The notes under the pieces are model-generated. The model searched no databases, was not told where the DNA came from, and saw nothing but the letters and a program-made list of their open reading frames with translations. Positions 1-64,000 of a stretch of 64,000 nucleotides of DNA are shown here, piece after piece. The translations under genes were made by a program, and so were the position numbers. The stretch covers positions 682,001 to 746,000 of the forward strand of contig NZ_SJPI01000003.1 in NCBI RefSeq assembly GCF_007859865.1, written 5' to 3'. The DNA is from Rubripirellula amarantea. GTDB taxonomy: Bacteria > Planctomycetota > Planctomycetia > Pirellulales > Pirellulaceae. Each line of letters begins with the position of its first letter. Within the stretch, counting starts at the first letter, position 1.

Positions 1-279
1 AGGCCATTGCAAACGGTTACTTTGATATTTATCCCGAAGGCACTACGCCGTAGTGGCTTTGACGATTGATTTACCGCTAAGCCTCGTTTTCGCCGTTGGA
101 ACTATCCTCGGTCCTTGGTGCCATCCGCTTCGGCGAAGTGGAAAATCTTGCCCTTGGCGCGCGCACCTTCTCGTTAGCAGAGTAATTTCTCTAGGATAAA
201 CGGTTGAGTGCCAGGCAATGGCAGGTTTCGCTGAGAGTCGGTGTCGCAAACATCTTCCGGTGTGCAATTTCGGCGTACA

Positions 280-663
280 ATGTCACGAACAAGAACTATC
301 ATCGGAGCGGTGGTCTTGCTACTGCTTGGCACGACTGCGTATCAGGCAATTCAACGAAGTGCAAGTTCTATCCGACTTACCTTTGCCGTAGAACAGTGTC
401 AAATTTTTGCCGAAATGGTCGACAAGGCTGCGGCAGCTTTGAGTGACCATCCACCGGACGCAAAGGAAGCAGATCAGTGTCTTGAGTACGCTCACAACTA
501 TTATCCGTCCGGCACGAAGCAAGTCCACGGTTCCCAGCTTGACGCAATGGTCGAAAGTTCCCGTCACGCGTCTGAGCAGCGCATCATCGAAAAGTTGAAA
601 GCAACGACGGGTTCCGATCTTGGTAGTGATGCTGCTACGTGGATCGAACACTTTACGAAGTAG
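280..663 (+). CDS. Small membrane-anchored hypothetical protein
   Basis: I do not recognise this 127-residue protein. It has a basic N-terminus, one hydrophobic segment at about residues 7-22 (IIGAVVLLLLGTTAY) and a mostly helical soluble tail ending in WIEHFTK, so it is probably anchored in the inner membrane by its N-terminus. I chose the ATG at 280. The frame is also open from a GTG at 241, but that would put extra polar residues before the membrane segment. It stands alone, 144 bases before a dehydrogenase on the same strand. No catalytic motif is visible. Confidence 0.6.
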   Translation: MSRTRTIIGAVVLLLLGTTAYQAIQRSASSIRLTFAVEQCQIFAEMVDKAAAALSDHPPDAKEADQCLEYAHNYYPSGTKQVHGSQLDAMVESSRHASEQRIIEKLKATTGSDLGSDAATWIEHFTK

Positions 664-807
664 CCAAACGCGTTTTAAGAACTTCACACTCACCGTTTCG
701 CGGCTAGGCGACAGGCTTTGCTGTCGATAAATTTGGTGTTGAATTTCGTTACCTTTGGTGGGTAACGACGATGCAAAAATTTTCCGTTTGCGGTTTCAAC
801 TTCGCCT

Positions 808-1563
808 ATGGAACCTATCCCAACCTACATTGTGACGGGTGCGACCCGCGGGATCGGCCGCGCTGTCGCTATTACGCTGGCAGCCCGGGGATTCAACGTT
901 GTCGCCGTGGGCAGGTCGAAAGACTTGCTCGAATCGTTAGCCGAAACGTGTGGAAGCTTCATAACGACCGTCAATGCTGACCTCGCCACAAACGATGGCA
1001 TCGAGAAACTTGCCGCAAGCGTTGCATCGAAATCCGACATCGATGGCATCGTCCATGCTGCAGGATCGCTGGTTCCGCTCGAACCGTTCGACAAAATTGA
1101 CTCGAATGAGTTGGCTGAACATTTCCGTATCCACGTTGGCGTGCCGATTGCGATCTTCAAATCTTTAAAACGCAACCACGTTATCGAACGGATGTTGTTC
1201 ATCGACAGTTATTCAGCATCGACCGCTCGTTTCGGGTGGGGCGCCTATTCAGTCGTCAAAGCTGCTGCGCAAATGTCGGCTCGCTGTGCCGCGCAGGAGT
1301 TGTCGGAAACTCGAACGATCAGGGCGTATCCCGGTGCCGTCAATACACAGATTGTTGAAGCCGTGCTTGCGTCCGATACCGAAACGGCAGCCACTTTTTC
1401 GAGCATGCTTGAAAGGGGGGAGTTCGCGGAACCTGAGGAAGTTGCCCGATTTCTTGTTGCTTTGCTCGTCGATGTGCCCGACGAGCTTCTTTGTTCTCGA
1501 GATGCGTTTGACTACAACAATTCGGCAGACCGCGCGGATGCGTATTCGCATCTCCGAGATTAG
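808..1563 (+). CDS. Short-chain dehydrogenase/reductase (SDR)
   Basis: This 251-residue protein is a classical SDR, an NAD(P)-dependent oxidoreductase of the cytoplasm. The cofactor motif TGATRGIG is at residues 10-17, HAAG at 83-86, and the catalytic Tyr147 and Lys151 lie in AYSVVK, with serines at 134-136 as the third member. Length is normal for the family. The C-terminal part (LVDVPDELLCSRDAFDYNN) resembles sepiapterin-reductase-like SDRs, but the substrate cannot be read from the sequence. The Arg at residue 14, in the glycine-rich loop, is compatible with NADPH. The next gene on the same strand, a phosphatase, starts 110 bases downstream behind a tandem repeat. Confidence 0.9.
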   Translation: MEPIPTYIVTGATRGIGRAVAITLAARGFNVVAVGRSKDLLESLAETCGSFITTVNADLATNDGIEKLAASVASKSDIDGIVHAAGSLVPLEPFDKIDSNELAEHFRIHVGVPIAIFKSLKRNHVIERMLFIDSYSASTARFGWGAYSVVKAAAQMSARCAAQELSETRTIRAYPGAVNTQIVEAVLASDTETAATFSSMLERGEFAEPEEVARFLVALLVDVPDELLCSRDAFDYNNSADRADAYSHLRD

Positions 1564-1588
1564 CTTTGGTACTCGTTCTTGTTTCGCT

Positions 1589-1639
1589 GCGGTGTTGATG
1601 ATGTTGCAGTGTTGATGGCGTCGCGGTGTTGATGATGTC
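1589..1639 (+). repeat. 17-bp tandem repeat, three copies
   Basis: Three head-to-tail copies of a 17-bp unit (gcggtgttgatgatgtt and variants) occupy 1589-1605, 1606-1622 and 1623-1639. Copies differ at 1-4 positions. The array ends 34 bases before the phosphatase start codon. A 17-bp unit shifts frame at each copy, so it is not a coding repeat. Confidence 0.85.
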
Positions 1640-1673
1640 GTTAAAACTTTCCTTGGGCCGCGGGAGATGAACG

Positions 1674-2108
1674 GTGCACGAACTTCACCCTGACCTACTT
1701 TGGCTCGGCGGGTCACTCGATCTGCAAGATTTTCGTTCTTTGTTTGATGTGGGCATCAACGCCGTGATGGATATTGCTTTCGAAGAACCGCCCGCTCGGC
1801 TTCCGCGGCAATTGCTTTACTTGCGATTCCCACTTAACGACGGCGGGGGCAATGATTCGACAACGCTTCGCTTCGCGGTTCAATCGCTTGTTGACCTTCT
1901 TCACACCGGCACCCGCACTATCGTTGCGTGTTCCGCAGGCATGTCACGCTCGCCAACGATCGCCGCGTATGCTCTTGCATGCTATCTAGACATCACACCA
2001 GCAATGGCGATCCAGCGCATCGCTACAATCAAGGCATTGGAAATCAAGAGCCAATTATGGTCTGATTTGGCTGATGTCTATCCAAGTGTACGGCGGCCAA
2101 CGTGGTAG
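1674..2108 (+). CDS. Dual-specificity protein phosphatase
   Basis: This 144-residue protein carries the cysteine phosphatase signature C-x5-R as CSAGMSR (Cys86, Arg92), followed by SPTIAAYA as in dual-specificity phosphatases. Asp56 in PLND is the likely general acid. It should remove phosphate from Ser/Thr/Tyr residues or another phosphomonoester in the cytoplasm. The start is a GTG at 1674 with GGGAG seven bases upstream; no in-frame ATG fits better. It is a minimal single-domain enzyme with no membrane segment. The physiological substrate is unknown. Planctomycetes have many Ser/Thr kinases, so a protein substrate is plausible, but that is inference. Confidence 0.88.
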   Translation: MHELHPDLLWLGGSLDLQDFRSLFDVGINAVMDIAFEEPPARLPRQLLYLRFPLNDGGGNDSTTLRFAVQSLVDLLHTGTRTIVACSAGMSRSPTIAAYALACYLDITPAMAIQRIATIKALEIKSQLWSDLADVYPSVRRPTW

Positions 2109-2320
2109 TCACAAACAATCACGCCAGTCGTACAAGAGTCAGATGGCACTCAGGCACCTAGCGATCGCGGTGTGTGATGCTGACGTTCATTTCACACGTG
2201 GCAAATGGCAATGTGCAAAACCGACATGACGTGAATCGCTAACAGGACGTCGATACGAAGAACGAACTGAATCTCGGTCAAAGAGATTAGCCGTCAATAA
2301 CCTTAGCCAATGAATTTCAA

Positions 2321-3403
2321 ATGAAACCACTCACACAGCTTACGTTGACCATAGCGCTCATTTTGCCGGCGTGGGTGCACGCTGATACCCCAGGACTCCC
2401 TCGAAGCACACCGGAAGCTCAAGGTGTTTCCTCGGCCGGGATTCGCGATTTCATCGAGACTGCTGATCGTGAAGTCGATTCGATGCACAGCTTCATGTTA
2501 GTTCGTCACGGATATGTGGTGGCCGAGGCTTGGTGGGAGCCAGAGTCAGCCGAGAAGCCTCACGTCCTTTGGTCATTAAGCAAGAGCTTCACGTCAACTG
2601 CTGTGGGATTAGCGGTTGCGGACGGCAAGTTGAGTGTCGACGACCATGTCCTGAAGTTCTTTCCTGACGATGCACCCGCAGAACCATCCGAAAACTTAAA
2701 GGCAATGCGAGTTCGCGATTTGCTAACCATGAATGCTGGGCACGAGGACGAAGTACAATGGCTCGAAGCCGAGGATTGGGCCAAAGCGTTCTTGTCGCAT
2801 CGGGTACCTCATAAACCCGGAACTCATTTTCGCTACAACACGCCGGCGACCTACATGTTGTCCGCAATTGTCCAGAAAGTGACCGGCGAAACAGTCCTGG
2901 AATACCTAAAGCCGCGATTGTTTGAGCCTCTTGGAATTGTGAATCCAAGATGGGACACCAGTCCGCAGGGTATCTCAATCGGCGGCTATGGTTTGTATCT
3001 TCGAACCGAAGACATCGCCAAATTTGGTCAACTGTATCTTCAAAAAGGCCAATGGAATGGCAAGCAACTACTGCCCGAATCTTGGGTCGAACAAGCCACT
3101 TCGAAACAAGTTTCCAATGGCAGCGATCCGGCGAGCGATTGGAACCAGGGATACGGTTTTCAGTTTTGGCGGTGTCGCCATGGGGCCTATCGTGGCGACG
3201 GAAAAGACGGGCAGTTCTGCATTGTTCTACCCGAGCAGGATGCCGTGATTGCCATCACCGCCAATACGAAAAATATGCAGGCGGAACTGAACATCGTCTG
3301 GAACAAACTGTTGCCGGCGTTTAGTGATGAACCCCTGGAAACAAAACCTGGTGAGCATTCGCAGTTGCAGGCAACAATATCTGCACTCAAAGCGTCGCGG
3401 TAG
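2321..3403 (+). CDS. Secreted serine hydrolase, beta-lactamase/esterase (class C) family
   Basis: This 360-residue protein begins with a signal peptide (hydrophobic LTIALILPAW, likely cleavage after WVHA) and is followed by a class C beta-lactamase-like fold. The nucleophile motif SxxK is Ser85-Leu-Ser-Lys88 (WSLSKSF). Tyr172-Asn173 (FRYNTPATYM) is the second motif, and GDGKDGQ near the C-terminus replaces the HTG/KTG box. These enzymes act as esterases, DD-peptidases or aminohydrolases in the periplasm, and true beta-lactamase activity is uncommon in this subgroup. It is a single gene with 212 bases of unremarkable sequence upstream. The substrate is unknown. Confidence 0.88.
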   Translation: MKPLTQLTLTIALILPAWVHADTPGLPRSTPEAQGVSSAGIRDFIETADREVDSMHSFMLVRHGYVVAEAWWEPESAEKPHVLWSLSKSFTSTAVGLAVADGKLSVDDHVLKFFPDDAPAEPSENLKAMRVRDLLTMNAGHEDEVQWLEAEDWAKAFLSHRVPHKPGTHFRYNTPATYMLSAIVQKVTGETVLEYLKPRLFEPLGIVNPRWDTSPQGISIGGYGLYLRTEDIAKFGQLYLQKGQWNGKQLLPESWVEQATSKQVSNGSDPASDWNQGYGFQFWRCRHGAYRGDGKDGQFCIVLPEQDAVIAITANTKNMQAELNIVWNKLLPAFSDEPLETKPGEHSQLQATISALKASR

Positions 3404-3445
3404 ATCGACTGATTGATGATTCTCGATAGCCCTGATTCGCAAACC

Positions 3446-4126
3446 CTATCGACCACGCAGCGAAAAGTGGTCGTAGTGAACTTCTCGGTCGGCGGTCGTG
3501 ATGTTCATGTTGGACTTGGTGGAATGAGCAATTCCTTCGGACTGAAGGCGGCCGGCTTCTTTCCCGTCGATCAAGACTTGCATAACGTCTCCTTCGATGC
3601 GGATGACAAGATCATGCCAAGCTTCGGGATCGAGTTTTATCGGATTACGTGAAGTGACATTCTTCAGCATCGCTTTGGTTGCGGCATCGAGTTCCTGCCC
3701 TGCTTTTCGTTTGTCGCGAATGTCTTTACGGAAAAAACCACCTTTCCCGTCGTACAACGTCACTGAATGGGGATGAATGGCCACATGGCAAATATGCCCA
3801 GCGTGCGATCCTTTGTAGTCGAGATCGCGGACCATCACGGAAAAGCTAGGAGAGCCGTGAAACTGAAAAGAGACTGAAATTTGAATATCAGCTTGAGGGT
3901 CAAATTCGATAGTGTTGACGGAAGGGTGATCGGCATCTTGAGGCGTGATTCCGACCAGGACTCCATCCCGCACCTCGGATTCACTCTTCCAGCTTCCCCA
4001 ACGTTTGTTGAGCACAGATCCAGTGAATTCGTCTTCGTAAATGACCGTGTTAAAATCACCGGCTTCAACCGACGGTAGAGCGACTGTCAAAACCAGGATC
4101 AGGGCAGCATACGCGATTTGTTTCAT
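3446..4126 (-). CDS. Secreted concanavalin-like (LamG/DUF1080-like) protein
   Basis: This 226-residue protein has a signal peptide (KQIAYAALILVLTVALPSVEA) followed by a beta-rich domain with EDEFTGS near the start, DPEAWHDLVIRIEGD and VLIDGKEAGR. This pattern matches the concanavalin-like sandwich fold seen in the many planctomycete proteins related to DUF1080 (3-keto-disaccharide hydrolase-like). A sugar-binding or sugar-cleaving role in the periplasm is likely but not shown. The start at 4126 was chosen because the frame upstream codes for a Pro-rich stretch that would precede the signal peptide. It converges on the serine hydrolase gene, with 42 bases between the stops. Confidence 0.75.
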   Translation of the reverse strand: MKQIAYAALILVLTVALPSVEAGDFNTVIYEDEFTGSVLNKRWGSWKSESEVRDGVLVGITPQDADHPSVNTIEFDPQADIQISVSFQFHGSPSFSVMVRDLDYKGSHAGHICHVAIHPHSVTLYDGKGGFFRKDIRDKRKAGQELDAATKAMLKNVTSRNPIKLDPEAWHDLVIRIEGDVMQVLIDGKEAGRLQSEGIAHSTKSNMNITTADREVHYDHFSLRGR

Positions 4127-4984
4127 CTTCAGTTTGTCCAAAGGGGGTGGGTTAGAAAGTGGCGGGTGATAGTTGGCGGGGTAGATCACTTGTTCGCAAT
4201 CTAGTGGGAAGTTTTTAGTCTAATTCACGCATACCGCGAAGCACCACTGCATTGCAGGCGAACCATTGAATTGCTGGCGAACCATTGAATTGCTGGCGAT
4301 CCATCGAATTGCTGGCGATCCGGGGTGCTCACGCGCGAGCCTGGTTGTACGCAAGCAATCTGAGTTGTTTGCTCGCGTTGCCACGGGAAAGGGACCAGTT
4401 GTGAACTAAGAACCTCCATTCACAGCTCTCGCAACCAATGATCCTCGAGACATCGGCCTGGCGGTTGACATGATGCAGCCTAGATCTTCGTTTGACTTGT
4501 CGCACATGCATACTGTGATGCCAAAGGCGTCGGGTCACACCCTGAGTCTCATTTGGGCAACCGCGAAGACCGGTTTGATCAGACGTTGATTTCCCGACAC
4601 GTCAGAGGCTGCGTGAGGGAAGGTATGAATAAGAAACAGCACAAGCAAATTGATGGCACAGAAAACAGTAGTGCATCGCGCATTGAGATGGCGAAAACAG
4701 CGTGGTCGAGGGCAAACAGAAAATCCTCGCGAAACGTTCCGTGCCAAAAATGCGACTTTGGACTGCGGACCATCGAGGCCTGGCGGGACCGGGTCTGGGC
4801 AAATCGTTTGGCGTAAAGCGATTTTGCGTATCAATCTTCAATCCAACGTGATAACCGCCGATGAATGGACCGACATTTGCGGTCCCGAACAATGTTTCTA
4901 GCCAAACGAGTTATCCAGGCGGCGTCAACAACGATCTCTTCCTTTCCAATCCACAACACTCCACGAATCCCTGCACAAGATGGC
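4127..4984. other. Long intergenic region with a tandem repeat
   Basis: These 858 bases lie between the divergent concanavalin-like and ene-reductase genes. They hold a 19-bp tandem repeat at 4264-4320 and presumably both promoters. I see no convincing gene. One small plus-strand frame at 4625-4816 has a good ribosome-binding sequence (gagggaagg) but nothing recognisable in its product. Confidence 0.6.
4250..4320 (+). repeat. 19-bp tandem repeat, three full copies plus a partial
   Basis: The unit cattgaattgctggcgaac occurs at 4264-4282, 4283-4301 and 4302-4320 with one to two changes, preceded by a shortened copy at 4250-4263. The array lies about 125 bases upstream of the start of the minus-strand gene at 4126. 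Confidence 0.9.
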
Positions 4985-6079
4985 ATGAGTACACTCAAAC
5001 TTCTCTCACCTGTAACAATTGGTGACTTAACTCTTCGTAACCGTATCGCCATGGCGCCAATGACGCGGGCAAGGGCAGGGGAAGACCGAATTCCTAACGA
5101 AGTGATGGCGGTCTATTACGTTCAACGCGCCGCCGCTGGCCTTATTATTTCGGAAGCGACGACGGTTTCTCCCCAAGCGAATGGTTGGAATGAATCGCCG
5201 GGGATTTACACCGACGAGATGGAAAACGGGTGGACGCAAATTACCGACGCCGTCCATGAACAAGGTGGTACGATCTTCATGCAGTTGTGGCACTGTGGTC
5301 GCGCATCCCACTCTAGCTTTCACAATGGCGATCGCGCCGTTGCCCCTTCGGCGATCGCGATTGAGGGAGAATACATTCACACTCCCAAAGGTAAGGAACC
5401 GACCGAGACGCCACGTGCGCTCGAAACGCATGAATTGCCAGGGGTCGTCCGAGACTATCAGGTGGCTGCCGAACGAGCTAAAAACGCCGGGTTTGATGGC
5501 ATCGAAATTCATTCGGCCAATGGCTACCTACTCGACACGTTCCTGCAATCTAAGACCAATCACCGTAACGATGCTTACGGTGGCAGCATCGAAAACCGGT
5601 ACCGTTTGTTGGACGAAGTCGTGCAAGCGGTGATTAGCGTATGGCCTTCCAACCGTGTTGGAGTGCGGTTGTCGCCAAACGGCAACTTCAATGACATGGG
5701 GTCACCCGACTATCGTGACCAGTTCAGTTATGTGGCTGATCAACTTAACGCGTTTGACCTTGCTTATTTGCACGTGATGGATGGTCTTGGCTTTGGCTTT
5801 CATGAACTGGGAGCCCCTATGACGCTCGCAGACTTCCGTGACATCTTCAAAGGACCACTAATCGGAAACTGCGGATACACTCAGCAGTCAGCCGGAGAGG
5901 CGGTCACTGCTGGCGATGCCGACATGATCGCATTTGGACGCCCGTTCATTAGCAATCCCGACTTGGTCAAACGATTCGCAGAGGGCTTGCCATTGAATGA
6001 CGATGCCGAGATGTCCGATTGGTACAGCCCATCGGGGGCCAAGGGCTACACGGATTTCCCGACCGTTGATGACGAGTAA
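4985..6079 (+). CDS. nemA: Old Yellow Enzyme family ene-reductase (N-ethylmaleimide reductase-like)
   Basis: This 364-residue FMN enzyme reduces activated C=C bonds of electrophiles such as enones and nitro compounds using NAD(P)H. Family landmarks are APMTR (23-28), QLWHCGRASH (100-109), the substrate-anchoring pair His176 and Asn179 with proton donor Tyr181 in EIHSANGYL, the FMN-binding VRLSPNG around Arg228, and FGRPFISNPDL near the C-terminus. Length fits the classical NemA/OYE group. I placed the start at 4985 (MSTLKLLSP); upstream in-frame codons read as noise. An aldehyde reductase follows on the same strand 125 bases downstream, so the two may form a detoxification pair, though they need not be one transcript. 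Confidence 0.93.
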   Translation: MSTLKLLSPVTIGDLTLRNRIAMAPMTRARAGEDRIPNEVMAVYYVQRAAAGLIISEATTVSPQANGWNESPGIYTDEMENGWTQITDAVHEQGGTIFMQLWHCGRASHSSFHNGDRAVAPSAIAIEGEYIHTPKGKEPTETPRALETHELPGVVRDYQVAAERAKNAGFDGIEIHSANGYLLDTFLQSKTNHRNDAYGGSIENRYRLLDEVVQAVISVWPSNRVGVRLSPNGNFNDMGSPDYRDQFSYVADQLNAFDLAYLHVMDGLGFGFHELGAPMTLADFRDIFKGPLIGNCGYTQQSAGEAVTAGDADMIAFGRPFISNPDLVKRFAEGLPLNDDAEMSDWYSPSGAKGYTDFPTVDDE

Positions 6080-6204
6080 AATCATCACGGTGTGACGAGC
6101 GAACTTGGCGAGGTAGTAGCTTTGCCATGGAGAACTTTAGAAGCCAACTTTTTACTTCCAGGAATGCCTTCTCGGAATTCCACTCCTTCGGATATTGCAA
6201 GAAC

Positions 6205-7212
6205 ATGAGTTACCAAGCATGGGTGGCGACGGAAGCCGGAGCTCCATTCAAAAAACAATCGCTCGACCGAGAACCATTGGGGCCTGAAGAGGTCGAAGTC
6301 GCAGTAGAACATTGCGGTGTCTGCCATTCAGATTTATCGGTATGGCAAAACGAATGGGGAATTTCTCAATACCCGGCGGTGCTGGGACACGAAGTCGTGG
6401 GTCGGGTTACGGCGTTAGGTTCGCAGGCAAAAGGCTTAAGCGTTGGTCAGCGCGTGGGGATTGGCTGGAACAGCGGCAGTTGTATGCATTGCCGTCCTTG
6501 CATGTCGGGTGAGCAACACCTTTGCAGTGAAGCACAACCTACGATTGCCGGTCATTTTGGCGGCTTCGCCGACTCCGTGCGTGCCCATTGGGCGTGGACG
6601 ATTCCGCTTCCCGAAGGATTGAACTTTGGCGACGCGGGGCCGCTGCTATGCGGCGGAATCACCGTTTTCAATCCCATCGCCATGTTCGCGACTCCCAAGA
6701 GCCGCGTGGGAGTCATTGGGATTGGCGGACTCGGGCACATGGCGTTGAAGTTTGCTTCAGCGTACGGATGCGACGTGACGGCATTCACTTCAAGTGAATC
6801 CAAGTTCGACGAAGCACGCAGCTTTGGCGCCCAGCATGTCGTCGCAACTCGAGACAGCGAAGCGATCGGAAAGCTCGAAAAGACATTTGATCTATTGATT
6901 GTTACTGTCAACGTTCAGTTGGATTGGGATTCGTTGATCGCATCGCTCGCACCCAATGGTCGCATGCACTTGGTTGGGGCGGTACTGGAACCGATTCCAG
7001 TGTCCGTCTTTCCTTTGATCATGCGACAAGCCAGCGTGGGAGCCTCGCCAACGGGATCGCCCGTCGACATGTCCGATATGCTCGCGTTTGCAGCACGCCA
7101 CAACATCGCGCCTCAAACCGAGCACTTCCCCATGAGCCAGATTAACGAAGCGTTTGCCCACGTTTCGGACGGCAAAGCTCGTTATCGAGTTGTGCTCGAC
7201 GCGGACTTCTAA
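6205..7212 (+). CDS. ahr: Zinc-dependent NADPH aldehyde/alcohol dehydrogenase (Ahr/YjgB-like)
   Basis: This 335-residue medium-chain dehydrogenase has catalytic zinc ligands Cys40 (GVCHSD), His62 (GHE) and Cys149, and structural zinc cysteines 93, 96, 99 and 107 (GSCMHCRPCMSGEQHLC). The Rossmann motif GIGGLG is at 172-177. The sequence pattern fits the cinnamyl-alcohol-dehydrogenase-like group that includes the broad aldehyde reductase Ahr. It should reduce aldehydes to alcohols in the cytoplasm. I chose the ATG at 6205 (MSYQAWVATEAG) because family members begin there; the frame is open further upstream from 6127. It follows the ene-reductase gene and may act on related reactive carbonyls. 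Confidence 0.9.
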   Translation: MSYQAWVATEAGAPFKKQSLDREPLGPEEVEVAVEHCGVCHSDLSVWQNEWGISQYPAVLGHEVVGRVTALGSQAKGLSVGQRVGIGWNSGSCMHCRPCMSGEQHLCSEAQPTIAGHFGGFADSVRAHWAWTIPLPEGLNFGDAGPLLCGGITVFNPIAMFATPKSRVGVIGIGGLGHMALKFASAYGCDVTAFTSSESKFDEARSFGAQHVVATRDSEAIGKLEKTFDLLIVTVNVQLDWDSLIASLAPNGRMHLVGAVLEPIPVSVFPLIMRQASVGASPTGSPVDMSDMLAFAARHNIAPQTEHFPMSQINEAFAHVSDGKARYRVVLDADF

Positions 7213-7221
7213 TTTGCGGCT

Positions 7222-7836
7222 TTAAGATTTTGTTCTTTCTTCAAGACTAGCGATGAAGTGAAGAGAGCGTTCGAAAAACCAGTTCAGCGGTGGCAGGTAT
7301 AGCCCGAGTTGATTTCTCATTTCGGCAACTTGCAAACCAGATGCTTGGTAGAGCTGCGTCCATTGTTCGGGGGTTTGGTAGTTGCACGGGATTTCGACAC
7401 CGTGCCGCGTATTGCCAACGTTGTCCATCATCGAAAGCGTTTGATGAGCCGCAAATCCCTGTAGGTAGTGGTCTTTGATGATCACCTGTTTTTTCGAAAC
7501 ACGAGCGGCTTCTTTCAGCATGTCACCGGGGACGTCCGTGTGGTGAAGAACATCGACCATCAAGACAACGTCGACACCGTCCTTGGCGATGGGGATCGTC
7601 TTGCCATCAAACTCAACCACTTCGATCTTAGCGTCCGGCCGAACTAAGACATCGATGCCGCTAACCGAAAGATCAGGCCTTAGTTGCTGCAATCGCGCAG
7701 ACAACAACCCGTCACCGCACCCCACATCCAGCACGGAAGCATCTGGCACAATTAAATCCGCAAGATGCCGAGACAAAACCTCCACACGGCGTTGGTGGAT
7801 AAAACGTCCGTGATACCAAGCAATGGGACCGTTCAT
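7222..7836 (-). CDS. Class I SAM-dependent methyltransferase
   Basis: This protein of about 204 residues contains the SAM-binding motif VLDVGCGDG (35-43), an acidic second strand (IEVVEFDG) and VVLMVDVLHH as motif II, so it is a small-molecule or lipid-type methyltransferase; the substrate is unknown. The start is uncertain. I prefer the ATG at 7836 (MNGPIAWYHGRF), where family-like sequence begins. The frame remains open to 8007, but that extension contains a 14-bp direct duplication (7902-7915 and 7916-7929) of the kind found in non-coding spacers here. It is convergent with the aldehyde reductase (9 bases between stops). Confidence 0.82.
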   Translation of the reverse strand: MNGPIAWYHGRFIHQRRVEVLSRHLADLIVPDASVLDVGCGDGLLSARLQQLRPDLSVSGIDVLVRPDAKIEVVEFDGKTIPIAKDGVDVVLMVDVLHHTDVPGDMLKEAARVSKKQVIIKDHYLQGFAAHQTLSMMDNVGNTRHGVEIPCNYQTPEQWTQLYQASGLQVAEMRNQLGLYLPPLNWFFERSLHFIASLEERTKS

Positions 7837-7901
7837 GAAATCATCGATTGGTGGGAACTTAGTGAATTGGACGTCAGGGATAGGTTGAAGCCACCATTTC
7901 A

Positions 7902-7929
7902 AAGTTGCGGTTTCGAAGTTGCGGTTTCG
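7902..7929 (+). repeat. 14-bp direct duplication
   Basis: aagttgcggtttcg is repeated head to tail at 7902-7915 and 7916-7929, upstream of the preferred methyltransferase start on the minus strand. Confidence 0.85.
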
Positions 7930-8025
7930 AAAGCGACCGTGCACCGACAAGACGCGGTGTCCGATGCGACTGATGGCGAGGATGAGTATAGCCACGAAGC
8001 GACGCATAGGCAGGGAAGTCCCGAC

Positions 8026-8079
8026 AGCAAGTTCAGGCAGCGAGTTCAGGCAGGGGACCTCAGGCAGCGTGTTTCAAGC
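8026..8079 (+). repeat. 13-14-bp degenerate tandem repeat, four copies
   Basis: Units of the form agcragttcaggc lie at 8026-8038, 8039-8051, 8052-8065 and 8066-8079, the last two being more diverged. The array sits in the spacer between the divergent methyltransferase and SprT-like genes, about 70 bases before the latter. Confidence 0.75.
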
Positions 8080-8149
8080 AGCCGATGGTGCCTGGTCAAG
8101 CGATTCAATCGAGCTACCCTCAACCCTTAAAATTGTGCACAATGGTGGG

Positions 8150-9022
8150 ATGACCGCGTACAAGCGAACTAAACCGGCAACCTCTACGACATCTCGTGTG
8201 CGAGAGGTTCAGCGCGACTCGCGATTGAGCAGCGGGTCTTCGATACGCCCTCGAGATCCCTCTTTAATGAGCAGTCTTGCTGGTGAGGTTGCGTTGCGAA
8301 CGTTTCCCGCGGAAGTCATCGCTAAACACCAGCGTGAGATTCATGAGCAAACACTGATGCTCAGCCGTACGATCGATCGCCCCAACTTTTCGCGAGTGGG
8401 CCGCGATGATTTGTCACGCATGATCAAGATGTATGACGAGAGATTCTTCGATGGCAAGGTCTTGCCAGTGGTGATGGCCGAGGGGCTGCAGTTCGGATTG
8501 TCATCTCGCATGACGCGAATTGCCGGCAAGATGGTGACTCACTATCCCGCCGGATACGACGGACCTCGAAAATTTGAACTGACGCTTTCTACGTCGTTGC
8601 TTTTTCAAACCTTCGAAGATTCCGACCGACCGGTTGAAGTGACCGGTCGACTTTGTCGCGACCGCCTAGAAGCGATGCAGCGGGTGGCCGAACACGAGTT
8701 TGTGCATTTGATCGAGATGCTGATTTGGAACGACGGAAATTGCAGCGAGGCCAGGTTCCAATCGATTGCTCGCCGATACTTTGCTCACACCGACTACCGT
8801 CACGACCTAATCACACAACGGGAACGCGCCGCACGAAAGTTTAATATTCGTGTTGGCGATCGAGTCCGTTTTCCTCACGACGGCCAATACCTTATCGGTC
8901 GAGTGAACCGAATCACACGGCGAGCGACGATCCTGGTTCCTCATGAATCAGGGGAACCGTTCAGCGATGGACTTCGGTATCTAAGGTTCTACGTCCCTTT
9001 GGAAAAACTCAAGCGAGTTTAG
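8150..9022 (+). CDS. SprT-like zinc metalloprotease-fold protein
   Basis: This 290-residue protein has the zinc-binding HExxH motif as HEFVH (182-186) in AEHEFVHLIEMLIW, preceded by MYDERFFDGKVLP, which matches the YDxxFF block of SprT/Spartan-like proteins. A C-terminal segment (VGDRVRFPHDGQYLIGRVNRITRRATILVP) looks like a small SH3/KOW-type beta domain. SprT-like proteins are associated with DNA-protein crosslink repair in eukaryotes, but the bacterial role is poorly known. The ATG at 8150 was chosen because upstream in-frame sequence runs through tandem repeats. The first 60 residues are basic and low in complexity. The gene end overlaps the convergent transporter gene by 4 bases. Confidence 0.82.
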   Translation: MTAYKRTKPATSTTSRVREVQRDSRLSSGSSIRPRDPSLMSSLAGEVALRTFPAEVIAKHQREIHEQTLMLSRTIDRPNFSRVGRDDLSRMIKMYDERFFDGKVLPVVMAEGLQFGLSSRMTRIAGKMVTHYPAGYDGPRKFELTLSTSLLFQTFEDSDRPVEVTGRLCRDRLEAMQRVAEHEFVHLIEMLIWNDGNCSEARFQSIARRYFAHTDYRHDLITQRERAARKFNIRVGDRVRFPHDGQYLIGRVNRITRRATILVPHESGEPFSDGLRYLRFYVPLEKLKRV

Positions 9023-10317
9023 GACGGATCGAGTTCTTCGATGGCCACCCCAACGCGAGGCGTCCCCACTCGGTCGTAGGTTTCAGCAACCCAATGCGCA
9101 AACCAGAACCACGGCACCAACATCACTAACCAAATGAAGGTCAACTGGGACGCCGAAAGTTCACTTGAAAAGAACAACAACCCTAGGGCGGCTACCGCTT
9201 CGGCAAATGGTTTGATCATTCCCTTGACGACCACAATTGTTTCGCGGCGGATTTTTGGATCCAGAATGGAGTAGGCGGACGCGAGTCCTGGATCATGAAA
9301 CGATCGCCGCAACACGTTAAGTCCACGTCCCAACGTGAAAACCACAATCATCATCGCTGGCGTACCGGTCGCCAGTGCCGTAACACCGAGCACCGCCAAT
9401 AACAAGGGATAGGCATGAAGTGGTAAGCCAATGCCAAAGCGATCAAGCAGCTTGGTAGCGGTGGAGAGTTGCAACAGCAAAATCAATACATCGCTAACCG
9501 CATAGAAGGCCGCGAAGTAAGCGAGCAATCTTTGTTCGTCAACGAAGTAATCCCCTGCGACCACTTTCCACTGGTATCCTACCAACGCCAACACGGCTAC
9601 CTTCACACCGACTAACGCTGCCAGTGCATAGCGATATCGGTACGCGGCATGACCAATAGGACGGCGATGCACCGCTTGCATTCGCTCTCGCACGACGACC
9701 TTGGCACTCGCCAACTTTAGCAGCGACTTCGAGCTGGGAGTTCGCCCAAACGAAGAAGGCCGAGGCAACCATCGCGTCAACGCCAACGTCGCAAGGTCCA
9801 AGGCAGCCACGATGGCAATCCAAGTGGTTCCTTGTATTTCGGTCGACCCGAGACTCATCAATGCTCCCGCAACGATCCCGGCGATCGGACCGCCCATCGC
9901 CACCACGACATAAGGCCTTTTCGTTGACGACGACGCAAACGAATCGTTGGTGAACGTGGTTACGTATACCGAGTTCAACGATCCTCGGACTTCCCCGAGC
10001 ACATACAACGAGGCCAACAGAAAGAACGAGTGATGATCTTTGACCAGCGACAACGAGATTAGCAGTGAGCTTGCCCCCATGATCAACCAGCTCATCACGA
10101 CGCAAAGGCGTGGCGAGATTCGAGCGATCAACCAGCGGGTGGCAAACGAAACCAAAATGACGGTTAGTGCTGATGCAACCAGGACCACAGGAAGCGAATA
10201 GGATCCAACCCGCGATATGAACAAACTGATCCCGAGAGCGCTGGTGACGACGTAGCTCGCCGCTGACAAAAACGAGAAGCCAAAAAGCGTAACGATCGTT
10301 TGTTTGGAGTTGCTCAA
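9019..10317 (-). CDS. Multi-pass membrane protein, MFS/nucleotide-transporter-like
   Basis: This 432-residue protein has about 11-12 hydrophobic segments and short charged loops, consistent with a major-facilitator-type transporter of the inner membrane. Its general pattern also recalls ATP/ADP translocase-like (NTT) proteins, but I see no decisive signature, so the substrate is unknown. The start is a TTG at 10317 (SNSKQTIVTLFGF); an in-frame TAG lies 10 bases upstream and no ATG is available before the first membrane segment. The gene overlaps the SprT-like gene tail to tail by 4 bases. Its upstream neighbour on the same strand, the TOPRIM protein, ends 200 bases away. Confidence 0.7.
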   Translation of the reverse strand: MSNSKQTIVTLFGFSFLSAASYVVTSALGISLFISRVGSYSLPVVLVASALTVILVSFATRWLIARISPRLCVVMSWLIMGASSLLISLSLVKDHHSFFLLASLYVLGEVRGSLNSVYVTTFTNDSFASSSTKRPYVVVAMGGPIAGIVAGALMSLGSTEIQGTTWIAIVAALDLATLALTRWLPRPSSFGRTPSSKSLLKLASAKVVVRERMQAVHRRPIGHAAYRYRYALAALVGVKVAVLALVGYQWKVVAGDYFVDEQRLLAYFAAFYAVSDVLILLLQLSTATKLLDRFGIGLPLHAYPLLLAVLGVTALATGTPAMMIVVFTLGRGLNVLRRSFHDPGLASAYSILDPKIRRETIVVVKGMIKPFAEAVAALGLLFFSSELSASQLTFIWLVMLVPWFWFAHWVAETYDRVGTPRVGVAIEELDPS

Positions 10318-10517
10318 CGGTTTGATCTAAATCGACCTGATAACCCGGTGCGGCACAGAACGATCGAAAGGAGGGGCACAGTTTGGTGGGGAAGGAATCT
10401 CAGGTACGCGATCACTCAATGGCAGAGATTTCTCGGATACAAAGCTCGATGGGCCGTCAATTTAGGCAGCTTCAATTCAACGTCGAGCCTAATCTCGAGT
10501 TCACATAGAATCTCTAG

Positions 10518-11177
10518 TCACTTCGGCAATTGGCCGCCGAAAACACGAATCGCGGCCTCAGCGTCCTTACAATCGCACACGCTCCGATTGCGGGTCGCCG
10601 GATCGATACAGGTCGCGACCAACGCCGACTCATTCATGCTGGCCAAGCCTCGATACTTTTGGGTGTGATATTTCGCATTCTTTTCATCCAGTGCGGCTTT
10701 GATTTTTTGGTAGTGATCTTCGCTGTAGGCATGCAAAACCTCGGAACGATCAAGGGAAGCGATCTCGTAGACCGGTGGTCGGACGACACCGATTCGACCT
10801 GCCTGCAGTGCTGGCCGCATCCAACGGTAGAAGAACATCAACGCCAACGCACCACAGTGAATCCCGTCGGCGTCAGGGTCAAACAACAGGGTTACACGCT
10901 CGTAACGTAGCGATGCCAAGTTGAACGTTTCCCCCCACCCCGCACCGAGCGCGTCGATCAAAGCTAAGTACAACTCGTTCTTCGCCACGGCGCTGCGACT
11001 TGCCTTCCAAGCGTTCAGTGGCTTGCCCTGCATTGGCAAGACCGCTTGGGTCCGAGGACTGCGGGCGCGGACCGCCGCCTTGGACGCGGAATCACCTTCG
11101 ACGATGAAGATTTCGGCTTCCGTTCCGACACCGTGCTGGTAGCAATCGTGAAGTTTGATTGGCAGTCTAGGAAACAT
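10518..11177 (-). CDS. Stand-alone TOPRIM protein related to GyrB/ParE
   Basis: This 219-residue protein matches the TOPRIM region of type II topoisomerase B subunits. LPIKLHDC corresponds to the LPGKLADC block, EIFIVEGDSA contains the catalytic Glu, VLPMQGKPLN matches PLRGKxLN, and LLFDPDADGIH retains the metal-binding Asp triad. The GHKL ATPase and transducer domains (about 400 residues) are absent. A stop codon (TAA at 11211-11213, read on the minus strand) lies just upstream of the ATG, so this is not a truncated view of a larger frame. After TOPRIM, MLMFFYRWMRPALQAGRIGVVRPPVYEI matches the GyrB tail. It may partner an unseen ATPase subunit or be a reduced paralogue. The function is unknown; the domain call is firm. 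Confidence 0.85.
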   Translation of the reverse strand: MFPRLPIKLHDCYQHGVGTEAEIFIVEGDSASKAAVRARSPRTQAVLPMQGKPLNAWKASRSAVAKNELYLALIDALGAGWGETFNLASLRYERVTLLFDPDADGIHCGALALMFFYRWMRPALQAGRIGVVRPPVYEIASLDRSEVLHAYSEDHYQKIKAALDEKNAKYHTQKYRGLASMNESALVATCIDPATRNRSVCDCKDAEAAIRVFGGQLPK

Positions 11178-11299
11178 CGAAAAGGTCTCTGCCCGCTGAA
11201 CAAACGTGGTTTACGGTGCCACACCGCTGCGATCGACTTTCCCGATTGCTATGGTTCACTTGGAAAACCTCATCATCCTGCCGTAAAGTCCAAAACGCC

Positions 11300-12604
11300 A
11301 TGCGAAATTCAACGACCATCGTTTCTGTCTTTCTAACCGCTTTCTTTTTGGCGAACGCGGGCTCGTCCGAGAGCGTCGGCGTCCCAGGCAACATCGCCTG
11401 TGCAGAGGATATGCCTTCTAGCGCAGATTGGAACCAGTGGCGTGGTCCCCAGCGTGATGGTCATTCACTTTCCCCATCATGGCCAGCGTCGCTGAGTGAG
11501 GGATTCTCTTTGGTTTGGGAGAAACCGCTTGGACCGAGCTATAGCGGTCCAGTGACTTCAAACAACTTGGTCTACACCACAGAAACGGTGGACAAGAAGT
11601 CCGAACGAGTGACAGCCTTCGATATAGAAAGCGGCGAAGTTGCCTGGACCGTTTCCTGGGAAGGAGCGATGGCCGTACCTTTCTTCGCCGCCGCCAACGG
11701 CGATTGGATCCGCGCGACACCTGCTTGCAACGGAGACGCACTGGTTGTGTTGGGGATGCGTGACGTACTGGTATGCCTGGACGCGAAGACGGGCAACGAA
11801 CGGTGGCGGGTCGATTTCCCCAAGGTGATCGGATCAAGTTTGCCAGCTTTCGGTGCAGTTTGCTCTCCGTTAATCGACGGCGAAAACGTTTACGTTCAAA
11901 CGGGTGGTCCCACGGTCAAAGTCTCACTCACCGACGGTAGCGTACGCTGGCAATCGCTAGCCGGTGGAGACAGCATGATGAGCAGCGGTGCGTTTTCAAG
12001 TCCGATCATCGGTGAAGTGGCAGGCCAAAGACAATTGCTCGTTCAAACGCGAAGCGAGTTGTGTGGTGTTGATTTGCAGACGGGCGAATCACTATGGCGA
12101 CAACCTGTCGAAGCGTTCCGAGGCATGAACATTCTGACCCCCACGTTGATCGGAAACAAAATCTTCACAGCGGCACACAGTGGTCGATCGCAGCTCTTCG
12201 AAGTCACACATGACGACGAGGATGGATGGCGTGTTGATGAACTTTGGAATCAAAAAACCCAGGGCTACATGTCGTCACCCGTTGTGATCAAAGATCAGAT
12301 TTATCTGCATGCCAAAAACCAACGCTTCACATCATTCGATATCGCGTCAGGACACATCCGCTGGACGAGCAAACCGTTTGGGAAATATTGCAGCATGATC
12401 GTCAACGACGATCAAATTCTCGCACTTGATAGCAGCGGGGCGTTGAATTTGATTGCTCATGATGAGAAATCACTCCGCATCCTGGATTCGGCTGACGTTG
12501 CCGAGGACGCTTGGGCTCATCTAGCAATCGCTGGCGACCGATTATTCGTCCGAGACTTGGCTGCGTTGAAAGTTTTTCGTTTCAAAAAGTCACTAGGCGA
12601 ATAA
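11300..12604 (+). CDS. Secreted PQQ-like beta-propeller protein
   Basis: This 434-residue protein has an N-terminal signal peptide (TTIVSVFLTAFFLANAG), then DWNQWRGPQRDGHS, the opening typical of planctomycete PQQ-propeller proteins. Repeated blades follow, such as AFDIESGEVAWTVSW, CLDAKTGNERWRVDF and GVDLQTGESLWRQ, each with the W-containing tryptophan-docking motif. The fold matches BamB-like seven- or eight-bladed propellers. No PQQ-enzyme catalytic residues are evident, so a scaffold or ligand-binding role in the periplasm is more likely than a dehydrogenase. The start at 11300 gives a well-placed signal peptide; the frame is open from 11216. It is divergent from the TOPRIM gene (122 bases between starts). 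Confidence 0.87.
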   Translation: MRNSTTIVSVFLTAFFLANAGSSESVGVPGNIACAEDMPSSADWNQWRGPQRDGHSLSPSWPASLSEGFSLVWEKPLGPSYSGPVTSNNLVYTTETVDKKSERVTAFDIESGEVAWTVSWEGAMAVPFFAAANGDWIRATPACNGDALVVLGMRDVLVCLDAKTGNERWRVDFPKVIGSSLPAFGAVCSPLIDGENVYVQTGGPTVKVSLTDGSVRWQSLAGGDSMMSSGAFSSPIIGEVAGQRQLLVQTRSELCGVDLQTGESLWRQPVEAFRGMNILTPTLIGNKIFTAAHSGRSQLFEVTHDDEDGWRVDELWNQKTQGYMSSPVVIKDQIYLHAKNQRFTSFDIASGHIRWTSKPFGKYCSMIVNDDQILALDSSGALNLIAHDEKSLRILDSADVAEDAWAHLAIAGDRLFVRDLAALKVFRFKKSLGE

Positions 12605-12720
12605 TGTTCAGGATCAGATTTTACGCATTGATACACACTGAAACCAATATCGAGCTGTCGCCAAGCGAATATAACAACGCCAAACCGAGGCAAGTTCCGC
12701 GTTGTTAATAGTTATTGAAG

Positions 12721-14292
12721 ATGTCAAACGAGTTGAACCCGTCATTCTCGCCAACGCCCCAACGTCGTCGACACGACATGGATGCACTGCGTGGGGTGGC
12801 GATGTTGCTAGGAATTGTGCTGCACGGGGCAATTTCGTTCATTCCCGGCGCTGGCGGATGGGCGGTCAAAGATCCGGTGTCAAGCGAGGGATTTGCGTGG
12901 TTGTTGGCCGGGATTCATGGCTTTCGCATGCCGCTGTTCTTTTTGATTAGCGGCTACTTCACCATGATGCTCTACCGTCGTCGCGGGATGGCGTCCTTGC
13001 TGCGGCAACGGACGAAACGCATTTTGGTGCCAATGCTAATCGGCCTGATCACGATCATTCCCGCTAACTGGATAGTATCGGCATACGTCGGCGAACAAAT
13101 TCAGGCGACACAGGAAACTCAGCCGACCGAGTCGCCAACCGACATTTTTGCATCGGCAGCAAGTGGTGATGTCGAACAAGTTCGCAAGCTGATTGATGAA
13201 GGAGCCGACATCGACCAACGATCCGCCGACGGTGCAACGGCATTGTTGATTGCATCATTTTTCGGACGCGTTGAAGTTGTCGAACTTCTACTCGCTCGCG
13301 GTGCCGACCCGAACATTGCTAATCATAATGGTGACCTTCCCAACACGGTCCTGGCTGCCCCCTGGGGAATCACGCAATGGCTCGCAGATCTGTCCAAGGT
13401 GCAAGTTCAACGAGATGAAGTTGAAGCTGGTCGCAGGAGGATTGCCGGACTGCTTCCCAAGGTTCCCGACGGACAGGTTGCGACAAAAGCAGGCGAACTT
13501 CGGGGGTTGCTCTTTGACTTTCCTCTCTTCGGTCACCTTTGGTTTCTTTGGTTTCTCACATGGCTTGTCGCTGGCTTTGCGATTGTGATGACAGTCGCCA
13601 GATGGCTGCGTTTCAAGGCGTTACCGGATTGGATGACGGGCCGCTTTTGTTATTTGTGGCTAATTCCCGCAACGATGGCAGCACAAAGTTTCATGAGGAA
13701 TTTTGGCACTGGATTTGGACCTGATACATCGTTGGGATTGCTGCCAATACCATCCGTGTTGATTTACTACGCTTTGTTTTTTGGTTTCGGAGCAATCTGT
13801 TTTGATCGCGAGAAACGCTCTGAACATGGGCAACTGCAAATTGGCAATTTGTGGTGGGTCACGATTCCAGCCTGCCTGTTGCTCGTATTCCCCGTTGGAT
13901 TGATTCTGACGCATATGGAAAACGCCGAAATGCGTTGGGGTGGTCTTCTTGCTCAGTCTTGCTTCGCTTGGATGATGACGTTTGGCATGATGGGGCTATT
14001 CCGCAAACACCTTTCGCATCCTAGCGCCACGATGCGATACTTGTCGGATTCATCTTATTGGCTTTACCTGGCACATATTCCATTGATTATCTATGTCCAG
14101 TATTGGGTGTATCACTATCAGCTACCAGCGGCGATCAAGTTTGCCATCGTATGTTCGGTAACGACTGTGATTTTGCTGCTGAGCTATCACTGGTTCATTC
14201 GTTACACGCCGATTGGAACGTTGTTGAATGGCAAACGTTCACGGACACCCGAGTCGGACCGTGTCCTTGAAGCGGTACTGCTCGAACGCTAA
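12721..14292 (+). CDS. Acyltransferase family 3 membrane protein with inserted ankyrin repeats
   Basis: This 523-residue protein begins with RRRHDMDALRGVAMLLGIVLHG (written here over residues 15-36), the hallmark of acyltransferase-3 (OafA/OpgC-like) integral membrane O-acyltransferases. His35 is the likely catalytic residue. About ten membrane segments follow. After the third, residues 141-213 form two ankyrin repeats (ASGDVEQVRKLIDEGADID, then a second with GRVEVVELLLARGADPN). The membrane domain resumes near residue 264. The enzyme should transfer an acyl group to a surface glycan or lipid; the soluble ankyrin insert may bind a protein or regulate it. The start is ATG 12721; a TTG two codons upstream is possible. 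Confidence 0.88.
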   Translation: MSNELNPSFSPTPQRRRHDMDALRGVAMLLGIVLHGAISFIPGAGGWAVKDPVSSEGFAWLLAGIHGFRMPLFFLISGYFTMMLYRRRGMASLLRQRTKRILVPMLIGLITIIPANWIVSAYVGEQIQATQETQPTESPTDIFASAASGDVEQVRKLIDEGADIDQRSADGATALLIASFFGRVEVVELLLARGADPNIANHNGDLPNTVLAAPWGITQWLADLSKVQVQRDEVEAGRRRIAGLLPKVPDGQVATKAGELRGLLFDFPLFGHLWFLWFLTWLVAGFAIVMTVARWLRFKALPDWMTGRFCYLWLIPATMAAQSFMRNFGTGFGPDTSLGLLPIPSVLIYYALFFGFGAICFDREKRSEHGQLQIGNLWWVTIPACLLLVFPVGLILTHMENAEMRWGGLLAQSCFAWMMTFGMMGLFRKHLSHPSATMRYLSDSSYWLYLAHIPLIIYVQYWVYHYQLPAAIKFAIVCSVTTVILLLSYHWFIRYTPIGTLLNGKRSRTPESDRVLEAVLLER

Positions 14293-14425
14293 GACTTGCG
14301 TGACGGCATCAGAAGGATCCCGACATAGGGCACCATGGTCTGATGGTCATTTGAAATCGCTGGTCTAGCTAGTTAAAAGGAATACGACTTGTTCCAATGC
14401 GTTGTCTCGCTGCGAAGCGATATCC

Positions 14426-14476
14426 CGTTACTTAGCGGTACCCCGGTACTTAGCGGCATTTCGGTGCTTAGCGATG
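14426..14476 (+). repeat. 18-bp tandem repeat ending in the start codon
   Basis: cgttacttagcggtaccc (14426-14443) is followed by cggtacttagcggcattt (14444-14461) and a partial third copy (14462-14476) whose last three bases are the ATG of the PLP-enzyme gene. Confidence 0.85.
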
Positions 14477-16030
14477 TCTTCCACCGCTAACCCTGATGCC
14501 GCGGATTCCGCGTCGTCGAATCATCGCGAAGGCGAGAATGATTTTCGTAAGCATTGCGTCGGATTGTGCCCATTGGACGCAAAGGTTGAACCATGGATGG
14601 TGGAAGCGATTAGCAGTGGCACGTTGGCAGAAATGATCCAACGTCACGGTTCGCCGCTGCATTTGATCCATCCCGATTTGATGCGCCAGAACATGGCGTC
14701 GTTGGTTCAGTGCGGTCGTGAACGCTTGTTGGACTTTCGAGTGTTTTACGCAATGAAAGCCAACAAATGCTCGGCATTCTTGAAGACGGCCATTGACCAA
14801 GGGCTAGGCGTCGACGTGGCCAGCTTGCAAGAACTCGAGCGGGCATTGGAAGCGGGAGCCAAGGCGAACGATATCGTTTGCACGGCGGCGGTGAAGGGTG
14901 TGAACTTGCTTCGCCGATGCAGCCAACAACAAATCTTGACAGTGATCGATAACGACGACGAAATCATTTCGTTGCAGTCGTTTACAACACCGCCCCCAAT
15001 CGCTATCCGAATAAGCGGCTTCCATTGCGATGGACAACCGTTGAAATCGCGATTCGGTTTTGATGTCAGCGAAATCGAAACCTTACTGATGACCTTGGAC
15101 TATCACCGATTGAACGTTCAGGGAATACATTTCCATTTGCACGGCGCTAGCATACAGCAACGAGTCGAGGCCTTGCGTCAGTCACTGGTAATCGTCGAGC
15201 GTTTCCGGTCCGCAGGTCATGCAATCCGATTTGTCGACATGGGGGGCGGAATTCCGGTTGGCTATCTCGATCAAGAAAGTCAGTGGGACGACTTTTGGAT
15301 CCAACATGGCGATGCCATGCTAGACCGACGCGATGCTATAACGCACGACAATCACAAATTAGGTCGACACATCAACGGCAATCGTATTGAAGGTGTCCCC
15401 AACGTTTACCCCTGCTTTAAAGGTCCCGTGGGATCCTTGTGGCTAGGCGAACTCCTGGACACGCCGTTTGAAAACGTTGATTCAAGCATGAGTTCACGAT
15501 CGTCGATTGGAAATGAGTTCATACGTTTGAACTTGCAACTGCGATGCGAACCAGGACGCAGTTTACTGGACGGTTGCGGGGTGACACTCGCGCGGGTTGA
15601 GTTTCGCAAACGGCGTGAAGATCGTTGGCTGATTGGGTTGGCGATGAACCACACTCAATGCCGAACGACTCATGATGAACACATGGTGGATCCGATCTTG
15701 ATACCGTCGGCGATGGGAACAACATTCCGCGAAGCTAGTCGCTGTGCTTCCAACGACGAAGCGAATGACCAACCCATCGATGGCTATCTTGTCGGCGCCT
15801 ATTGCACGGAAACCGATTTGATAATGCTGAGATGCCTTCACTTTCCCAAGGGTGTTCGCGTTGGCGACATCGTCATGATTCCGAATACGGCAGGCTACTG
15901 GATGCACATGATGGAATCGCCTTCCCATCAAATGCCGCTGGCGAAGAATCTAATTTGGTCCACCGGTGCCTTAGACCTCACTCATTCGTCGGCCCCAACG
16001 CTCGCTAACGAATGCCATACGCCTAATTGA
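14474..16030 (+). CDS. Fold-type III PLP-dependent decarboxylase-like enzyme
   Basis: This 518-residue protein resembles the alanine-racemase-fold decarboxylases of diaminopimelate, ornithine and arginine. Lys95 in FYAMKANK is the PLP Schiff-base lysine, HFHLHGAS corresponds to the HxGS region, DMGGGIP to the phosphate-binding GGG, and Glu359 in CEPGR is conserved. YCTETD (Cys444) takes the place of the catalytic Cys box that normally reads CESGD. It is longer than lysA products and resembles the less characterised Y4yA-type group, so the substrate is uncertain. I chose the ATG at 14474; upstream codons in the same frame run through a tandem repeat. It follows the acyltransferase gene by 181 bases. 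Confidence 0.83.
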   Translation: MSSTANPDAADSASSNHREGENDFRKHCVGLCPLDAKVEPWMVEAISSGTLAEMIQRHGSPLHLIHPDLMRQNMASLVQCGRERLLDFRVFYAMKANKCSAFLKTAIDQGLGVDVASLQELERALEAGAKANDIVCTAAVKGVNLLRRCSQQQILTVIDNDDEIISLQSFTTPPPIAIRISGFHCDGQPLKSRFGFDVSEIETLLMTLDYHRLNVQGIHFHLHGASIQQRVEALRQSLVIVERFRSAGHAIRFVDMGGGIPVGYLDQESQWDDFWIQHGDAMLDRRDAITHDNHKLGRHINGNRIEGVPNVYPCFKGPVGSLWLGELLDTPFENVDSSMSSRSSIGNEFIRLNLQLRCEPGRSLLDGCGVTLARVEFRKRREDRWLIGLAMNHTQCRTTHDEHMVDPILIPSAMGTTFREASRCASNDEANDQPIDGYLVGAYCTETDLIMLRCLHFPKGVRVGDIVMIPNTAGYWMHMMESPSHQMPLAKNLIWSTGALDLTHSSAPTLANECHTPN

Positions 16031-16257
16031 AGCGACGTGAACCAAATTGACGTTCAGCGGCCAGTTTTCTAGCTGCGTGTCGGTGGCAAGCAATCAACCG
16101 CATCTGCGTAAAAACCAGCAATCTGGGCGACTTTTTGCGGATGAACAGCCTGTTGCGAAGTTCTGGGAATTACGGACCAGATGGCGCACGACTGTGGTTC
16201 GAGCTGTTAAAACAGAGTCAAATACAGGCTTCACGCAACTTAGGTAAGTAATACATC

Positions 16258-19200
16258 ATGTTCGCAAGGCAACCAGTCAGTATGGGCAAACCGCATCGAA
16301 ACTCGACCGCCGTTGGAACTCGCAACCGTCTGCGTTCCAAATTCCGAAGTCTTCTAGGCGAGCGTTTGGAAGACCGCCGCGTGCTCGCAAGCTACGTGGT
16401 TGATACCGCCGAAGATGTGGTCGCGGATGATGGAATGATCAGCCTTCGAGAAGCATTGCAGGCATCCAATACCAATGCGGTGGTGAATGCGGATACGATC
16501 GCTGGTGAAGCTGGCCCCGACATAGTCGACACCATTACGTTCGCGAGCGGCTTATCTCAGATCACGTTGTCGAGCCAGTTGACGATTAGTGATGCCGTCG
16601 CAATTTCGCTGGGCGATGCGACAGACGTGACCATTTCGGGGAATTTTGCATCGCGAATTTTTTCGATCGACATCGGAACGATTTTTACGATTCCTAATGA
16701 AGTAAGCATCGATGGCTTAACTTTGATCGAAGGGGTTGCTGACATCGGCGGTGCAATTCTGGTGAACCGACTCCAGGAACTCACGCTTAACGACGTGACC
16801 ATCCAAACGAGTGAAGCCACCGGGAATGAGTCAACCGAAGGTGGCGGTGCGTTGTTTAACGATGGTGGCATAGTCACGATCACAAACTCTACTTTCGAAG
16901 ACAACGTCGCATCGGGAACATCAGGTAGCGGCGGTGCTATCTTTAATGCGGAGATTGGAACTCTATCAGTCACTGATTCGATCATCCGCAACAATGTTGC
17001 CAATCGGGCAGGTGGAAGAATCGAAGACAACTCGGGATCAGGATTTGGGACAACGCTTGATGGGGTCACGCTTTCCGGAAACATGGCAGGTCCCGCCGGG
17101 TTTGCTGCACCCGGCAATGGGGGAGGTCTGCATGTGACCGGCACCGCCGACGTAGAAGTTATCGGCAGCACCATCGACGCAAACTTTGCCGCATCCGAAG
17201 GCGGCGGCCTGTGGAACGACAGCGGCACGATGACTATTTCTACCGACTCGGTGATCACCAATAACATTGCCGCTGGGATGGGTGCCGACCAAGGAGGCGG
17301 TGGTGTGTTCAACGCAGGCGGGATCATCGACATCTTTGACACGATGGTTACGAACAATGTGGCAGCCGGCGCTGCCGCGTTTTCCCTTTCAGGCGATCAA
17401 GAAAATCCGGCGGTCATCACGGATGCCTTTGGCGACGCCTTGCTAATTTATGACGCAGAAGCACAAACACTTCGTGTCGATATTTACGTCGAAGGGATCG
17501 AGCTGACCGATGACACCGCGCTGCCGGAATTGTCGGGTGCCCACATTCATATCGGCGACGTTGGAGTCAACGGAGCCGTTGAGATCAACTTTGGCACCAA
17601 CGGTTGGGTCAACGACGGTGCAGGTATCCGTTTGCGATTAGATGATGTTGCTGTTCCCAGCGCCAACCTTGATGCGATACTAACCGGTGGTGCCTATGTA
17701 AATATCCACAGCAGCGACAATGGTGGCGGCGAGATCCGAGGTCAAATCGTTTTCCCAAGCCCCATGGGAAGCGGCGGAGGAATCTTCAACGATCAAGGTG
17801 AAGTCACAGCAACAAACTCAGTGATTTCGTCGAATGTCGCTAGTCGAGCCGGCGGAGGAATTGAGAACAACGATGGAGTAGTCGCCCTGACCAATGTCTC
17901 GCTCGACAACAACACAGCAGGACCGACTGGAATCGCCAGCCCAGGAAACGGTGGTGGCCTGCACACCAGTGGCCCCGGTTCAGTGACGATCATCGATAGC
18001 TCGGTCTCCGGCAATATATCAGCACTTGAAGGCGGTGGTCTTTGGAACAGCGCCACGGGAACCATGACAATTGAGCGATCAACGATTGCCGCCAACACGT
18101 CCATCGACGGGGGTGGTGTGTTTAATCTTGGCGATACGGGCAGTACGTCGATCACGAACTCAACCATTGCCGCAAATACAGCTACGGGATTGGGCGGAGG
18201 CATCGCGATCCAAGATGGAACCGTCAACCTGACCAGCGTGACCATCGCAGCCAACACGGCGGCAATCGGCGGTGGTATCGGAGTCGCGAATGGAACCGTC
18301 ACCTCCATCAACTCGATCATCGGGACCAATACCGCTACGACTGGCCCAGATATTTCAGGTTCAATCACAAGCAACGGCAACAATATTGTCGGGGACACTA
18401 CTGATGCGACGATTGTGAATTCCGCGTCGTCGGACCTTCTTGACACCGATCCAGTGATTGGCACCCTTGCTGACAATAGCGGACCGACTCAGACGATTGA
18501 GTTACTCGCGGGTAGTCCTGCGATTGACGCGGGCGTTTTGGCGGGCCTGGACGTCGACCAACGCGGGCAAGCCAGACCGCAAGGCAGCGAAGCTGACATT
18601 GGTGCGTTTGAAGGAACGGGAACCGTTTCCACCGACGACGCCATTTTTTCAATCGCCGCAACGACCGCCGATCAAGACGAGGGTGATACCGGCGTCACCG
18701 CATTCACGTTCACGGTCACTCGCAGCGTCAACACCGTTGGGGCTAGTTCCGTTGACTTCGCTGTGGAGGGAACCGGTACGAGTCCGGCCGACGCCACGGA
18801 TTTTGAAAACATGGAACTGACCACCGGCACGCTTGATTTTGCAGATGGCGAGACGACGATGACGATTACCGTTAACGTGGTCGGCGACACCGCTACTGAA
18901 GCAGACGACACGTTCAATGTTGTGTTGAGCAATCCATCGGTGGGTTCGCAAGTCGACACAACCGCCACATCGGCCTTGGCCACCATCCGGAATGATGACC
19001 TCGCAAGCGGTCCTACGTTGGAAATTGCCGCTGAGACTTCTGATCAAGACGAGGGCGATGCGGACGCAACTTCATTCACCTTCACTGTCACGCGAGCCAA
19101 TTCCACAACGGGAACAACCACGGTCGACTTCGCGGTAGTTGGAAGTGGAACAACCCCCGCTGCCGCTGACGATTTTACCGGAGGCGTTTTACCAACCGGA

Positions 19201-22200
19201 ACGGTGACGTTTGCCGATGGCGAAACAACTCAAACAATTACGATCGACGTCGCAGGCGATACGACTGTCGAATTGGATGAAACGTTCACCGTCACCTTGA
19301 GTAATCCGTCTACCGATGCGGTGGTCACGATTGCATCTGCCGACGGCTCGATTACCAACGATGATGTTCCTTTAGGTGCAACGCTTGCGATCGCCGCGAC
19401 GACCGCAGACCAAGATGAGGGAGACGCTACGTCGACATCGTTCACGTTCACGGTAACGCGAGCCGATTCGACGACGGGGACCACAACCGTTGATTTTGCG
19501 GTCACGGGAAGCGGAACCGACCCGGCCAGCGAAGATGATTTCGTCGGCGCTGCATTCCCGACCGGGACGGTGACATTCGCTGATGGTGAAACGCTGCAAA
19601 CCATTACGATCGACGTGGCTGCCGATGTGGTAGAGGAAATGGATGAAACCTTTACCGTCACTCTTAGCAATCCGTCCACGGATGCTGTGATTACCGATGC
19701 GACGGCCACGGGGTCGATACGAAACGACGATATTGCACCAAGCCCTACGCTTACCATCGCGGCTGATTCAGCCGATCAAGACGAAGGTGATTTAAGTGCT
19801 ACGTCATTTTCCTTTATTGTCACGCGATCAGACTACACCACGGGCACCACTACTGTCGACTATGCCGTCACCGGGACTGGCACAGACCCTGCCGACGCCC
19901 AGGACTTCTTCGGCGGCACATTGCCGACGGGGACGGTAACCTTTGCCGATGGCGAAGCGACTCAGGTTATCCTGATCGACGTCGCGGGAGACGCCGTTGT
20001 GGAAATGGATGAAACCTTTACGATCGCGCTCAGCAACCCTTCTGCTGGCGCAACCATTACCACCGCGATCGAAACCGGCATCATCCGCAATGACGATGTC
20101 GCTCCGTCAGCCACGCTGACCATCGCGACTGACGCAGCCGATCAAGATGAAGGCGATGCTGGTGACACGTCCTTTACCTTCACGGTTACTCGAGCAGATT
20201 CGACAACCGGCACCACCACGGTCGACTATGCAATCAGTGGAAGTGGAACATCACCAGCCGATGCCGACGATTTTACCGGGGCGACATTGCCTTCCGGTAC
20301 GGTGACGTTCGCAGACGGTGAAACGACCCAAACGATAACAATCGACGTCGCGGGTGACGCAATTTTCGAGATGGATGAAACTTTCACCGTCACGTTGAGC
20401 AACCCTTCGTCGGATGCCACGATTACAACCGCCACTGCGGACGCGGTGATCCTAAATGACGACGCCGCCCCCGACGCAACGCTTGCCATTGCCGCCAACA
20501 ATGACAGTCAGTTGGAAGGGGACGCCGGTGCAACGTCGTTCACATTCACCGTCACCCGAGCAGTCAACGTTACCGGAAGCACAACGGTCGAGTATGCCGT
20601 GACCAGTGCGGGAACGAATCCGGTCAGCGATGACGACTTCGCCGGCGGTTCACTGCCGATTGGGACCGTGACGTTTGCAGATGGCGAAACGACACAAATG
20701 ATCACTGTTAACGTAGCTGGCGACTCTACTGTCGAGACGGATGAAGCCTTCTTGATCACATTGCTTAACCCGTCCACCGGGTCGACCATCATTACGCCGT
20801 CCGCGTCCGCGACGATTTTGAATGATGATGTATCCGAAGGCTCTACGATTAGGATCGCTGCGGAAAGTGCTGACATCGATGAAGGTGATTCAGACAGTAC
20901 ATCGTTCACATTTACACTCACGCGAGGCGCCGACACGGCCGAAGTAACGACGGTTGACTATGTCGTCGTCGGCAACGGCACTTCGCCCGCAACGGCTGAT
21001 GACTTTCTAGGCGGTTCCTTCCCGTCGGGAACCGTCACGTTTGCCGCTGGCGAAACGACGCAAACGATCACGATTGACGTTACCGGTGACACCACCATTG
21101 AACCGGACGAAGGTTTCTTGGTTCGATTGAGTAATTCGTCCTCGAACACAACGTTGATCACGGATGCCGCGTTCGGCACGATTCTTAACGATGATATGGT
21201 ACTAGTCCCGTCGCTTGCCATCAGCGCGGATAACGCAAGTCAAGACGAAGGCAACTCGGAATCGACTTCCTTTACGTTTACGGTCACGCGATCAGTGTTG
21301 ACCGATGGAATCACAACCGTTGACTACACCGTTAGCGGCGACGGAAGCGACCCCACTGATGAAGCAGATTTCGCGGGCAATGAGTTCCCCAGCGGAACCA
21401 TTACGTTCGCCGACGGTGAAACCACGCAGTCCATCACGATTGACATTGCCGGTGACACTGCAATTGAAATGAATGAGCGATTTGCAGTCACCCTAAGTAA
21501 TCCATCGGGTGACGCAGAGATTATTACAGCATCGGTTAGTGCAACGATACTCAACGACGACGATCCACCCGGTGCTACGCTTTCAATCGCGTCGGACGCC
21601 GACATTCAAAGCGAAGGAAATTCGGGGACCACTCCATTTTCTTTCACCGTGACTCGAGGTTCTGTGACCACGGGAACAACTACGGTGGATTATGCCGTCA
21701 CCGGAAACGGTTCTGACCCAGCCAGCGCTGAAGATTTTGTTGGCGGTGTATTGCCAAGTGGCACTGTCATGTTCGCCGATGGCGAGACGACACAAACCAT
21801 CACGATTAACGTCGCCGGGGATTTGGAACTTGAAGTCGACGAATCGTTCGTCGTGACCCTTAGCAATGCCTCTGGTGATGCGTTAATCACGACCGATTCT
21901 GCTGCGACAATCATCGGCAATGACGATATCAACCTCGCCATCGCGACCGACAACGCAGATCAGAACGAAGGCAATTCCGGCATCACCGACTTTACATTTA
22001 CCGTCACTCGTTCCGGCTCGATCACGGGCGTCACGACGGTGGCGTACGGAGTCGACCTCGCCGGGACCGATGTCGTAAGTTCTGACGATTTCGCCGACAA
22101 TGCTATACCCAACGGGATCGTCACGTTCGCAGCGGGCGAGTCAACCAAGACGATCACTATCGGAATCGTTGGCGATACGACATTTGAACCAGACGAAGAG

Positions 22201-24939
22201 TTTGTAGTTCGGCTCAACAGTCCATCGGACAATGCCAGCATCACGACCGATACGGCGTCCGCAGTGGTTCGCAATGATGACGAAGCAGCCACGGTAACGT
22301 TAGCCATTGCAGCCGACAGCGACAACCAAGACGAGGGGAACGAAGGCGTGACCCCGTTCACGTTCACCGTCACTCGCGGATTGTCGACCGCTGGCGTCAC
22401 AACGGTTGACTACGTTGTCGCCGGAAGCGGCATCACACCCGCTGATGCCGACGATTTCGAAGGTGGCGTCCTGCCATCAGGAACGATCACGTTTGCTGCG
22501 GGAGAAACCACTCAGACGATTACCGTCAATGTGACTGGCGACACGACTATTGAACCCGATGAAACCTTCACGGTGACGTTAACTAATCCACCCAGCGACA
22601 CCGACCTGACGACCAGCGAAGCTACCAGCAGAATTCGCAACGATGATGTCGATGCGGGGCTAACTTTGGCGATCGCTGGTGACAATGCCGACCAAGATGA
22701 GGGAGACGTTGACTCGACTGCGTTCACGTTTATCGTCACTCTGTCCACACCGTCGACCGGCACCACAACCGTTGACTACGCCGTCACGGGAAGCGGCTCA
22801 AACCCCGCTGATTCGAACGATTTTGCTGACACCATTTTGCCCAGCGGGACGGTGACCTTCGCCGATGGTGAAACGACTCAAACGATTACGGTGAATGTCA
22901 CCGGCGACACATCGATTGAGATGGACGAAGTTTTCACGCTCACGCTAAGCAATCCTTCCTCCGGCACGTCGATTTCAACCGCAACAGCCGAGGGGACCAT
23001 CCGAAACGATGATGTTCCTCCTGGTGCAACTGTCGCCATCGCGGCGGACGATGCGGATAACGATGAAGGTGACGCCGACACCACCGCGTTTACTTTTGTG
23101 GTCACCCGAGGGGCTCAGACAACGGGAACCACATCGGTCGACTACACCGTTTCGGCCAGCGGAACCAATGCGGCCAGCAGCGATGATTTTGTTGATGGCG
23201 TTTTCGCGACCGGTACCGTCACCTTTGCTGATGGCGAAACCACACAAGCGATTTCGGTGGAAGTGTTGGGCGACACGGTTGTCGAAAACGACGAAACGTT
23301 TACCGTCACGCTAAGCAATCCCTCGGGCGACACGATCATTATCGCTGCTTCCGCAGACGGCATCATTCGCAACGACGATGTAATCGTGACGCCCAATCCA
23401 ACCTTGTCGGTGGCCGCGTCCAATGCACAACAAGACGAAGGAGATTCGGGCACCACTTCGTTTACTTTTACGGTAACGCGAGCTGATGCAACGACGGGAA
23501 CGACCACCGTTGACTACATCGTCACCGGTAGCGGCACTTCACCCGCTAACGCTGACGATTTCCTTGACGCTGAATTCCCCAGTGGCACCGTTACATTCGC
23601 CGATGGCGAGACGTCTCAGACGATCACGATTTCGGTAGCTGGCGACACCACGATCGAAGCCGACGAAGGATTCACCGTAACGCTAAGCAACCCTTCCTCG
23701 GAAGCGACCATTGTCACCGATACGGCAACCGGCTTAATTGTGAACGACGATGAAGATGTGGTCGCACTCGCTACGCTGGCAATCACATCGCTTCAAGCAG
23801 ACCGCGCCGAGGGTGATGCCGGCCAGACTGACTTTACCTTCACGGTGACTCGAAGCGGAAACCTAAACGTCGCGGCATCGGCCGAAGTGTCAGTGAGCGG
23901 TGCGGGTGCGAACCCAACTGATGCCGACGACTTTGGCGGAACGTTTCCGGTGACGACGGTTCAGTTTGCCGCGGGCGAAACCAGCCAAATCGTGACCATC
24001 ACGGCGAGCGGCGACAATGACGTCGAAGCTGACGAACGATTTTCGGTGACGCTTTCCAATCCCAGCGAGGGTGCGACCATCACGACCGCTGCCGCCGAAG
24101 GTGTCATTCGCGACGACGACCGTCCGCAGCGGGAAACCCGAATCATGGTTCCGTCTTTGGTTGCCCGGGCACATATCATTCCCGGCGACAGTCTCCCGAC
24201 CGCAATTATCTTCCAAGCGTTGACCGACACCATCGTGACGGTGACGCCGATTGATTTTGCTACCGCGGGCGAAACCATTCGAATACTAGATGGCGATGTA
24301 CAACCCATCAGCGAAATGATCAATGGCATCGCCACGGCTACCGTGAACGCGGGCGGCCTTTATGCGATCGTGTTTGAGCCTCAATCCACTGATCGCATCT
24401 ATTCGGTGCAATCGTCAAACGGCTATGAAGCACTTTCGCACTTCCCCGGGACAAACATCCTGCAACCGACTGACACCACGGCGGATGGTCAGACCACCGC
24501 ACGCGATGCGTTGGTCATCATCAATTCCATTGCCCGCCAATCCAGTGGCGAGGGCGAGCAAGTTGCCAGCCAAGCAAGCATGTTCTTAGACGTCAATCGC
24601 GATTCAAACATCAGTGCGCTGGATGCATTGCTTGTCGTCAATCATTTGGCTCGCCAATCAACTTCAGTGGATTCGTTTAGTCAGTTCCCCGTTCCCGAAG
24701 GTGAGATTGCATCCATCGGTTCCGTGTCGCAGGCTGACCCCGCGTCGGTCGATGCGTTGATCAACAGCGGCGACGTTGGTGGTGTCGCGAGTTTCGACAA
24801 CGATGATTCTCTGCCATCGTATCCCGCTTCGACTGCGTTGGCCGGTGATTCAACGGACGTGGCGATCAACGAAATGGACTTTGGGGCGGACCAAGAAATC
24901 AGCGATGCCGACGTCTCCTTGTTGTCGGCCGTCAATTAG
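16258..24939 (+). CDS. Giant Calx-beta surface protein with beta-helix, CHRD and dockerin domains
   Basis: This 2893-residue protein is probably exported and cell-surface bound. Residues 37-44 are LEDRRVLA, the motif common at the N-terminus of large planctomycete exported proteins, followed by a CSLREA-like segment (ISLREALQASN, 61-71). Residues about 100-370 and 500-790 are Gly/Asn-rich parallel beta-helix repeats of the polymorphic outer membrane type (GGGIFN, GGGLWN). A CHRD domain (about 374-500, GAHIHIG and GGGEIRGQI) is nested between them. Residues about 795-2620 hold fifteen Calx-beta repeats of about 121 residues (DQDEGD, FTFTVTR, TVTFADGETTQTI), which bind calcium. A dockerin-like pair (TADGQTTARDALVIIN and VNRDSNISALDALLVVN) lies at about 2739-2800. 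Likely roles are adhesion or matrix. Confidence 0.92.
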   Translation: MFARQPVSMGKPHRNSTAVGTRNRLRSKFRSLLGERLEDRRVLASYVVDTAEDVVADDGMISLREALQASNTNAVVNADTIAGEAGPDIVDTITFASGLSQITLSSQLTISDAVAISLGDATDVTISGNFASRIFSIDIGTIFTIPNEVSIDGLTLIEGVADIGGAILVNRLQELTLNDVTIQTSEATGNESTEGGGALFNDGGIVTITNSTFEDNVASGTSGSGGAIFNAEIGTLSVTDSIIRNNVANRAGGRIEDNSGSGFGTTLDGVTLSGNMAGPAGFAAPGNGGGLHVTGTADVEVIGSTIDANFAASEGGGLWNDSGTMTISTDSVITNNIAAGMGADQGGGGVFNAGGIIDIFDTMVTNNVAAGAAAFSLSGDQENPAVITDAFGDALLIYDAEAQTLRVDIYVEGIELTDDTALPELSGAHIHIGDVGVNGAVEINFGTNGWVNDGAGIRLRLDDVAVPSANLDAILTGGAYVNIHSSDNGGGEIRGQIVFPSPMGSGGGIFNDQGEVTATNSVISSNVASRAGGGIENNDGVVALTNVSLDNNTAGPTGIASPGNGGGLHTSGPGSVTIIDSSVSGNISALEGGGLWNSATGTMTIERSTIAANTSIDGGGVFNLGDTGSTSITNSTIAANTATGLGGGIAIQDGTVNLTSVTIAANTAAIGGGIGVANGTVTSINSIIGTNTATTGPDISGSITSNGNNIVGDTTDATIVNSASSDLLDTDPVIGTLADNSGPTQTIELLAGSPAIDAGVLAGLDVDQRGQARPQGSEADIGAFEGTGTVSTDDAIFSIAATTADQDEGDTGVTAFTFTVTRSVNTVGASSVDFAVEGTGTSPADATDFENMELTTGTLDFADGETTMTITVNVVGDTATEADDTFNVVLSNPSVGSQVDTTATSALATIRNDDLASGPTLEIAAETSDQDEGDADATSFTFTVTRANSTTGTTTVDFAVVGSGTTPAAADDFTGGVLPTGTVTFADGETTQTITIDVAGDTTVELDETFTVTLSNPSTDAVVTIASADGSITNDDVPLGATLAIAATTADQDEGDATSTSFTFTVTRADSTTGTTTVDFAVTGSGTDPASEDDFVGAAFPTGTVTFADGETLQTITIDVAADVVEEMDETFTVTLSNPSTDAVITDATATGSIRNDDIAPSPTLTIAADSADQDEGDLSATSFSFIVTRSDYTTGTTTVDYAVTGTGTDPADAQDFFGGTLPTGTVTFADGEATQVILIDVAGDAVVEMDETFTIALSNPSAGATITTAIETGIIRNDDVAPSATLTIATDAADQDEGDAGDTSFTFTVTRADSTTGTTTVDYAISGSGTSPADADDFTGATLPSGTVTFADGETTQTITIDVAGDAIFEMDETFTVTLSNPSSDATITTATADAVILNDDAAPDATLAIAANNDSQLEGDAGATSFTFTVTRAVNVTGSTTVEYAVTSAGTNPVSDDDFAGGSLPIGTVTFADGETTQMITVNVAGDSTVETDEAFLITLLNPSTGSTIITPSASATILNDDVSEGSTIRIAAESADIDEGDSDSTSFTFTLTRGADTAEVTTVDYVVVGNGTSPATADDFLGGSFPSGTVTFAAGETTQTITIDVTGDTTIEPDEGFLVRLSNSSSNTTLITDAAFGTILNDDMVLVPSLAISADNASQDEGNSESTSFTFTVTRSVLTDGITTVDYTVSGDGSDPTDEADFAGNEFPSGTITFADGETTQSITIDIAGDTAIEMNERFAVTLSNPSGDAEIITASVSATILNDDDPPGATLSIASDADIQSEGNSGTTPFSFTVTRGSVTTGTTTVDYAVTGNGSDPASAEDFVGGVLPSGTVMFADGETTQTITINVAGDLELEVDESFVVTLSNASGDALITTDSAATIIGNDDINLAIATDNADQNEGNSGITDFTFTVTRSGSITGVTTVAYGVDLAGTDVVSSDDFADNAIPNGIVTFAAGESTKTITIGIVGDTTFEPDEEFVVRLNSPSDNASITTDTASAVVRNDDEAATVTLAIAADSDNQDEGNEGVTPFTFTVTRGLSTAGVTTVDYVVAGSGITPADADDFEGGVLPSGTITFAAGETTQTITVNVTGDTTIEPDETFTVTLTNPPSDTDLTTSEATSRIRNDDVDAGLTLAIAGDNADQDEGDVDSTAFTFIVTLSTPSTGTTTVDYAVTGSGSNPADSNDFADTILPSGTVTFADGETTQTITVNVTGDTSIEMDEVFTLTLSNPSSGTSISTATAEGTIRNDDVPPGATVAIAADDADNDEGDADTTAFTFVVTRGAQTTGTTSVDYTVSASGTNAASSDDFVDGVFATGTVTFADGETTQAISVEVLGDTVVENDETFTVTLSNPSGDTIIIAASADGIIRNDDVIVTPNPTLSVAASNAQQDEGDSGTTSFTFTVTRADATTGTTTVDYIVTGSGTSPANADDFLDAEFPSGTVTFADGETSQTITISVAGDTTIEADEGFTVTLSNPSSEATIVTDTATGLIVNDDEDVVALATLAITSLQADRAEGDAGQTDFTFTVTRSGNLNVAASAEVSVSGAGANPTDADDFGGTFPVTTVQFAAGETSQIVTITASGDNDVEADERFSVTLSNPSEGATITTAAAEGVIRDDDRPQRETRIMVPSLVARAHIIPGDSLPTAIIFQALTDTIVTVTPIDFATAGETIRILDGDVQPISEMINGIATATVNAGGLYAIVFEPQSTDRIYSVQSSNGYEALSHFPGTNILQPTDTTADGQTTARDALVIINSIARQSSGEGEQVASQASMFLDVNRDSNISALDALLVVNHLARQSTSVDSFSQFPVPEGEIASIGSVSQADPASVDALINSGDVGGVASFDNDDSLPSYPASTALAGDSTDVAINEMDFGADQEISDADVSLLSAVN
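17377..17757 (+). other. CHRD domain nested within the beta-helix
   Basis: Within the giant surface protein, this segment (FSLSGDQENPAV to GGGEIRGQIVF) matches the CHRD domain, first named in chordin and common in bacterial secreted proteins. It interrupts the run of GGGIFN beta-helix repeats, which resume directly after it. Confidence 0.75.
18640..24120 (+). repeat. Fifteen tandem Calx-beta coding repeats
   Basis: Each repeat of about 363 bases encodes one Calx-beta domain, starting with a variant of TLAIAADxADQDEGD and ending with a variant of IRNDD. I counted fifteen by this opening motif. Repeats 2-5 and 12-14 look most alike; the last (TLAITSLQADRAEGD) is the most diverged. Confidence 0.88.
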
Positions 24940-24967
24940 CATGAAGCCCAGCGAACAGAGTTCGCGT

Positions 24968-25546
24968 TTACCGACCGGATACTCGCTCGGGCCAGTGAGA
25001 AGGAATCAGACGCACATCGCCTTCTTGCGGCCCTGCGATCTTTCGGGAATCGCGCACGTAGTCGTGGCAATCAACGCATGTTTTCGTCATGCCCAAGTAG
25101 GTGAACGTGACACCCTCGTGGTTCCTCTGGCTAGCCAGACTTTCGAGTTGAATACATTGGCGTCGAAAGGTTTGGCTGAAGTGCTCGTAAACTTCATCGC
25201 GTGCCCGTGGCCATTCGGCTGCTTCGCTGATTCGTTTCATTTGCCGTGCTCCTTCTGCAATCTTGTCGAAGTCTCGCCGCAACAATCCTTCCATCACTTC
25301 GTGCGACGATTCCAGCTTTAATCGCATCAACGATCCTGGCACTTTTGTCGTTGGCGTGACAGCGCTCAAAGTCGGCTTGCGACGATTCGAATCGTCTTGA
25401 ACGGTGCCAAGTTGGGCCTCACCGGGGGCCTTGGAAAGTCCGTCGATGGGCGACTGGGCGTGAAGGTACGTGACGACACCGCTGCCCAGTGCGGCAACCA
25501 ATGCGAACGCTGTGGAACATCCCAATAATGCAATTCGTCGACTCAT
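24968..25546 (-). CDS. Periplasmic c-type cytochrome, single C-terminal heme
   Basis: This 192-residue protein has an uncleaved or cleavable N-terminal hydrophobic segment (LLGCSTAFALVAALGSGVV) and one heme-binding motif CVDCH at residues 157-161. The helical region before it (MRLKLESSHEVMEGLLRRDFDKIAEGARQ is part of it, about 74-102) and the C-terminal position of the heme resemble cytochrome c-prime/c556-like four-helix bundles. It should carry electrons or bind a small ligand in the periplasm. The start at 25546 (MSRRIALLG) was chosen because it places the hydrophobic segment at the N-terminus; the frame is open to 25708. It converges on the giant surface protein gene with 28 bases between stops. 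Confidence 0.83.
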   Translation of the reverse strand: MSRRIALLGCSTAFALVAALGSGVVTYLHAQSPIDGLSKAPGEAQLGTVQDDSNRRKPTLSAVTPTTKVPGSLMRLKLESSHEVMEGLLRRDFDKIAEGARQMKRISEAAEWPRARDEVYEHFSQTFRRQCIQLESLASQRNHEGVTFTYLGMTKTCVDCHDYVRDSRKIAGPQEGDVRLIPSHWPERVSGR

Positions 25547-26039
25547 AAGCTTGTCGCCTTCCTCGATTGATCTTCTTTCCAACCCAAACCGGAAAATCAG
25601 AACCGGTTGCACGATTGCCATCGACCACGTTGATGGGCATCTTGCATGGGTTTTGTCGAATCTGCATACATTTTCGCAATCTGAACCATTCTCGTGCCTC
25701 AGCGACACACCTTGGGACGATCCGCACAGGGGTTTGTAAGGTTTGATGGTTCCGACTAAGGCGAGCCACCAACCGCGACGCTGCCTTGCAGGAGAGCGAA
25801 CTCGTTGATTGGCAAGGCGTCAAACTATCCAGAGATTCCGATTTTAGGAGGCGAAAGACGCCCGACTAAAGAGAAAATGGGCTTCTCGCTATCAATGTAC
25901 GATCGATGTACTACAATCCGGTATCCCGTTAGGCGGACCAATACTCAGGAACTCTAGGCAAGTTTCTGAATTGGTTACGGACTCTTATTTGGTGGGTCTT
26001 CGTTGACCCGTATTTCGCATCTTTTGAGATCCGTGATCT
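25547..26039. other. Intergenic region between divergent genes
   Basis: These 493 bases separate the cytochrome c gene from the plus-strand ATP-grasp operon and should contain both promoters. There is a small hairpin near the operon start (gggtc 25994-25998 with gaccc 26005-26009). I see no gene, repeat array or recognisable operator. Confidence 0.5.
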
Positions 26040-27557
26040 ATGTCTATGAACCAGTCACAAAATCAGTCCACTGCAGGTTTGGCTACCGGTTCAGGCAATG
26101 CCTTGGGCGCGTACCAAACTCAGGGATTTTTTGACGAGATCGTGGATCCGCGTGGCGTTGCTCGCCCGGAAGCTCAAAATCTGCTGAATCTGATCAGCCA
26201 AATGCCCGCCGGCGAATTGATGCGGCGGCAAAAAGCGATCGAGAAATCGCTTTTCCAAATGGGCATTACGTTCACGGTCTACAGCGACGAAGCCGGCACG
26301 GAAAAGATCATGCCGTTCGACGTCGTCCCTCGGATCATTTCCGGGATCGTCTGGAACCATATCGAAGCTGGCTTGAAGCAACGCATTCGTGCCCTGAATA
26401 TGTTCTTGACGGACATCTACTCGAAACAAGCGATTGTTCAAGAAGGCATCCTGCCAAAGGAACTGATTGACTCCGCCGCGACGTTCTTGCCACAGTGCAT
26501 GGGGCTAAAGCCTTTTAACGATGTTTGGTGTCATGTCACCGGCACCGACCTTGTGCGAGACGACACCGGCGCGTTCTACGTTCTAGAAGACAACCTGCGT
26601 TGCCCATCAGGCGCGTCGTATGTGTTGCAAAACCGGTTCTTGATGAAAAAGAACTTCCCGCAACTCTTCCAAGCATCCAGCGTTCGCCCGGTAAGCGATT
26701 ACCCGGCTCACCTTTACGAGATGCTATGTGAGATGGCACCACCGACGGTTGAGAACCCCACCGTCGTTGTGTTGTCGCCGGGTGTTTACAACAGCGCTTA
26801 CTACGAACACTCGTTCTTTGCTCTGCAGATGGGCGTCGAGTTGGTGGAGGGTCGGGATCTCATCGTCAAGAACGACTTTGTCTACATGCGTACCACCGAC
26901 GGTTTGCAAAAGGTCGACATGATCTATCGGCGAATCGACGACATTTTTCTCGACCCCGAAGTGTTCCGCAAAGATTCAGTGCTAGGCGTCGCTGGACTAA
27001 TGCGTGCGTATCGTGCTGGCAACGTGTCGCTAGCTAATGCCCCGGGCACCGGCGTCGCGGACGACAAAGTCATCTATGCCTATGTCCCCGACATGATTGA
27101 ATACTATTTGGGCGAGAAGCAAATACTGCCCAACGTGCCAACTTACGTTTGCTTACGAGACGACGATCGCAAGTACGTCTTGGAACACATGGACGAGTTG
27201 GTAATCAAAGCGGCAAACGAATCGGGCGGTTACGGAATTTTGATCGGTCCCCATTCGACGAAAACTGAGCGGGACGCCTACGCTGCGAAGATCAAAGAAA
27301 ATCCACGAAACTTTGTGGCTCAGCCGACGCTATCTCTCTCGCGAGTTCCGACCGTGGTGGGCGAATCTCTGGAAGGACGACACGTTGACTTGCGCCCATA
27401 TGTGCTTTGTTGTCGGGACGACGTTTGGGTCATGCCCGGTGGGCTGACGCGCGTTGCCCTTCGTAAAGGCTCATTGGTCGTTAACTCATCGCAGGGTGGC
27501 GGCAGCAAAGACACCTGGGTTCATGCCGACGCTGGCCAGGCGGTAGCGGAACTTTAA
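26040..27557 (+). CDS. Circularly permuted ATP-grasp protein (DUF404/DUF407 type)
   Basis: This 505-residue protein belongs to the circularly permuted ATP-grasp type 2 family. Recognisable blocks are YSDEAGTEKIMPFDVVPRII, FYVLEDNLRCPSGASYVLQNR, YNSAYYEHSFFALQMG-VELVEGRDL, ANAPGTGVADDKVIYAYVPDMI, and the C-terminal glycine-rich ANESGGYGILIG with the QPTLSLSRVPT block. Such enzymes are predicted ATP-dependent carboxylate-amine ligases forming peptide-like bonds. It is the first gene of a three-gene plus-strand operon with alpha-E and transglutaminase-DUF2126 genes, an arrangement conserved in many bacteria. The product of this predicted pathway is not known. The ATG at 26040 was used; a second ATG at 26046 is equally possible. 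Confidence 0.92.
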   Translation: MSMNQSQNQSTAGLATGSGNALGAYQTQGFFDEIVDPRGVARPEAQNLLNLISQMPAGELMRRQKAIEKSLFQMGITFTVYSDEAGTEKIMPFDVVPRIISGIVWNHIEAGLKQRIRALNMFLTDIYSKQAIVQEGILPKELIDSAATFLPQCMGLKPFNDVWCHVTGTDLVRDDTGAFYVLEDNLRCPSGASYVLQNRFLMKKNFPQLFQASSVRPVSDYPAHLYEMLCEMAPPTVENPTVVVLSPGVYNSAYYEHSFFALQMGVELVEGRDLIVKNDFVYMRTTDGLQKVDMIYRRIDDIFLDPEVFRKDSVLGVAGLMRAYRAGNVSLANAPGTGVADDKVIYAYVPDMIEYYLGEKQILPNVPTYVCLRDDDRKYVLEHMDELVIKAANESGGYGILIGPHSTKTERDAYAAKIKENPRNFVAQPTLSLSRVPTVVGESLEGRHVDLRPYVLCCRDDVWVMPGGLTRVALRKGSLVVNSSQGGGSKDTWVHADAGQAVAEL

Positions 27558-27617
27558 AAGCGAATTCCATCCTACCTCCCTTCTCTCAATTAGTCTCCTC
27601 GCAACCCTCCATCAAAG

Positions 27618-28568
27618 ATGCTCTCCCGCGTAGCTGAATCAATTTATTGGATGAGCCGGCAAATCGAACGTGCCGAGAACTTGGCACGGTTTCTCGAAGT
27701 TACTCACAACTTGATCCTCGATCAGCCTGAAAATCTGCTCAATCCTTGGAAGCCCTTAGTCCAAGTCACCGCCGACAACGAAGCGTTTGACGAGCGTTTT
27801 AAAGAAGCGAACGCTGATACGGTGACCCAGTTCTTGGCCTTTGATGACACTTACGTGAATTCAATGTTGTCATCGCTTCGCCAAGCGAGAGAAAACGCCA
27901 GGGGTGTTCGCGAGTCGCTTTCGTCCGAAGCGTTTGAACAGATCAATGACTTTTACCGGTTTGTGCGTGATGCATCGAACCAAGCGTCCTTAGAATCGCC
28001 CAACGATTTCTTCGATGCCGTTCGACGAATCGCGATCCAATGGACCGGCGTTCTCGATAGCACTATGCCTCGCGACATGGGATGGCACTTCGCAAACGTC
28101 GGACGACTGCTCGAGCGAGCCGACAAGACGTCACGCATTTTGGATGTGAAGTATTTCAACATCCTTCCGCAGGTGGATGATGTGGGCACTGCAATAGACG
28201 ATTTGCAGTGGTCGGCGCTTCTGTCCGCGATAAGTGGTGTCGAAGCCTACCGTCGCCAACATCACTTGATTAGCATCGAACACGTGGTTGAGTTCTTTCT
28301 ATTCAATCATCGTTTTCCACGCTCGATCACATTTTGCTTGTTTGGAATGTGTGAATCACTCGCGGAGATCCAAGGTTTTTCGAACTCAGATTCTGAACAT
28401 ACAACCTTGCCGCTTGCGAAAGCGCTGCACGATCGGCTCGTCAGCACGGACGTCCAACAAGTCCTCTCGACAGGCATGCACCAATTCATCGATTCATTGC
28501 AAACTGAACTAAACCAAATTGGTGCAGCGATGAATCATGATTACTTTCATTCAGCTGTTCCTTCATGA
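27618..28568 (+). CDS. Alpha-E domain protein (DUF403)
   Basis: This 316-residue all-helical protein begins with MLSRVAESIYWMSRQIERAENLARFLEVTHN, which is the family signature (MLSRVAxxLYWMxRYxERAEN). Alpha-E proteins almost always sit beside circularly permuted ATP-grasp genes and are thought to be their partners, possibly supplying or binding the substrate; no reaction has been assigned that I know of. It lies 60 bases after the ATP-grasp gene, and its stop overlaps the start of the next gene (ATGA), so translation is probably coupled. In the convergent cluster nearby the same domain is fused to an ATP-grasp domain. Confidence 0.93.
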   Translation: MLSRVAESIYWMSRQIERAENLARFLEVTHNLILDQPENLLNPWKPLVQVTADNEAFDERFKEANADTVTQFLAFDDTYVNSMLSSLRQARENARGVRESLSSEAFEQINDFYRFVRDASNQASLESPNDFFDAVRRIAIQWTGVLDSTMPRDMGWHFANVGRLLERADKTSRILDVKYFNILPQVDDVGTAIDDLQWSALLSAISGVEAYRRQHHLISIEHVVEFFLFNHRFPRSITFCLFGMCESLAEIQGFSNSDSEHTTLPLAKALHDRLVSTDVQQVLSTGMHQFIDSLQTELNQIGAAMNHDYFHSAVPS

Positions 28569-31500
28569 CCATCCGCGTTGCACTCCACCACGAAACCGAA
28601 TACGTCTACGAACGCCCAATTTCCGTTGGTCCACAGTTGGTGCGTTTGCGTCCGGCCTACCATGGGCGAACGCCGATCGAAGCGTACAGCTTAACGATCG
28701 AACCTGAAAACCATTTTCGCAATTGGCAACAAGATCCGTTTGGCAATCCGATCGCACGGTTGGTGTTTCCTGAACTTTGCCAAAACCTGAAAATCACGGT
28801 CGATTTGATCGTCGACATGACCGTGATCAATCCTTTCGATTTCTTTGTCGAAGAGGATTCCGATCACTGGCCTTTCCAATACGCCGACGATGAGCGTCAA
28901 CAATTGGCACCCTATTTGGTGAAGCCAGAGATGACGCCAAAGTTCGCTCAATGGGTCGACTCGCTACCCAAGTCCGCAGACCGAATGGTTGATTTTCTCG
29001 TCAGTGTCAACCAGCGATTCAAGGATCGCGTCGACTACTTGGTACGAATGGAACCCGGCGTTCAAACTCCGGAAGAAACCTTAACGATCAACAGTGGATC
29101 TTGCCGTGATTCCGCGTGGCTGATGGTCGAATCCTTACGTCAAATTGGATTGGCCGCGAGGTTTGTGTCGGGGTACTTGATTCAACTGACCGCCGATCAA
29201 AAGTCGCTCGATGGACCTTCGGGGCCCGAACAAGATTTTTGTGACCTGCATGCCTGGACCGAAGTCTACCTACCCGGCGCGGGTTGGGTCGGCTTGGACC
29301 CTACCAGCGGTTTGTTTGCTGGCGAAGGCCACATTCCACTCGCTTGCACCCCTTCTTTCACTGGCGCGGCGCCGATCACCGGCGGACACGAACCCTGTGA
29401 AGTTGAATTCCATCACGCGATGTCAGTGCGTCGGCACTACGAAGACCCTCGCGTCACGAAGCCCTACACCGAACATCAATGGTCTGCCATCATGCAGACG
29501 GGCCATGAGGTGGACAAGGAACTTGAAGCTGGTGATGTGCGATTGACCATGGGTGGCGAACCCACGTTTGTCTCGATCGACAACATGGAAGATCCGCAGT
29601 GGACAACCGACGCAGTCGGCGAAGAGAAGCGAGTGCTAAGTAACCTGTTGCTGCTGAGACTGCGAGATCAGTTCGCGCCAGGTGGGCTACTGCATTACGG
29701 TCAAGGAAAATGGTACCCGGGCGAATCCTTGCCACGTTGGGCACTGTCTTGCCTGTGGCGTCGAGACGGCGAACCTATTTGGCGAGACCCTAGCTTATTG
29801 GCCGATGAAGGTCACGATTACGGATTCACGTCGGAAGATGCGAATCGTTTCGTTCGTCACCTGGCTCGCGAGTTAGACATTAGCGCCAAGCTAACGTTTC
29901 CAGTCTACGAAGACACGTTCCATTATCTGTGGAGCGAGAACCGCTTGCCGATCGATGTCGATCCTACCGATCCAAAGTTGAGCGATCCTAACGAACGCGC
30001 AATGATGATCCGCACGTTTCAAAACGGACTGGGTACGCCCGTTGGTTTTGTGATGCCGATACGCCGTGCTTGGTGGCAGGCTCGACCGGGCTGGATTGGT
30101 GGCCATTGGCCTGTTCGCGGTGGTAAGGTTTACCTGCTACCTGGTAATTCGCCGATTGGACTTCGGTTGCCGCTCGATACTCTTCCGGCATCAAGCGTTG
30201 CGTCTAGTGCTTTCTACACCGAACCCCTTGACCCCACTGTTCCGCGAGGACCGTTACCTTCGAACGCCAATTTCCCTAAGGGAAATGAAGCGGAGGTGAT
30301 TCGTGACGGCGACAATCCACAAGAAGCCGACCTCGGGTTGCCGATCAATGAGCAGACGCTCGATGAAGAAGATGACGCCTACCTTCCGACTAGCGGCGAC
30401 GTAGTCCGTACAGCGCTTTGCGTGGAATGCCGATTCGGTCGACTGTATGTTTTCATGCCCCCTGCTCAGCGGCTTGAAGATTACCTTGATCTCGTCGAGG
30501 CCATTGAGGATACCGCAAAGCACTTGAAACTACCGGTCGTGATCGAAGGCTACCTACCGCCGCCGGATGATCGAGTTGAATTGTTCAAAGTAACGCCAGA
30601 CCCCGGCGTGATCGAAGTCAACACGCAGCCATCTGCCGATTGGGACAGCTTATGCGGATTGACCCAGACGCTCTATCACGAAGCCCGGCATTGCCGACTT
30701 GGAACGGACAAGTTTGACCTTGATGGACGGCACACCGGGACGGGCGGAGGCAATCACATTGTTCTCGGCGGACGATCACCGTCGGAAAGTCCGTTCTTGC
30801 GACGACCGGATTTGCTGGCGAGCATGATTGCGTTCTGGAACAATCACCCATCACTTTCCTACCTGTTCAGCAGTCGGTTCATTGGCCCAACTAGCCAGGC
30901 CCCTCGTTTCGACGAAAGCCGACATGATGCGATCTACGAGATGGAAATCGCGTTGAACCAGGTTCCGCATCCGGGCGAATCTTTTCAACCCTGGATGGTT
31001 GACCGATTGTTCCGTGATTTGCTGGTCGACTTAACCGGAAACACGCACCGCGCGGAAATTTGCATCGACAAGATGTATTCGCCTGACAGTTCTACGGGTC
31101 GCTTAGGATTGGTTGAATTGCGAGGCTTCGAAATGCCGCCTCACGCGGAAATGAGCCTTGCCCAGCAATTGCTCATTCGTGCGATCGTTGCCTCATTTTG
31201 GAAGACTCCCTACAAGCAAAAGCTTTCTCGCTGGCAAACGTCGTTGCATGACAAATTCATGCTGCCTCACTTTGTCTGGGAGGACCTGAAGGATGTCTTG
31301 AACGAAGTCTCTTTGCCTCATGCCAAGATCGAACCCGAATGGTTCTTACCTCACTTGGAATTCCGATTCCCCAAAATTGGTGAAGCAAACTACCAAGGCA
31401 TGAAGCTGCAACTTCGCTCGGCCATTGAACCTTGGTACGTGATGGGTGAAGAGCCCGCCGGCGGTGGAACGGCACGGTTCGTCGATTCATCATTGGAACG

Positions 31501-31915
31501 AATCGAGATAAAGCTCGACCAATTCAATTCGACGCGTTTCCGAGTGTTGTGCAACGGAGTCAACGTTCCCTTGCACCAGACCGCAGTCGTGAACCAATAC
31601 GTGGCCGGAATCAAGTTCCGCGCATGGCAACCCCCACGTTGCTTGCATCCAACGATCGGGATTCATTCACCCCTGCGTTTCGAAATCGTTGATGTTGCGA
31701 ACCAACAATCAATCGGCGGATGCACCTATCACGTCTTCGAACCAGGCGGACGTGGTGACGAAAGATTCCCAATCAATGCTAACGAGGCAGAATCGCGTCG
31801 AGCGGCTCGCTTTGAAACCCTGGGCATGACCGGTGGTACCATCCACGTTCCGGATGACATTGGCTACGTCGGCGGTGGGGAATATCCCGTAACGCTGGAT
31901 TTGCGAAGGACTTAA
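28565..31915 (+). CDS. Transglutaminase-like / DUF2126 fusion protein
   Basis: This 1116-residue protein begins with the bacterial transglutaminase-like N-terminal domain (VALHHETEYVYERPISVGPQ) and a core with the triad Cys180 (SGSCRDSAW), His229 (DLHAWTEVY) and Asp245 (GLDPTSG). From about residue 310 it is DUF2126 (RLTMGGEPTFVSIDNME, then TPDPGVIEVNTQPSADWDSL and DGRHTGTGGGNHIVLGG). The latter glycine/histidine-rich block recalls glutamine-synthetase-like amidoligase folds, though I cannot verify that relation. The papain-like domain may cleave or transfer acyl groups of a peptide made by the ligase partners. It overlaps the alpha-E gene by 4 bases and meets the convergent cluster with a gap of 16 bases. 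Confidence 0.92.
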   Translation: MTIRVALHHETEYVYERPISVGPQLVRLRPAYHGRTPIEAYSLTIEPENHFRNWQQDPFGNPIARLVFPELCQNLKITVDLIVDMTVINPFDFFVEEDSDHWPFQYADDERQQLAPYLVKPEMTPKFAQWVDSLPKSADRMVDFLVSVNQRFKDRVDYLVRMEPGVQTPEETLTINSGSCRDSAWLMVESLRQIGLAARFVSGYLIQLTADQKSLDGPSGPEQDFCDLHAWTEVYLPGAGWVGLDPTSGLFAGEGHIPLACTPSFTGAAPITGGHEPCEVEFHHAMSVRRHYEDPRVTKPYTEHQWSAIMQTGHEVDKELEAGDVRLTMGGEPTFVSIDNMEDPQWTTDAVGEEKRVLSNLLLLRLRDQFAPGGLLHYGQGKWYPGESLPRWALSCLWRRDGEPIWRDPSLLADEGHDYGFTSEDANRFVRHLARELDISAKLTFPVYEDTFHYLWSENRLPIDVDPTDPKLSDPNERAMMIRTFQNGLGTPVGFVMPIRRAWWQARPGWIGGHWPVRGGKVYLLPGNSPIGLRLPLDTLPASSVASSAFYTEPLDPTVPRGPLPSNANFPKGNEAEVIRDGDNPQEADLGLPINEQTLDEEDDAYLPTSGDVVRTALCVECRFGRLYVFMPPAQRLEDYLDLVEAIEDTAKHLKLPVVIEGYLPPPDDRVELFKVTPDPGVIEVNTQPSADWDSLCGLTQTLYHEARHCRLGTDKFDLDGRHTGTGGGNHIVLGGRSPSESPFLRRPDLLASMIAFWNNHPSLSYLFSSRFIGPTSQAPRFDESRHDAIYEMEIALNQVPHPGESFQPWMVDRLFRDLLVDLTGNTHRAEICIDKMYSPDSSTGRLGLVELRGFEMPPHAEMSLAQQLLIRAIVASFWKTPYKQKLSRWQTSLHDKFMLPHFVWEDLKDVLNEVSLPHAKIEPEWFLPHLEFRFPKIGEANYQGMKLQLRSAIEPWYVMGEEPAGGGTARFVDSSLERIEIKLDQFNSTRFRVLCNGVNVPLHQTAVVNQYVAGIKFRAWQPPRCLHPTIGIHSPLRFEIVDVANQQSIGGCTYHVFEPGGRGDERFPINANEAESRRAARFETLGMTGGTIHVPDDIGYVGGGEYPVTLDLRRT

Positions 31916-31931
31916 GACTAGGTCGAGACGA

Positions 31932-32870
31932 TCAAACTTCGATCACATCGACGGCAACGCTGAGCGTGGCAACACCGCCACCGATAACAACGCCTCGCAT
32001 CGGACTCACTTCGCTGTAGTCACGCCCGATGCAGATGGGAATGTGATTGGTGTCGGCGGCACAGGCATTCGTTGGGTCAAAATCGATCCAGCCAAATTCA
32101 GGACCAGTGTAGACACTGATCCACGCATGCGATTCGTCCGCCCCAGTCATTCGCGGCTTGCCGTCAGCCGGAACCGTTCGCAAGTAGCCGCTTACGTAAC
32201 ACGCGGGGATTCCGAGAGATCGCAGGCATGCAATTTGGACATGCGAAAAGTCTTGACATACACCCGCCCGAAGAAGAAACGATTCTTCGGTGGTCGTCCC
32301 GACGTGAGTCGCCTTGCTGTCGTAAGCAAAGTCCTGATGAATACGCTTGGTCAAGTCCAAACTGGCTTCGATGATTGGTCGCCCCTGGGGGAACGAGGGA
32401 GCCGCGTACTCAGCAAACTTAGACCGGCGATGAATTCGCGGAGAGTTGTATTGAAATTCTTTCGCAAACAACCAATTAGGGTCAGTCGCATTGTTGATGG
32501 ATTCCAGCACACTTTCCCAAGGTGTCGAAACCAAACTCTTGATTTCCATCGTCTGGCTAACGGTCACATCACTTTGAACCAGAATGTCAAGTTCATCGTG
32601 TAGGGACTCAACCGAGAACGCAATCACTTGATTGCCAAAGTAATCGACGTGCTGTTGGGTCACCGTCGGTTCAGGCTTGATTAACGTTTCGACATGGTGA
32701 CAAATCGTTTCACACGTTTGCCGTTTCAAACTGCGAGGCATCATGCGTAACTGATTTTGACAAATCGCAACCGGCGCCGAGTACTTGTACATCGTTCGAT
32801 GGCTGATGTGATACCGAGTCGAGGCGTTCTCCTCGCCACTCACGTTAGTTTGACCTTGTAGTTGATTCAC
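31932..32870 (-). CDS. Transglutaminase-like cysteine peptidase-fold protein
   Basis: This 312-residue protein has the bacterial transglutaminase N-terminal domain (YHISHRTMYKYSAPVAICQNQLRM is at 20-43) and a papain-like core with Cys205 (AGVCQDFSH), His248 (ESHAWISVY) and Asp263 (GWIDFDPT). No signal peptide is visible, so it is probably cytoplasmic. It overlaps the upstream ATP-grasp/alpha-E gene by 4 bases, so the two are co-translated. Predicted role: hydrolysis or transfer on a peptide-like product of the ligase. It is separate from, and not closely similar in length to, the transglutaminase half of the convergent fusion gene. Confidence 0.92.
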   Translation of the reverse strand: MNQLQGQTNVSGEENASTRYHISHRTMYKYSAPVAICQNQLRMMPRSLKRQTCETICHHVETLIKPEPTVTQQHVDYFGNQVIAFSVESLHDELDILVQSDVTVSQTMEIKSLVSTPWESVLESINNATDPNWLFAKEFQYNSPRIHRRSKFAEYAAPSFPQGRPIIEASLDLTKRIHQDFAYDSKATHVGTTTEESFLLRAGVCQDFSHVQIACLRSLGIPACYVSGYLRTVPADGKPRMTGADESHAWISVYTGPEFGWIDFDPTNACAADTNHIPICIGRDYSEVSPMRGVVIGGGVATLSVAVDVIEV

Positions 32871-35431
32871 GGTTGGTGAACTCCGGGCAGATCATCAGTC
32901 GTTCGCTGTGTCAATTGCTGGGTAGCGTTGGTGTGAATGAGATAGCGTGCTGCGATTGCATCAGAAGTCTTCGGCAAGCCTTCGATCAACAGGTCCATTA
33001 GTGTTGCTAATACCTCGCGTCGCCCCGAATCTCCGATCACCGCCAACTCAGCAGGGTCGGACATTCGCACCACGTGCGAAAGACCTTGTGCGAGTTTCTC
33101 GTCCGTACCCAACCCGAGCTTCCGATTGTCACCCGGTAATTGGGATAGCAACTGCTCAATATCTTGTAGTTGAAAAGCGATCGAACGAGGATTGGAAACG
33201 TCGTTGACCAACAAGTCGATGACCGCCAAAGGTCGCATTTGCAATAAGTAGCGTGATCGGTAGGTCATGAAGCTGTCGGTGACTTGCAAGAGTGCCTCTA
33301 GCGTCGATCGTTCGTCTGCGGCGGGCTCGTTGAGTGTTGCGGACAAAAGTTCGGCGGTTTGAGCGGCCCGTTCAATTCGTCGACCCAACTGCAAGAAACG
33401 CCACGCGTGAGTTCGCGTCATGCTTTCGCTCGCTAAACCAGCAAGCGCCTGCAGATCGGTAATCACTCGGTCGAGTTGAATGATTACCGTTCCCAGGTCT
33501 TTCGATTGCGCATGATCTAGTTGATAGAGGTGCTCCCCTACTTTGCTGATAATACGATAAGCGTCGAGTGAAATGCGGTCGTGAACCGCAGACGCCTTAT
33601 CGCTCATGTCGATGATCCCCGCTCGCAATCCGCTACCGCTTTCGGTATCAAAAATTGATTGCGGAATCACGGTTTCCATTGCCGGCACATTTCCACGAAA
33701 CTCGTCGATGGCGTAAGTCGCGTCGACTTGGCCCAATGCCGCCAACGCCTTCACCATGTGCAAGAGTTCCGGCGTGCTTTCGACCGAGCTTTCGCCGGTC
33801 ATGCGAATGAGCGTTCCTCGCAATAGTCGAGCGATCGCCTCAGTGCGTTCAGCGCTTCGACCTAGCCAATACAGATTCTCCGCCACCCGACTGGGCAACT
33901 CAGCGCCGCCTCGCGTGAGTTCAATGCTTGTCGTTGCAACACTTAGCAATGACGTCACTTGGTCTACCGGACCATCCGATACGATCCAACAATCCTGGCC
34001 CAACCGACCACTGGTGGGACTATGTTCAAGCGTCGCTGGATCAGGCGTCACTCGCGCTAATCCGCCGGGCAACACGTCGACGTCGCTAGTCGTTTGCAAT
34101 TGGAACGTCCTTAGCGACGAGTACCAAGATTGCATTTGTCCGTTTTCCCAAACCGGCGTGGTACTTCGAGACGGACGCATCTGAGCGACGTACTTGAATG
34201 GCTTGGCCTTGATATGTTCAGTAAGACTTTGCCGCTGCTCCGCTGACATTTCAGAGGGAGTGATAGGCGGGTCTCCCGAGATCGCAAACGCGGGTCGCAG
34301 AATAAGCTTGTCCAAATTCTCCAGCACATATGCGCGCTCCTTGGCACCGCCGCACCAATATGTCGCAATGCTAGGCAGCTTTAATGGTTCTCCGAATAAA
34401 AACTTCGAGGCCGCGGGCAAAAACGGTAGCAGTGCCGGCATTTCAGCGATCATACTTCCCAAACTATTAGCGACCGCGACATGCCCGGCACGAACTGCCT
34501 GCAACATTCCAGGCGTTCCCTGAAGTTCCGTTGGATCGAGCTCCAGGGCATCGCACTTGCGATCGGAAACGTGACGCCAAAGGACTTCAATGGGAAGCAA
34601 ACCGCCGAGCGTCTTAACGTTCAAGCGACTTCCTCGTACGGCCAAATCTCGACCTTGAACGAGTGTGTAGCCGAGATATCGCGCCAAATAGGCGTCTTCA
34701 GTATGCCGGTAACTATCTTCGCCGGGCGTTAAGATTGCAACGCGTGGGTTATCGCGACGTTGAGCCGCAAGCGAGTTGAAATGGTTTTGCAAGGAAGCAA
34801 AGAACGATGCCAGGCGAATGACATTGCTGTTTCGAATAAGATTCGGAAACACGCGGCTAATGATCACTCGGTTTTCCAAGGCATAACCCAGACCGCTTGG
34901 TGCCCGAGTGCGATCTCCCGTAACCCACCAAGAACCGTCTCGATCGCGAGCAAGATCAGTCGCGGTTAGGTCCAACCTTGGCTTCAAAGACGGTAGTTCA
35001 TGAAAAGCGCGTGCAAAGCTCGGATTCGCACAGAGCAGTTCAGCGGGAATGATGCGTTCACGAAGCAGTCGTTGTTCGCCCAGCAAGTCTGCTAGGACAC
35101 CCTCGAGAACACGAACGCGTTGTTTGAGCCCCGATTCCAGAGCTCGCCAAACACTTTCGTTCAACACCAGTGGCACCACATTAAGTCGCCACGGACGAAT
35201 CCCTTGTCGGTCGCCCTGCACGGCTCGGAAATTAGCACCGCTCTCGCGGACCAAACGCTCCGTTTCAGCCATGGCATCGCCAATGCCGGACGGTCCAAGC
35301 TTTCCAAAATGCTCACGGATATGAAGCCACTTTGGACGTACGACACCATCGTGCGACTTGAACTCGTCGAAGCTACTGGGCCGTGCCTCGTAACTTTGAA
35401 ACAGCGTTTCGTTGGTGGCAACCTGAGTCAA
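32867..35431 (-). CDS. Fused circularly permuted ATP-grasp / alpha-E protein
   Basis: This 854-residue protein joins in one chain what the opposing operon has as two genes. Residues about 60-490 are circularly permuted ATP-grasp (RPWRLNVVPLVLNESVW, RAPSGLGYALENRVI, RVAILTPGEDSYRHTEDAYLAR split over the domain, and VANSLGSMIAEMPALL). Residues about 510-840 are alpha-E, beginning ELPSRVAENLYWLGRSAERTE. It is a predicted amidoligase. Compared with the unfused ATP-grasp, the C-terminal substrate region differs clearly, so the two are ancient paralogues, not a recent duplication. It overlaps the downstream transglutaminase gene by 4 bases. A LuxR-type regulator gene lies upstream in the same direction, 143 bases away. 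Confidence 0.92.
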   Translation of the reverse strand: MTQVATNETLFQSYEARPSSFDEFKSHDGVVRPKWLHIREHFGKLGPSGIGDAMAETERLVRESGANFRAVQGDRQGIRPWRLNVVPLVLNESVWRALESGLKQRVRVLEGVLADLLGEQRLLRERIIPAELLCANPSFARAFHELPSLKPRLDLTATDLARDRDGSWWVTGDRTRAPSGLGYALENRVIISRVFPNLIRNSNVIRLASFFASLQNHFNSLAAQRRDNPRVAILTPGEDSYRHTEDAYLARYLGYTLVQGRDLAVRGSRLNVKTLGGLLPIEVLWRHVSDRKCDALELDPTELQGTPGMLQAVRAGHVAVANSLGSMIAEMPALLPFLPAASKFLFGEPLKLPSIATYWCGGAKERAYVLENLDKLILRPAFAISGDPPITPSEMSAEQRQSLTEHIKAKPFKYVAQMRPSRSTTPVWENGQMQSWYSSLRTFQLQTTSDVDVLPGGLARVTPDPATLEHSPTSGRLGQDCWIVSDGPVDQVTSLLSVATTSIELTRGGAELPSRVAENLYWLGRSAERTEAIARLLRGTLIRMTGESSVESTPELLHMVKALAALGQVDATYAIDEFRGNVPAMETVIPQSIFDTESGSGLRAGIIDMSDKASAVHDRISLDAYRIISKVGEHLYQLDHAQSKDLGTVIIQLDRVITDLQALAGLASESMTRTHAWRFLQLGRRIERAAQTAELLSATLNEPAADERSTLEALLQVTDSFMTYRSRYLLQMRPLAVIDLLVNDVSNPRSIAFQLQDIEQLLSQLPGDNRKLGLGTDEKLAQGLSHVVRMSDPAELAVIGDSGRREVLATLMDLLIEGLPKTSDAIAARYLIHTNATQQLTQRTTDDLPGVHQP

Positions 35432-35574
35432 TCTTTATCCCGCGCAAGTGAGACCCGATGCACCGCTCAAAACGTGGGCGTCATCCAATAGTAAAAATAT
35501 AAAAGACTCGGCGGTAACCCAACCTATGATAGTTTGCAGCCATCCGAAGCCATAGCGGACGCGATTGCAATCCG

Positions 35575-36294
35575 TCAGACTCCGAAATCCGCAAATCCCT
35601 TTTCTTGCAGCCGAACGACCAATTTGATCAGGTCAACTTGCTGATCCAATCGTAAATCTTGCAAGATGCGAGTGCGGTGATTTTCGATCGTGCGTTTGCT
35701 TACCGAACGCTGTTCCGCAATCTCGCTTGGCGTTAACCCTTGGGCCAACAAGATGGAAAGGGAACGGTCTTCGTCGGAAAGTTTCGAGAACAGATTCCAT
35801 TTGGCAGTCAGTTCGGCTGATTTAGCCGACCGGCGTGCCTCTTCAGGAAGCAATTCAATCACCTCGGTCACCCCCAAAATCGCAAAGGAAGGGTGCGCCA
35901 TGGACCGAAGCGAGCGTTTTCCCGTGCGAAGCATCACCGGTTTGCCCTCGGAATCGTGACCGAAGTGGTCAAAAATTGCCGTGGTGCATCCCGCTAGGAT
36001 TAATTCGTCGGACGCTAAGGAAATTGGGATCACTGAGTCTTGCAAATAAGCCTTAGATAGCCGCCCCGTAGGAAGTGACTCGCTGGCAAAAACCATTCGG
36101 TACGACTCGTTGAAGTAAAGAATGCGAGTTTCCGATGACTTGATATACACCGATAGATTCTCATCCCTTAGACCTTCATCAAAGGGAATCTTTTCGTCCA
36201 GGCAACGCATGGCGCTCTGGAAGATTCGCTCGAGGTCATCGGCGAAACGAACGAGCGTCCGCTCTGAATCTATCGGTTGTTGTATTTCGCTCAT
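35575..36294 (-). CDS. LuxR-family transcriptional regulator with PAS-like N-terminus
   Basis: This 239-residue protein ends in a LuxR-type helix-turn-helix (LSILLAQGLTPSEIAEQRSV, then SKRTIENHRTRILQDL) at about residues 177-230. The N-terminal half (IKSSETRILYFNESYRMVF) resembles a PAS sensory domain; no receiver aspartate pattern is visible, so it is not an ordinary response regulator. It should bind DNA in response to an unknown signal. Position, just upstream of the fused ATP-grasp operon and in the same direction, makes that operon a candidate target, which is inference. I chose the ATG at 36294 over a GTG three codons upstream. Confidence 0.85.
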   Translation of the reverse strand: MSEIQQPIDSERTLVRFADDLERIFQSAMRCLDEKIPFDEGLRDENLSVYIKSSETRILYFNESYRMVFASESLPTGRLSKAYLQDSVIPISLASDELILAGCTTAIFDHFGHDSEGKPVMLRTGKRSLRSMAHPSFAILGVTEVIELLPEEARRSAKSAELTAKWNLFSKLSDEDRSLSILLAQGLTPSEIAEQRSVSKRTIENHRTRILQDLRLDQQVDLIKLVVRLQEKGFADFGV

Positions 36295-36937
36295 GGAGTG
36301 CACCCTTACTAACCATCAACAGTAGAAATAGCGTGTCCGCCGCTGGGTTCGATTAGTCCTATCGCGCACAGCTTAACAGGAATGCTACACCTTTGGTTAG
36401 ATGTACGCGTGATCGATGCAATTGGCCATGGGACGGCGATTGACTTTGTGGCGGAGTCTCTGAACAACAACGCCCCCTTTAATAAGTACTCATCGGCTAA
36501 CCCTGACAACCTGGAATTGGTGGAAAGAGGGTGGGAAGACAAGGATTAGAACGGAGAGAACGCTTCAGCAGCTCTTCGTTGCGAGATCGCAACAGGCTCC
36601 GCCGCCCATTATTTTATCCGCCCAGCCACAACCGTCACCCGCGGCCAACGTCTCTGGACTTGAACGATGTCCCATTGATGGCTGGCCATGCATGATTGCT
36701 GGCCATGGAATGCTGGCCATTTAGCATCTGGTCGACTAGTTTCGGACCAAAAACTACGCGTAAAGATTGGCCCGAAGAAATCTCGTCGACTAGTCAGCGT
36801 CCCAAAGTGCTGTTGAGGGCGAAGATTTTACCGCTGCCGCAAAAAAGTGTCGTACCGACTCCTGCCCGTACCCTGCCATCATTCGGTGAAGTTCTAATAA
36901 TGGCGAGCAAACCTCTACGATCAGCAGATTTGAAACC
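36295..36937. other. Intergenic region with short repeats upstream of ppc
   Basis: These 643 bases between the divergent regulator and PEP carboxylase genes contain three copies of gctggccat (36681-36689, 36698-36706, 36712-36720) in a degenerate tandem arrangement, and a 10-bp direct repeat gtcgactagt at 36731-36740 and 36785-36794. I see no convincing gene. Confidence 0.55.
36681..36720 (+). repeat. Degenerate tandem repeat with gctggccat core
   Basis: The 9-bp core occurs three times at spacings of 17 and 14 bases, with related flanks (gatg, gatt, gaat). It lies about 220 bases upstream of the PEP carboxylase gene. Confidence 0.7.
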
Positions 36938-39703
36938 ATGAATATGACCACATCCACATCAGACGATCTACGCCGGGAAATCGGATACCTAGGAACCGTC
37001 CTCGGTGACACCATCGAAGAATTTGCCGGAAAAGAATCCTTGGATATCGTCGAAAAATTGCGACGGGCTGCCTGGGATCGTCGGGTTGGCCGAGCAAACG
37101 CGGACGAGCAAATGAAAACGCTTGTCGCAGAACTTGATCCCGAGCAAATGCGGGTGGTGATTCGTGCATTCACAATCTTCTTAGATTTGCTCAACTTGGT
37201 CGAGGATCGCCGGCGAGTACAGGTTCTCAACGATCGCGCCACCGAGGCGTACCCCAATCCGCGACGCGAGTCGATTCGGGCAGCGATTGCTGAATTGAAG
37301 GCCTCAGGGAAGTCAGCCGACGAAGTTCAAACGTTGATCAGCCACTTGCTCGTGGACCTCGTGTTCACCGCCCACCCCACCGATGCCAAGCGGCGTTCGG
37401 TCCGCAATAAATTGCGAACCATCCGGCACTTGATGCAAGACTACAACTCAGACCAAACACCACGCGACCACGAGCGAACCGAACATGCGATCCGCGCCGA
37501 GATCGCGAAACTTTGGCAAACGGATTTCATCCGACCATGGCGACCGACGGTGATGCAGGAGGTCGCGCGAGGATTGTCGATCAAGCCAGTATTGTGGAAC
37601 GAGGTGCCTCGCATTACAGCCGAGTTGGATTCGGCCCTTGCGGCGAACTACGGCGACGAAGTGGTTCGCAAACGTCCGTTTGTAGTATTCGGATCTTGGA
37701 TCGGAGGGGATCGCGATGGCCACCCCGGCGTGACAGCGGACGTCACCGAAGAAACTTTTTCTTGGCTGCGTCGCGAAGCAATTAAGTTTCATCTTGCCAC
37801 GTGTGATCGTTTGTTCGACTCGCTTAGCCTCTCGGATCGCCAAGTTCCCGTCGACCCGCGAATCACCGATGCGATTCAGCGCATGACGTCAAGCTTTCCT
37901 GAGCTGAGCAGTCGACTTGAGCAATTGCCACCTGGCGAATGGTGCCGACGCTGGCTTTCCATTATTCGTTGGCGTTTGGAGCAATCGGAAGCCCAATCAG
38001 AAGCTCAAGCGGAACATCAGGATGGCCAAAGCAGCGATGGTGCAGCGTATGACTCAGCGTGCCAACTTGCTGGCGACGTGGCTCTGATCGAGACCGTTTT
38101 GCGTGACCTTCCCGGAAGCCGCTACGTCACGTCCGATGTGAAAGCGTGGCAAAGCCAGATTGATACGTTCGGTTTGCACTTGGCTAAGCTCGATGTTCGA
38201 CAAAACGCGGCGGTGTACACCGAAGTCGTCAACGAACTACTCAAACGTGGTGGATGGAGCGACGCCCCGGAAAGCTTGGATGAATCAGGACGTTGCGAAG
38301 CATTGACAAGCTCGCTCGGCGAAAAGGTCCCGAACCTCGACGGTGCATCGGCAATGACGCTTGAAACAATTGCGTTGTTTCGAACGCTGCACAAGATCGC
38401 TCGCACGTATTCTATGGCCGCGATTGGTACTCATGTGATTAGCATGACCAGCACCCCCAGTGACGCCTTGACGGTCTTGTGGTTGTGGCAATTGACGACG
38501 GAAGAATCCGACCCAGATCAAGCCGAAAGTTGCTTGCCGATCGTGCCACTGCTTGAAACGATTGGTGACTTACAAGCCGGGCCCTCGATCTTGTCGGGAA
38601 TGCTCTCGATTCCTGCCTACCGTGAACTGTTGCGTCGCCAGGGTGATCGTCAAATGATCATGCTAGGTTATTCCGATAGCACCAAGGACGGTGGCTACTT
38701 GTCGGCTTGCTGGTCACTACACCAGGCGCAACAGGCGCTGGTCGAGATTGCAAGCGAGCACCAAATCGAACTTACATTCTTTCACGGTCGCGGAGGGTCA
38801 CTTGGCCGTGGCGGTGGCCCGGCGGCCCGAAGTATTTTGTCTCTGCCAAGCGGCACGTTCCACGGAAACCTGCGATTAACAGAACAGGGCGAAGTATTAG
38901 CAGATCGCTACGACGATCCTGCCATCGCGCACCGGCACCTCGAGCAGGTGGTTTGGTCGTCATTGCTGGCTGGCGGAGCGACCAAGTCGCTGGATTCCGA
39001 ACAGTGGTACGAAACGATGAGCGAACTGGCTGATCGCTCCTTCGCGAAGTATCGCGAGTTGCTTGAACAACCCGGTTTCGTGAAGTTCTTTCGCCAGGTC
39101 ACACCGATTTCAGAGATCGAGCAACTGCCAATCGGTTCCCGTCCCTCACGTCGCAAACCCGATGGCGGCCTAGCGGACTTGCGAGCGATTCCATGGGTAT
39201 TTTCATGGACGCAATCGCGTTGTTTGATTCCTGCGTGGTATGGCATCGGAACCGCTATGGCTCCTTTGCTTGATGACAACCAACGCCGAAGTGATTTGCA
39301 AGCGATGTACAAGGAATGGCCGTTCTTCCGCGCATTGATCGATAATGCAGAACTCGCTTTGGCCAAATCAGACCTGAAGATCGCTGGTGAATACGCCAGT
39401 TTGGCGGAAGGCCAAGACGCGCTGCAAACCATTGCGGCAATGGTGGCTGATGAATACCGTTCATCCTGCCGTTCGATTTTGGCCGTGCTGAACCAGCAGG
39501 AATTGCTCGACGGGACCCCCTGGTTAAAGGAGTCGATTCGTGTACGCAATCGCTTTATTGATCCACTGAATATGATTCAGGTGGAACTTTTGCGGCGAGG
39601 CCAGTCCGCTGACCCGTCCAACGAAGCGGACTCGGCGGAACTGCGTCAGTTGACTCGACTTTCCATCAATGGGATCGCTGCAGGAATGCGGACTAGCGGC
39701 TAG
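36938..39703 (+). CDS. ppc: Phosphoenolpyruvate carboxylase
   Basis: This 921-residue enzyme converts phosphoenolpyruvate and bicarbonate to oxaloacetate, refilling the TCA cycle. Family signatures are all present: VFTAHPTDAKRRSV with the catalytic His, FGSWIGGDRDGHPGVT, MLGYSDSTKDGG, FFHGRGGSLGRGGGP and RAIPWVFSWTQSR. Length is normal. The usual C-terminal NTG is replaced by RTSG, and a Gln/Glu/Ala-rich insertion (EAQSEAQAEHQDGQ) near residue 355 looks like a lineage-specific loop. It is a single-gene unit, with 643 bases of non-coding sequence upstream. I used the ATG at 36938; another ATG is two codons downstream. Confidence 0.97.
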   Translation: MNMTTSTSDDLRREIGYLGTVLGDTIEEFAGKESLDIVEKLRRAAWDRRVGRANADEQMKTLVAELDPEQMRVVIRAFTIFLDLLNLVEDRRRVQVLNDRATEAYPNPRRESIRAAIAELKASGKSADEVQTLISHLLVDLVFTAHPTDAKRRSVRNKLRTIRHLMQDYNSDQTPRDHERTEHAIRAEIAKLWQTDFIRPWRPTVMQEVARGLSIKPVLWNEVPRITAELDSALAANYGDEVVRKRPFVVFGSWIGGDRDGHPGVTADVTEETFSWLRREAIKFHLATCDRLFDSLSLSDRQVPVDPRITDAIQRMTSSFPELSSRLEQLPPGEWCRRWLSIIRWRLEQSEAQSEAQAEHQDGQSSDGAAYDSACQLAGDVALIETVLRDLPGSRYVTSDVKAWQSQIDTFGLHLAKLDVRQNAAVYTEVVNELLKRGGWSDAPESLDESGRCEALTSSLGEKVPNLDGASAMTLETIALFRTLHKIARTYSMAAIGTHVISMTSTPSDALTVLWLWQLTTEESDPDQAESCLPIVPLLETIGDLQAGPSILSGMLSIPAYRELLRRQGDRQMIMLGYSDSTKDGGYLSACWSLHQAQQALVEIASEHQIELTFFHGRGGSLGRGGGPAARSILSLPSGTFHGNLRLTEQGEVLADRYDDPAIAHRHLEQVVWSSLLAGGATKSLDSEQWYETMSELADRSFAKYRELLEQPGFVKFFRQVTPISEIEQLPIGSRPSRRKPDGGLADLRAIPWVFSWTQSRCLIPAWYGIGTAMAPLLDDNQRRSDLQAMYKEWPFFRALIDNAELALAKSDLKIAGEYASLAEGQDALQTIAAMVADEYRSSCRSILAVLNQQELLDGTPWLKESIRVRNRFIDPLNMIQVELLRRGQSADPSNEADSAELRQLTRLSINGIAAGMRTSG

Positions 39704-40072
39704 CGCGTGGGTCGAAGGATCCGCGAGAAATGGCGTGCGGGACTTGTCAAGTTACCTACACTAGGCAAAGCTTCCCAAATGTAGCAAATGGATCGGCGGT
39801 AGCACTTTTGACCGAATGTCCGTCGAGGACTCGATTGAGGGAATGCAACTCGCAGAACGCAATATTTTTCGCTATCCAATCGAATGCTTTCTGACGATTA
39901 CGGGGGCTGCGCCAAAGTTGATTTCGGATCTGATCGTAGGACGATGCAAATCGGTGATGATGAGTATGGTCCGGTCCGAAAACACATCTGCGGGCGGAAG
40001 AGCAATCTACGCAAAGTATGATTCCCATCTTGGCCGACTTTCTTGGCAACGCTCACGACAGACACCACTGAG
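39704..40072. other. Intergenic region before the secretion operon
   Basis: These 369 bases should hold the promoter of the ABC/HlyD/TolC operon. Small open frames exist on both strands (39816-40076 plus, 39756-40049 minus), but neither has a recognisable product or start context. I see no repeat array. Confidence 0.45.
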
Positions 40073-42196
40073 ATGAGCATGCATGAATCTGATTCCATCA
40101 CCGCTTTACCCCGACCAGACGGGGAAACCATCTATCGGTTGCTATCGCAACTCGGAATGACACTTGAAATTCCGGTGCAACGCTCAAAGTTTGTCACCAG
40201 CGAAGATTCCGAAAGCGAACAATCACTTGACCCTTTGCACAGCTTCCTAGCAAACGCGGAACAATTCGGAATCTTCGCCAAGGAAGTTCGCTTTGAAAGT
40301 GTGGAGGAAGCGATCGAGTTTGTCGCCGAAGGCTACCCGGTGGTTGTAGCATTCGCCGACTTGTCCTTCGCCGTGGTCGAACGACTCACGGGACGCAAAC
40401 TCGAAACCGTTCTGATCAATGAACATGTATCGACGGAGCGAATCAGCCGAGGCAAACTGCAACGCTGGCTTGTGGTCGATCAGGGAACCCGAATCTTTGT
40501 CGTTAAGAAAGAACTTGAATGCGAGGCCCTTTCATCGACATCGGGGCACCAGCATGATGAATCCCATCACGTCCACGCGTCACCGCTGAAGCGATTCATT
40601 GGGCTGCTCTACCTTGAACGCAGAGACATCCTGACGGTCGCTCTTTTCGGATTCGTTTCGGGTCTGCTAACGCTCGCGACTCCGCTTGCGGTCGAATCGT
40701 TGGTGAACGTCGTAAGTTGGGGAACGTATCTGCAACCATTGATCGTGCTGGGCGCTATTCTTTTGGCTTGCCTTGGAATCGCAGGACTGCTTCGTATCCT
40801 GCAGACCGTTGCCGTGGAATTAATCCAACGTCGCCAATTCGTCCGGATTGTCAGTGATCTGGCGCATCGCTTCCCCCGAGCGCATCAACCTGCACTGATT
40901 GACGAATACCCGCGAGAGTTAGCGAATCGTGTCTTCGATATCATGACGATTCAAAAGGCGACGTCGATGCTATTGCTAGACGGTTTGAGCATTGCCTTGA
41001 CGACGTTATTGGGCTTGTTGCTGTTAGGGTTTTACCACCCCTACCTGCTGGGATTCGATATCGTACTGATCATTACGATGATCGGAATGACGTGGATTCT
41101 TGGTCGCAGTGGTATTCGAACCGCAATTGATGAATCGCGAACAAAGTACCGCGTTGCCCACTGGTTGCAGGACGTGATCGCGTCGCCGAGTGCGTTTAAG
41201 ACAGGTGGCGGTGAATCGCTTGCGATCGAGAGAGCCAACCAATTGACGGCCGAGTACATCTACGCGCGGCGTCGTCAATTTCGCGTGGTTATTCGACAAA
41301 CATCGTTTGCGATTGGACTGCAAGTCATTGCGTCCACAGCAGTGCTTGCGATGGGAGGATGGTTGGTCATCGATGGACAACTGACACTTGGGCAACTCGT
41401 CGCCAGTGAGCTTGTCGTTACCGCCGTCGTCGGTGCATTTGCAAAGGCAGGAAAGTCGCTCGAGAAGTTTTATGACTTGATGGCGGGTATCGATAAAGTG
41501 GGTCATCTTGTCGACATCCCGACCGATCCCCGCACAGAAATCGGTAGCTTGAACTCGGGGCCGATAGCAGTGCGATGGAATGATCTGGTGTTCGAGCGAG
41601 CATCTTCGTCCTCACGGATCCGAAGCACGGTGATCGAAGCGGGATCGAAAGTAGCACTTGTCGGTGATGACGTGGATGGACGCAGCGATTTGGCTCGTTC
41701 GATCGCTGGACTATGCAAGCCCACAAGTGGCTTGATTCAGATTGACCAGTTCGATTGCAGCGAGGCTTCTGCGGCCCGCGACAATCGTTTAGTCGGCTAT
41801 GCCGGCGACCTTGAGATTTTCAACGGAAGTCTGCTAGACAACATTGGATTGGGACGTCCCGACATCAACCAAAATCACGTTCGGGAAGTCCTGAACCAAG
41901 TTTGTTTGACCGAAGAAATCCTGAAGTTGCCCAACGGTTTGCAAACGCATTTACAAACAGGTGGATTCCCGCTCTCGACGAGCCAACAAATCAAACTGCT
42001 GATCGCGCGAGCAATCGTCGTTCGACCCAAAGTTGTTGTCATTGACGGACTCCTTGACCGACTCTCGACCGACGTGCAGAGCAGAATTCTTGATGCGCTG
42101 ATCGATAAAAACAAGCCTTGGACGTTGATCGTGGGAACGAACGTTCAAGCGATTGCCGATCGTTGCGAGACCCAAATCTTCGTACGCCAAACGTAG
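40073..42196 (+). CDS. ABC transporter-type protein with degenerate ATPase domain
   Basis: This 707-residue protein has the plan of a type I secretion ABC exporter: an N-terminal soluble domain (about 1-165, no peptidase Cys motif seen), a His-rich linker (HQHDESHHVH), a six-helix membrane domain (about 185-470) and an ATP-binding domain (about 495-707). The ATPase motifs are eroded. Walker A reads GDDVDGRSD (about 531-539) without the Lys, the Q-loop Gln is missing (VGYAGDLEIF), the signature is LSTSQ (634-638), Walker B ends in IDG with no catalytic Glu, and the H-loop His is absent (LIVGTNVQ). The frame is intact. It lies 50 bases before the HlyD gene. Start ATG 40073 or 40079. Confidence 0.87.
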   Translation: MSMHESDSITALPRPDGETIYRLLSQLGMTLEIPVQRSKFVTSEDSESEQSLDPLHSFLANAEQFGIFAKEVRFESVEEAIEFVAEGYPVVVAFADLSFAVVERLTGRKLETVLINEHVSTERISRGKLQRWLVVDQGTRIFVVKKELECEALSSTSGHQHDESHHVHASPLKRFIGLLYLERRDILTVALFGFVSGLLTLATPLAVESLVNVVSWGTYLQPLIVLGAILLACLGIAGLLRILQTVAVELIQRRQFVRIVSDLAHRFPRAHQPALIDEYPRELANRVFDIMTIQKATSMLLLDGLSIALTTLLGLLLLGFYHPYLLGFDIVLIITMIGMTWILGRSGIRTAIDESRTKYRVAHWLQDVIASPSAFKTGGGESLAIERANQLTAEYIYARRRQFRVVIRQTSFAIGLQVIASTAVLAMGGWLVIDGQLTLGQLVASELVVTAVVGAFAKAGKSLEKFYDLMAGIDKVGHLVDIPTDPRTEIGSLNSGPIAVRWNDLVFERASSSSRIRSTVIEAGSKVALVGDDVDGRSDLARSIAGLCKPTSGLIQIDQFDCSEASAARDNRLVGYAGDLEIFNGSLLDNIGLGRPDINQNHVREVLNQVCLTEEILKLPNGLQTHLQTGGFPLSTSQQIKLLIARAIVVRPKVVVIDGLLDRLSTDVQSRILDALIDKNKPWTLIVGTNVQAIADRCETQIFVRQT

Positions 42197-42203
42197 TTGA
42201 ACC

Positions 42204-42246
42204 ATTCGAGCCCTGCTCAATCCTATTCGAGTCCTGCTCAAGTCCT
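42204..42246 (+). repeat. 21-22-bp tandem duplication abutting a start codon
   Basis: Two copies (42204-42224 and 42225-42246, both beginning attcgag and ending tcct) fill the gap between the ABC and HlyD genes; the second ends directly against the HlyD ATG at 42247. Confidence 0.85.
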
Positions 42247-43596
42247 ATGATCGAAATCAAGAAAACATCCGACGACTTCCCAGCCATGCAAATGGTTCGC
42301 ACCGGTCGCATGATGCGCGCCGTGGGTCGTCTAACTTTTCTATTGTTAGCAAGCCTTATCGTGGCAATGATCTTCGTTCCGTGGCGACAAACCGCTCGCG
42401 GCGAAGGAACGGTAGTGGCAATCGATCCTCAACAACGACCGCAACCCGTGCGAAGTCCGTCCAAAGGCGTTGTCAGCTATGTCAAACCTGGTTTGCGTGA
42501 GGGCTCCTTCGTCGAGAAGGACGAGTTGCTGTTGCGGCTGACTCCGTTTTCCGCTGATGGAGTGTCTCAGTTGGAAACACAAATCATTGCGATGGAATCG
42601 AAAGAAGCTTCGGCACTTTCGAGTCTCGAGGTCGCCAAGCAAGCAGCGGCATTGCAGGTCAGCAGCGGCAACAGCCTGAACGAATCCTTGAAACAGGATT
42701 ACGAGGCTGCCAAGCAAAAGTGGGAACAAGCTAAGAACGAAGTCACCGCCCTGCAAGCGGAACTTGAGGACAAGGACAATCAGCTTCGAATCGCTGAAGA
42801 AGTGGCATCGCAAGGTTTAGTTTCACGAGAAGAATTGTTTTCCAAGCGAAAAGCTGCTCAGTCAGCTCGAGCCAAGGTGCTAAAGTCCGAAAACTACGTC
42901 CAAGAACTCTACGCCTCGCTTCTATCGAAAGAGGAAGAGATCGAATCGAAACGGCAAGAAATCGACATCAAGAATCGCACCGCAAGTCAGAAGATTTTGG
43001 AATCGATGCAGAAAATCAATACGATCGAGAAAGAGATCCTCGACCTTCGGAACAAGCGCGGCGAACTCGATCGTTTGGAAATCAGAGCCCCACGAACGGG
43101 CCAGATCCAAGAGTGGTTTGGTGTTGAGGGTAGCGACACGATCAAAGAAGGCGATCAACTTTTTGTGATCGTTCCTGATGCCGATGAGTTGGCAGTCGAA
43201 ATGAGAGTCAGCGGAAACGACATGCCTTTGATTCAAGAAGGCGACCGAGTCCGGCTGCAGTTTGAGGGTTGGCCGGCTGTCCAGTTCGCTGGATGGCCAT
43301 CGGTCGCGGTCGGTACGTTCGGCGGAAAAGTCAACCGAGTCTTCCCAACTGATGATGGCAAAGGAAATTTCCGCGTGGTTGTCACCCCTGATAATCACTT
43401 TGAACGCGAGGACGGCTGGCCGGATGACCGATATCTTCGTCAGGGAGTACGCGCCAACGGATGGGTGCTGCTCAAGCGTGTTCCATTGGGTTACGAAGTA
43501 TGGCGTCAGTTGAACGGTTTTCCGCCAACCGTTGCCACCGACGAACCGGGCAACTCGAAGGAAAAAGCAAACAAGGTCAAGCTGCCAAAGCTTTAG
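42247..43596 (+). CDS. HlyD-family membrane fusion (periplasmic adaptor) protein
   Basis: This 449-residue adaptor links an inner-membrane exporter to an outer-membrane channel. It has one membrane helix (about 28-46), a split lipoyl/biotinyl-like domain (GEGTVVAIDPQQRPQPVRSP, then LEIRAPRTGQIQEW), a long coiled coil (about 110-275) and a C-terminal beta-barrel region (VRLQFEGWPAVQFAGWPSVAVGTFGGKV, spread over about 335-365). The GWP motif occurs twice in this last region. I chose the ATG at 42247 because upstream in-frame codons run through the neighbouring gene and a tandem duplication. The TolC gene overlaps its 3' end by about 97 bases. Confidence 0.92.
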   Translation: MIEIKKTSDDFPAMQMVRTGRMMRAVGRLTFLLLASLIVAMIFVPWRQTARGEGTVVAIDPQQRPQPVRSPSKGVVSYVKPGLREGSFVEKDELLLRLTPFSADGVSQLETQIIAMESKEASALSSLEVAKQAAALQVSSGNSLNESLKQDYEAAKQKWEQAKNEVTALQAELEDKDNQLRIAEEVASQGLVSREELFSKRKAAQSARAKVLKSENYVQELYASLLSKEEEIESKRQEIDIKNRTASQKILESMQKINTIEKEILDLRNKRGELDRLEIRAPRTGQIQEWFGVEGSDTIKEGDQLFVIVPDADELAVEMRVSGNDMPLIQEGDRVRLQFEGWPAVQFAGWPSVAVGTFGGKVNRVFPTDDGKGNFRVVVTPDNHFEREDGWPDDRYLRQGVRANGWVLLKRVPLGYEVWRQLNGFPPTVATDEPGNSKEKANKVKLPKL

Positions 43597-45458
43597 GCAA
43601 ACCCTTCATTTTTGCTTCTTTAGTTTTCGCCTATTCATGCCTTGGATGCGGTGGTTTGGCGAGTGCGCAATCCGGAACCACACCGCAAGCACGAACGTTT
43701 GCCCAGTTCTTGATGACCGTCGAGGATGACTTCGACTCGTCAATCCAAACAGCTCAAGACGAAAACGTTCAACCTGTTGAAGTTGAAGTCGGAAATGACC
43801 GGCCCAATAACCTTGTCGCGGATCAAGAGACATCCGATTTCGAAGAATTGCCAGCCTCTGAGCCAACACCTTCACGGCGCAGTTCCAGTGAGACGACCGG
43901 CAGCTCGCTTTCTCGGGAACCGACCGATGGTTTTTCATCGTCAGGCAATCCAACTGCTACGCCTGAACTGACTGCTAACGAGCCCCCACTGTCTCTCGCA
44001 GACGTGGTCGCGAGTCTGTATCGTTCCTATCCGGAAATCAACCGTGCGAGAATCGAAGGCCAAGTTGCTAGTGGCAATTTAACTTCGGCATACGGATCGT
44101 ACGACACTAAGTTCCAAGCGTTCTCATTGACCGAACCGACGGGTTTCTACAGGAACTCTCGAAACGGATTGGGTGTTGCACGCCAAACTTGGTGGGGTGG
44201 CTACGTTTCAGCCGGCTATCGTATCGGGCGAGGATACTATCAGCCCTGGTACAAGGAACGTCAGACCGACGATGCAGGCGAGTTCAAAGTCGCGTTCAAT
44301 CAAGCGCTCTTGCAAGGTAGGGCCATCGACGCTGAGCGAGTGGCAGTTTTCCAAGCTCGGCTAGCCCAACAGGCCGTCGGTCCGCTGGTGCAACAATCCA
44401 TTCTGGAAATCTCGCGTGAAGCGACCGCCGCCTATTGGGAATGGGTCGCTACGGGCGCATTCTTGGAAGCGCAACGAGAACTCCTTGAGTTGGCGGAACT
44501 GCGCGGGGAGCAGTACGAAGCTGGCGTCAAAGCAGGCAAATTTGCCGAGATTGATTTGATCCTTAACCAACAACTCATCGCAGAACGCCGTACCAAGCAA
44601 CTCGAATCAGAGCAAAAGTTTCAAGCAACCTCATTCAAACTCAGTTTGTATCTACGTGATGACGCTGGCCGCCCACTCGTGCCTTCCGCTCAATGGCTTC
44701 CCAAGCAGTTTCCTCAAATCGTCGCACCTGAGCCGATGGATTTTGAAGCTGAATTCGCTTTAGCGTTGGCCCGACGCCCCGAACCACAAGTCTTGCAATA
44801 CGAGGTGCGACAAGTGGACTTGGAACGACAACTAGCGTGCAACCAGATGCTGCCTCGCCTTGACTTCATCTCGGAAGCATCGCAAGACATGGGCGAACCG
44901 GCCACCAAGGCAGACGACAAAGGTGAGTTTGAACTTGTCATTGGATTTCAAAGCGAGGTCCCGATTCAACGTCGCAAGGCTCGCGGAAAACTACAGTCGA
45001 CCGCTGGCAAGATCCAACAGATCAACGAAAAGATCCGCCTGGTACGCAACAAAATAGGTGCGGAGATTCAAGTTCAAAATAACTCTCTGCAACTGGCCAC
45101 CCAAATCGTACGACAAAGCGAACTTTCACTTCAAGCAGCTTTGGAAACGCTTGATCGGTACCGCTTCGCATTCGAACGTGGAAAGATCGACTTGATCTAT
45201 TTGAACCTGCTTGAAACCAAGGTTAATGAGACCGAGATCAAATTGGTTGAGGCTCAACAGACTTGGTTCACATCACTCGCAGCACTTCAAATAGCACTCG
45301 GCATTGATCCGCTTGAGCAAGCGATGACCGTTTCGTCGTTACCGCCGAGCGACCTTCCTCAAGCTGGATCGGCCGGAGACCGGCCTACTGGCCAGGAACC
45401 TGAACCGCCTGAAAATTCAGACCAACCTGAAGACCAAGATCCCGAAGAAGACGCTTGA
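43500..45458 (+). CDS. TolC-family outer membrane efflux protein
   Basis: This protein of about 652 residues is the outer-membrane channel of the operon. After a long basic N-terminal stretch it has a signal peptide (KPFIFASLVFAYSCLGCGGLASA), an acidic low-complexity linker (about 60-170), then two TolC-type repeats rich in long helices (LADVVASLYRSYPEINRARIEG, LRGEQYEAGVKAGKFAEIDL, LETLDRYRFAFERGKIDLIYL). The tail is Pro/Glu/Asp-rich (PEPPENSDQPEDQDPEEDA). The start is uncertain. The ATG at 43500 lies inside the HlyD gene, and no ATG, GTG or TTG occurs between the HlyD stop and the signal peptide in this frame, so overlap with HlyD seems real. Confidence 0.88.
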   Translation: MASVERFSANRCHRRTGQLEGKSKQGQAAKALGKPFIFASLVFAYSCLGCGGLASAQSGTTPQARTFAQFLMTVEDDFDSSIQTAQDENVQPVEVEVGNDRPNNLVADQETSDFEELPASEPTPSRRSSSETTGSSLSREPTDGFSSSGNPTATPELTANEPPLSLADVVASLYRSYPEINRARIEGQVASGNLTSAYGSYDTKFQAFSLTEPTGFYRNSRNGLGVARQTWWGGYVSAGYRIGRGYYQPWYKERQTDDAGEFKVAFNQALLQGRAIDAERVAVFQARLAQQAVGPLVQQSILEISREATAAYWEWVATGAFLEAQRELLELAELRGEQYEAGVKAGKFAEIDLILNQQLIAERRTKQLESEQKFQATSFKLSLYLRDDAGRPLVPSAQWLPKQFPQIVAPEPMDFEAEFALALARRPEPQVLQYEVRQVDLERQLACNQMLPRLDFISEASQDMGEPATKADDKGEFELVIGFQSEVPIQRRKARGKLQSTAGKIQQINEKIRLVRNKIGAEIQVQNNSLQLATQIVRQSELSLQAALETLDRYRFAFERGKIDLIYLNLLETKVNETEIKLVEAQQTWFTSLAALQIALGIDPLEQAMTVSSLPPSDLPQAGSAGDRPTGQEPEPPENSDQPEDQDPEEDA

Positions 45459-45487
45459 CCCGCGTTCACTTGATACGTGTACGCTGT

Positions 45488-46261
45488 TTAATGACCGCCA
45501 CGAACAAAAACGGGCACCTCGTCAGTTGATCGATCCGCATCGTAGCGATACCCGTCTTCGCTAAACCGCGTTAATTTCTTCAACGTCTTCACTTTGTGTT
45601 TGATCACCCAAGCGGCCATTTCACCTCGCGCCAACTTCGCGAATATGGAAATGACCTTATAGTCACCGTTCTTGTATTCCTTGAATGCTGGCGAGACTAC
45701 GCGGCATTGCAATGTCTTTCGGTCCACGACCTTAAAGTATTCCTGGGAAGCCAAGTTCAACAGTATTTTCGATTGGCTGGCCTCGATCTGTTGCTGCAAT
45801 TGGTTGGCAACCAACGTCCCCCAAAACGCATAGAGATCTTTGCCGCGTGATGTTTTCAGCGACGTTCCCATTTCCAAACGGTAGGGAAGAATTTGATCGA
45901 GCGGCCTCAGGATTCCATACAAGCCAGAAAGGATCCTCAAATGGTCCTGGGCGTAGGCCACTTGAGACTTGGTCCATGCGCTAGCCTTAAGCCCACGATA
46001 AACATCGCCTTGGAACGCAAATAGGGCGGCCTTGCTACCGAGTTTGGGATGCGGGGCCTCCCAATCTTGGTACCGCTGATAATTCAAGTCAGCCAATTTT
46101 GCACTAACGCTCATTAATTGCGCCAGCCTTGGAGGCGTCAATTCCTTCAGCACTTCGACGATCTCGGCAGCATCCTTTATTAGTGCCGGTTTGGTAGCCC
46201 CTGATACGGGTGAGGGTGAATCGAAGTCGAGCGTTTTGGCGGGCGAAAGAATCGAGAGCAT
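45488..46261 (-). CDS. yaaA: YaaA-family peroxide stress protein
   Basis: This 257-residue protein opens with MLSILSPAKTLDF and carries the family blocks FQGDVYRGLKA, ILSGLYGILRPLDQILPYRLEMG and YFKVVDRKTL. In Escherichia coli YaaA lowers intracellular free iron during peroxide stress and binds DNA. It is cytoplasmic and of normal length. It stands alone, convergent with the TolC gene (29 bases apart), and its upstream region (72 bases) separates it from the amidohydrolase on the same strand. The OxyR-type operator that controls yaaA in enterobacteria is not obvious here. Confidence 0.94.
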   Translation of the reverse strand: MLSILSPAKTLDFDSPSPVSGATKPALIKDAAEIVEVLKELTPPRLAQLMSVSAKLADLNYQRYQDWEAPHPKLGSKAALFAFQGDVYRGLKASAWTKSQVAYAQDHLRILSGLYGILRPLDQILPYRLEMGTSLKTSRGKDLYAFWGTLVANQLQQQIEASQSKILLNLASQEYFKVVDRKTLQCRVVSPAFKEYKNGDYKVISIFAKLARGEMAAWVIKHKVKTLKKLTRFSEDGYRYDADRSTDEVPVFVRGGH

Positions 46262-46333
46262 GTCAATGAAGCAACATCACACTAGGAAGTAAAACGGTTT
46301 GCGGAATCATAGCAGCCCGTCACCCCTTCGCGA

Positions 46334-47629
46334 TCAGGGTGCCATCAATTCGAGCGTCGCAAACGTCATTGCCTTGAACGCCGTTTCCAACGTTTCCTCG
46401 GCATCGGGGTAGTAAACGCCCGAGTGCAGAGAGGGAGCTGGAATGCCGAGCTTTTCAAACCGGTCGAGTCGTGCTTGATTCACCGAACCGACTCGGTACA
46501 TCAAAATCGGTACACCTGCGATACCATAGCGACTGAAATCTTCGCCGCCCATCGACGGTTCGTCGTCGATGATATTGTCCTCCCCGAGCACTCGCTGAAA
46601 AACAACCTTCATCCGAGCGGCTAGTTCATCATCGTTGCGAAGCGACGGAGTTCCTTCGCTATACGTCACTTCAGGTGGGTCGGCTCCGTGAGCCTGGGCG
46701 ACGGCTAACGCTCGACGTTTAATTGAGGCCAACAGCTTCTCGCGGACTTCTGGTTTGTAGCTTCGAACCGTCAACTGCAACTTGCAATCGTTGCCGATAA
46801 TGTTGTGCTTGGTGCCGCCGTGAATGGAGCCAACCGTCACGACTGCGGGATCAATCGGAGCCACCTCGCGACTTACGATCATTTGCAACGACACGATGAG
46901 TTCGGCCGCCATGGCGATCGGATCGATGGTTGTGTGAGGAGCACTGCCGTGACCGCCACGCCCCTTCATCGTGATGTCTACACTATCAACATTCGCCAAT
47001 GAGAATCCGGGGCGGATCGAGACAGTCCCGGTCGGGGTGTCTCCCGAGACGTGCATCGCCAATGCAAAATCAGGACGTGGAAATCGCTCGAAGAGTCCAT
47101 CGGCAAGCATTTGCTTTGCTCCTTCGCCACGTTCTTCCGCCGGCTGCCCGATCAACATTAGTGTTCCGGCCCACTGATCTTGATTCTCGGCAAGAAAGCC
47201 AGCGACGGCCGTAAGGTTTGTCATGTGAACATCATGTCCACAAGCATGCATCACGCCAGTCGATGTTCCGCTTTCAGTCTGCTTGGTCACCGTGGACGCA
47301 AAGGGCAGGGGAGTCGATTCAGTCACCGGCAACGCGTCTAAGTCAGTGCGCAACATCACCGTGGGACCGTCACCGTTCTTCAAAGTTGCAACGACACCAT
47401 GACCACCGACGCCGGCAGTGACCTCATAACCAAATCCTCGCCAAGTGTCGGCAAGTCTAGCCGCCGTGTTGGCTTCGTCATGAGACAACTCTGGGTTGGC
47501 ATGCAACCACTGGTACAATTCCAGATGCTCGGCGCGGTTATCATCAAACCATGACACCGGCTCAACTGCGACAACAGTCGAGCACTCTATCAGCCAAGCA
47601 ATACTTAGCACTAAGCAAAACAATCTCAT
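46334..47629 (-). CDS. Exported M20-family amidohydrolase
   Basis: This 431-residue metal-dependent amidohydrolase belongs to the M20D group (hippurate, IAA-amino acid, aminobenzoyl-glutamate hydrolases). Cys130, His132 and neighbours in HACGHDVHMT, and the Glu166-Glu167 pair in GQPAEERGEG, are the metal and catalytic residues; MGGEDFSRY near the C-terminus completes the site. A hydrophobic N-terminus (LFCLVLSIAWLIECSTVVAV) indicates export to the periplasm. I chose the ATG at 47629, which places this signal at the N-terminus; the frame is open to 47671. The substrate is likely an N-acyl amino acid but is not determined. It is divergent from the GH10 gene. Confidence 0.9.
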   Translation of the reverse strand: MRLFCLVLSIAWLIECSTVVAVEPVSWFDDNRAEHLELYQWLHANPELSHDEANTAARLADTWRGFGYEVTAGVGGHGVVATLKNGDGPTVMLRTDLDALPVTESTPLPFASTVTKQTESGTSTGVMHACGHDVHMTNLTAVAGFLAENQDQWAGTLMLIGQPAEERGEGAKQMLADGLFERFPRPDFALAMHVSGDTPTGTVSIRPGFSLANVDSVDITMKGRGGHGSAPHTTIDPIAMAAELIVSLQMIVSREVAPIDPAVVTVGSIHGGTKHNIIGNDCKLQLTVRSYKPEVREKLLASIKRRALAVAQAHGADPPEVTYSEGTPSLRNDDELAARMKVVFQRVLGEDNIIDDEPSMGGEDFSRYGIAGVPILMYRVGSVNQARLDRFEKLGIPAPSLHSGVYYPDAEETLETAFKAMTFATLELMAP

Positions 47630-47727
47630 GTAAACACCAGTTGGAACGTACGAAAACCGAATCCACAGCAATCCAAAATCAAGAACTTGGATTGTACCAA
47701 TTCTCGAGCATTGTCACCGCACCACCC

Positions 47728-49488
47728 ATGAACACTAAACTCGCATTGATCGTCACGGCTCTTCTCGCCGTCCTAGGCAGCCGCACTGATGCTGCTGACG
47801 CGGCCACGGTACTTCAATACGGCGCTTCGGATGATCTGACGTTTTATTTGGGTGGCGATGCCTCGAAGTCGTTGATCAAAGGCGTCGATGGGCGAACAGC
47901 GATACGCATCGACATCGCGAAAGCAGGTGAAAAGAACTGGAGTGTGCTTCACCATTCGCCACCGAATACTAAGCCGGTGGGCAAAGGCGACTTCGTTGTG
48001 TTTGAAATCGAAACGCGTGTCACCGGAGAACGCACTACCGAAGGATCTATCGGCGTCTACGCAGAATCTGCGGTGAAAGAAAAACAAGGCAGCGTTGGTG
48101 AGCAGGTTCATCCGACGACCGAACTGCGAACTTTCCGTCGCAGCGTCGTCAGCCCAAACGATTTCGAACCCGGCGAATTTATTCTTTCGGTGCATTTGGG
48201 AATCAAGGCTCAGGTGGTTGAGTTCTACGGAGCGAAAATGGAGGTCTATCCAGCGGATACGGATCCCGAACTGCTTCGCCTCGATGGAATCGATTGGACG
48301 GGACGTAGCCTTGATGCAGCTTGGCGAGATGCAGCCAATCAACGCATTGAAAAGATCCGCAAGCAGGACCTTAGCGTTTCTGTGGTCGATGCGGACGGCA
48401 ATCCAGTTGATGGTGCTGAGGTTACTATCAATCAGCAAAAGCATGCGTGGCGTTTCGGGACATTTGTCGGCAGCAAAATGCTCGGCGACACAGAGGACGC
48501 AAAACGGTATCGTGAGGCCGTGAAGTCACGATACAACTTTGTGACGCTACCTGCGTACTTAGCGAACTGGGGATGGCTGAGCGAGACGAATCGCAGGCAC
48601 TATTTCCAACTCGCCGATTGGGCCCAGAACGAAGGTATCCCCGCTCGCGGCCACCTGTTGGTGTATCCGGGATGGACGGCGACACCGCCGGAATGGTTTG
48701 ACATTCCCAAACCCGAACTGCGAACGAAACTCGCCGAACATATTCCACGAGCGATCGTCGCTTACCAAGATCGCGGCGTGACCGAGTGGGATGTCACCAA
48801 TGAACTTCGTTTCAACGAAACTTTCATGCAGGAGCTAGGCGGGTTAAGCGTTGCCGCCGACTGGTTCAAGTTAGCACGAAAGCATCTGCCTTCGGGTGAT
48901 TTGTACCTCAACGAGACTGTCATTCTCACCAACGGAGGTCACACCGAGAACGAACAAGCCACGTTAGAAAAACAAGTCAATGAATTGGTTGCGCAAGGAG
49001 CCCCCATCGACGGGATCGGATTGCAGGGCCACTTCGGCAGCGAATTGACCGCTCCTCCACGGCTGCTGCAGATCCTTGATCGCATAGCAAACCTGGGTCG
49101 CCCAATCATGATCACCGAGTTCGACATGGACATCGACGACAAGCAGGCACGAGGCGATTACCTGCGAGACTTTTATACGGTTTGCTTTAGTCACCCGGCG
49201 GTCAAAGGAGTTGTCGCGTGGGGATTTTGGGAAGGTGACATGTGGAAACCTCGAGGACATCTGCTGACTGAAGAATGGGAACCGACTCCATCGAGCCAAG
49301 CCTTCGACGATCTTGTTCTTGGCCAGTGGCTATCTCACGAATCGGGATCATCCGGTGCCAATGGCGATTGGACCACTCGCGTCTTCAAAGGAATGCATGA
49401 GGTCACCATTCGACAAGGTGACTACCAATGGACACGGACGATCGAAGTCAACGATGTCCCTGTTCGCGTGCAAGTGATCGTTCCCTAA
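47728..49488 (+). CDS. Secreted GH10-family glycoside hydrolase (endo-xylanase-like)
   Basis: This 586-residue protein has a signal peptide (KLALIVTALLAVLGSRTDA), a beta-sandwich region resembling a carbohydrate-binding module (about 25-195), a GH10 catalytic domain (about 240-520) and a short C-terminal beta tail. The acid/base Glu359 is in EWDVTNEL, the nucleophile Glu464 in MITEFDMD, and DGIGLQGHFGS is the conserved strand before it. Spacing of the two Glu residues (105) fits GH10. The usual RGHTLVWH reads RGHLLVYPG, so the aglycone side differs from standard xylanases and the substrate may be another beta-linked polysaccharide. Its stop is 6 bases from the convergent MFS gene. Confidence 0.9.
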   Translation: MNTKLALIVTALLAVLGSRTDAADAATVLQYGASDDLTFYLGGDASKSLIKGVDGRTAIRIDIAKAGEKNWSVLHHSPPNTKPVGKGDFVVFEIETRVTGERTTEGSIGVYAESAVKEKQGSVGEQVHPTTELRTFRRSVVSPNDFEPGEFILSVHLGIKAQVVEFYGAKMEVYPADTDPELLRLDGIDWTGRSLDAAWRDAANQRIEKIRKQDLSVSVVDADGNPVDGAEVTINQQKHAWRFGTFVGSKMLGDTEDAKRYREAVKSRYNFVTLPAYLANWGWLSETNRRHYFQLADWAQNEGIPARGHLLVYPGWTATPPEWFDIPKPELRTKLAEHIPRAIVAYQDRGVTEWDVTNELRFNETFMQELGGLSVAADWFKLARKHLPSGDLYLNETVILTNGGHTENEQATLEKQVNELVAQGAPIDGIGLQGHFGSELTAPPRLLQILDRIANLGRPIMITEFDMDIDDKQARGDYLRDFYTVCFSHPAVKGVVAWGFWEGDMWKPRGHLLTEEWEPTPSSQAFDDLVLGQWLSHESGSSGANGDWTTRVFKGMHEVTIRQGDYQWTRTIEVNDVPVRVQVIVP

Positions 49489-49494
49489 AATGCA

Positions 49495-50850
49495 TCACGA
49501 ACGTTCTTCACTAGCAAGCACCGGGCTGACAATACTGCCTGCGCCGGGGCGGACGGACAAGATCCGCATCCCAATTGATTTCAGGTGATGCGTCGGTACG
49601 ACAACACCGACCAATAACCCCAAGCACAACAGACGTCCTAACGACGAGATCGCAAACAGAGAATAGTACGTTTCAAACTGGCATCCCCAGTAAGCCAAGA
49701 TCGCAGCCCCCGCTAACGCGCCGATACAAATCGCCAACGTGTTGGCAAAATTGTAGTAGGTCAACAAACGAGTCCTTTGGCTTGCCGGAAGCGTTTCAAA
49801 GAACATCAAGAAAAACCCAAGCTCGTACGCCGACCACGCAATTCCGCTGATGATTTGAATGAACCCCAACCACCAAACGTTGGTCGAGACAATCCAAAGC
49901 GATGCCAACGGGACCAACCCGAGGCCACCTATCCAAAGCACTTTCACGGCTCCGGTTCGTTCAGCAACTCGTCCCCAAAAGGACATGGTCAGCACCTTGC
50001 TAACGAAAGCCAATGACACCAACAAAACATAGGTGCCGTAGCCGAATTCCAATTGCTTAAGCATGTACGGGACGAAAAAGGGACCGCTTAATTGAATAAA
50101 CGCCTGCATGAAGACTAGATAAATCAGCAAACGAATGGCCGTGTGGCTGATCGTATCGGTCGGCGATGTGGCTTCGCGGCTAGGGGATGAACTTAGTAAT
50201 ACCGCGTTGCTGTCCGACGATGTGGTTCGGTGTAAAAAGCCAGCCGACACAATCCTGAGCCCACCGGCAATGCAAAACATGGCAGCAAAAGCTTCCAGAC
50301 CTAGTTCTTTGTTCGATGACCATTGCAAAAGCATGCCAGCGGAGAGCAACCCGGCAAACGTGCAGACTTGTTGCAGGCGTGACCGCTTAGAGAAAAAGCG
50401 AACGCGACGCTCCTTGGCGACGACGGTTTCCATCCAAGTGTTCCACGCTGGGCCTGTGGCCAAGCCGGCGGCCCAATACACCGAGGCGATGAGCAGAAGC
50501 AACGGCAAGGAAAGTGAACCCCGCCAAGCCGCGTACGCGAGTGGAATAAATGTGATTGCCTGGATGGCTGCCCCTAAGACAATCCAACGTTGCAAACCGC
50601 CGATCCAGCGGATCGCAATGGGTGAAATCAACTGAATCGCCCCGCCAGCAAGCAGCGGCAAACTTGCTACCAATCCGGCTTCGGTCTCCCCCAGGCCAAC
50701 CGCCAACGCGAAGGCTGGAAAATACGTTTCTCCGCAGCCAACCATCCCGCCAAAACACGCGGCATCCCCCATGCTACGTCGGAGGTTTTGCTGCTCGCCG
50801 TCGATGTGAGTAAACGAAACTTGACTGTTGGTAGTGGGGACGCAGTGCAT
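49495..50850 (-). CDS. Major facilitator superfamily transporter
   Basis: This 451-residue protein has about 12 membrane segments, in two halves separated by a polar loop (HRTTSSDSNAVLLSSSPSREA). It is a member of the MFS. The start ATG is at 50850 (MHCVPTTNSQ); a TTG two codons upstream is less likely. It lies 44 bases after the N-formylglutamate amidohydrolase gene on the same strand and is therefore probably the last gene of the ligase/peptidase operon above it. An exporter for the operon product would fit this position, but a separate promoter cannot be ruled out. The substrate is unknown. Confidence 0.87.
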   Translation of the reverse strand: MHCVPTTNSQVSFTHIDGEQQNLRRSMGDAACFGGMVGCGETYFPAFALAVGLGETEAGLVASLPLLAGGAIQLISPIAIRWIGGLQRWIVLGAAIQAITFIPLAYAAWRGSLSLPLLLLIASVYWAAGLATGPAWNTWMETVVAKERRVRFFSKRSRLQQVCTFAGLLSAGMLLQWSSNKELGLEAFAAMFCIAGGLRIVSAGFLHRTTSSDSNAVLLSSSPSREATSPTDTISHTAIRLLIYLVFMQAFIQLSGPFFVPYMLKQLEFGYGTYVLLVSLAFVSKVLTMSFWGRVAERTGAVKVLWIGGLGLVPLASLWIVSTNVWWLGFIQIISGIAWSAYELGFFLMFFETLPASQRTRLLTYYNFANTLAICIGALAGAAILAYWGCQFETYYSLFAISSLGRLLCLGLLVGVVVPTHHLKSIGMRILSVRPGAGSIVSPVLASEERS

Positions 50851-50883
50851 GGACAACTAGAGCGAATATAGCGAAGGGAGGTT

Positions 50884-50900
50884 CGATAGTACTACTATCG
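50884..50900. promoter_or_regulatory. Perfect 17-bp palindrome
   Basis: cgatagta and tactatcg form a perfect 8-bp inverted repeat around one central base, overlapping the stop codon of the amidohydrolase gene and 34 bases before the MFS start. The centre is too short for a stable hairpin loop, so an operator is more plausible than a terminator. Confidence 0.4.
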
Positions 50901-51641
50901 TCCATCCGACGGAATCTGGTCCAGCAAAGAAGCCACGATAGAGTGCTGCTGGATCGGATCACGCTTAAAAAAGCGGTTTGAGATTTCAATCTCTATTCCA
51001 AAATATTCGCTTTCGCAAAACTGTCGACGCAATGCTGTTGTGAAACCGTCGTCGGTTCCCGCGTACGGTTGATTGTTGACCACACGTAGTCTTGGACGGA
51101 CCTTCAGCATCCCCAATCGCCAACTTTCGCAAAAATTAGTTTCGCCGGGTCGTGATGGATCAAACAACAACCCCACGTCGATCGGTCGCCAATTGCCTTT
51201 CATTCGTGGGGTAAACGTGTGCACGGACAAGTGGACCAAAAGACTTCCAACTGAAATTGCCGCCGCAATCGTATCACGCACGCGATTGCGGTAGGGATAG
51301 TAGTACTGCTGAAGTACTTGTTGCTGCTGAGATGCTGGCAAACGTCGCGAGAACTTTGAAAGCAGCTCGGGATTCTCAATCGAACGGTTGAGATCTACGA
51401 GTAAGCGAGTCACTTGGCAAGAATCAAGATCGCAACCCAGGCGATCGGCAATCTGGCGGGCGGCCGCTACCGCACCTGGATCGTAGCCACGATGACTTGA
51501 GAGTAGTTTTTGAGCTTGCGGTGACGCAAACACCGACGAATACGCCATCGGCACATCGTTGCCTGCATGCTCGCAAGTCACGACAAATACGCGATCTTGG
51601 CGGCTCGCGAGCTTACGGCTCACGGCTGGAACGGTTCCCAT
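50895..51641 (-). CDS. N-formylglutamate amidohydrolase family protein
   Basis: This 248-residue protein matches the N-formylglutamate amidohydrolase (HutG-like) family: VVTCEHAGNDVP near residue 20, RGYDPGA, LLVDLNRS, VHTFTP and YFGIEIEISNRF. Family members hydrolyse N-formyl-glutamate in histidine breakdown, but no hut genes are nearby. Here the gene overlaps the GCS2 ligase by 22 bases, within an operon containing a RimK-like ligase and two peptidases, so it more likely acts on an N-acyl or formyl group of the operon product. Cytoplasmic; no signal peptide. Confidence 0.9.
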   Translation of the reverse strand: MGTVPAVSRKLASRQDRVFVVTCEHAGNDVPMAYSSVFASPQAQKLLSSHRGYDPGAVAAARQIADRLGCDLDSCQVTRLLVDLNRSIENPELLSKFSRRLPASQQQQVLQQYYYPYRNRVRDTIAAAISVGSLLVHLSVHTFTPRMKGNWRPIDVGLLFDPSRPGETNFCESWRLGMLKVRPRLRVVNNQPYAGTDDGFTTALRRQFCESEYFGIEIEISNRFFKRDPIQQHSIVASLLDQIPSDGR

Positions 51642-52861
51642 TGGTCAAGGCAGTCTGCGAGTTGGTCATAGACGTTGTGGAGATCTTCCTGCGAAAAATC
51701 ATCGCCGAGGGATTTGCAAATTCTCGTCGCGAGAGTCCCTTCGTTTTCGATAACCTCCAACGGGGCGTACAACGTGGCGAGCGAAGAATCGTCGCGTCGA
51801 ACACGATGAAGCAATTCGGACCACAGTTCGCGACCCCGACAACTCGCTCGGTTCACGCCAAGCGTAGCTAAGTAGGCGCTGTCCGAGATGACGGCATTTT
51901 CAGCATCCGTGGAAACGTCATCTAGGACCGCACGTAAAGACGCCGTCCCGATTGCTTGCTGAGCTTCTAGGCTGGACACGTTCTCTTCGACCAGCCACTT
52001 CACCACCGCCGTTACCGCCGCACAAATGGCGACGTCAGCACCGGGGTATTCCTGCACATCCATCACTCGCAATTCCACGCTGCCGCGATCAAACCGAGCG
52101 ATCGCGCCCCGAGCATTCAAAAAGTCAATCTGCAATACACCGCTGGGATCATGCACTTTGACGTCACGCTGTATGGGCTCGAACACTTCGCGGCGATAGG
52201 TCGCTTCATCGAAGATTGATTCTGGAATCACTTGACCGGTCAATGAGCCCATCGCGCGACAGTGGTCGGCATAGTACTGCATCCGAGTGTCCATCTTCCC
52301 GGTGTATTGGCCGTCGACAATGGGCGAACTTGCGGTCAACGCGGGCAGGATCGGCAACACCAACCGCACCGCGGCATGCAACCTAGAAAACTCTTCGTCG
52401 CCATCGAAAGGAAGGTTCAAGTGAACACTTTGGACATTCGCCCAACCGTGCGACTTACAGTCGAAAATTCGATCGTAGGCTTGGTAGATCTCGTAGTTCT
52501 CGTGAGGCCACAAAATTGTCTCGATCGCAGGGTTCATCCAAGGATGCATTGCCGTAGGCAGCAACCGGACGTTAAGCCGATCAAGAACCGGGCGCAGATC
52601 AACCATCGCTTTTTCAAACTGCGACGGCAACGATCGAATCTTCTTCGCTGGTAGTGTGGTCTTAAGTTCTAAGACGTGTAGGGCTAGCTCGTTGGACCAT
52701 GTGATAGGACCGGATTCAAAATCACTGACGAGCTGTCCTCCGGCAAGTATTGCCAACACCGTGTCAGCAACAGGGCGCACGTTAAGCGTATCTCGATCAA
52801 CGAGCATGTATTCCATTTCGATGCCGAAAGCTTCGAACAGTTTTAGATCTTGAGTAGTCAT
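51620..52861 (-). CDS. GCS2-family glutamate-cysteine ligase-like enzyme
   Basis: This 413-residue protein belongs to the GCS2 carboxylate-amine ligase family (YbdK-like). AFGIEMEYMLVD matches the G-x-E-x-E block that binds metal-ATP, ALHVLELKTT and VHLNLPFDGDEEF supply further active-site acids, and ELRVMDVQEYPGADVAIC lies near the C-terminal part of the fold. The enzyme should join a glutamate-type gamma-carboxylate to an amine using ATP. Context (RimK-like ligase 65 bases upstream, amidohydrolase overlapping downstream) indicates a dedicated peptide-like product and not glutathione synthesis, as no gshB is present. Confidence 0.9.
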   Translation of the reverse strand: MTTQDLKLFEAFGIEMEYMLVDRDTLNVRPVADTVLAILAGGQLVSDFESGPITWSNELALHVLELKTTLPAKKIRSLPSQFEKAMVDLRPVLDRLNVRLLPTAMHPWMNPAIETILWPHENYEIYQAYDRIFDCKSHGWANVQSVHLNLPFDGDEEFSRLHAAVRLVLPILPALTASSPIVDGQYTGKMDTRMQYYADHCRAMGSLTGQVIPESIFDEATYRREVFEPIQRDVKVHDPSGVLQIDFLNARGAIARFDRGSVELRVMDVQEYPGADVAICAAVTAVVKWLVEENVSSLEAQQAIGTASLRAVLDDVSTDAENAVISDSAYLATLGVNRASCRGRELWSELLHRVRRDDSSLATLYAPLEVIENEGTLATRICKSLGDDFSQEDLHNVYDQLADCLDQWEPFQP

Positions 52862-52926
52862 GGGGCGGTTGATTCAGTTGAAGGTTGCGTACATCGTTTT
52901 GAAGAAGCAATATCTTGCCAACAATG

Positions 52927-54396
52927 TCATGAGTTCGATTGTTTATTGGCTTCGATTCGACGCACGAAGGACTCCATGATTCGGCGATACAAGTCGTCTC
53001 GAAGGATGGCGTCCTCGACTCCTGAATCCAAATTAGGGTTATCGTTGACTTCAATGACGTAGAATTGACCGTCGGCTTCCTTAATGTCGACACCGTATAG
53101 ACCGTTGCCGATCAGGTTGGCCGCTTTCACCGCTGTCGCGACGGCTTTTCGCGGCGCCAATTCCACCGGCAGCGTGTCGGCTTTTCCAAATTGAGGTTTG
53201 CTGCCGCCCGCATTGTGCTTGGCGATCTGCCAATGCCCCTTTGCCATGTGGTACTTGCAAGCAAATATTGCTCGCCCGTCCAGGACACCAATCCGCCAAT
53301 CAAAGTCGGTCCGCATGTACTGTTGAGCAATCACCAACTCGGACGTTTCGAAAAACTCGGAAAGCCGGGAACTTAACTCCTGTTCATCAGCCGCTTTGAC
53401 GACGCCTTGGGAAAACGCACTGTCGGGCCGCTTCAGTACAACGGGAAACATAAATTCCTGGGCAATCTCAGCAGCGTTTCGTCGGTGAACGATCCAAGTT
53501 TGAGGTGTGGGAATCTTTGCTCGATTGAGCAATTCTGCGAGGTAAACCTTGTTCGTGCAACGAAGGATCGACAAAGGGTCGTCGATCACCACCATGCCTG
53601 CGGCTTCGGCACGTCGAGCCAAGCGATAGGTGTGATGGTTCACTGCCGTCGTTTCGCGAATGAACAACGCATCAAATTCAAGAATCCGTCCTGAGTCCTG
53701 GCGAGTGATCAGTTCAGCGGATACTCCCTCGGCCGCTGCAGCTTTCACCAATTTCTTCAACGCCGATTCGTCCGAGGGCGCTAGATCACCTTCTTCGGGA
53801 TTGTGCAAAATCGCTAGGTCATAGCGAGCCGACTTTCGCTTGGGACGACTGAAGGCACGACGCGAAAAGTGCTCGGCCGCGGCGTCGGCGACGAAGTCAC
53901 GGTGGCCTTCGGGAATTGAATTCAGTGCTAGTGCGGAAGCCCTCCTCAATCGCCATTTGCTGCGACGCGAGAAATGAAAACACAACAGCGGAGCCTGAAA
54001 GAGTCCGTAGAGTTCCTTAGCCAACTTGTCGTACTTCTTGGCGAAGTTGGCTCCGAAGTAAACGCTTAAGACGAACTCGTCGCTGCTGACTCCCTTCAGG
54101 GACGATTGGATCAAGTCCTCTAGAGACTGTGGAACCAATCGCACAGCAGCCGATCCATGCAAGTCTTGAATGGTCGAAACATCGGGAAAAGGCCGATGCC
54201 CGCGTGCCTCGGCTAGCAATGAAACGTAGTATCCAATGCTTTGGTAGCCATAGGAACGGCTTAAGTTGTAAATTCGGGTTCCACGTCGAAGCGAAGCGTC
54301 GTTGCTCGCGAGATAGTCACGCGGGTCAACTGTTTCGACGTCGTAGAATGGACCAAGCCAATCATCGCCATTTTCGGCGACTAAGATTGCGTTCAT
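52927..54396 (-). CDS. RimK-like ATP-grasp ligase with N-terminal RLAN-type domain
   Basis: This 489-residue protein has an N-terminal domain of the RimK-like ATP-grasp N-terminal type (about 1-190, including YNLSRSYGYQSIGYYVSLLAEARG) and a C-terminal ATP-grasp domain (about 250-485) with FPVVLKRPDSAFSQGVVKA, DWRIGVLDGRAIFACKYH and the metal-binding YVIEVNDNPNLDSG. It lacks the compact form of ribosomal protein S6 modifying RimK, so it more likely ligates amino acids to a small substrate. It overlaps the C39 peptidase gene by 4 bases and precedes the GCS2 gene, forming a two-ligase operon. Confidence 0.92.
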   Translation of the reverse strand: MNAILVAENGDDWLGPFYDVETVDPRDYLASNDASLRRGTRIYNLSRSYGYQSIGYYVSLLAEARGHRPFPDVSTIQDLHGSAAVRLVPQSLEDLIQSSLKGVSSDEFVLSVYFGANFAKKYDKLAKELYGLFQAPLLCFHFSRRSKWRLRRASALALNSIPEGHRDFVADAAAEHFSRRAFSRPKRKSARYDLAILHNPEEGDLAPSDESALKKLVKAAAAEGVSAELITRQDSGRILEFDALFIRETTAVNHHTYRLARRAEAAGMVVIDDPLSILRCTNKVYLAELLNRAKIPTPQTWIVHRRNAAEIAQEFMFPVVLKRPDSAFSQGVVKAADEQELSSRLSEFFETSELVIAQQYMRTDFDWRIGVLDGRAIFACKYHMAKGHWQIAKHNAGGSKPQFGKADTLPVELAPRKAVATAVKAANLIGNGLYGVDIKEADGQFYVIEVNDNPNLDSGVEDAILRDDLYRRIMESFVRRIEANKQSNS

Positions 54397-55181
54397 GTAG
54401 GAATAGGTTCTCTGGGACGAATGGTCATCAGGTTGGCATCGTACGTGACGATACCGAGCAAAATCGCGGATGTCACACGCGATAACATGGCTGGGTACTT
54501 GTTCGTCGGTGCCATTGGGTTGGGGTGTAGCGGATCGGCAATCAGGACAACTTGCTTCGCGGGATCGTAACCATGCAACACGACGAAGTGTCCCATCGGA
54601 TCGCCAATGACGTCATCATCAATACTGCGATGGATACCATCGACGATGGCTGCCCGTTGACGGGATTCTTGATAAAGATAGGTAGCACTAAGGCCACAAA
54701 GGATGGGGACGCGAGCTGCAAGCAGATCAACTATCAGCGACTCTTCAAGCGGCTGCATCTGCACGCGTCCACCAAGCGAAAGGAACAGCAAGTAGGCATC
54801 CGTGGCCGCCTGCAGCCGAGCTTGATCAATGCCTATTTGGTTTCGCTTGGCCTCAAGTTGCAACTGCAACCGCTCAGCCAGAAAGTCGGCTGAAAACATT
54901 TCACCATTCTCATCGAACCACGTGGGATCAAAGATTTGAAGGTTATAGGTAACGATGACGACGTCAAAATCGCGTTTGAGCGCGTCACAGCCAAGGTTCA
55001 CTGCTAGGGTTCCGCCTGTGCCAAGTTCGCCGACGTCGCGAATCAGTTGATCCAACGAAACCGTGGCGTTCCAGTACTCGTAGACGGCCGCTAGGCAGGT
55101 CGGCCCGCAGCTTGTTTCAGAGGGTTGAGGCTGGATTTCCAGCTCCAATAAATGCTCGCGGGCATCGAAAGGCGTTGTCAT
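54393..55181 (-). CDS. C39-like papain-fold peptidase
   Basis: This 262-residue protein resembles the C39 peptidase family of bacteriocin-processing cysteine proteases. Cys25 in ETSCGPTCLAAVYEYW is the likely nucleophile, and MGHFVVLHGYD with VLIADPLHPNPM supplies the His and Asp. It has no signal peptide or ABC domain, so it probably acts in the cytoplasm. It overlaps both neighbours by 4 bases (RimK-like ligase downstream, M42 peptidase upstream), indicating translational coupling. A likely role is cleaving or transferring a peptide bond of the ligase product; no target is encoded nearby as an obvious precursor peptide. Confidence 0.88.
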   Translation of the reverse strand: MTTPFDAREHLLELEIQPQPSETSCGPTCLAAVYEYWNATVSLDQLIRDVGELGTGGTLAVNLGCDALKRDFDVVIVTYNLQIFDPTWFDENGEMFSADFLAERLQLQLEAKRNQIGIDQARLQAATDAYLLFLSLGGRVQMQPLEESLIVDLLAARVPILCGLSATYLYQESRQRAAIVDGIHRSIDDDVIGDPMGHFVVLHGYDPAKQVVLIADPLHPNPMAPTNKYPAMLSRVTSAILLGIVTYDANLMTIRPREPIPT

Positions 55182-56254
55182 CGATGGCTACGTTCCGCAC
55201 TGCCAAGCCCCGCCATCGCCGACAACACTCGCAACATGGCGTCAACGCTTGAGATCGATGCTGTCTCGGTTTGAGTGTGATACGAAGATGTTGGTAGCTG
55301 AAGCGTAGTGCCGGTAATGGTTAGGTTTGAGGCGGAAATGAGCCGGCCTAGTTCGGTACGTCCCAACGAACTTGGCTTGTCGCGTGTTTTGTTTAACTCG
55401 TTGATATAGTCATCTTTGTATCGATAGGATATCCCCATTCGATCACAGGTATCAGCGAGCTTTTGAGTTAGACCTGGGTCGAACTTGGCGGTGGAATCAC
55501 AATGACGCAGCACCACGTCTTGATCGGCCAAGTCTTCAATGTTCGGAAATGGACTCGTATCCAAAACAATCAACCGGTCCGTCGACACGTCACGCCGCTG
55601 GAACCATTCCGCCGCATATCGCCAACTCCGTCCCGACTCTTCCCCCGCCGTGAACAAAGCCGTCCCTTGAAACCCGCGACGAATCAGTTCAATGACGACC
55701 GCAACACTCACAACGTTGTCGAGTTGTGCCGAGATATGGCCATCTTCCTCTTTCAAACGATCCAAGAAGGAAACAGGGGTTCCAGGTTGCAGGAAGTCGA
55801 GGCCTTCGATTTCGAATATCAGGTTCTTACGACGAGGGCAAATGAACGATTCCGTTATCACGCCCTGGCCCAGATACGAACCTGCGTATGGCGTATGAGC
55901 CTGGACGCGCTGGCCATAAAATCGCCCCGCGATCGTTTCCATGAACTGTTCGGAAATCGAATCGCCGTTGAGTTCGCCTCGGTTACCCGCAATGAATGCC
56001 GCGTACTGGAATTCCCGCGGACCGGTGCACATCAACCCGTGACGGTCCACGTGAGCCGAGACGTAGGCGCTTTCGGGTTTATTCCCTTGAACGACGAGTA
56101 ACCCGTGATATCGAGTCACCGTGACGGGAAACTCTTCCAACTCGCGTCGCAGGACGCGAAAAAAAGCGTCCTCCATACCAACGACAGAGGGCTCACGAAC
56201 GAGAGCTCGCAAGAGATGCAAAAACGACTGGAGCGAGCGGTGAGTGTTTTCCAT
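55178..56254 (-). CDS. M42-type metallopeptidase
   Basis: This 358-residue protein carries the metal-binding residues of the M42/M20/M28 co-catalytic zinc peptidases: AHVDRHGLM (His, Asp), SAQLDNVVSVAV (Asp), AGEESGRSW (Glu-Glu), LDTSPF (Asp) and SYHTQTET (His). M42 enzymes are aminopeptidases that trim peptides from the N-terminus, usually as large cytoplasmic assemblies. It is the first gene of the six-gene minus-strand operon, overlapping the C39-like gene by 4 bases. The 1 kb upstream is non-coding and repeat-rich, so the operon promoter probably lies between 56255 and 56600. Confidence 0.88.
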   Translation of the reverse strand: MENTHRSLQSFLHLLRALVREPSVVGMEDAFFRVLRRELEEFPVTVTRYHGLLVVQGNKPESAYVSAHVDRHGLMCTGPREFQYAAFIAGNRGELNGDSISEQFMETIAGRFYGQRVQAHTPYAGSYLGQGVITESFICPRRKNLIFEIEGLDFLQPGTPVSFLDRLKEEDGHISAQLDNVVSVAVVIELIRRGFQGTALFTAGEESGRSWRYAAEWFQRRDVSTDRLIVLDTSPFPNIEDLADQDVVLRHCDSTAKFDPGLTQKLADTCDRMGISYRYKDDYINELNKTRDKPSSLGRTELGRLISASNLTITGTTLQLPTSSYHTQTETASISSVDAMLRVLSAMAGLGSAERSHR

Positions 56255-56614
56255 TGAGCCAGCAAAAGGGAGCCTGGACGATCTCTCGAGGCAAACAGTC
56301 CAAAATTGAAACGCTGACGGGATTCATATTACAGCCAATGTGATTTTGGAATAGGAGCCACGGCGAACAATCTTCCATATCGTTGACGAGACCGCCGAAA
56401 TCTAAACCACGTGGGCTCGATTCACAGCCAACGCCACGAACCGATTGGTTGCCCCGGTACCGACGAGTGTCCTCGTTCGCCCCATGTGTTCAGGTGCCAA
56501 AGGGTTGGAACGCGACCTCGTAGCCATCGCGTTGTGCTAGTGCACGGCACCTTGGCACGGCACGTTATGCCCTACGCCAACGCACTCAATCTTCCGACTG
56601 GGCCCTTCTTCGAG

Positions 56615-56653
56615 GTCTTTGCACTGAGTCTTTGCACTGAGTCTTTGCACTGA
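56615..56653 (+). repeat. 13-bp tandem repeat, three exact copies
   Basis: gtctttgcactga occurs at 56615-56627, 56628-56640 and 56641-56653 without change, followed by two degraded copies up to about 56679. Confidence 0.92.
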
Positions 56654-56696
56654 GACTTTGAACGGGGACTTTGCACCGCGCCCCCTTGCCCCCACT

Positions 56697-56846
56697 GATC
56701 TACAGCGCCTTGATCTACAGCGCCTTGATCTACAGCGCCTTGATCTACAGCGCCTTGATCTACAGCGCCTTGATCTCCAGCGTCTTGATCTCCAGCGCCT
56801 TGATCTCCAGCGTCTTGATCTCCAGCGTCTTGATCTCCAACGACCT
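56697..56846 (+). repeat. 15-bp minisatellite, ten copies
   Basis: gatctacagcgcctt is repeated five times without change (56697-56771), then five times as gatctccagcgtctt or close variants (56772-56846). There are no spacers, so it is not a CRISPR array. The two halves show a block substitution, suggesting growth from two founder units by slippage. Confidence 0.95.
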
Positions 56847-57282
56847 GACCGACATGCCCCGGTTTCCATATCCGGTTGTCGGTGTCTTGGGAGCTGCCTC
56901 GGTTGGAAACCGCGATCCCCCACCTAGCCTTGCTATTTGGCTGATAACTTCTTCCGGTTCTGCCAATCGGTCCGCCTGCTGCGAAAAATTGAGAGAAGAA
57001 AATGTCTTTCGACCCGTTCGTGTTTTACGACCAATCACGACTCATCCGTGCGTGGTCGGCACACTCTGGGGGCCCGATGTTCGAGATTCGAAATCAACTT
57101 GTGCGGGTCCGCTCACTGCGGGTCAACCTATGCGGCTTGCGCGGAACGTGTTGTCCAGCTTTCGCACCGTAGGCGTGTGACAGCGCTCTACCGAAAAGGT
57201 TCAAGCAGCGATGCTGACATAACGCTTGTTGTCTCTCCAGTGACATCGTTGGGGCTGAAAAGTACGAACCGACCAAAGGTAT

Positions 57283-58365
57283 ATGATGAGAACCTCTAAA
57301 CACTTGCTTCAAACAATGGCTGCGGTGGCCATCGCGTTCGCCACGAGCGTAACGGTTTCAGCCCAGGCCCAATACGGTTGTTGCGATGAACCTGCATGCG
57401 ACAGTGGATGCGGCACTTGGATGGGCTGCGGGTCGAATGGTTGTGATGAACTAAGTTGCGACGGTGGATGTTGCGACAGTGCGTGTTGCGACTCGGGATG
57501 CGCAGCAGCGGATTGCATGAGTCGAATCACGAAGCAATTCGGAACCTGCGGTTTGATCAAACCCAGCGACCAATGCTTCGACGACTTCATCAGCCCGATG
57601 ATCAACTTCGTATTCTTTGAAGATCCTCGGAACGTCACTGAGTTGCGACCTATTTTCGTCAACCACCGGATCCCCGATTCCCTCGGCGGTGGCGATATTC
57701 AGTTGTTTGCCTTGCAGTTTCGCGTCGCCCTTACCGAGCGTCTGAGCTTGATCGCGGTCAAAGACGGTGTGATCATCGACAACACCGGTGGCGCTTTGGA
57801 CACGCTGCTCGATGACGGGTTCGCCGATGTTTCGGCTGGTCTGAAGTACAACGTGCTTCGTGATGTTCAAAGCGGGACCCTTGCCTCAGTTGGTTTCACG
57901 TATGAAATCCCAATGGGCAGCGACAAATCATTGCAAAGCGTTGGCGACGGCGAATTCCATTTCTTTGCCACTGCTGGACAACGCTTGCTTGACGGGAACG
58001 CTCACGTGCTAAGCAGCGTGGGATATCGCTTGCCTGTTGACGACGAAGTCCAGTCAACCTCGATTCACTGGTCCAACCACTTCGACGTCAAGGTCACCAA
58101 TCGCGCTTACCTGTTCACGGAAGTAGCTTGGTGGCACTGGACCGATGAGGCCAGCACGGGATTGCCTCTTGGCGTCGCCGGACAAGACCTTTTCAACTTG
58201 CCAACGACCGGTGTTGATGGAAACGACTTGGTCACTCAAAACGTTGGGATGAAATTCAAACCTCGACGAAACATTGAAGCCGGCATTGCTTACGAGTTCC
58301 CATTGACGGACTTTCAAGACGTGATCGAAGATCGCTTTATGATGGACCTGATCGTTCGATACTAA
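57283..58365 (+). CDS. Exported protein with Cys-rich N-terminus and outer-membrane barrel-like domain
   Basis: This 360-residue protein has a signal peptide (LLQTMAAVAIAFATSVTVSAQA), then a Cys/Gly/Asp-rich stretch (about 33-78) with 18 cysteines in motifs such as GCCDEPACDSGCG and GGCCDSACCDSGC. The rest alternates short beta strands (LQFRVALTERLSLIAVKDG, GLKYNVLRDVQSGTLASVGFTYEI, NIEAGIAYEFPLTDFQD) and ends in an aromatic residue (LIVRY), as outer-membrane barrels do. The function is unknown. The Cys-rich head could be disulfide-bonded or bind metal at the surface. Start is ATG 57283 (a second ATG follows directly). A strong terminator follows the stop. Confidence 0.83.
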   Translation: MMRTSKHLLQTMAAVAIAFATSVTVSAQAQYGCCDEPACDSGCGTWMGCGSNGCDELSCDGGCCDSACCDSGCAAADCMSRITKQFGTCGLIKPSDQCFDDFISPMINFVFFEDPRNVTELRPIFVNHRIPDSLGGGDIQLFALQFRVALTERLSLIAVKDGVIIDNTGGALDTLLDDGFADVSAGLKYNVLRDVQSGTLASVGFTYEIPMGSDKSLQSVGDGEFHFFATAGQRLLDGNAHVLSSVGYRLPVDDEVQSTSIHWSNHFDVKVTNRAYLFTEVAWWHWTDEASTGLPLGVAGQDLFNLPTTGVDGNDLVTQNVGMKFKPRRNIEAGIAYEFPLTDFQDVIEDRFMMDLIVRY

Positions 58366-58709
58366 GCTGCCATTTGATTCAGCAGCCCCACATCTGCTAT
58401 CCAGTATCCCCTCGTCAACGGCTCGCGCTTTTTAGTGCGAGCCGTTGTTTTTGGTTCAAGAGCGTTCTCGGAAACTTTCTAGCGAGCGCCAACGCATCAA
58501 TTGGCTCAACGACGCAAACGCAATCTTCCGTTCTTCCGAAACGCGACTCACACCGACATTTGGGCAACTACTTTGGTTCATCGGTTCAGCTGTCACAGAC
58601 ACGAACTCACCAACGATGACATCGTCTTAGCTGATGCGCAGTAAGATGACGAACCGAGTCCTTCATTCAGGCTTGGAACGATTCACGGATCTAATCCCAG
58701 AGACTACCT
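58366..58709. other. Intergenic region containing a terminator
   Basis: These 344 bases between two plus-strand genes hold the terminator at 58417-58452 and presumably the promoter of the dienelactone hydrolase gene. No further gene or repeat is visible. Confidence 0.55.
58417..58452 (+). terminator. Rho-independent terminator
   Basis: A 12-bp stem (aacggctcgcgc at 58417-58428 with gtgcgagccgtt at 58435-58446, one G-T pair) closes a six-base loop and is followed by a T run. It lies 51 bases after the barrel protein stop codon. Confidence 0.9.
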
Positions 58710-59450
58710 ATGCGAATACAGCCGCTTTCATCGGTCGACTTGGACACACCATTTGGCTCGATGCGAACTCACCTCTTCCGCCCTGATGGAAAGGGGAAAT
58801 ACCCTGGAATCATTTTGTTCGCTGAGATCTACCAGATGACTGGTCCCATCGCACGAACGGCGGCAATGATCGCTGGACATGGCTTTCTAGTTGCCGTCCC
58901 GGACGTCTATCATGAATTCACCATACCGGGCGAATCGTTTGCGTATGACGCTAGCGGTACCGAGCGGGGAAACTCGCTAAAAACAACTAAAGAACTCGCC
59001 AGCTACGATGCGGATGCACGAGCAGTGATCGACTTCTTCGCTAACGACGAACAATGCTCTGGGCGAGTTGGTGCGGTGGGCATTTGCTTAGGCGGGCATC
59101 TTGCATTTCGCGCCGCAATGAATCCCGAAGTGGAAACCGCAGTTTGCTTCTACGCAACGGATATTCACAAAGGAAGCTTGGGCAAAGGTATGTCAGACGA
59201 TTCGCTTGAGCGCATTGCTGAAATTAAAGGTGAGATAATGATGATCTGGGGCCGCCAAGATCCTCACATCCCGGTGGAAGGACGAAGGTTGATTTACGAT
59301 GCGATGAACGCCGCAGAAACAAGATTCACGTGGCATGAATTCAACGGCGAGCACGCCTTCATGCGAGACGAAGGACATCGGTATGACCCTGCACTCGCTC
59401 AATTGCTCAACTCAATGGCCTGCCAACAATTCACGAACTGCTTGAAATAG
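58710..59450 (+). CDS. Dienelactone hydrolase family protein
   Basis: This 246-residue alpha/beta hydrolase has the family nucleophile motif GICLGGH with Cys126, and Asp184 (GRQDPHIP) and His215 (NGEHAF) complete the triad. Glu39 (FAEIYQMT) matches the conserved Glu that interacts with the Cys in dienelactone hydrolases. It is cytoplasmic and of normal length. Dienelactone hydrolase acts in chloroaromatic breakdown, but many relatives work on other esters or lactones, and no aromatic pathway genes are near, so the substrate is open. It is a single gene, behind a terminator. Confidence 0.92.
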   Translation: MRIQPLSSVDLDTPFGSMRTHLFRPDGKGKYPGIILFAEIYQMTGPIARTAAMIAGHGFLVAVPDVYHEFTIPGESFAYDASGTERGNSLKTTKELASYDADARAVIDFFANDEQCSGRVGAVGICLGGHLAFRAAMNPEVETAVCFYATDIHKGSLGKGMSDDSLERIAEIKGEIMMIWGRQDPHIPVEGRRLIYDAMNAAETRFTWHEFNGEHAFMRDEGHRYDPALAQLLNSMACQQFTNCLK

Positions 59451-59567
59451 TGGTTGCGTGAATACTGGTACCTTGGTTTGACTGCCAACGCATAAGAAGT
59501 CGACCTCGGATTGAACCTGGATGCCAAATTTCATCCAGGCGGTGCGTAAGGCCAGGGACTTCGGCAC

Positions 59568-60479
59568 TTAACGGTTCGACGTGACTGCTTGCCAATAGTC
59601 GTCCTTCATCGAATCAACCTGTATGGAGTCGTACATCCAAACCATTCGCTTTCGATTTTCCGGCGGCGTCGTGACCTGCTTTTCGGATGCCAAGTGAGGA
59701 TGGATTAGCGCTTCGACCAATGCGACGTCCCACATAACCCACGTCTCGCTGCCCTCAAACTTGGATTTCCATTTCTGCGTCAAGTATTTCCCTAGTTCAC
59801 CCATCGCCTCGTGCCGCGAAAACGTGTCATCCCGATCAAACTTCAACTGACCGCTTACTTCCAACGGCATCACGTGAAGTTCAAGCTCGAGATGATTGAG
59901 CAAGTAGTCAGCGGCATTTAAATCGCGTCTGACATTAAATTCGGATTTGTTCCAAACACCCATTTCGAAATCATACGCAAACCCAAGAACGTACGCTTTA
60001 ATCTTGGGTGCAATTTCAGGCGCGAGTTTGATTGCCGACGCGAGGTTCGTGGATGCTCCGGTGCATATAACGATCAACTTCTCGCCATCCGGAGTCTTCT
60101 TAGCTTGCGAGATGATGAACTGCGCAGCCGGGGAATCCTTAGGTTGCTCGCCACCCCAAGGCTTACCAAATGGCTCAGACGACCCTTGTGGCATCGGCAA
60201 ACCGGTAACATTCATTACTTGCAGCAAGTCCTCGTTATCACGCTGACTCGCCTCGACTGATTTCGGATTCCCCAGGTAGTGAAACCACTGAGCCGAACTA
60301 AGCCCAACAACATTCAATTCGTCTTGCTTCATCATCCTCGCAATGGCAAACAAATCGTCGATTTCATTCGCCGTATCACAATCCAAAACAACCCTCGGCT
60401 TTTTGACCTCACCAGATATTGCGTCATGAGAAACAAGTACGCCAAGAACAGTCAAAAGAACTAGTCGTGGGAATATCAC
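59568..60479 (-). CDS. Exported nucleoside hydrolase
   Basis: This 303-residue protein is of the inosine-uridine preferring nucleoside hydrolase family, splitting ribonucleosides into base and ribose. The calcium-binding N-terminal motif is DCDTANEIDD (33-42), a variant of DxDxGxDD in which the Gly is replaced. The segment IVICTGASTNLASAIKLAPEI matches the conserved TGxxTNLA block. An N-terminal hydrophobic segment (LVLLTVLGVLVSHDAIS) suggests export, as in several planctomycete homologues used for scavenging. The start is a GTG at 60479. It converges on the dienelactone hydrolase gene. Confidence 0.87.
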   Translation of the reverse strand: MIFPRLVLLTVLGVLVSHDAISGEVKKPRVVLDCDTANEIDDLFAIARMMKQDELNVVGLSSAQWFHYLGNPKSVEASQRDNEDLLQVMNVTGLPMPQGSSEPFGKPWGGEQPKDSPAAQFIISQAKKTPDGEKLIVICTGASTNLASAIKLAPEIAPKIKAYVLGFAYDFEMGVWNKSEFNVRRDLNAADYLLNHLELELHVMPLEVSGQLKFDRDDTFSRHEAMGELGKYLTQKWKSKFEGSETWVMWDVALVEALIHPHLASEKQVTTPPENRKRMVWMYDSIQVDSMKDDYWQAVTSNR

Positions 60480-60608
60480 GGCAGGGCCACTCGGTGAGAA
60501 AGGGGGAAGGGAGGATCAGTTGAAGATCGACTGAGGATGCAGGCATCGTAATCGTTTTGCGAAACGAAATCGACTTTCGTGGATACTCATTGGACGAAAG
60601 CCAAGATC

Positions 60609-60848
60609 CTATTGCTGTTTTGCGTCGCGATACGGACGCCCTTCGAGGCGATCCAAAATGTCGTCCATCACGTCTAATTCGGTGTAATACATCGCGCTGG
60701 GATCGATACCACGACGATCCAAAAATTCAAGTCGCTGATGCACTGCCGGACGACTGGAAACCCAAGGCAAGATCACCGTCCATGTCACGATAATGCCTAG
60801 CACGCACGTGACAAACGAAAGCAGGGGACGACGGTTGGGTCTCGCCAT
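60609..60848 (-). CDS. Small single-pass membrane protein
   Basis: This 79-residue protein has a membrane helix at about residues 9-29 (LLSFVTCVLGIIVTWTVILPW) and a charged C-terminal tail ending in EGRPYRDAKQQ. I do not recognise it. The start at 60848 (MARPNRRPLL) puts basic residues before the helix, as expected for an inner-membrane protein with its tail outside or inside the cytoplasm. It lies just downstream of the YeiH-type transporter on the same strand (22 bases from that gene's stop), so the two are probably co-transcribed. Confidence 0.65.
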   Translation of the reverse strand: MARPNRRPLLSFVTCVLGIIVTWTVILPWVSSRPAVHQRLEFLDRRGIDPSAMYYTELDVMDDILDRLEGRPYRDAKQQ

Positions 60849-60870
60849 GGCGACCCTCGTGAAGGAGTGG

Positions 60871-62319
60871 TTATTGCGCAATGAAATCTCGAAACAGAAT
60901 GCCAAACATCAAGTAAGCCATCAGCAATGTCAAAATCAGGTTCAGCGACTGGCCAGCTAGATAAAGCAACAGAGGCTTGCCTCCTCGGAAGTAAGGAATC
61001 AGTTCAGAGAATTTGGTTTCCAAACCAATACTCACAAACGCCAAGCAGAACAGCCAACCTCGCAACGTCTTGGTCGATCCCTTAATCATACTTCCAACAA
61101 TTTCGGGGCCACCTTCCATGAACGAGTGAAGCAGAGAAAAGATGATCGAAGCAGCAACGAATCCGAGCACGAACCGAGGGAATCGCTTCCAAACCTCTGA
61201 TATCCCCGGTCGTGTTCCTTCCGCATCCTTTTCAACATAGGCGACCCAATAGCTGGCGATCCCAAACGCCGACACACCGATCAGAATGTTTTGAATCATC
61301 TTTACCGTGGCGGCGACTTCGAGTGCACGATCGCCTAGCGTAGCACCGGCGGCCGCTACGGCTCCTGTTGAATCAATGGTGCCTCCCATCCACGCACCCG
61401 CCACCACATCGTCTAAACCGATCGCTTTGATGACCAACGGCATGACCACCATCATCACCACTGTGAAGGAAAGTGACATTCCGATCGCGAGCGACAACTC
61501 TTCTTTTTTCGCTTTGCAAGCCGCCGCCGCCGCAATTGCGGCTGATACACCACACACTGACATGTCGGCCGAAATCACCATGTTCAATGATCGGGATTCA
61601 ATCTTTAGAACCTTCTGACCAAAGATATAAGTGCTAATGAGAACGATGGGTGTTACGATCCAGGCGACACAGATGCCCGGCAATCCCAACGCCAACAGAC
61701 GAGACATCAACACCTCGGCACCTAACAAGACCAAACCAGTTTTGATGAAAAACTCGGTGAGGACAGCAGGTCGTAACCAAGACGGCGTCCCGATCGTGTT
61801 GGAGATGATTAATCCGACCATCAATGCCCATAACGCATATTCTAAGTTGTAGGCCTTAACCACACTTTGCTCGGCCAATGCATAACTGAACGTCGCCAAC
61901 AGGAAGACACCGGCGAAGCCTCGCAGAAACCTTACACCGCTGCCGCGCCCGTCACGAAAACGTATTGCCAACGACAGCAACCCGGAAAGTAACGCAAATG
62001 AACCTAGGGTTGCCCAAAGTGGTCCCCAGCTCAATGCTCCTGAATCGTCGGTCTTTGAGAAGGCGCCAAGCGGTGAACTGGACCACTTCGCAGGCTTGCC
62101 AATCCATTGGGCCAGAGGATTGACCGCGGTAACGGCCACTTCACCAGTTTCAGATGCCGCGCTGGTCGTGCTGACCACGACACAAGCCAGTGAACCGATC
62201 AAAATGAATGTTGCGCAGATGATCGCGAGCCAATCATCAGAAATATTCTTCCGGCTGATCTGGTTCTGACTAACCGGTTCCGACGGGCTGCTATTGGCGT
62301 CTGGCACGCTTTTCCTCAC
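60871..62319 (-). CDS. YeiH-type putative sulfate exporter family protein
   Basis: This 482-residue protein has about 11 membrane segments and blocks typical of the YeiH/UPF0324 family ([31 protein letters not shown] at about 175-205, [45 protein letters not shown]). Members are annotated as putative sulfate exporters, with little direct evidence. An N-terminal soluble tail and an extra first membrane helix followed by a loop precede the conserved core, so it is longer than the usual 340 residues. The start is a GTG at 62319; another GTG four codons in is possible. A small membrane-protein gene follows. Confidence 0.87.
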
Positions 62320-62639
62320 TTCTTTGCAAACAGGACGATTCTTCGAAAAACTCTCAGAGAAGGATGATCATATCCGGAAGATGATCCAATGAAACGAGTG
62401 CTACGAGATCGCTGCCCGGTCACTTCCGATTCGCTTCCGATTCGATGGTAGTTGATCTTGGGTACTTCCTTTATGACCGGTTTCGATCCGTGCGTCCGTG
62501 ACATCACAGCGTGCTAATTCGCGCACTATACTGAGCGATTGTTTCTTGCGGTTGCAGTATATTGAGTTGGCACCTGCTTTGCGTGTAGTCCAGTGTTAAT
62601 CCCGATCGGTGATTCTTGTAAACAATTCTGGAGACAACG
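62320..62639. other. Divergent promoter region
   Basis: These 320 bases between the divergent YeiH-type and stress-protein genes contain an 11-bp direct duplication (cttccgattcg at 62423-62433 and 62434-62444) and a clear ribosome-binding sequence (ctggag) before the stress-protein ATG. No gene is visible. Confidence 0.55.
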
Positions 62640-63605
62640 ATGAGAGTTATTCTTGCCAACGACGCTTCCCCTCACTCTCATGCCGCTGCAGACTACTTGC
62701 TTGCGATTCCATTTCGCAAACCGATTGATGTAGAAATCGTCGCAGCAGTGGCTCCACCGATGGTCCTGGATACGGGAATGGCCGGGATGCCCGTCGATCT
62801 CGGATTGTTCATCAGTGAAGAACGAGATGCCGTTCAGGAACGCGTCGATGCCGCCGCCGACGAACTTCGTACAGACGCTCATCAGAAGCTGTTGCATTCG
62901 GTAAATACACACGTGCCGATCGGACCGGCGTCAAGCGAACTGTTGCGTGTGGCGGACGATACCGACGCTGACTTGATTGTGCTGGGGGCGGTAGGACATT
63001 CGGCTCTTGACCGAGTTCTGTTGGGTAGCATCTCTGATTACGTGGCCACTCATAGCGACGTATCGACGCTGGTGGTCCGTCCCAATCGGCGTTCCGAAAT
63101 TCCGCCGGGACTTGAAAAGATCATGATCGCCTTATCCGGCGGCCCCGAAGACCAACGGATGGTGGACTGGTTGCGTCAACTAAACTTAAGACCGAGCGTC
63201 GAAGTTCACTTGGTGCGAATCTTGATTCTTGAAACGCTTTACCGCCAAGACATCCGTCAAAAAGCCTCGGAATTCTGGCAGTCGTTCTCGAACGATGCAC
63301 AGCAGCAGATCCTTGACTTTGAGACTCAGTTACAATCGATGGGTCTGAACACCGAAACACATCTCGTCGAAAGTAGTCATGCGGGCGAAGCATTGATCGA
63401 ATACGCCGAAAACCATGGTTGCGACTTGATCATGACGGGCGATAGCGACAGTGGTTTGCTGACGCGTGTGTTCATGGGCAGCACGTCACGTTATGTGCTG
63501 CGTCATGCTCAATGCAGTGTGCTGACCGTTCGAGACAAGAATGACCGCGCCAAAGCGAAGCAGGAAGCGGCGGAGCAGACACAACGAAGTGGTGCGGCTC
63601 ACTAA
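62640..63605 (+). CDS. Tandem universal stress protein
   Basis: This 321-residue protein consists of two universal stress protein (UspA) domains, about 1-150 and 158-305. Both keep an ATP-binding loop of the GxxGx9G(S/T) type: GAVGHSALDRVLLGSIS in the first and GDSDSGLLTRVFMGSTS in the second (the second glycine position differs). Tandem USPs are common in bacteria that face redox or starvation stress and act in the cytoplasm. The start ATG is preceded by a good ribosome-binding sequence (ctggag). An isoprenylcysteine methyltransferase-like gene follows after 23 bases, so the two may be co-transcribed. Confidence 0.93.
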   Translation: MRVILANDASPHSHAAADYLLAIPFRKPIDVEIVAAVAPPMVLDTGMAGMPVDLGLFISEERDAVQERVDAAADELRTDAHQKLLHSVNTHVPIGPASSELLRVADDTDADLIVLGAVGHSALDRVLLGSISDYVATHSDVSTLVVRPNRRSEIPPGLEKIMIALSGGPEDQRMVDWLRQLNLRPSVEVHLVRILILETLYRQDIRQKASEFWQSFSNDAQQQILDFETQLQSMGLNTETHLVESSHAGEALIEYAENHGCDLIMTGDSDSGLLTRVFMGSTSRYVLRHAQCSVLTVRDKNDRAKAKQEAAEQTQRSGAAH

Positions 63606-63628
63606 ACGAAAGATTCCGTTTTCATCGC

Positions 63629-64000
63629 ATGTTCCATTCACTGCTGATCGCCGGTCAATTTGTTTGCGCCGCCGTTCTAGTTCTATCGGCGAGTTGGTGG
63701 CCGATACCTTGGCTTGTCATCGTACTTTCACTTCCCGGAATATTACTGGCAGTTTGGGCTTGGCTTACAATGGGCTTACTTCGACTGCGAATCCATCCGT
63801 CCATTAACGACAACACACGACTGCTCGTGAACGGTCCTTATGCACTCGTTCGCCATCCCATGTACACAGGCCTGCTTTGGTTTGGGGCAGCAACGCTTGG
63901 CAGTGGATTTGCTTGGTGGCGACTTGCCGTATGGGGCGTATTAGCCGTCATACTGGTCATGAAGGCAAACGAAGAAGAACAGTCGATACTGCAGCGTTTT
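63629..64000 (+). CDS. Isoprenylcysteine carboxyl methyltransferase-family protein (partial)
   Basis: This gene runs off the right end of the window; 124 codons are visible. It encodes an integral membrane protein with about four hydrophobic segments and the ICMT-like core GPYALVRHPMYTGLLW followed by KANEEEQ, in which the HPMY and EEE residues bind S-adenosylmethionine in this superfamily. Bacterial members methylate unknown lipids or act in phospholipid methylation. The ATG at 63629 lies 23 bases after the stress-protein stop. No ORF end is seen. Confidence 0.85.
   Translation, partial: MFHSLLIAGQFVCAAVLVLSASWWPIPWLVIVLSLPGILLAVWAWLTMGLLRLRIHPSINDNTRLLVNGPYALVRHPMYTGLLWFGAATLGSGFAWWRLAVWGVLAVILVMKANEEEQSILQRF

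Follow-up and report, generated by a model that had tools for sequence, protein, structure and literature searches.

The window, a stretch of 64,000 nucleotides of Rubripirellula amarantea DNA analysed at its full length, carries between positions 49495 and 56254 a run of six open reading frames, all on the minus strand, whose exact span is that interval. In the order in which they are read, these are:

55178..56254, minus strand: M42-family aminopeptidase (Pfam Peptidase_M42, 2.9e-10), a lineage-specific accessory gene
54393..55181, minus strand: C39-like papain-fold cysteine enzyme (Pfam Peptidase_C39_2, above cut-off), first gene of the conserved core
52927..54396, minus strand: RLAN/RimK-like ATP-grasp amide ligase (Pfam RLAN, 4.3e-44, and RimK, 6.4e-15), core gene
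51620..52861, minus strand: GCS2-type carboxylate-amine ligase (Pfam GCS2, 1.2e-21), core gene
50895..51641, minus strand: FGA, an N-formylglutamate-amidohydrolase-like enzyme (Pfam FGase, 2.3e-17), frequent fourth core gene
49495..50856, minus strand: MFS transporter (Pfam MFS_1, 2.7e-15), a lineage-specific accessory gene

All six proteins exceed the curated Pfam cut-offs, which backs each of the family names proposed in an earlier note on this DNA. The spacing described there, with two 4-base overlaps, a 65-base gap and a 22-base overlap, agrees with the coordinates, and its 44-base gap between the FGA and MFS genes holds if the latter starts at an ATG and shrinks to 38 bases if the TTG at 50856, six bases earlier, is taken. 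Amino-acid changes were fewer than silent ones in every comparison with related loci, i.e., pN/pS was 0.21-0.52 across all six genes against a locus of the same genus (L098), 0.16-0.44 across the five genes in common with L118 and 0.21-0.47 across the five in common with L109, values that are to be read with silent sites at or near saturation. The six-gene operon is real, and its genes look intact. Counts of promoter- and terminator-like sites across it were near the means of shuffled sequences and not higher, so such sites do not reveal where the operon begins or ends. A defence system was rejected, since none of the six proteins had a match in PADLOC at E 0.01.

To what extent these genes travel together was judged from 159 loci, comprising 40 from one scan of genome contigs, 120 stretches taken from the family and phylum of the window (two being duplicates) and the window itself; the family loci represent 53 of the 68 ligase-matching genomes of the family, and the other loci of the phylum 68 of 82. 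Comparing gene order across the Pirellulaceae, as the earlier note had proposed, upheld one part of its notion of a six-gene system and not another. Within 3.5 kb of the ligase, the 53 family loci have GCS2 in every case, C39 in 51 and FGA in 38, but M42 and MFS in eight each. Outside the family the last two are rarer still, M42 being near the ligase in 0/68 other loci of the phylum and 1/38 genome-contig loci, and MFS in 1/68 and 0/38, respectively. The M42 and MFS genes are therefore lineage-specific extras, local to part of the window's family, and a six-gene unit was rejected. The conserved unit is C39, the RLAN/RimK ligase, GCS2 and, less constantly, FGA, in fixed order. Where there was room on both sides of the ligase, C39 and GCS2 were both present in 50 of 51 family loci, in 28 of 31 genome-contig loci and in 43 of 63 other loci of the phylum, most of the remainder of which have a different architecture with a GNAT acetyltransferase. 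All of C39, GCS2 and FGA occurred together in 37 of the 50 family loci with room for FGA too, and its absence from the other 13 implies that FGA is not essential everywhere. Most loci examined repeat the order and tight spacing of the four central genes, with median distances in the family of 10 bases between C39 and ligase, 14 between ligase and GCS2 and -14.5 between GCS2 and FGA. The titles of the records place cassettes in Planctomycetota, Fibrobacterota, Gemmatimonadota, Bacteroidota and Pseudomonadota, mostly as metagenome bins of which single placements may be wrong. A record of Legionella adelaidensis has an annotated order of ligase, GCS2 and FGA.

Profile searches of 198 genomes of the family, performed identically on each and with query alignments drawn from most of these same genomes, found the RLAN ligase in 68, the cassette-type C39 in 67 and the cassette-type GCS2 in 69. 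All three were present in 65 genomes and none in 128, leaving five exceptions (G016, G018, G162, G177 and G186), all of them split into about 290 to 1210 contigs. The spread is patchy, with the ligase in 5 of the 19 genomes of the same genus that were listed. Five planctomycete loci spread over three families (L183, L184, L185, L187 and L188) encode the ligase and GCS2 domains as one continuous reading frame of 974-1022 residues. For the L183 protein, Pfam confirms the RLAN, RimK and GCS2 domains; the fusions in the other four rest on HMMs built in this analysis. These RimK=GCS2 fusions offer direct evidence that the two ligases act together. The near-identical phyletic sets and the five fusions support the conclusion that the two ligases and C39 belong together, which is the part of the one-system claim that stood.

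In the ligase of the window, an RLAN domain (PF14401, residues 26-172) lies N-terminal to the RimK ATP-grasp domain (residues 282-458), placing the protein in the RLAN/RimK-like class; this N-terminal domain had been absent from the earlier note. Its AF2 model (pLDDT 89) matches RimK and ArgX/LysX, and the 50 matches listed for the whole model were all ATP-grasp enzymes. RimK adds amino acids to ribosomal protein S6. The ligase, however, reaches 88.8 of the 143.4 bits set for RimK alpha-L-glutamate ligases (TIGR00768), and so the name RimK should not be taken to mean glutamate ligation. Residues E449, N451 and HWQI (388-391) are unchanged in 46/46 aligned rows, and since HWQI stands where RimK has FRS-N, RimK is no guide to the acceptor. 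The GCS2 protein scores 77.8 bits against a cut-off of 21 for its family (PF04107), and the residues G13, E15 and E17 of a GxExE motif are invariant in 53/53 aligned rows. Passages of PMC2588565 describe the GhExE motif of the GCS2 family as a metal/ATP motif. The same protein falls far short of the YbdK/GshA carboxylate-amine ligase model (TIGR02050; 57.8 of 176.4 bits) and is below the cut-offs of the other NCBIfam GshA/YbdK models listed.

The C39 protein has both the fold of the papain-like enzymes and their catalytic residues, Gln19, Cys25, His198 and Asp216, which are invariant in the aligned rows. Its model is equally close to a phytochelatin synthase and to leader peptidases, with an endoisopeptidase at a comparable score. 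The profile of FGA matches 2odf (Atu2144) at 2.9e-41.

Neither the cassette-type C39 nor GCS2 is near the ligase in 22 of the 159 loci. Seventeen of these 22 have a co-directional GNAT acetyltransferase beside the ligase or fused to its N terminus, as judged with a search model built from the four fusions of the latter type (L148, L163, L176 and L180). Among the 137 others, each with C39 or GCS2, none has a GNAT matching this model within 3.5 kb, although some have a gene for a GNAT-nitrilase, the GNAT part of which escapes the model. One of the remaining loci, cut at one end, has a GNAT on the opposite strand (L041), and four have neither GNAT nor the cassette C39 and GCS2 (L139, L140, L170 and L178); the latter are nested among loci of the C39/GCS2 architecture in the ligase tree and look like losses or rearrangements. 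In that tree (FastTree, with weak support for 45 of 129 inner branches) the two architectures tend to group separately, though six changes between them are needed. That RLAN ligases occur alone or with GNAT shows that the ligase can work without GCS2. L125 has, beside an RLAN ligase, a GNAT joined in one protein with a DUF3335 C39-like domain, and excerpts of PMC10318531 tie DUF3335-GNAT fusions to Iyer et al. 2009. The GNAT-nitrilase gene, of ~530 residues and with a domain content read from one member, occurs upstream or downstream of the ligase, at most 7 kb away, in 19 loci and shares its strand in 15 of them. Of 120 planctomycete loci, 18 have it in their neighbourhood, against ~0.24 expected for one copy per genome placed at random (1.55 Mb of neighbourhood, genomes of ~6.5 Mb). 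A counterpart, 74% identical, is found elsewhere in the genome of the window. The largest cluster of neighbours, from 21 loci, appears mixed, with 11 of its 32 genes on the same strand.

The earlier note had seen no precursor peptide gene, and a wider scan bore this out. Within 1.5 kb of 125 cassettes there are 1837 small same-strand ORFs of 20-110 aa, which form 12 clusters; the four largest (8, 7, 6 and 6 loci) and two of the three 3-locus clusters fall entirely within the GNAT-nitrilase gene, whereas the others comprise 2-3 loci each. No conserved precursor was therefore found among clusters of more than three loci outside the GNAT-nitrilase gene, in a scan that a fast-changing, distant or unlinked precursor would escape. 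A RiPP or graspetide cluster with a precursor peptide was accordingly rejected as a class for the cassette. Nor did a carrier or target gene recur beside the cassette among the neighbour clusters and small ORFs, a search that would miss a protein target elsewhere in the genome.

The reading that we prefer, at a probability of about 0.5, is that the cassette is a cytoplasmic route to a short non-ribosomal glutamyl peptide or isopeptide, as would be suggested by two amide ligases together with a papain-fold enzyme of a type that can form acyl-enzymes and an amidase of the N-formylglutamate family. For it speak the near-identical presence of ligase, C39 and GCS2 across the family genomes, their fixed order, the fusions, the invariant catalytic residues of C39 and metal-site motifs of both ligases, the likeness of C39 to a phytochelatin synthase, the lack of a conserved small ORF and the constraint on the genes; against it, the equal likeness of C39 to leader peptidases and an endoisopeptidase, the loci that lack FGA, the divergence of HWQI from RimK, the kinds of precursor or target that the small-ORF scan would miss and the RLAN ligases that occur alone or with GNAT. 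The reaction types proposed are drawn from knowledge of the enzyme families. GCS2 would couple a carboxylate that it activates, most likely the gamma-carboxylate of glutamate, to an amine. A second amine would be attached by the RLAN/RimK-like ATP-grasp, through activation of a carboxylate on the same intermediate or the one after it, much as the work of glutamate-cysteine ligase is continued by glutathione synthetase. The papain-fold C39 may form an acyl-enzyme with the product, to be resolved by hydrolysis or transfer, while FGA may strip off a formyl-like N-acyl group or recover a glutamyl amide for re-use. Some members of the window's family have in addition an M42 aminopeptidase, which would serve turnover, and an MFS carrier, which would serve transport. 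Given that MFS and M42 are restricted to few family loci, such transport and turnover could apply to part of the family only, and export of the product by the MFS protein, as the earlier note had it, is not indicated as a general feature.

We prefer a free metabolite to a tag on protein, since neither a carrier nor a precursor or target gene is a recurrent neighbour of the cassette. It is nonetheless conceivable, if unlikely, that the RLAN/RimK-like ligase attaches amino acids to a protein with the aid of GCS2 and that C39 and FGA trim the tag. Its nearest solved structures, RimK and ArgX/LysX, act on proteins (their substrates are given in parts of PMC12239564), and the RLAN domain could serve for docking; against this stand the replacement of FRS-N noted above and the partner of RimK in Pseudomonas, which in those parts of PMC12239564 is a retropepsin and not C39, GCS2 or FGA. 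A thiol system akin to glutathione or phytochelatins, in which gamma-glutamyl-cysteine or an analogue made by GCS2 is extended by a residue through the ATP-grasp and C39 takes the role of phytochelatin synthase, strikes us as quite improbable, since GCS2 is far under the gshA/YbdK cut-offs, nothing points to cysteine as a substrate and the phytochelatin-synthase match of C39 ties with leader peptidases. A search for glutathione synthetase in the genome of the window returned two ATP-grasp matches of no informative value.

An osmoprotectant dipeptide like NAGGN (N-acetylglutaminylglutamine amide), built by the ligases and degraded by M42, is very improbable. It would account for the best, though very weak, NCBIfam match of M42, the NAGGN-system peptidase (TIGR03106; E 3.1e-4, 19.7 of the 397.75 bits of the cut-off), for the fusion of GNAT to RLAN/RimK in the second architecture, and for the match between the GNAT part of the L125 GNAT-C39 protein and that of the NAGGN synthetase model (E 2.9e-9, 36 of 569 bits). 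However, at E 1e-5 the synthetase model did not match the GNAT-RLAN-RimK protein of L148, few cassettes have M42, and inspection by eye of the listed neighbour clusters of at least four loci revealed no amidotransferase. Least probable of all is a role in salvage, in which imported peptides or wall fragments are broken down by the peptidases and FGA and their parts used again by the ligases, for it is the two ligases and C39 that are most constantly present, rather than the other hydrolases, and the listed recurrent same-strand neighbours hold no signal of wall genes.

The cassette is present in about a third of the sampled family genomes (68/198), is conserved across phyla and is under constraint, all of which implies that it yields a useful compound. 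For its study, the natural RimK=GCS2 fusion provides a single protein for substrate screens, and the mutual exclusion of GNAT and GCS2 makes a testable prediction on the capping of the product. A bolder extension, which we hold only as a speculation with the odds well against it, is that RLAN ligases serve two interchangeable chemotypes of one metabolite class, N-acylated where GNAT is present and gamma-glutamylated where GCS2 is, with the papain-fold enzyme a transpeptidase and not a peptidase. If true, at least five phyla would share a widespread peptide system resembling that of glutathione.

Set beside known systems, the cassette has both kinships and departures. The NAGGN system (TIGR03103, TIGR03106) is echoed by the GNAT and ATP-grasp domains of the second architecture and by M42 in the window's operon, but its equivalog models are not reached, and GCS2, C39 and FGA are at the cassette. 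Phytochelatin synthase forms an acyl-enzyme on a gamma-glutamyl peptide; the enzyme Alr0975 (2bu3) has its fold and catalytic residues in common with C39, yet is 15% identical over the aligned part, and leader peptidases are just as close. Glutathione synthesis by GCS2 plus an ATP-grasp includes bifunctional fusions, and here too GCS-type and ATP-grasp ligases are partnered, sometimes in one protein; the cassette differs in its fusion order of ATP-grasp then GCS2, in the RLAN domain, in a C39 that is always or nearly always alongside in the window's family and in a GCS2 below known cut-offs. The S6 alpha-L-glutamate ligase RimK shares the ATP-grasp fold and the E-x-N metal motif, whereas the ligase of the cassette has the extra RLAN domain, HWQI for FRS-N, other partner genes and a score below the TIGR00768 cut-off. 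A literature search, with Iyer et al. 2009 outside its coverage, gave no paper recognised as describing the order C39-RLAN/RimK-GCS2-FGA. In 2009 Iyer and colleagues reportedly predicted neighbourhoods of RLAN/RimK amidoligases, in which ATP-grasp ligases are linked to peptidases and to GCS2-like and acetyltransferase-like enzymes. Their study is cited in passages of PMC10318531 and PMC12239564. The linkage of ligase, peptidase and GCS2 or acetyltransferase, and the DUF3335-GNAT fusion beside the RLAN ligase of L125, are much like those neighbourhoods; the general class of prediction dates from that study, and we have filed the four-gene cassette as a variant of the predicted kind.

Among the loci compared with the window, four (L139, L140, L170 and L178) have ligases that are placed inside cassette-bearing relatives in the ligase tree, with no C39 peptidase or GCS2 genes and no GNAT acetyltransferase gene near them, and these loci probably represent losses or rearrangements. 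In three others (L189, L190 and L191), the RLAN and ATP-grasp portions are not a single protein, being encoded instead by two separate, adjoining frames, which are themselves adjoined by a GNAT gene.

Ligase genes were also found on records described as plasmids. A 9 kb record of Legionella adelaidensis (L197), labelled a plasmid, carries ligase, GCS2 and FGA genes in that order, and their neighbours include fur, bamE, dapF and further genes typical of chromosomes; the record may be a piece of chromosome. The other, a plasmid of Pseudomonas aeruginosa, bears a solitary RLAN/RimK relative (L195:6902-8491), and C39, GCS2, FGA and GNAT are all absent from the annotation of the 15 kb seen.

Within the family of the window, two cassette-bearing genomes each have an additional, unlinked C39 copy of the cassette type (G056:C281, E 9.3e-81; G163:C22, E 1.2e-79). 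Upstream of the M42 gene in the window lie two tandem arrays, one of 13 bp x 4.8 (56615-56676) and a second of 15 bp x 9.4 with 96% matches (56696-56836). The window genome also has, on a different contig, a GNAT-nitrilase counterpart (L198), which is 74% identical to the GNAT-nitrilase of comparison locus L081.
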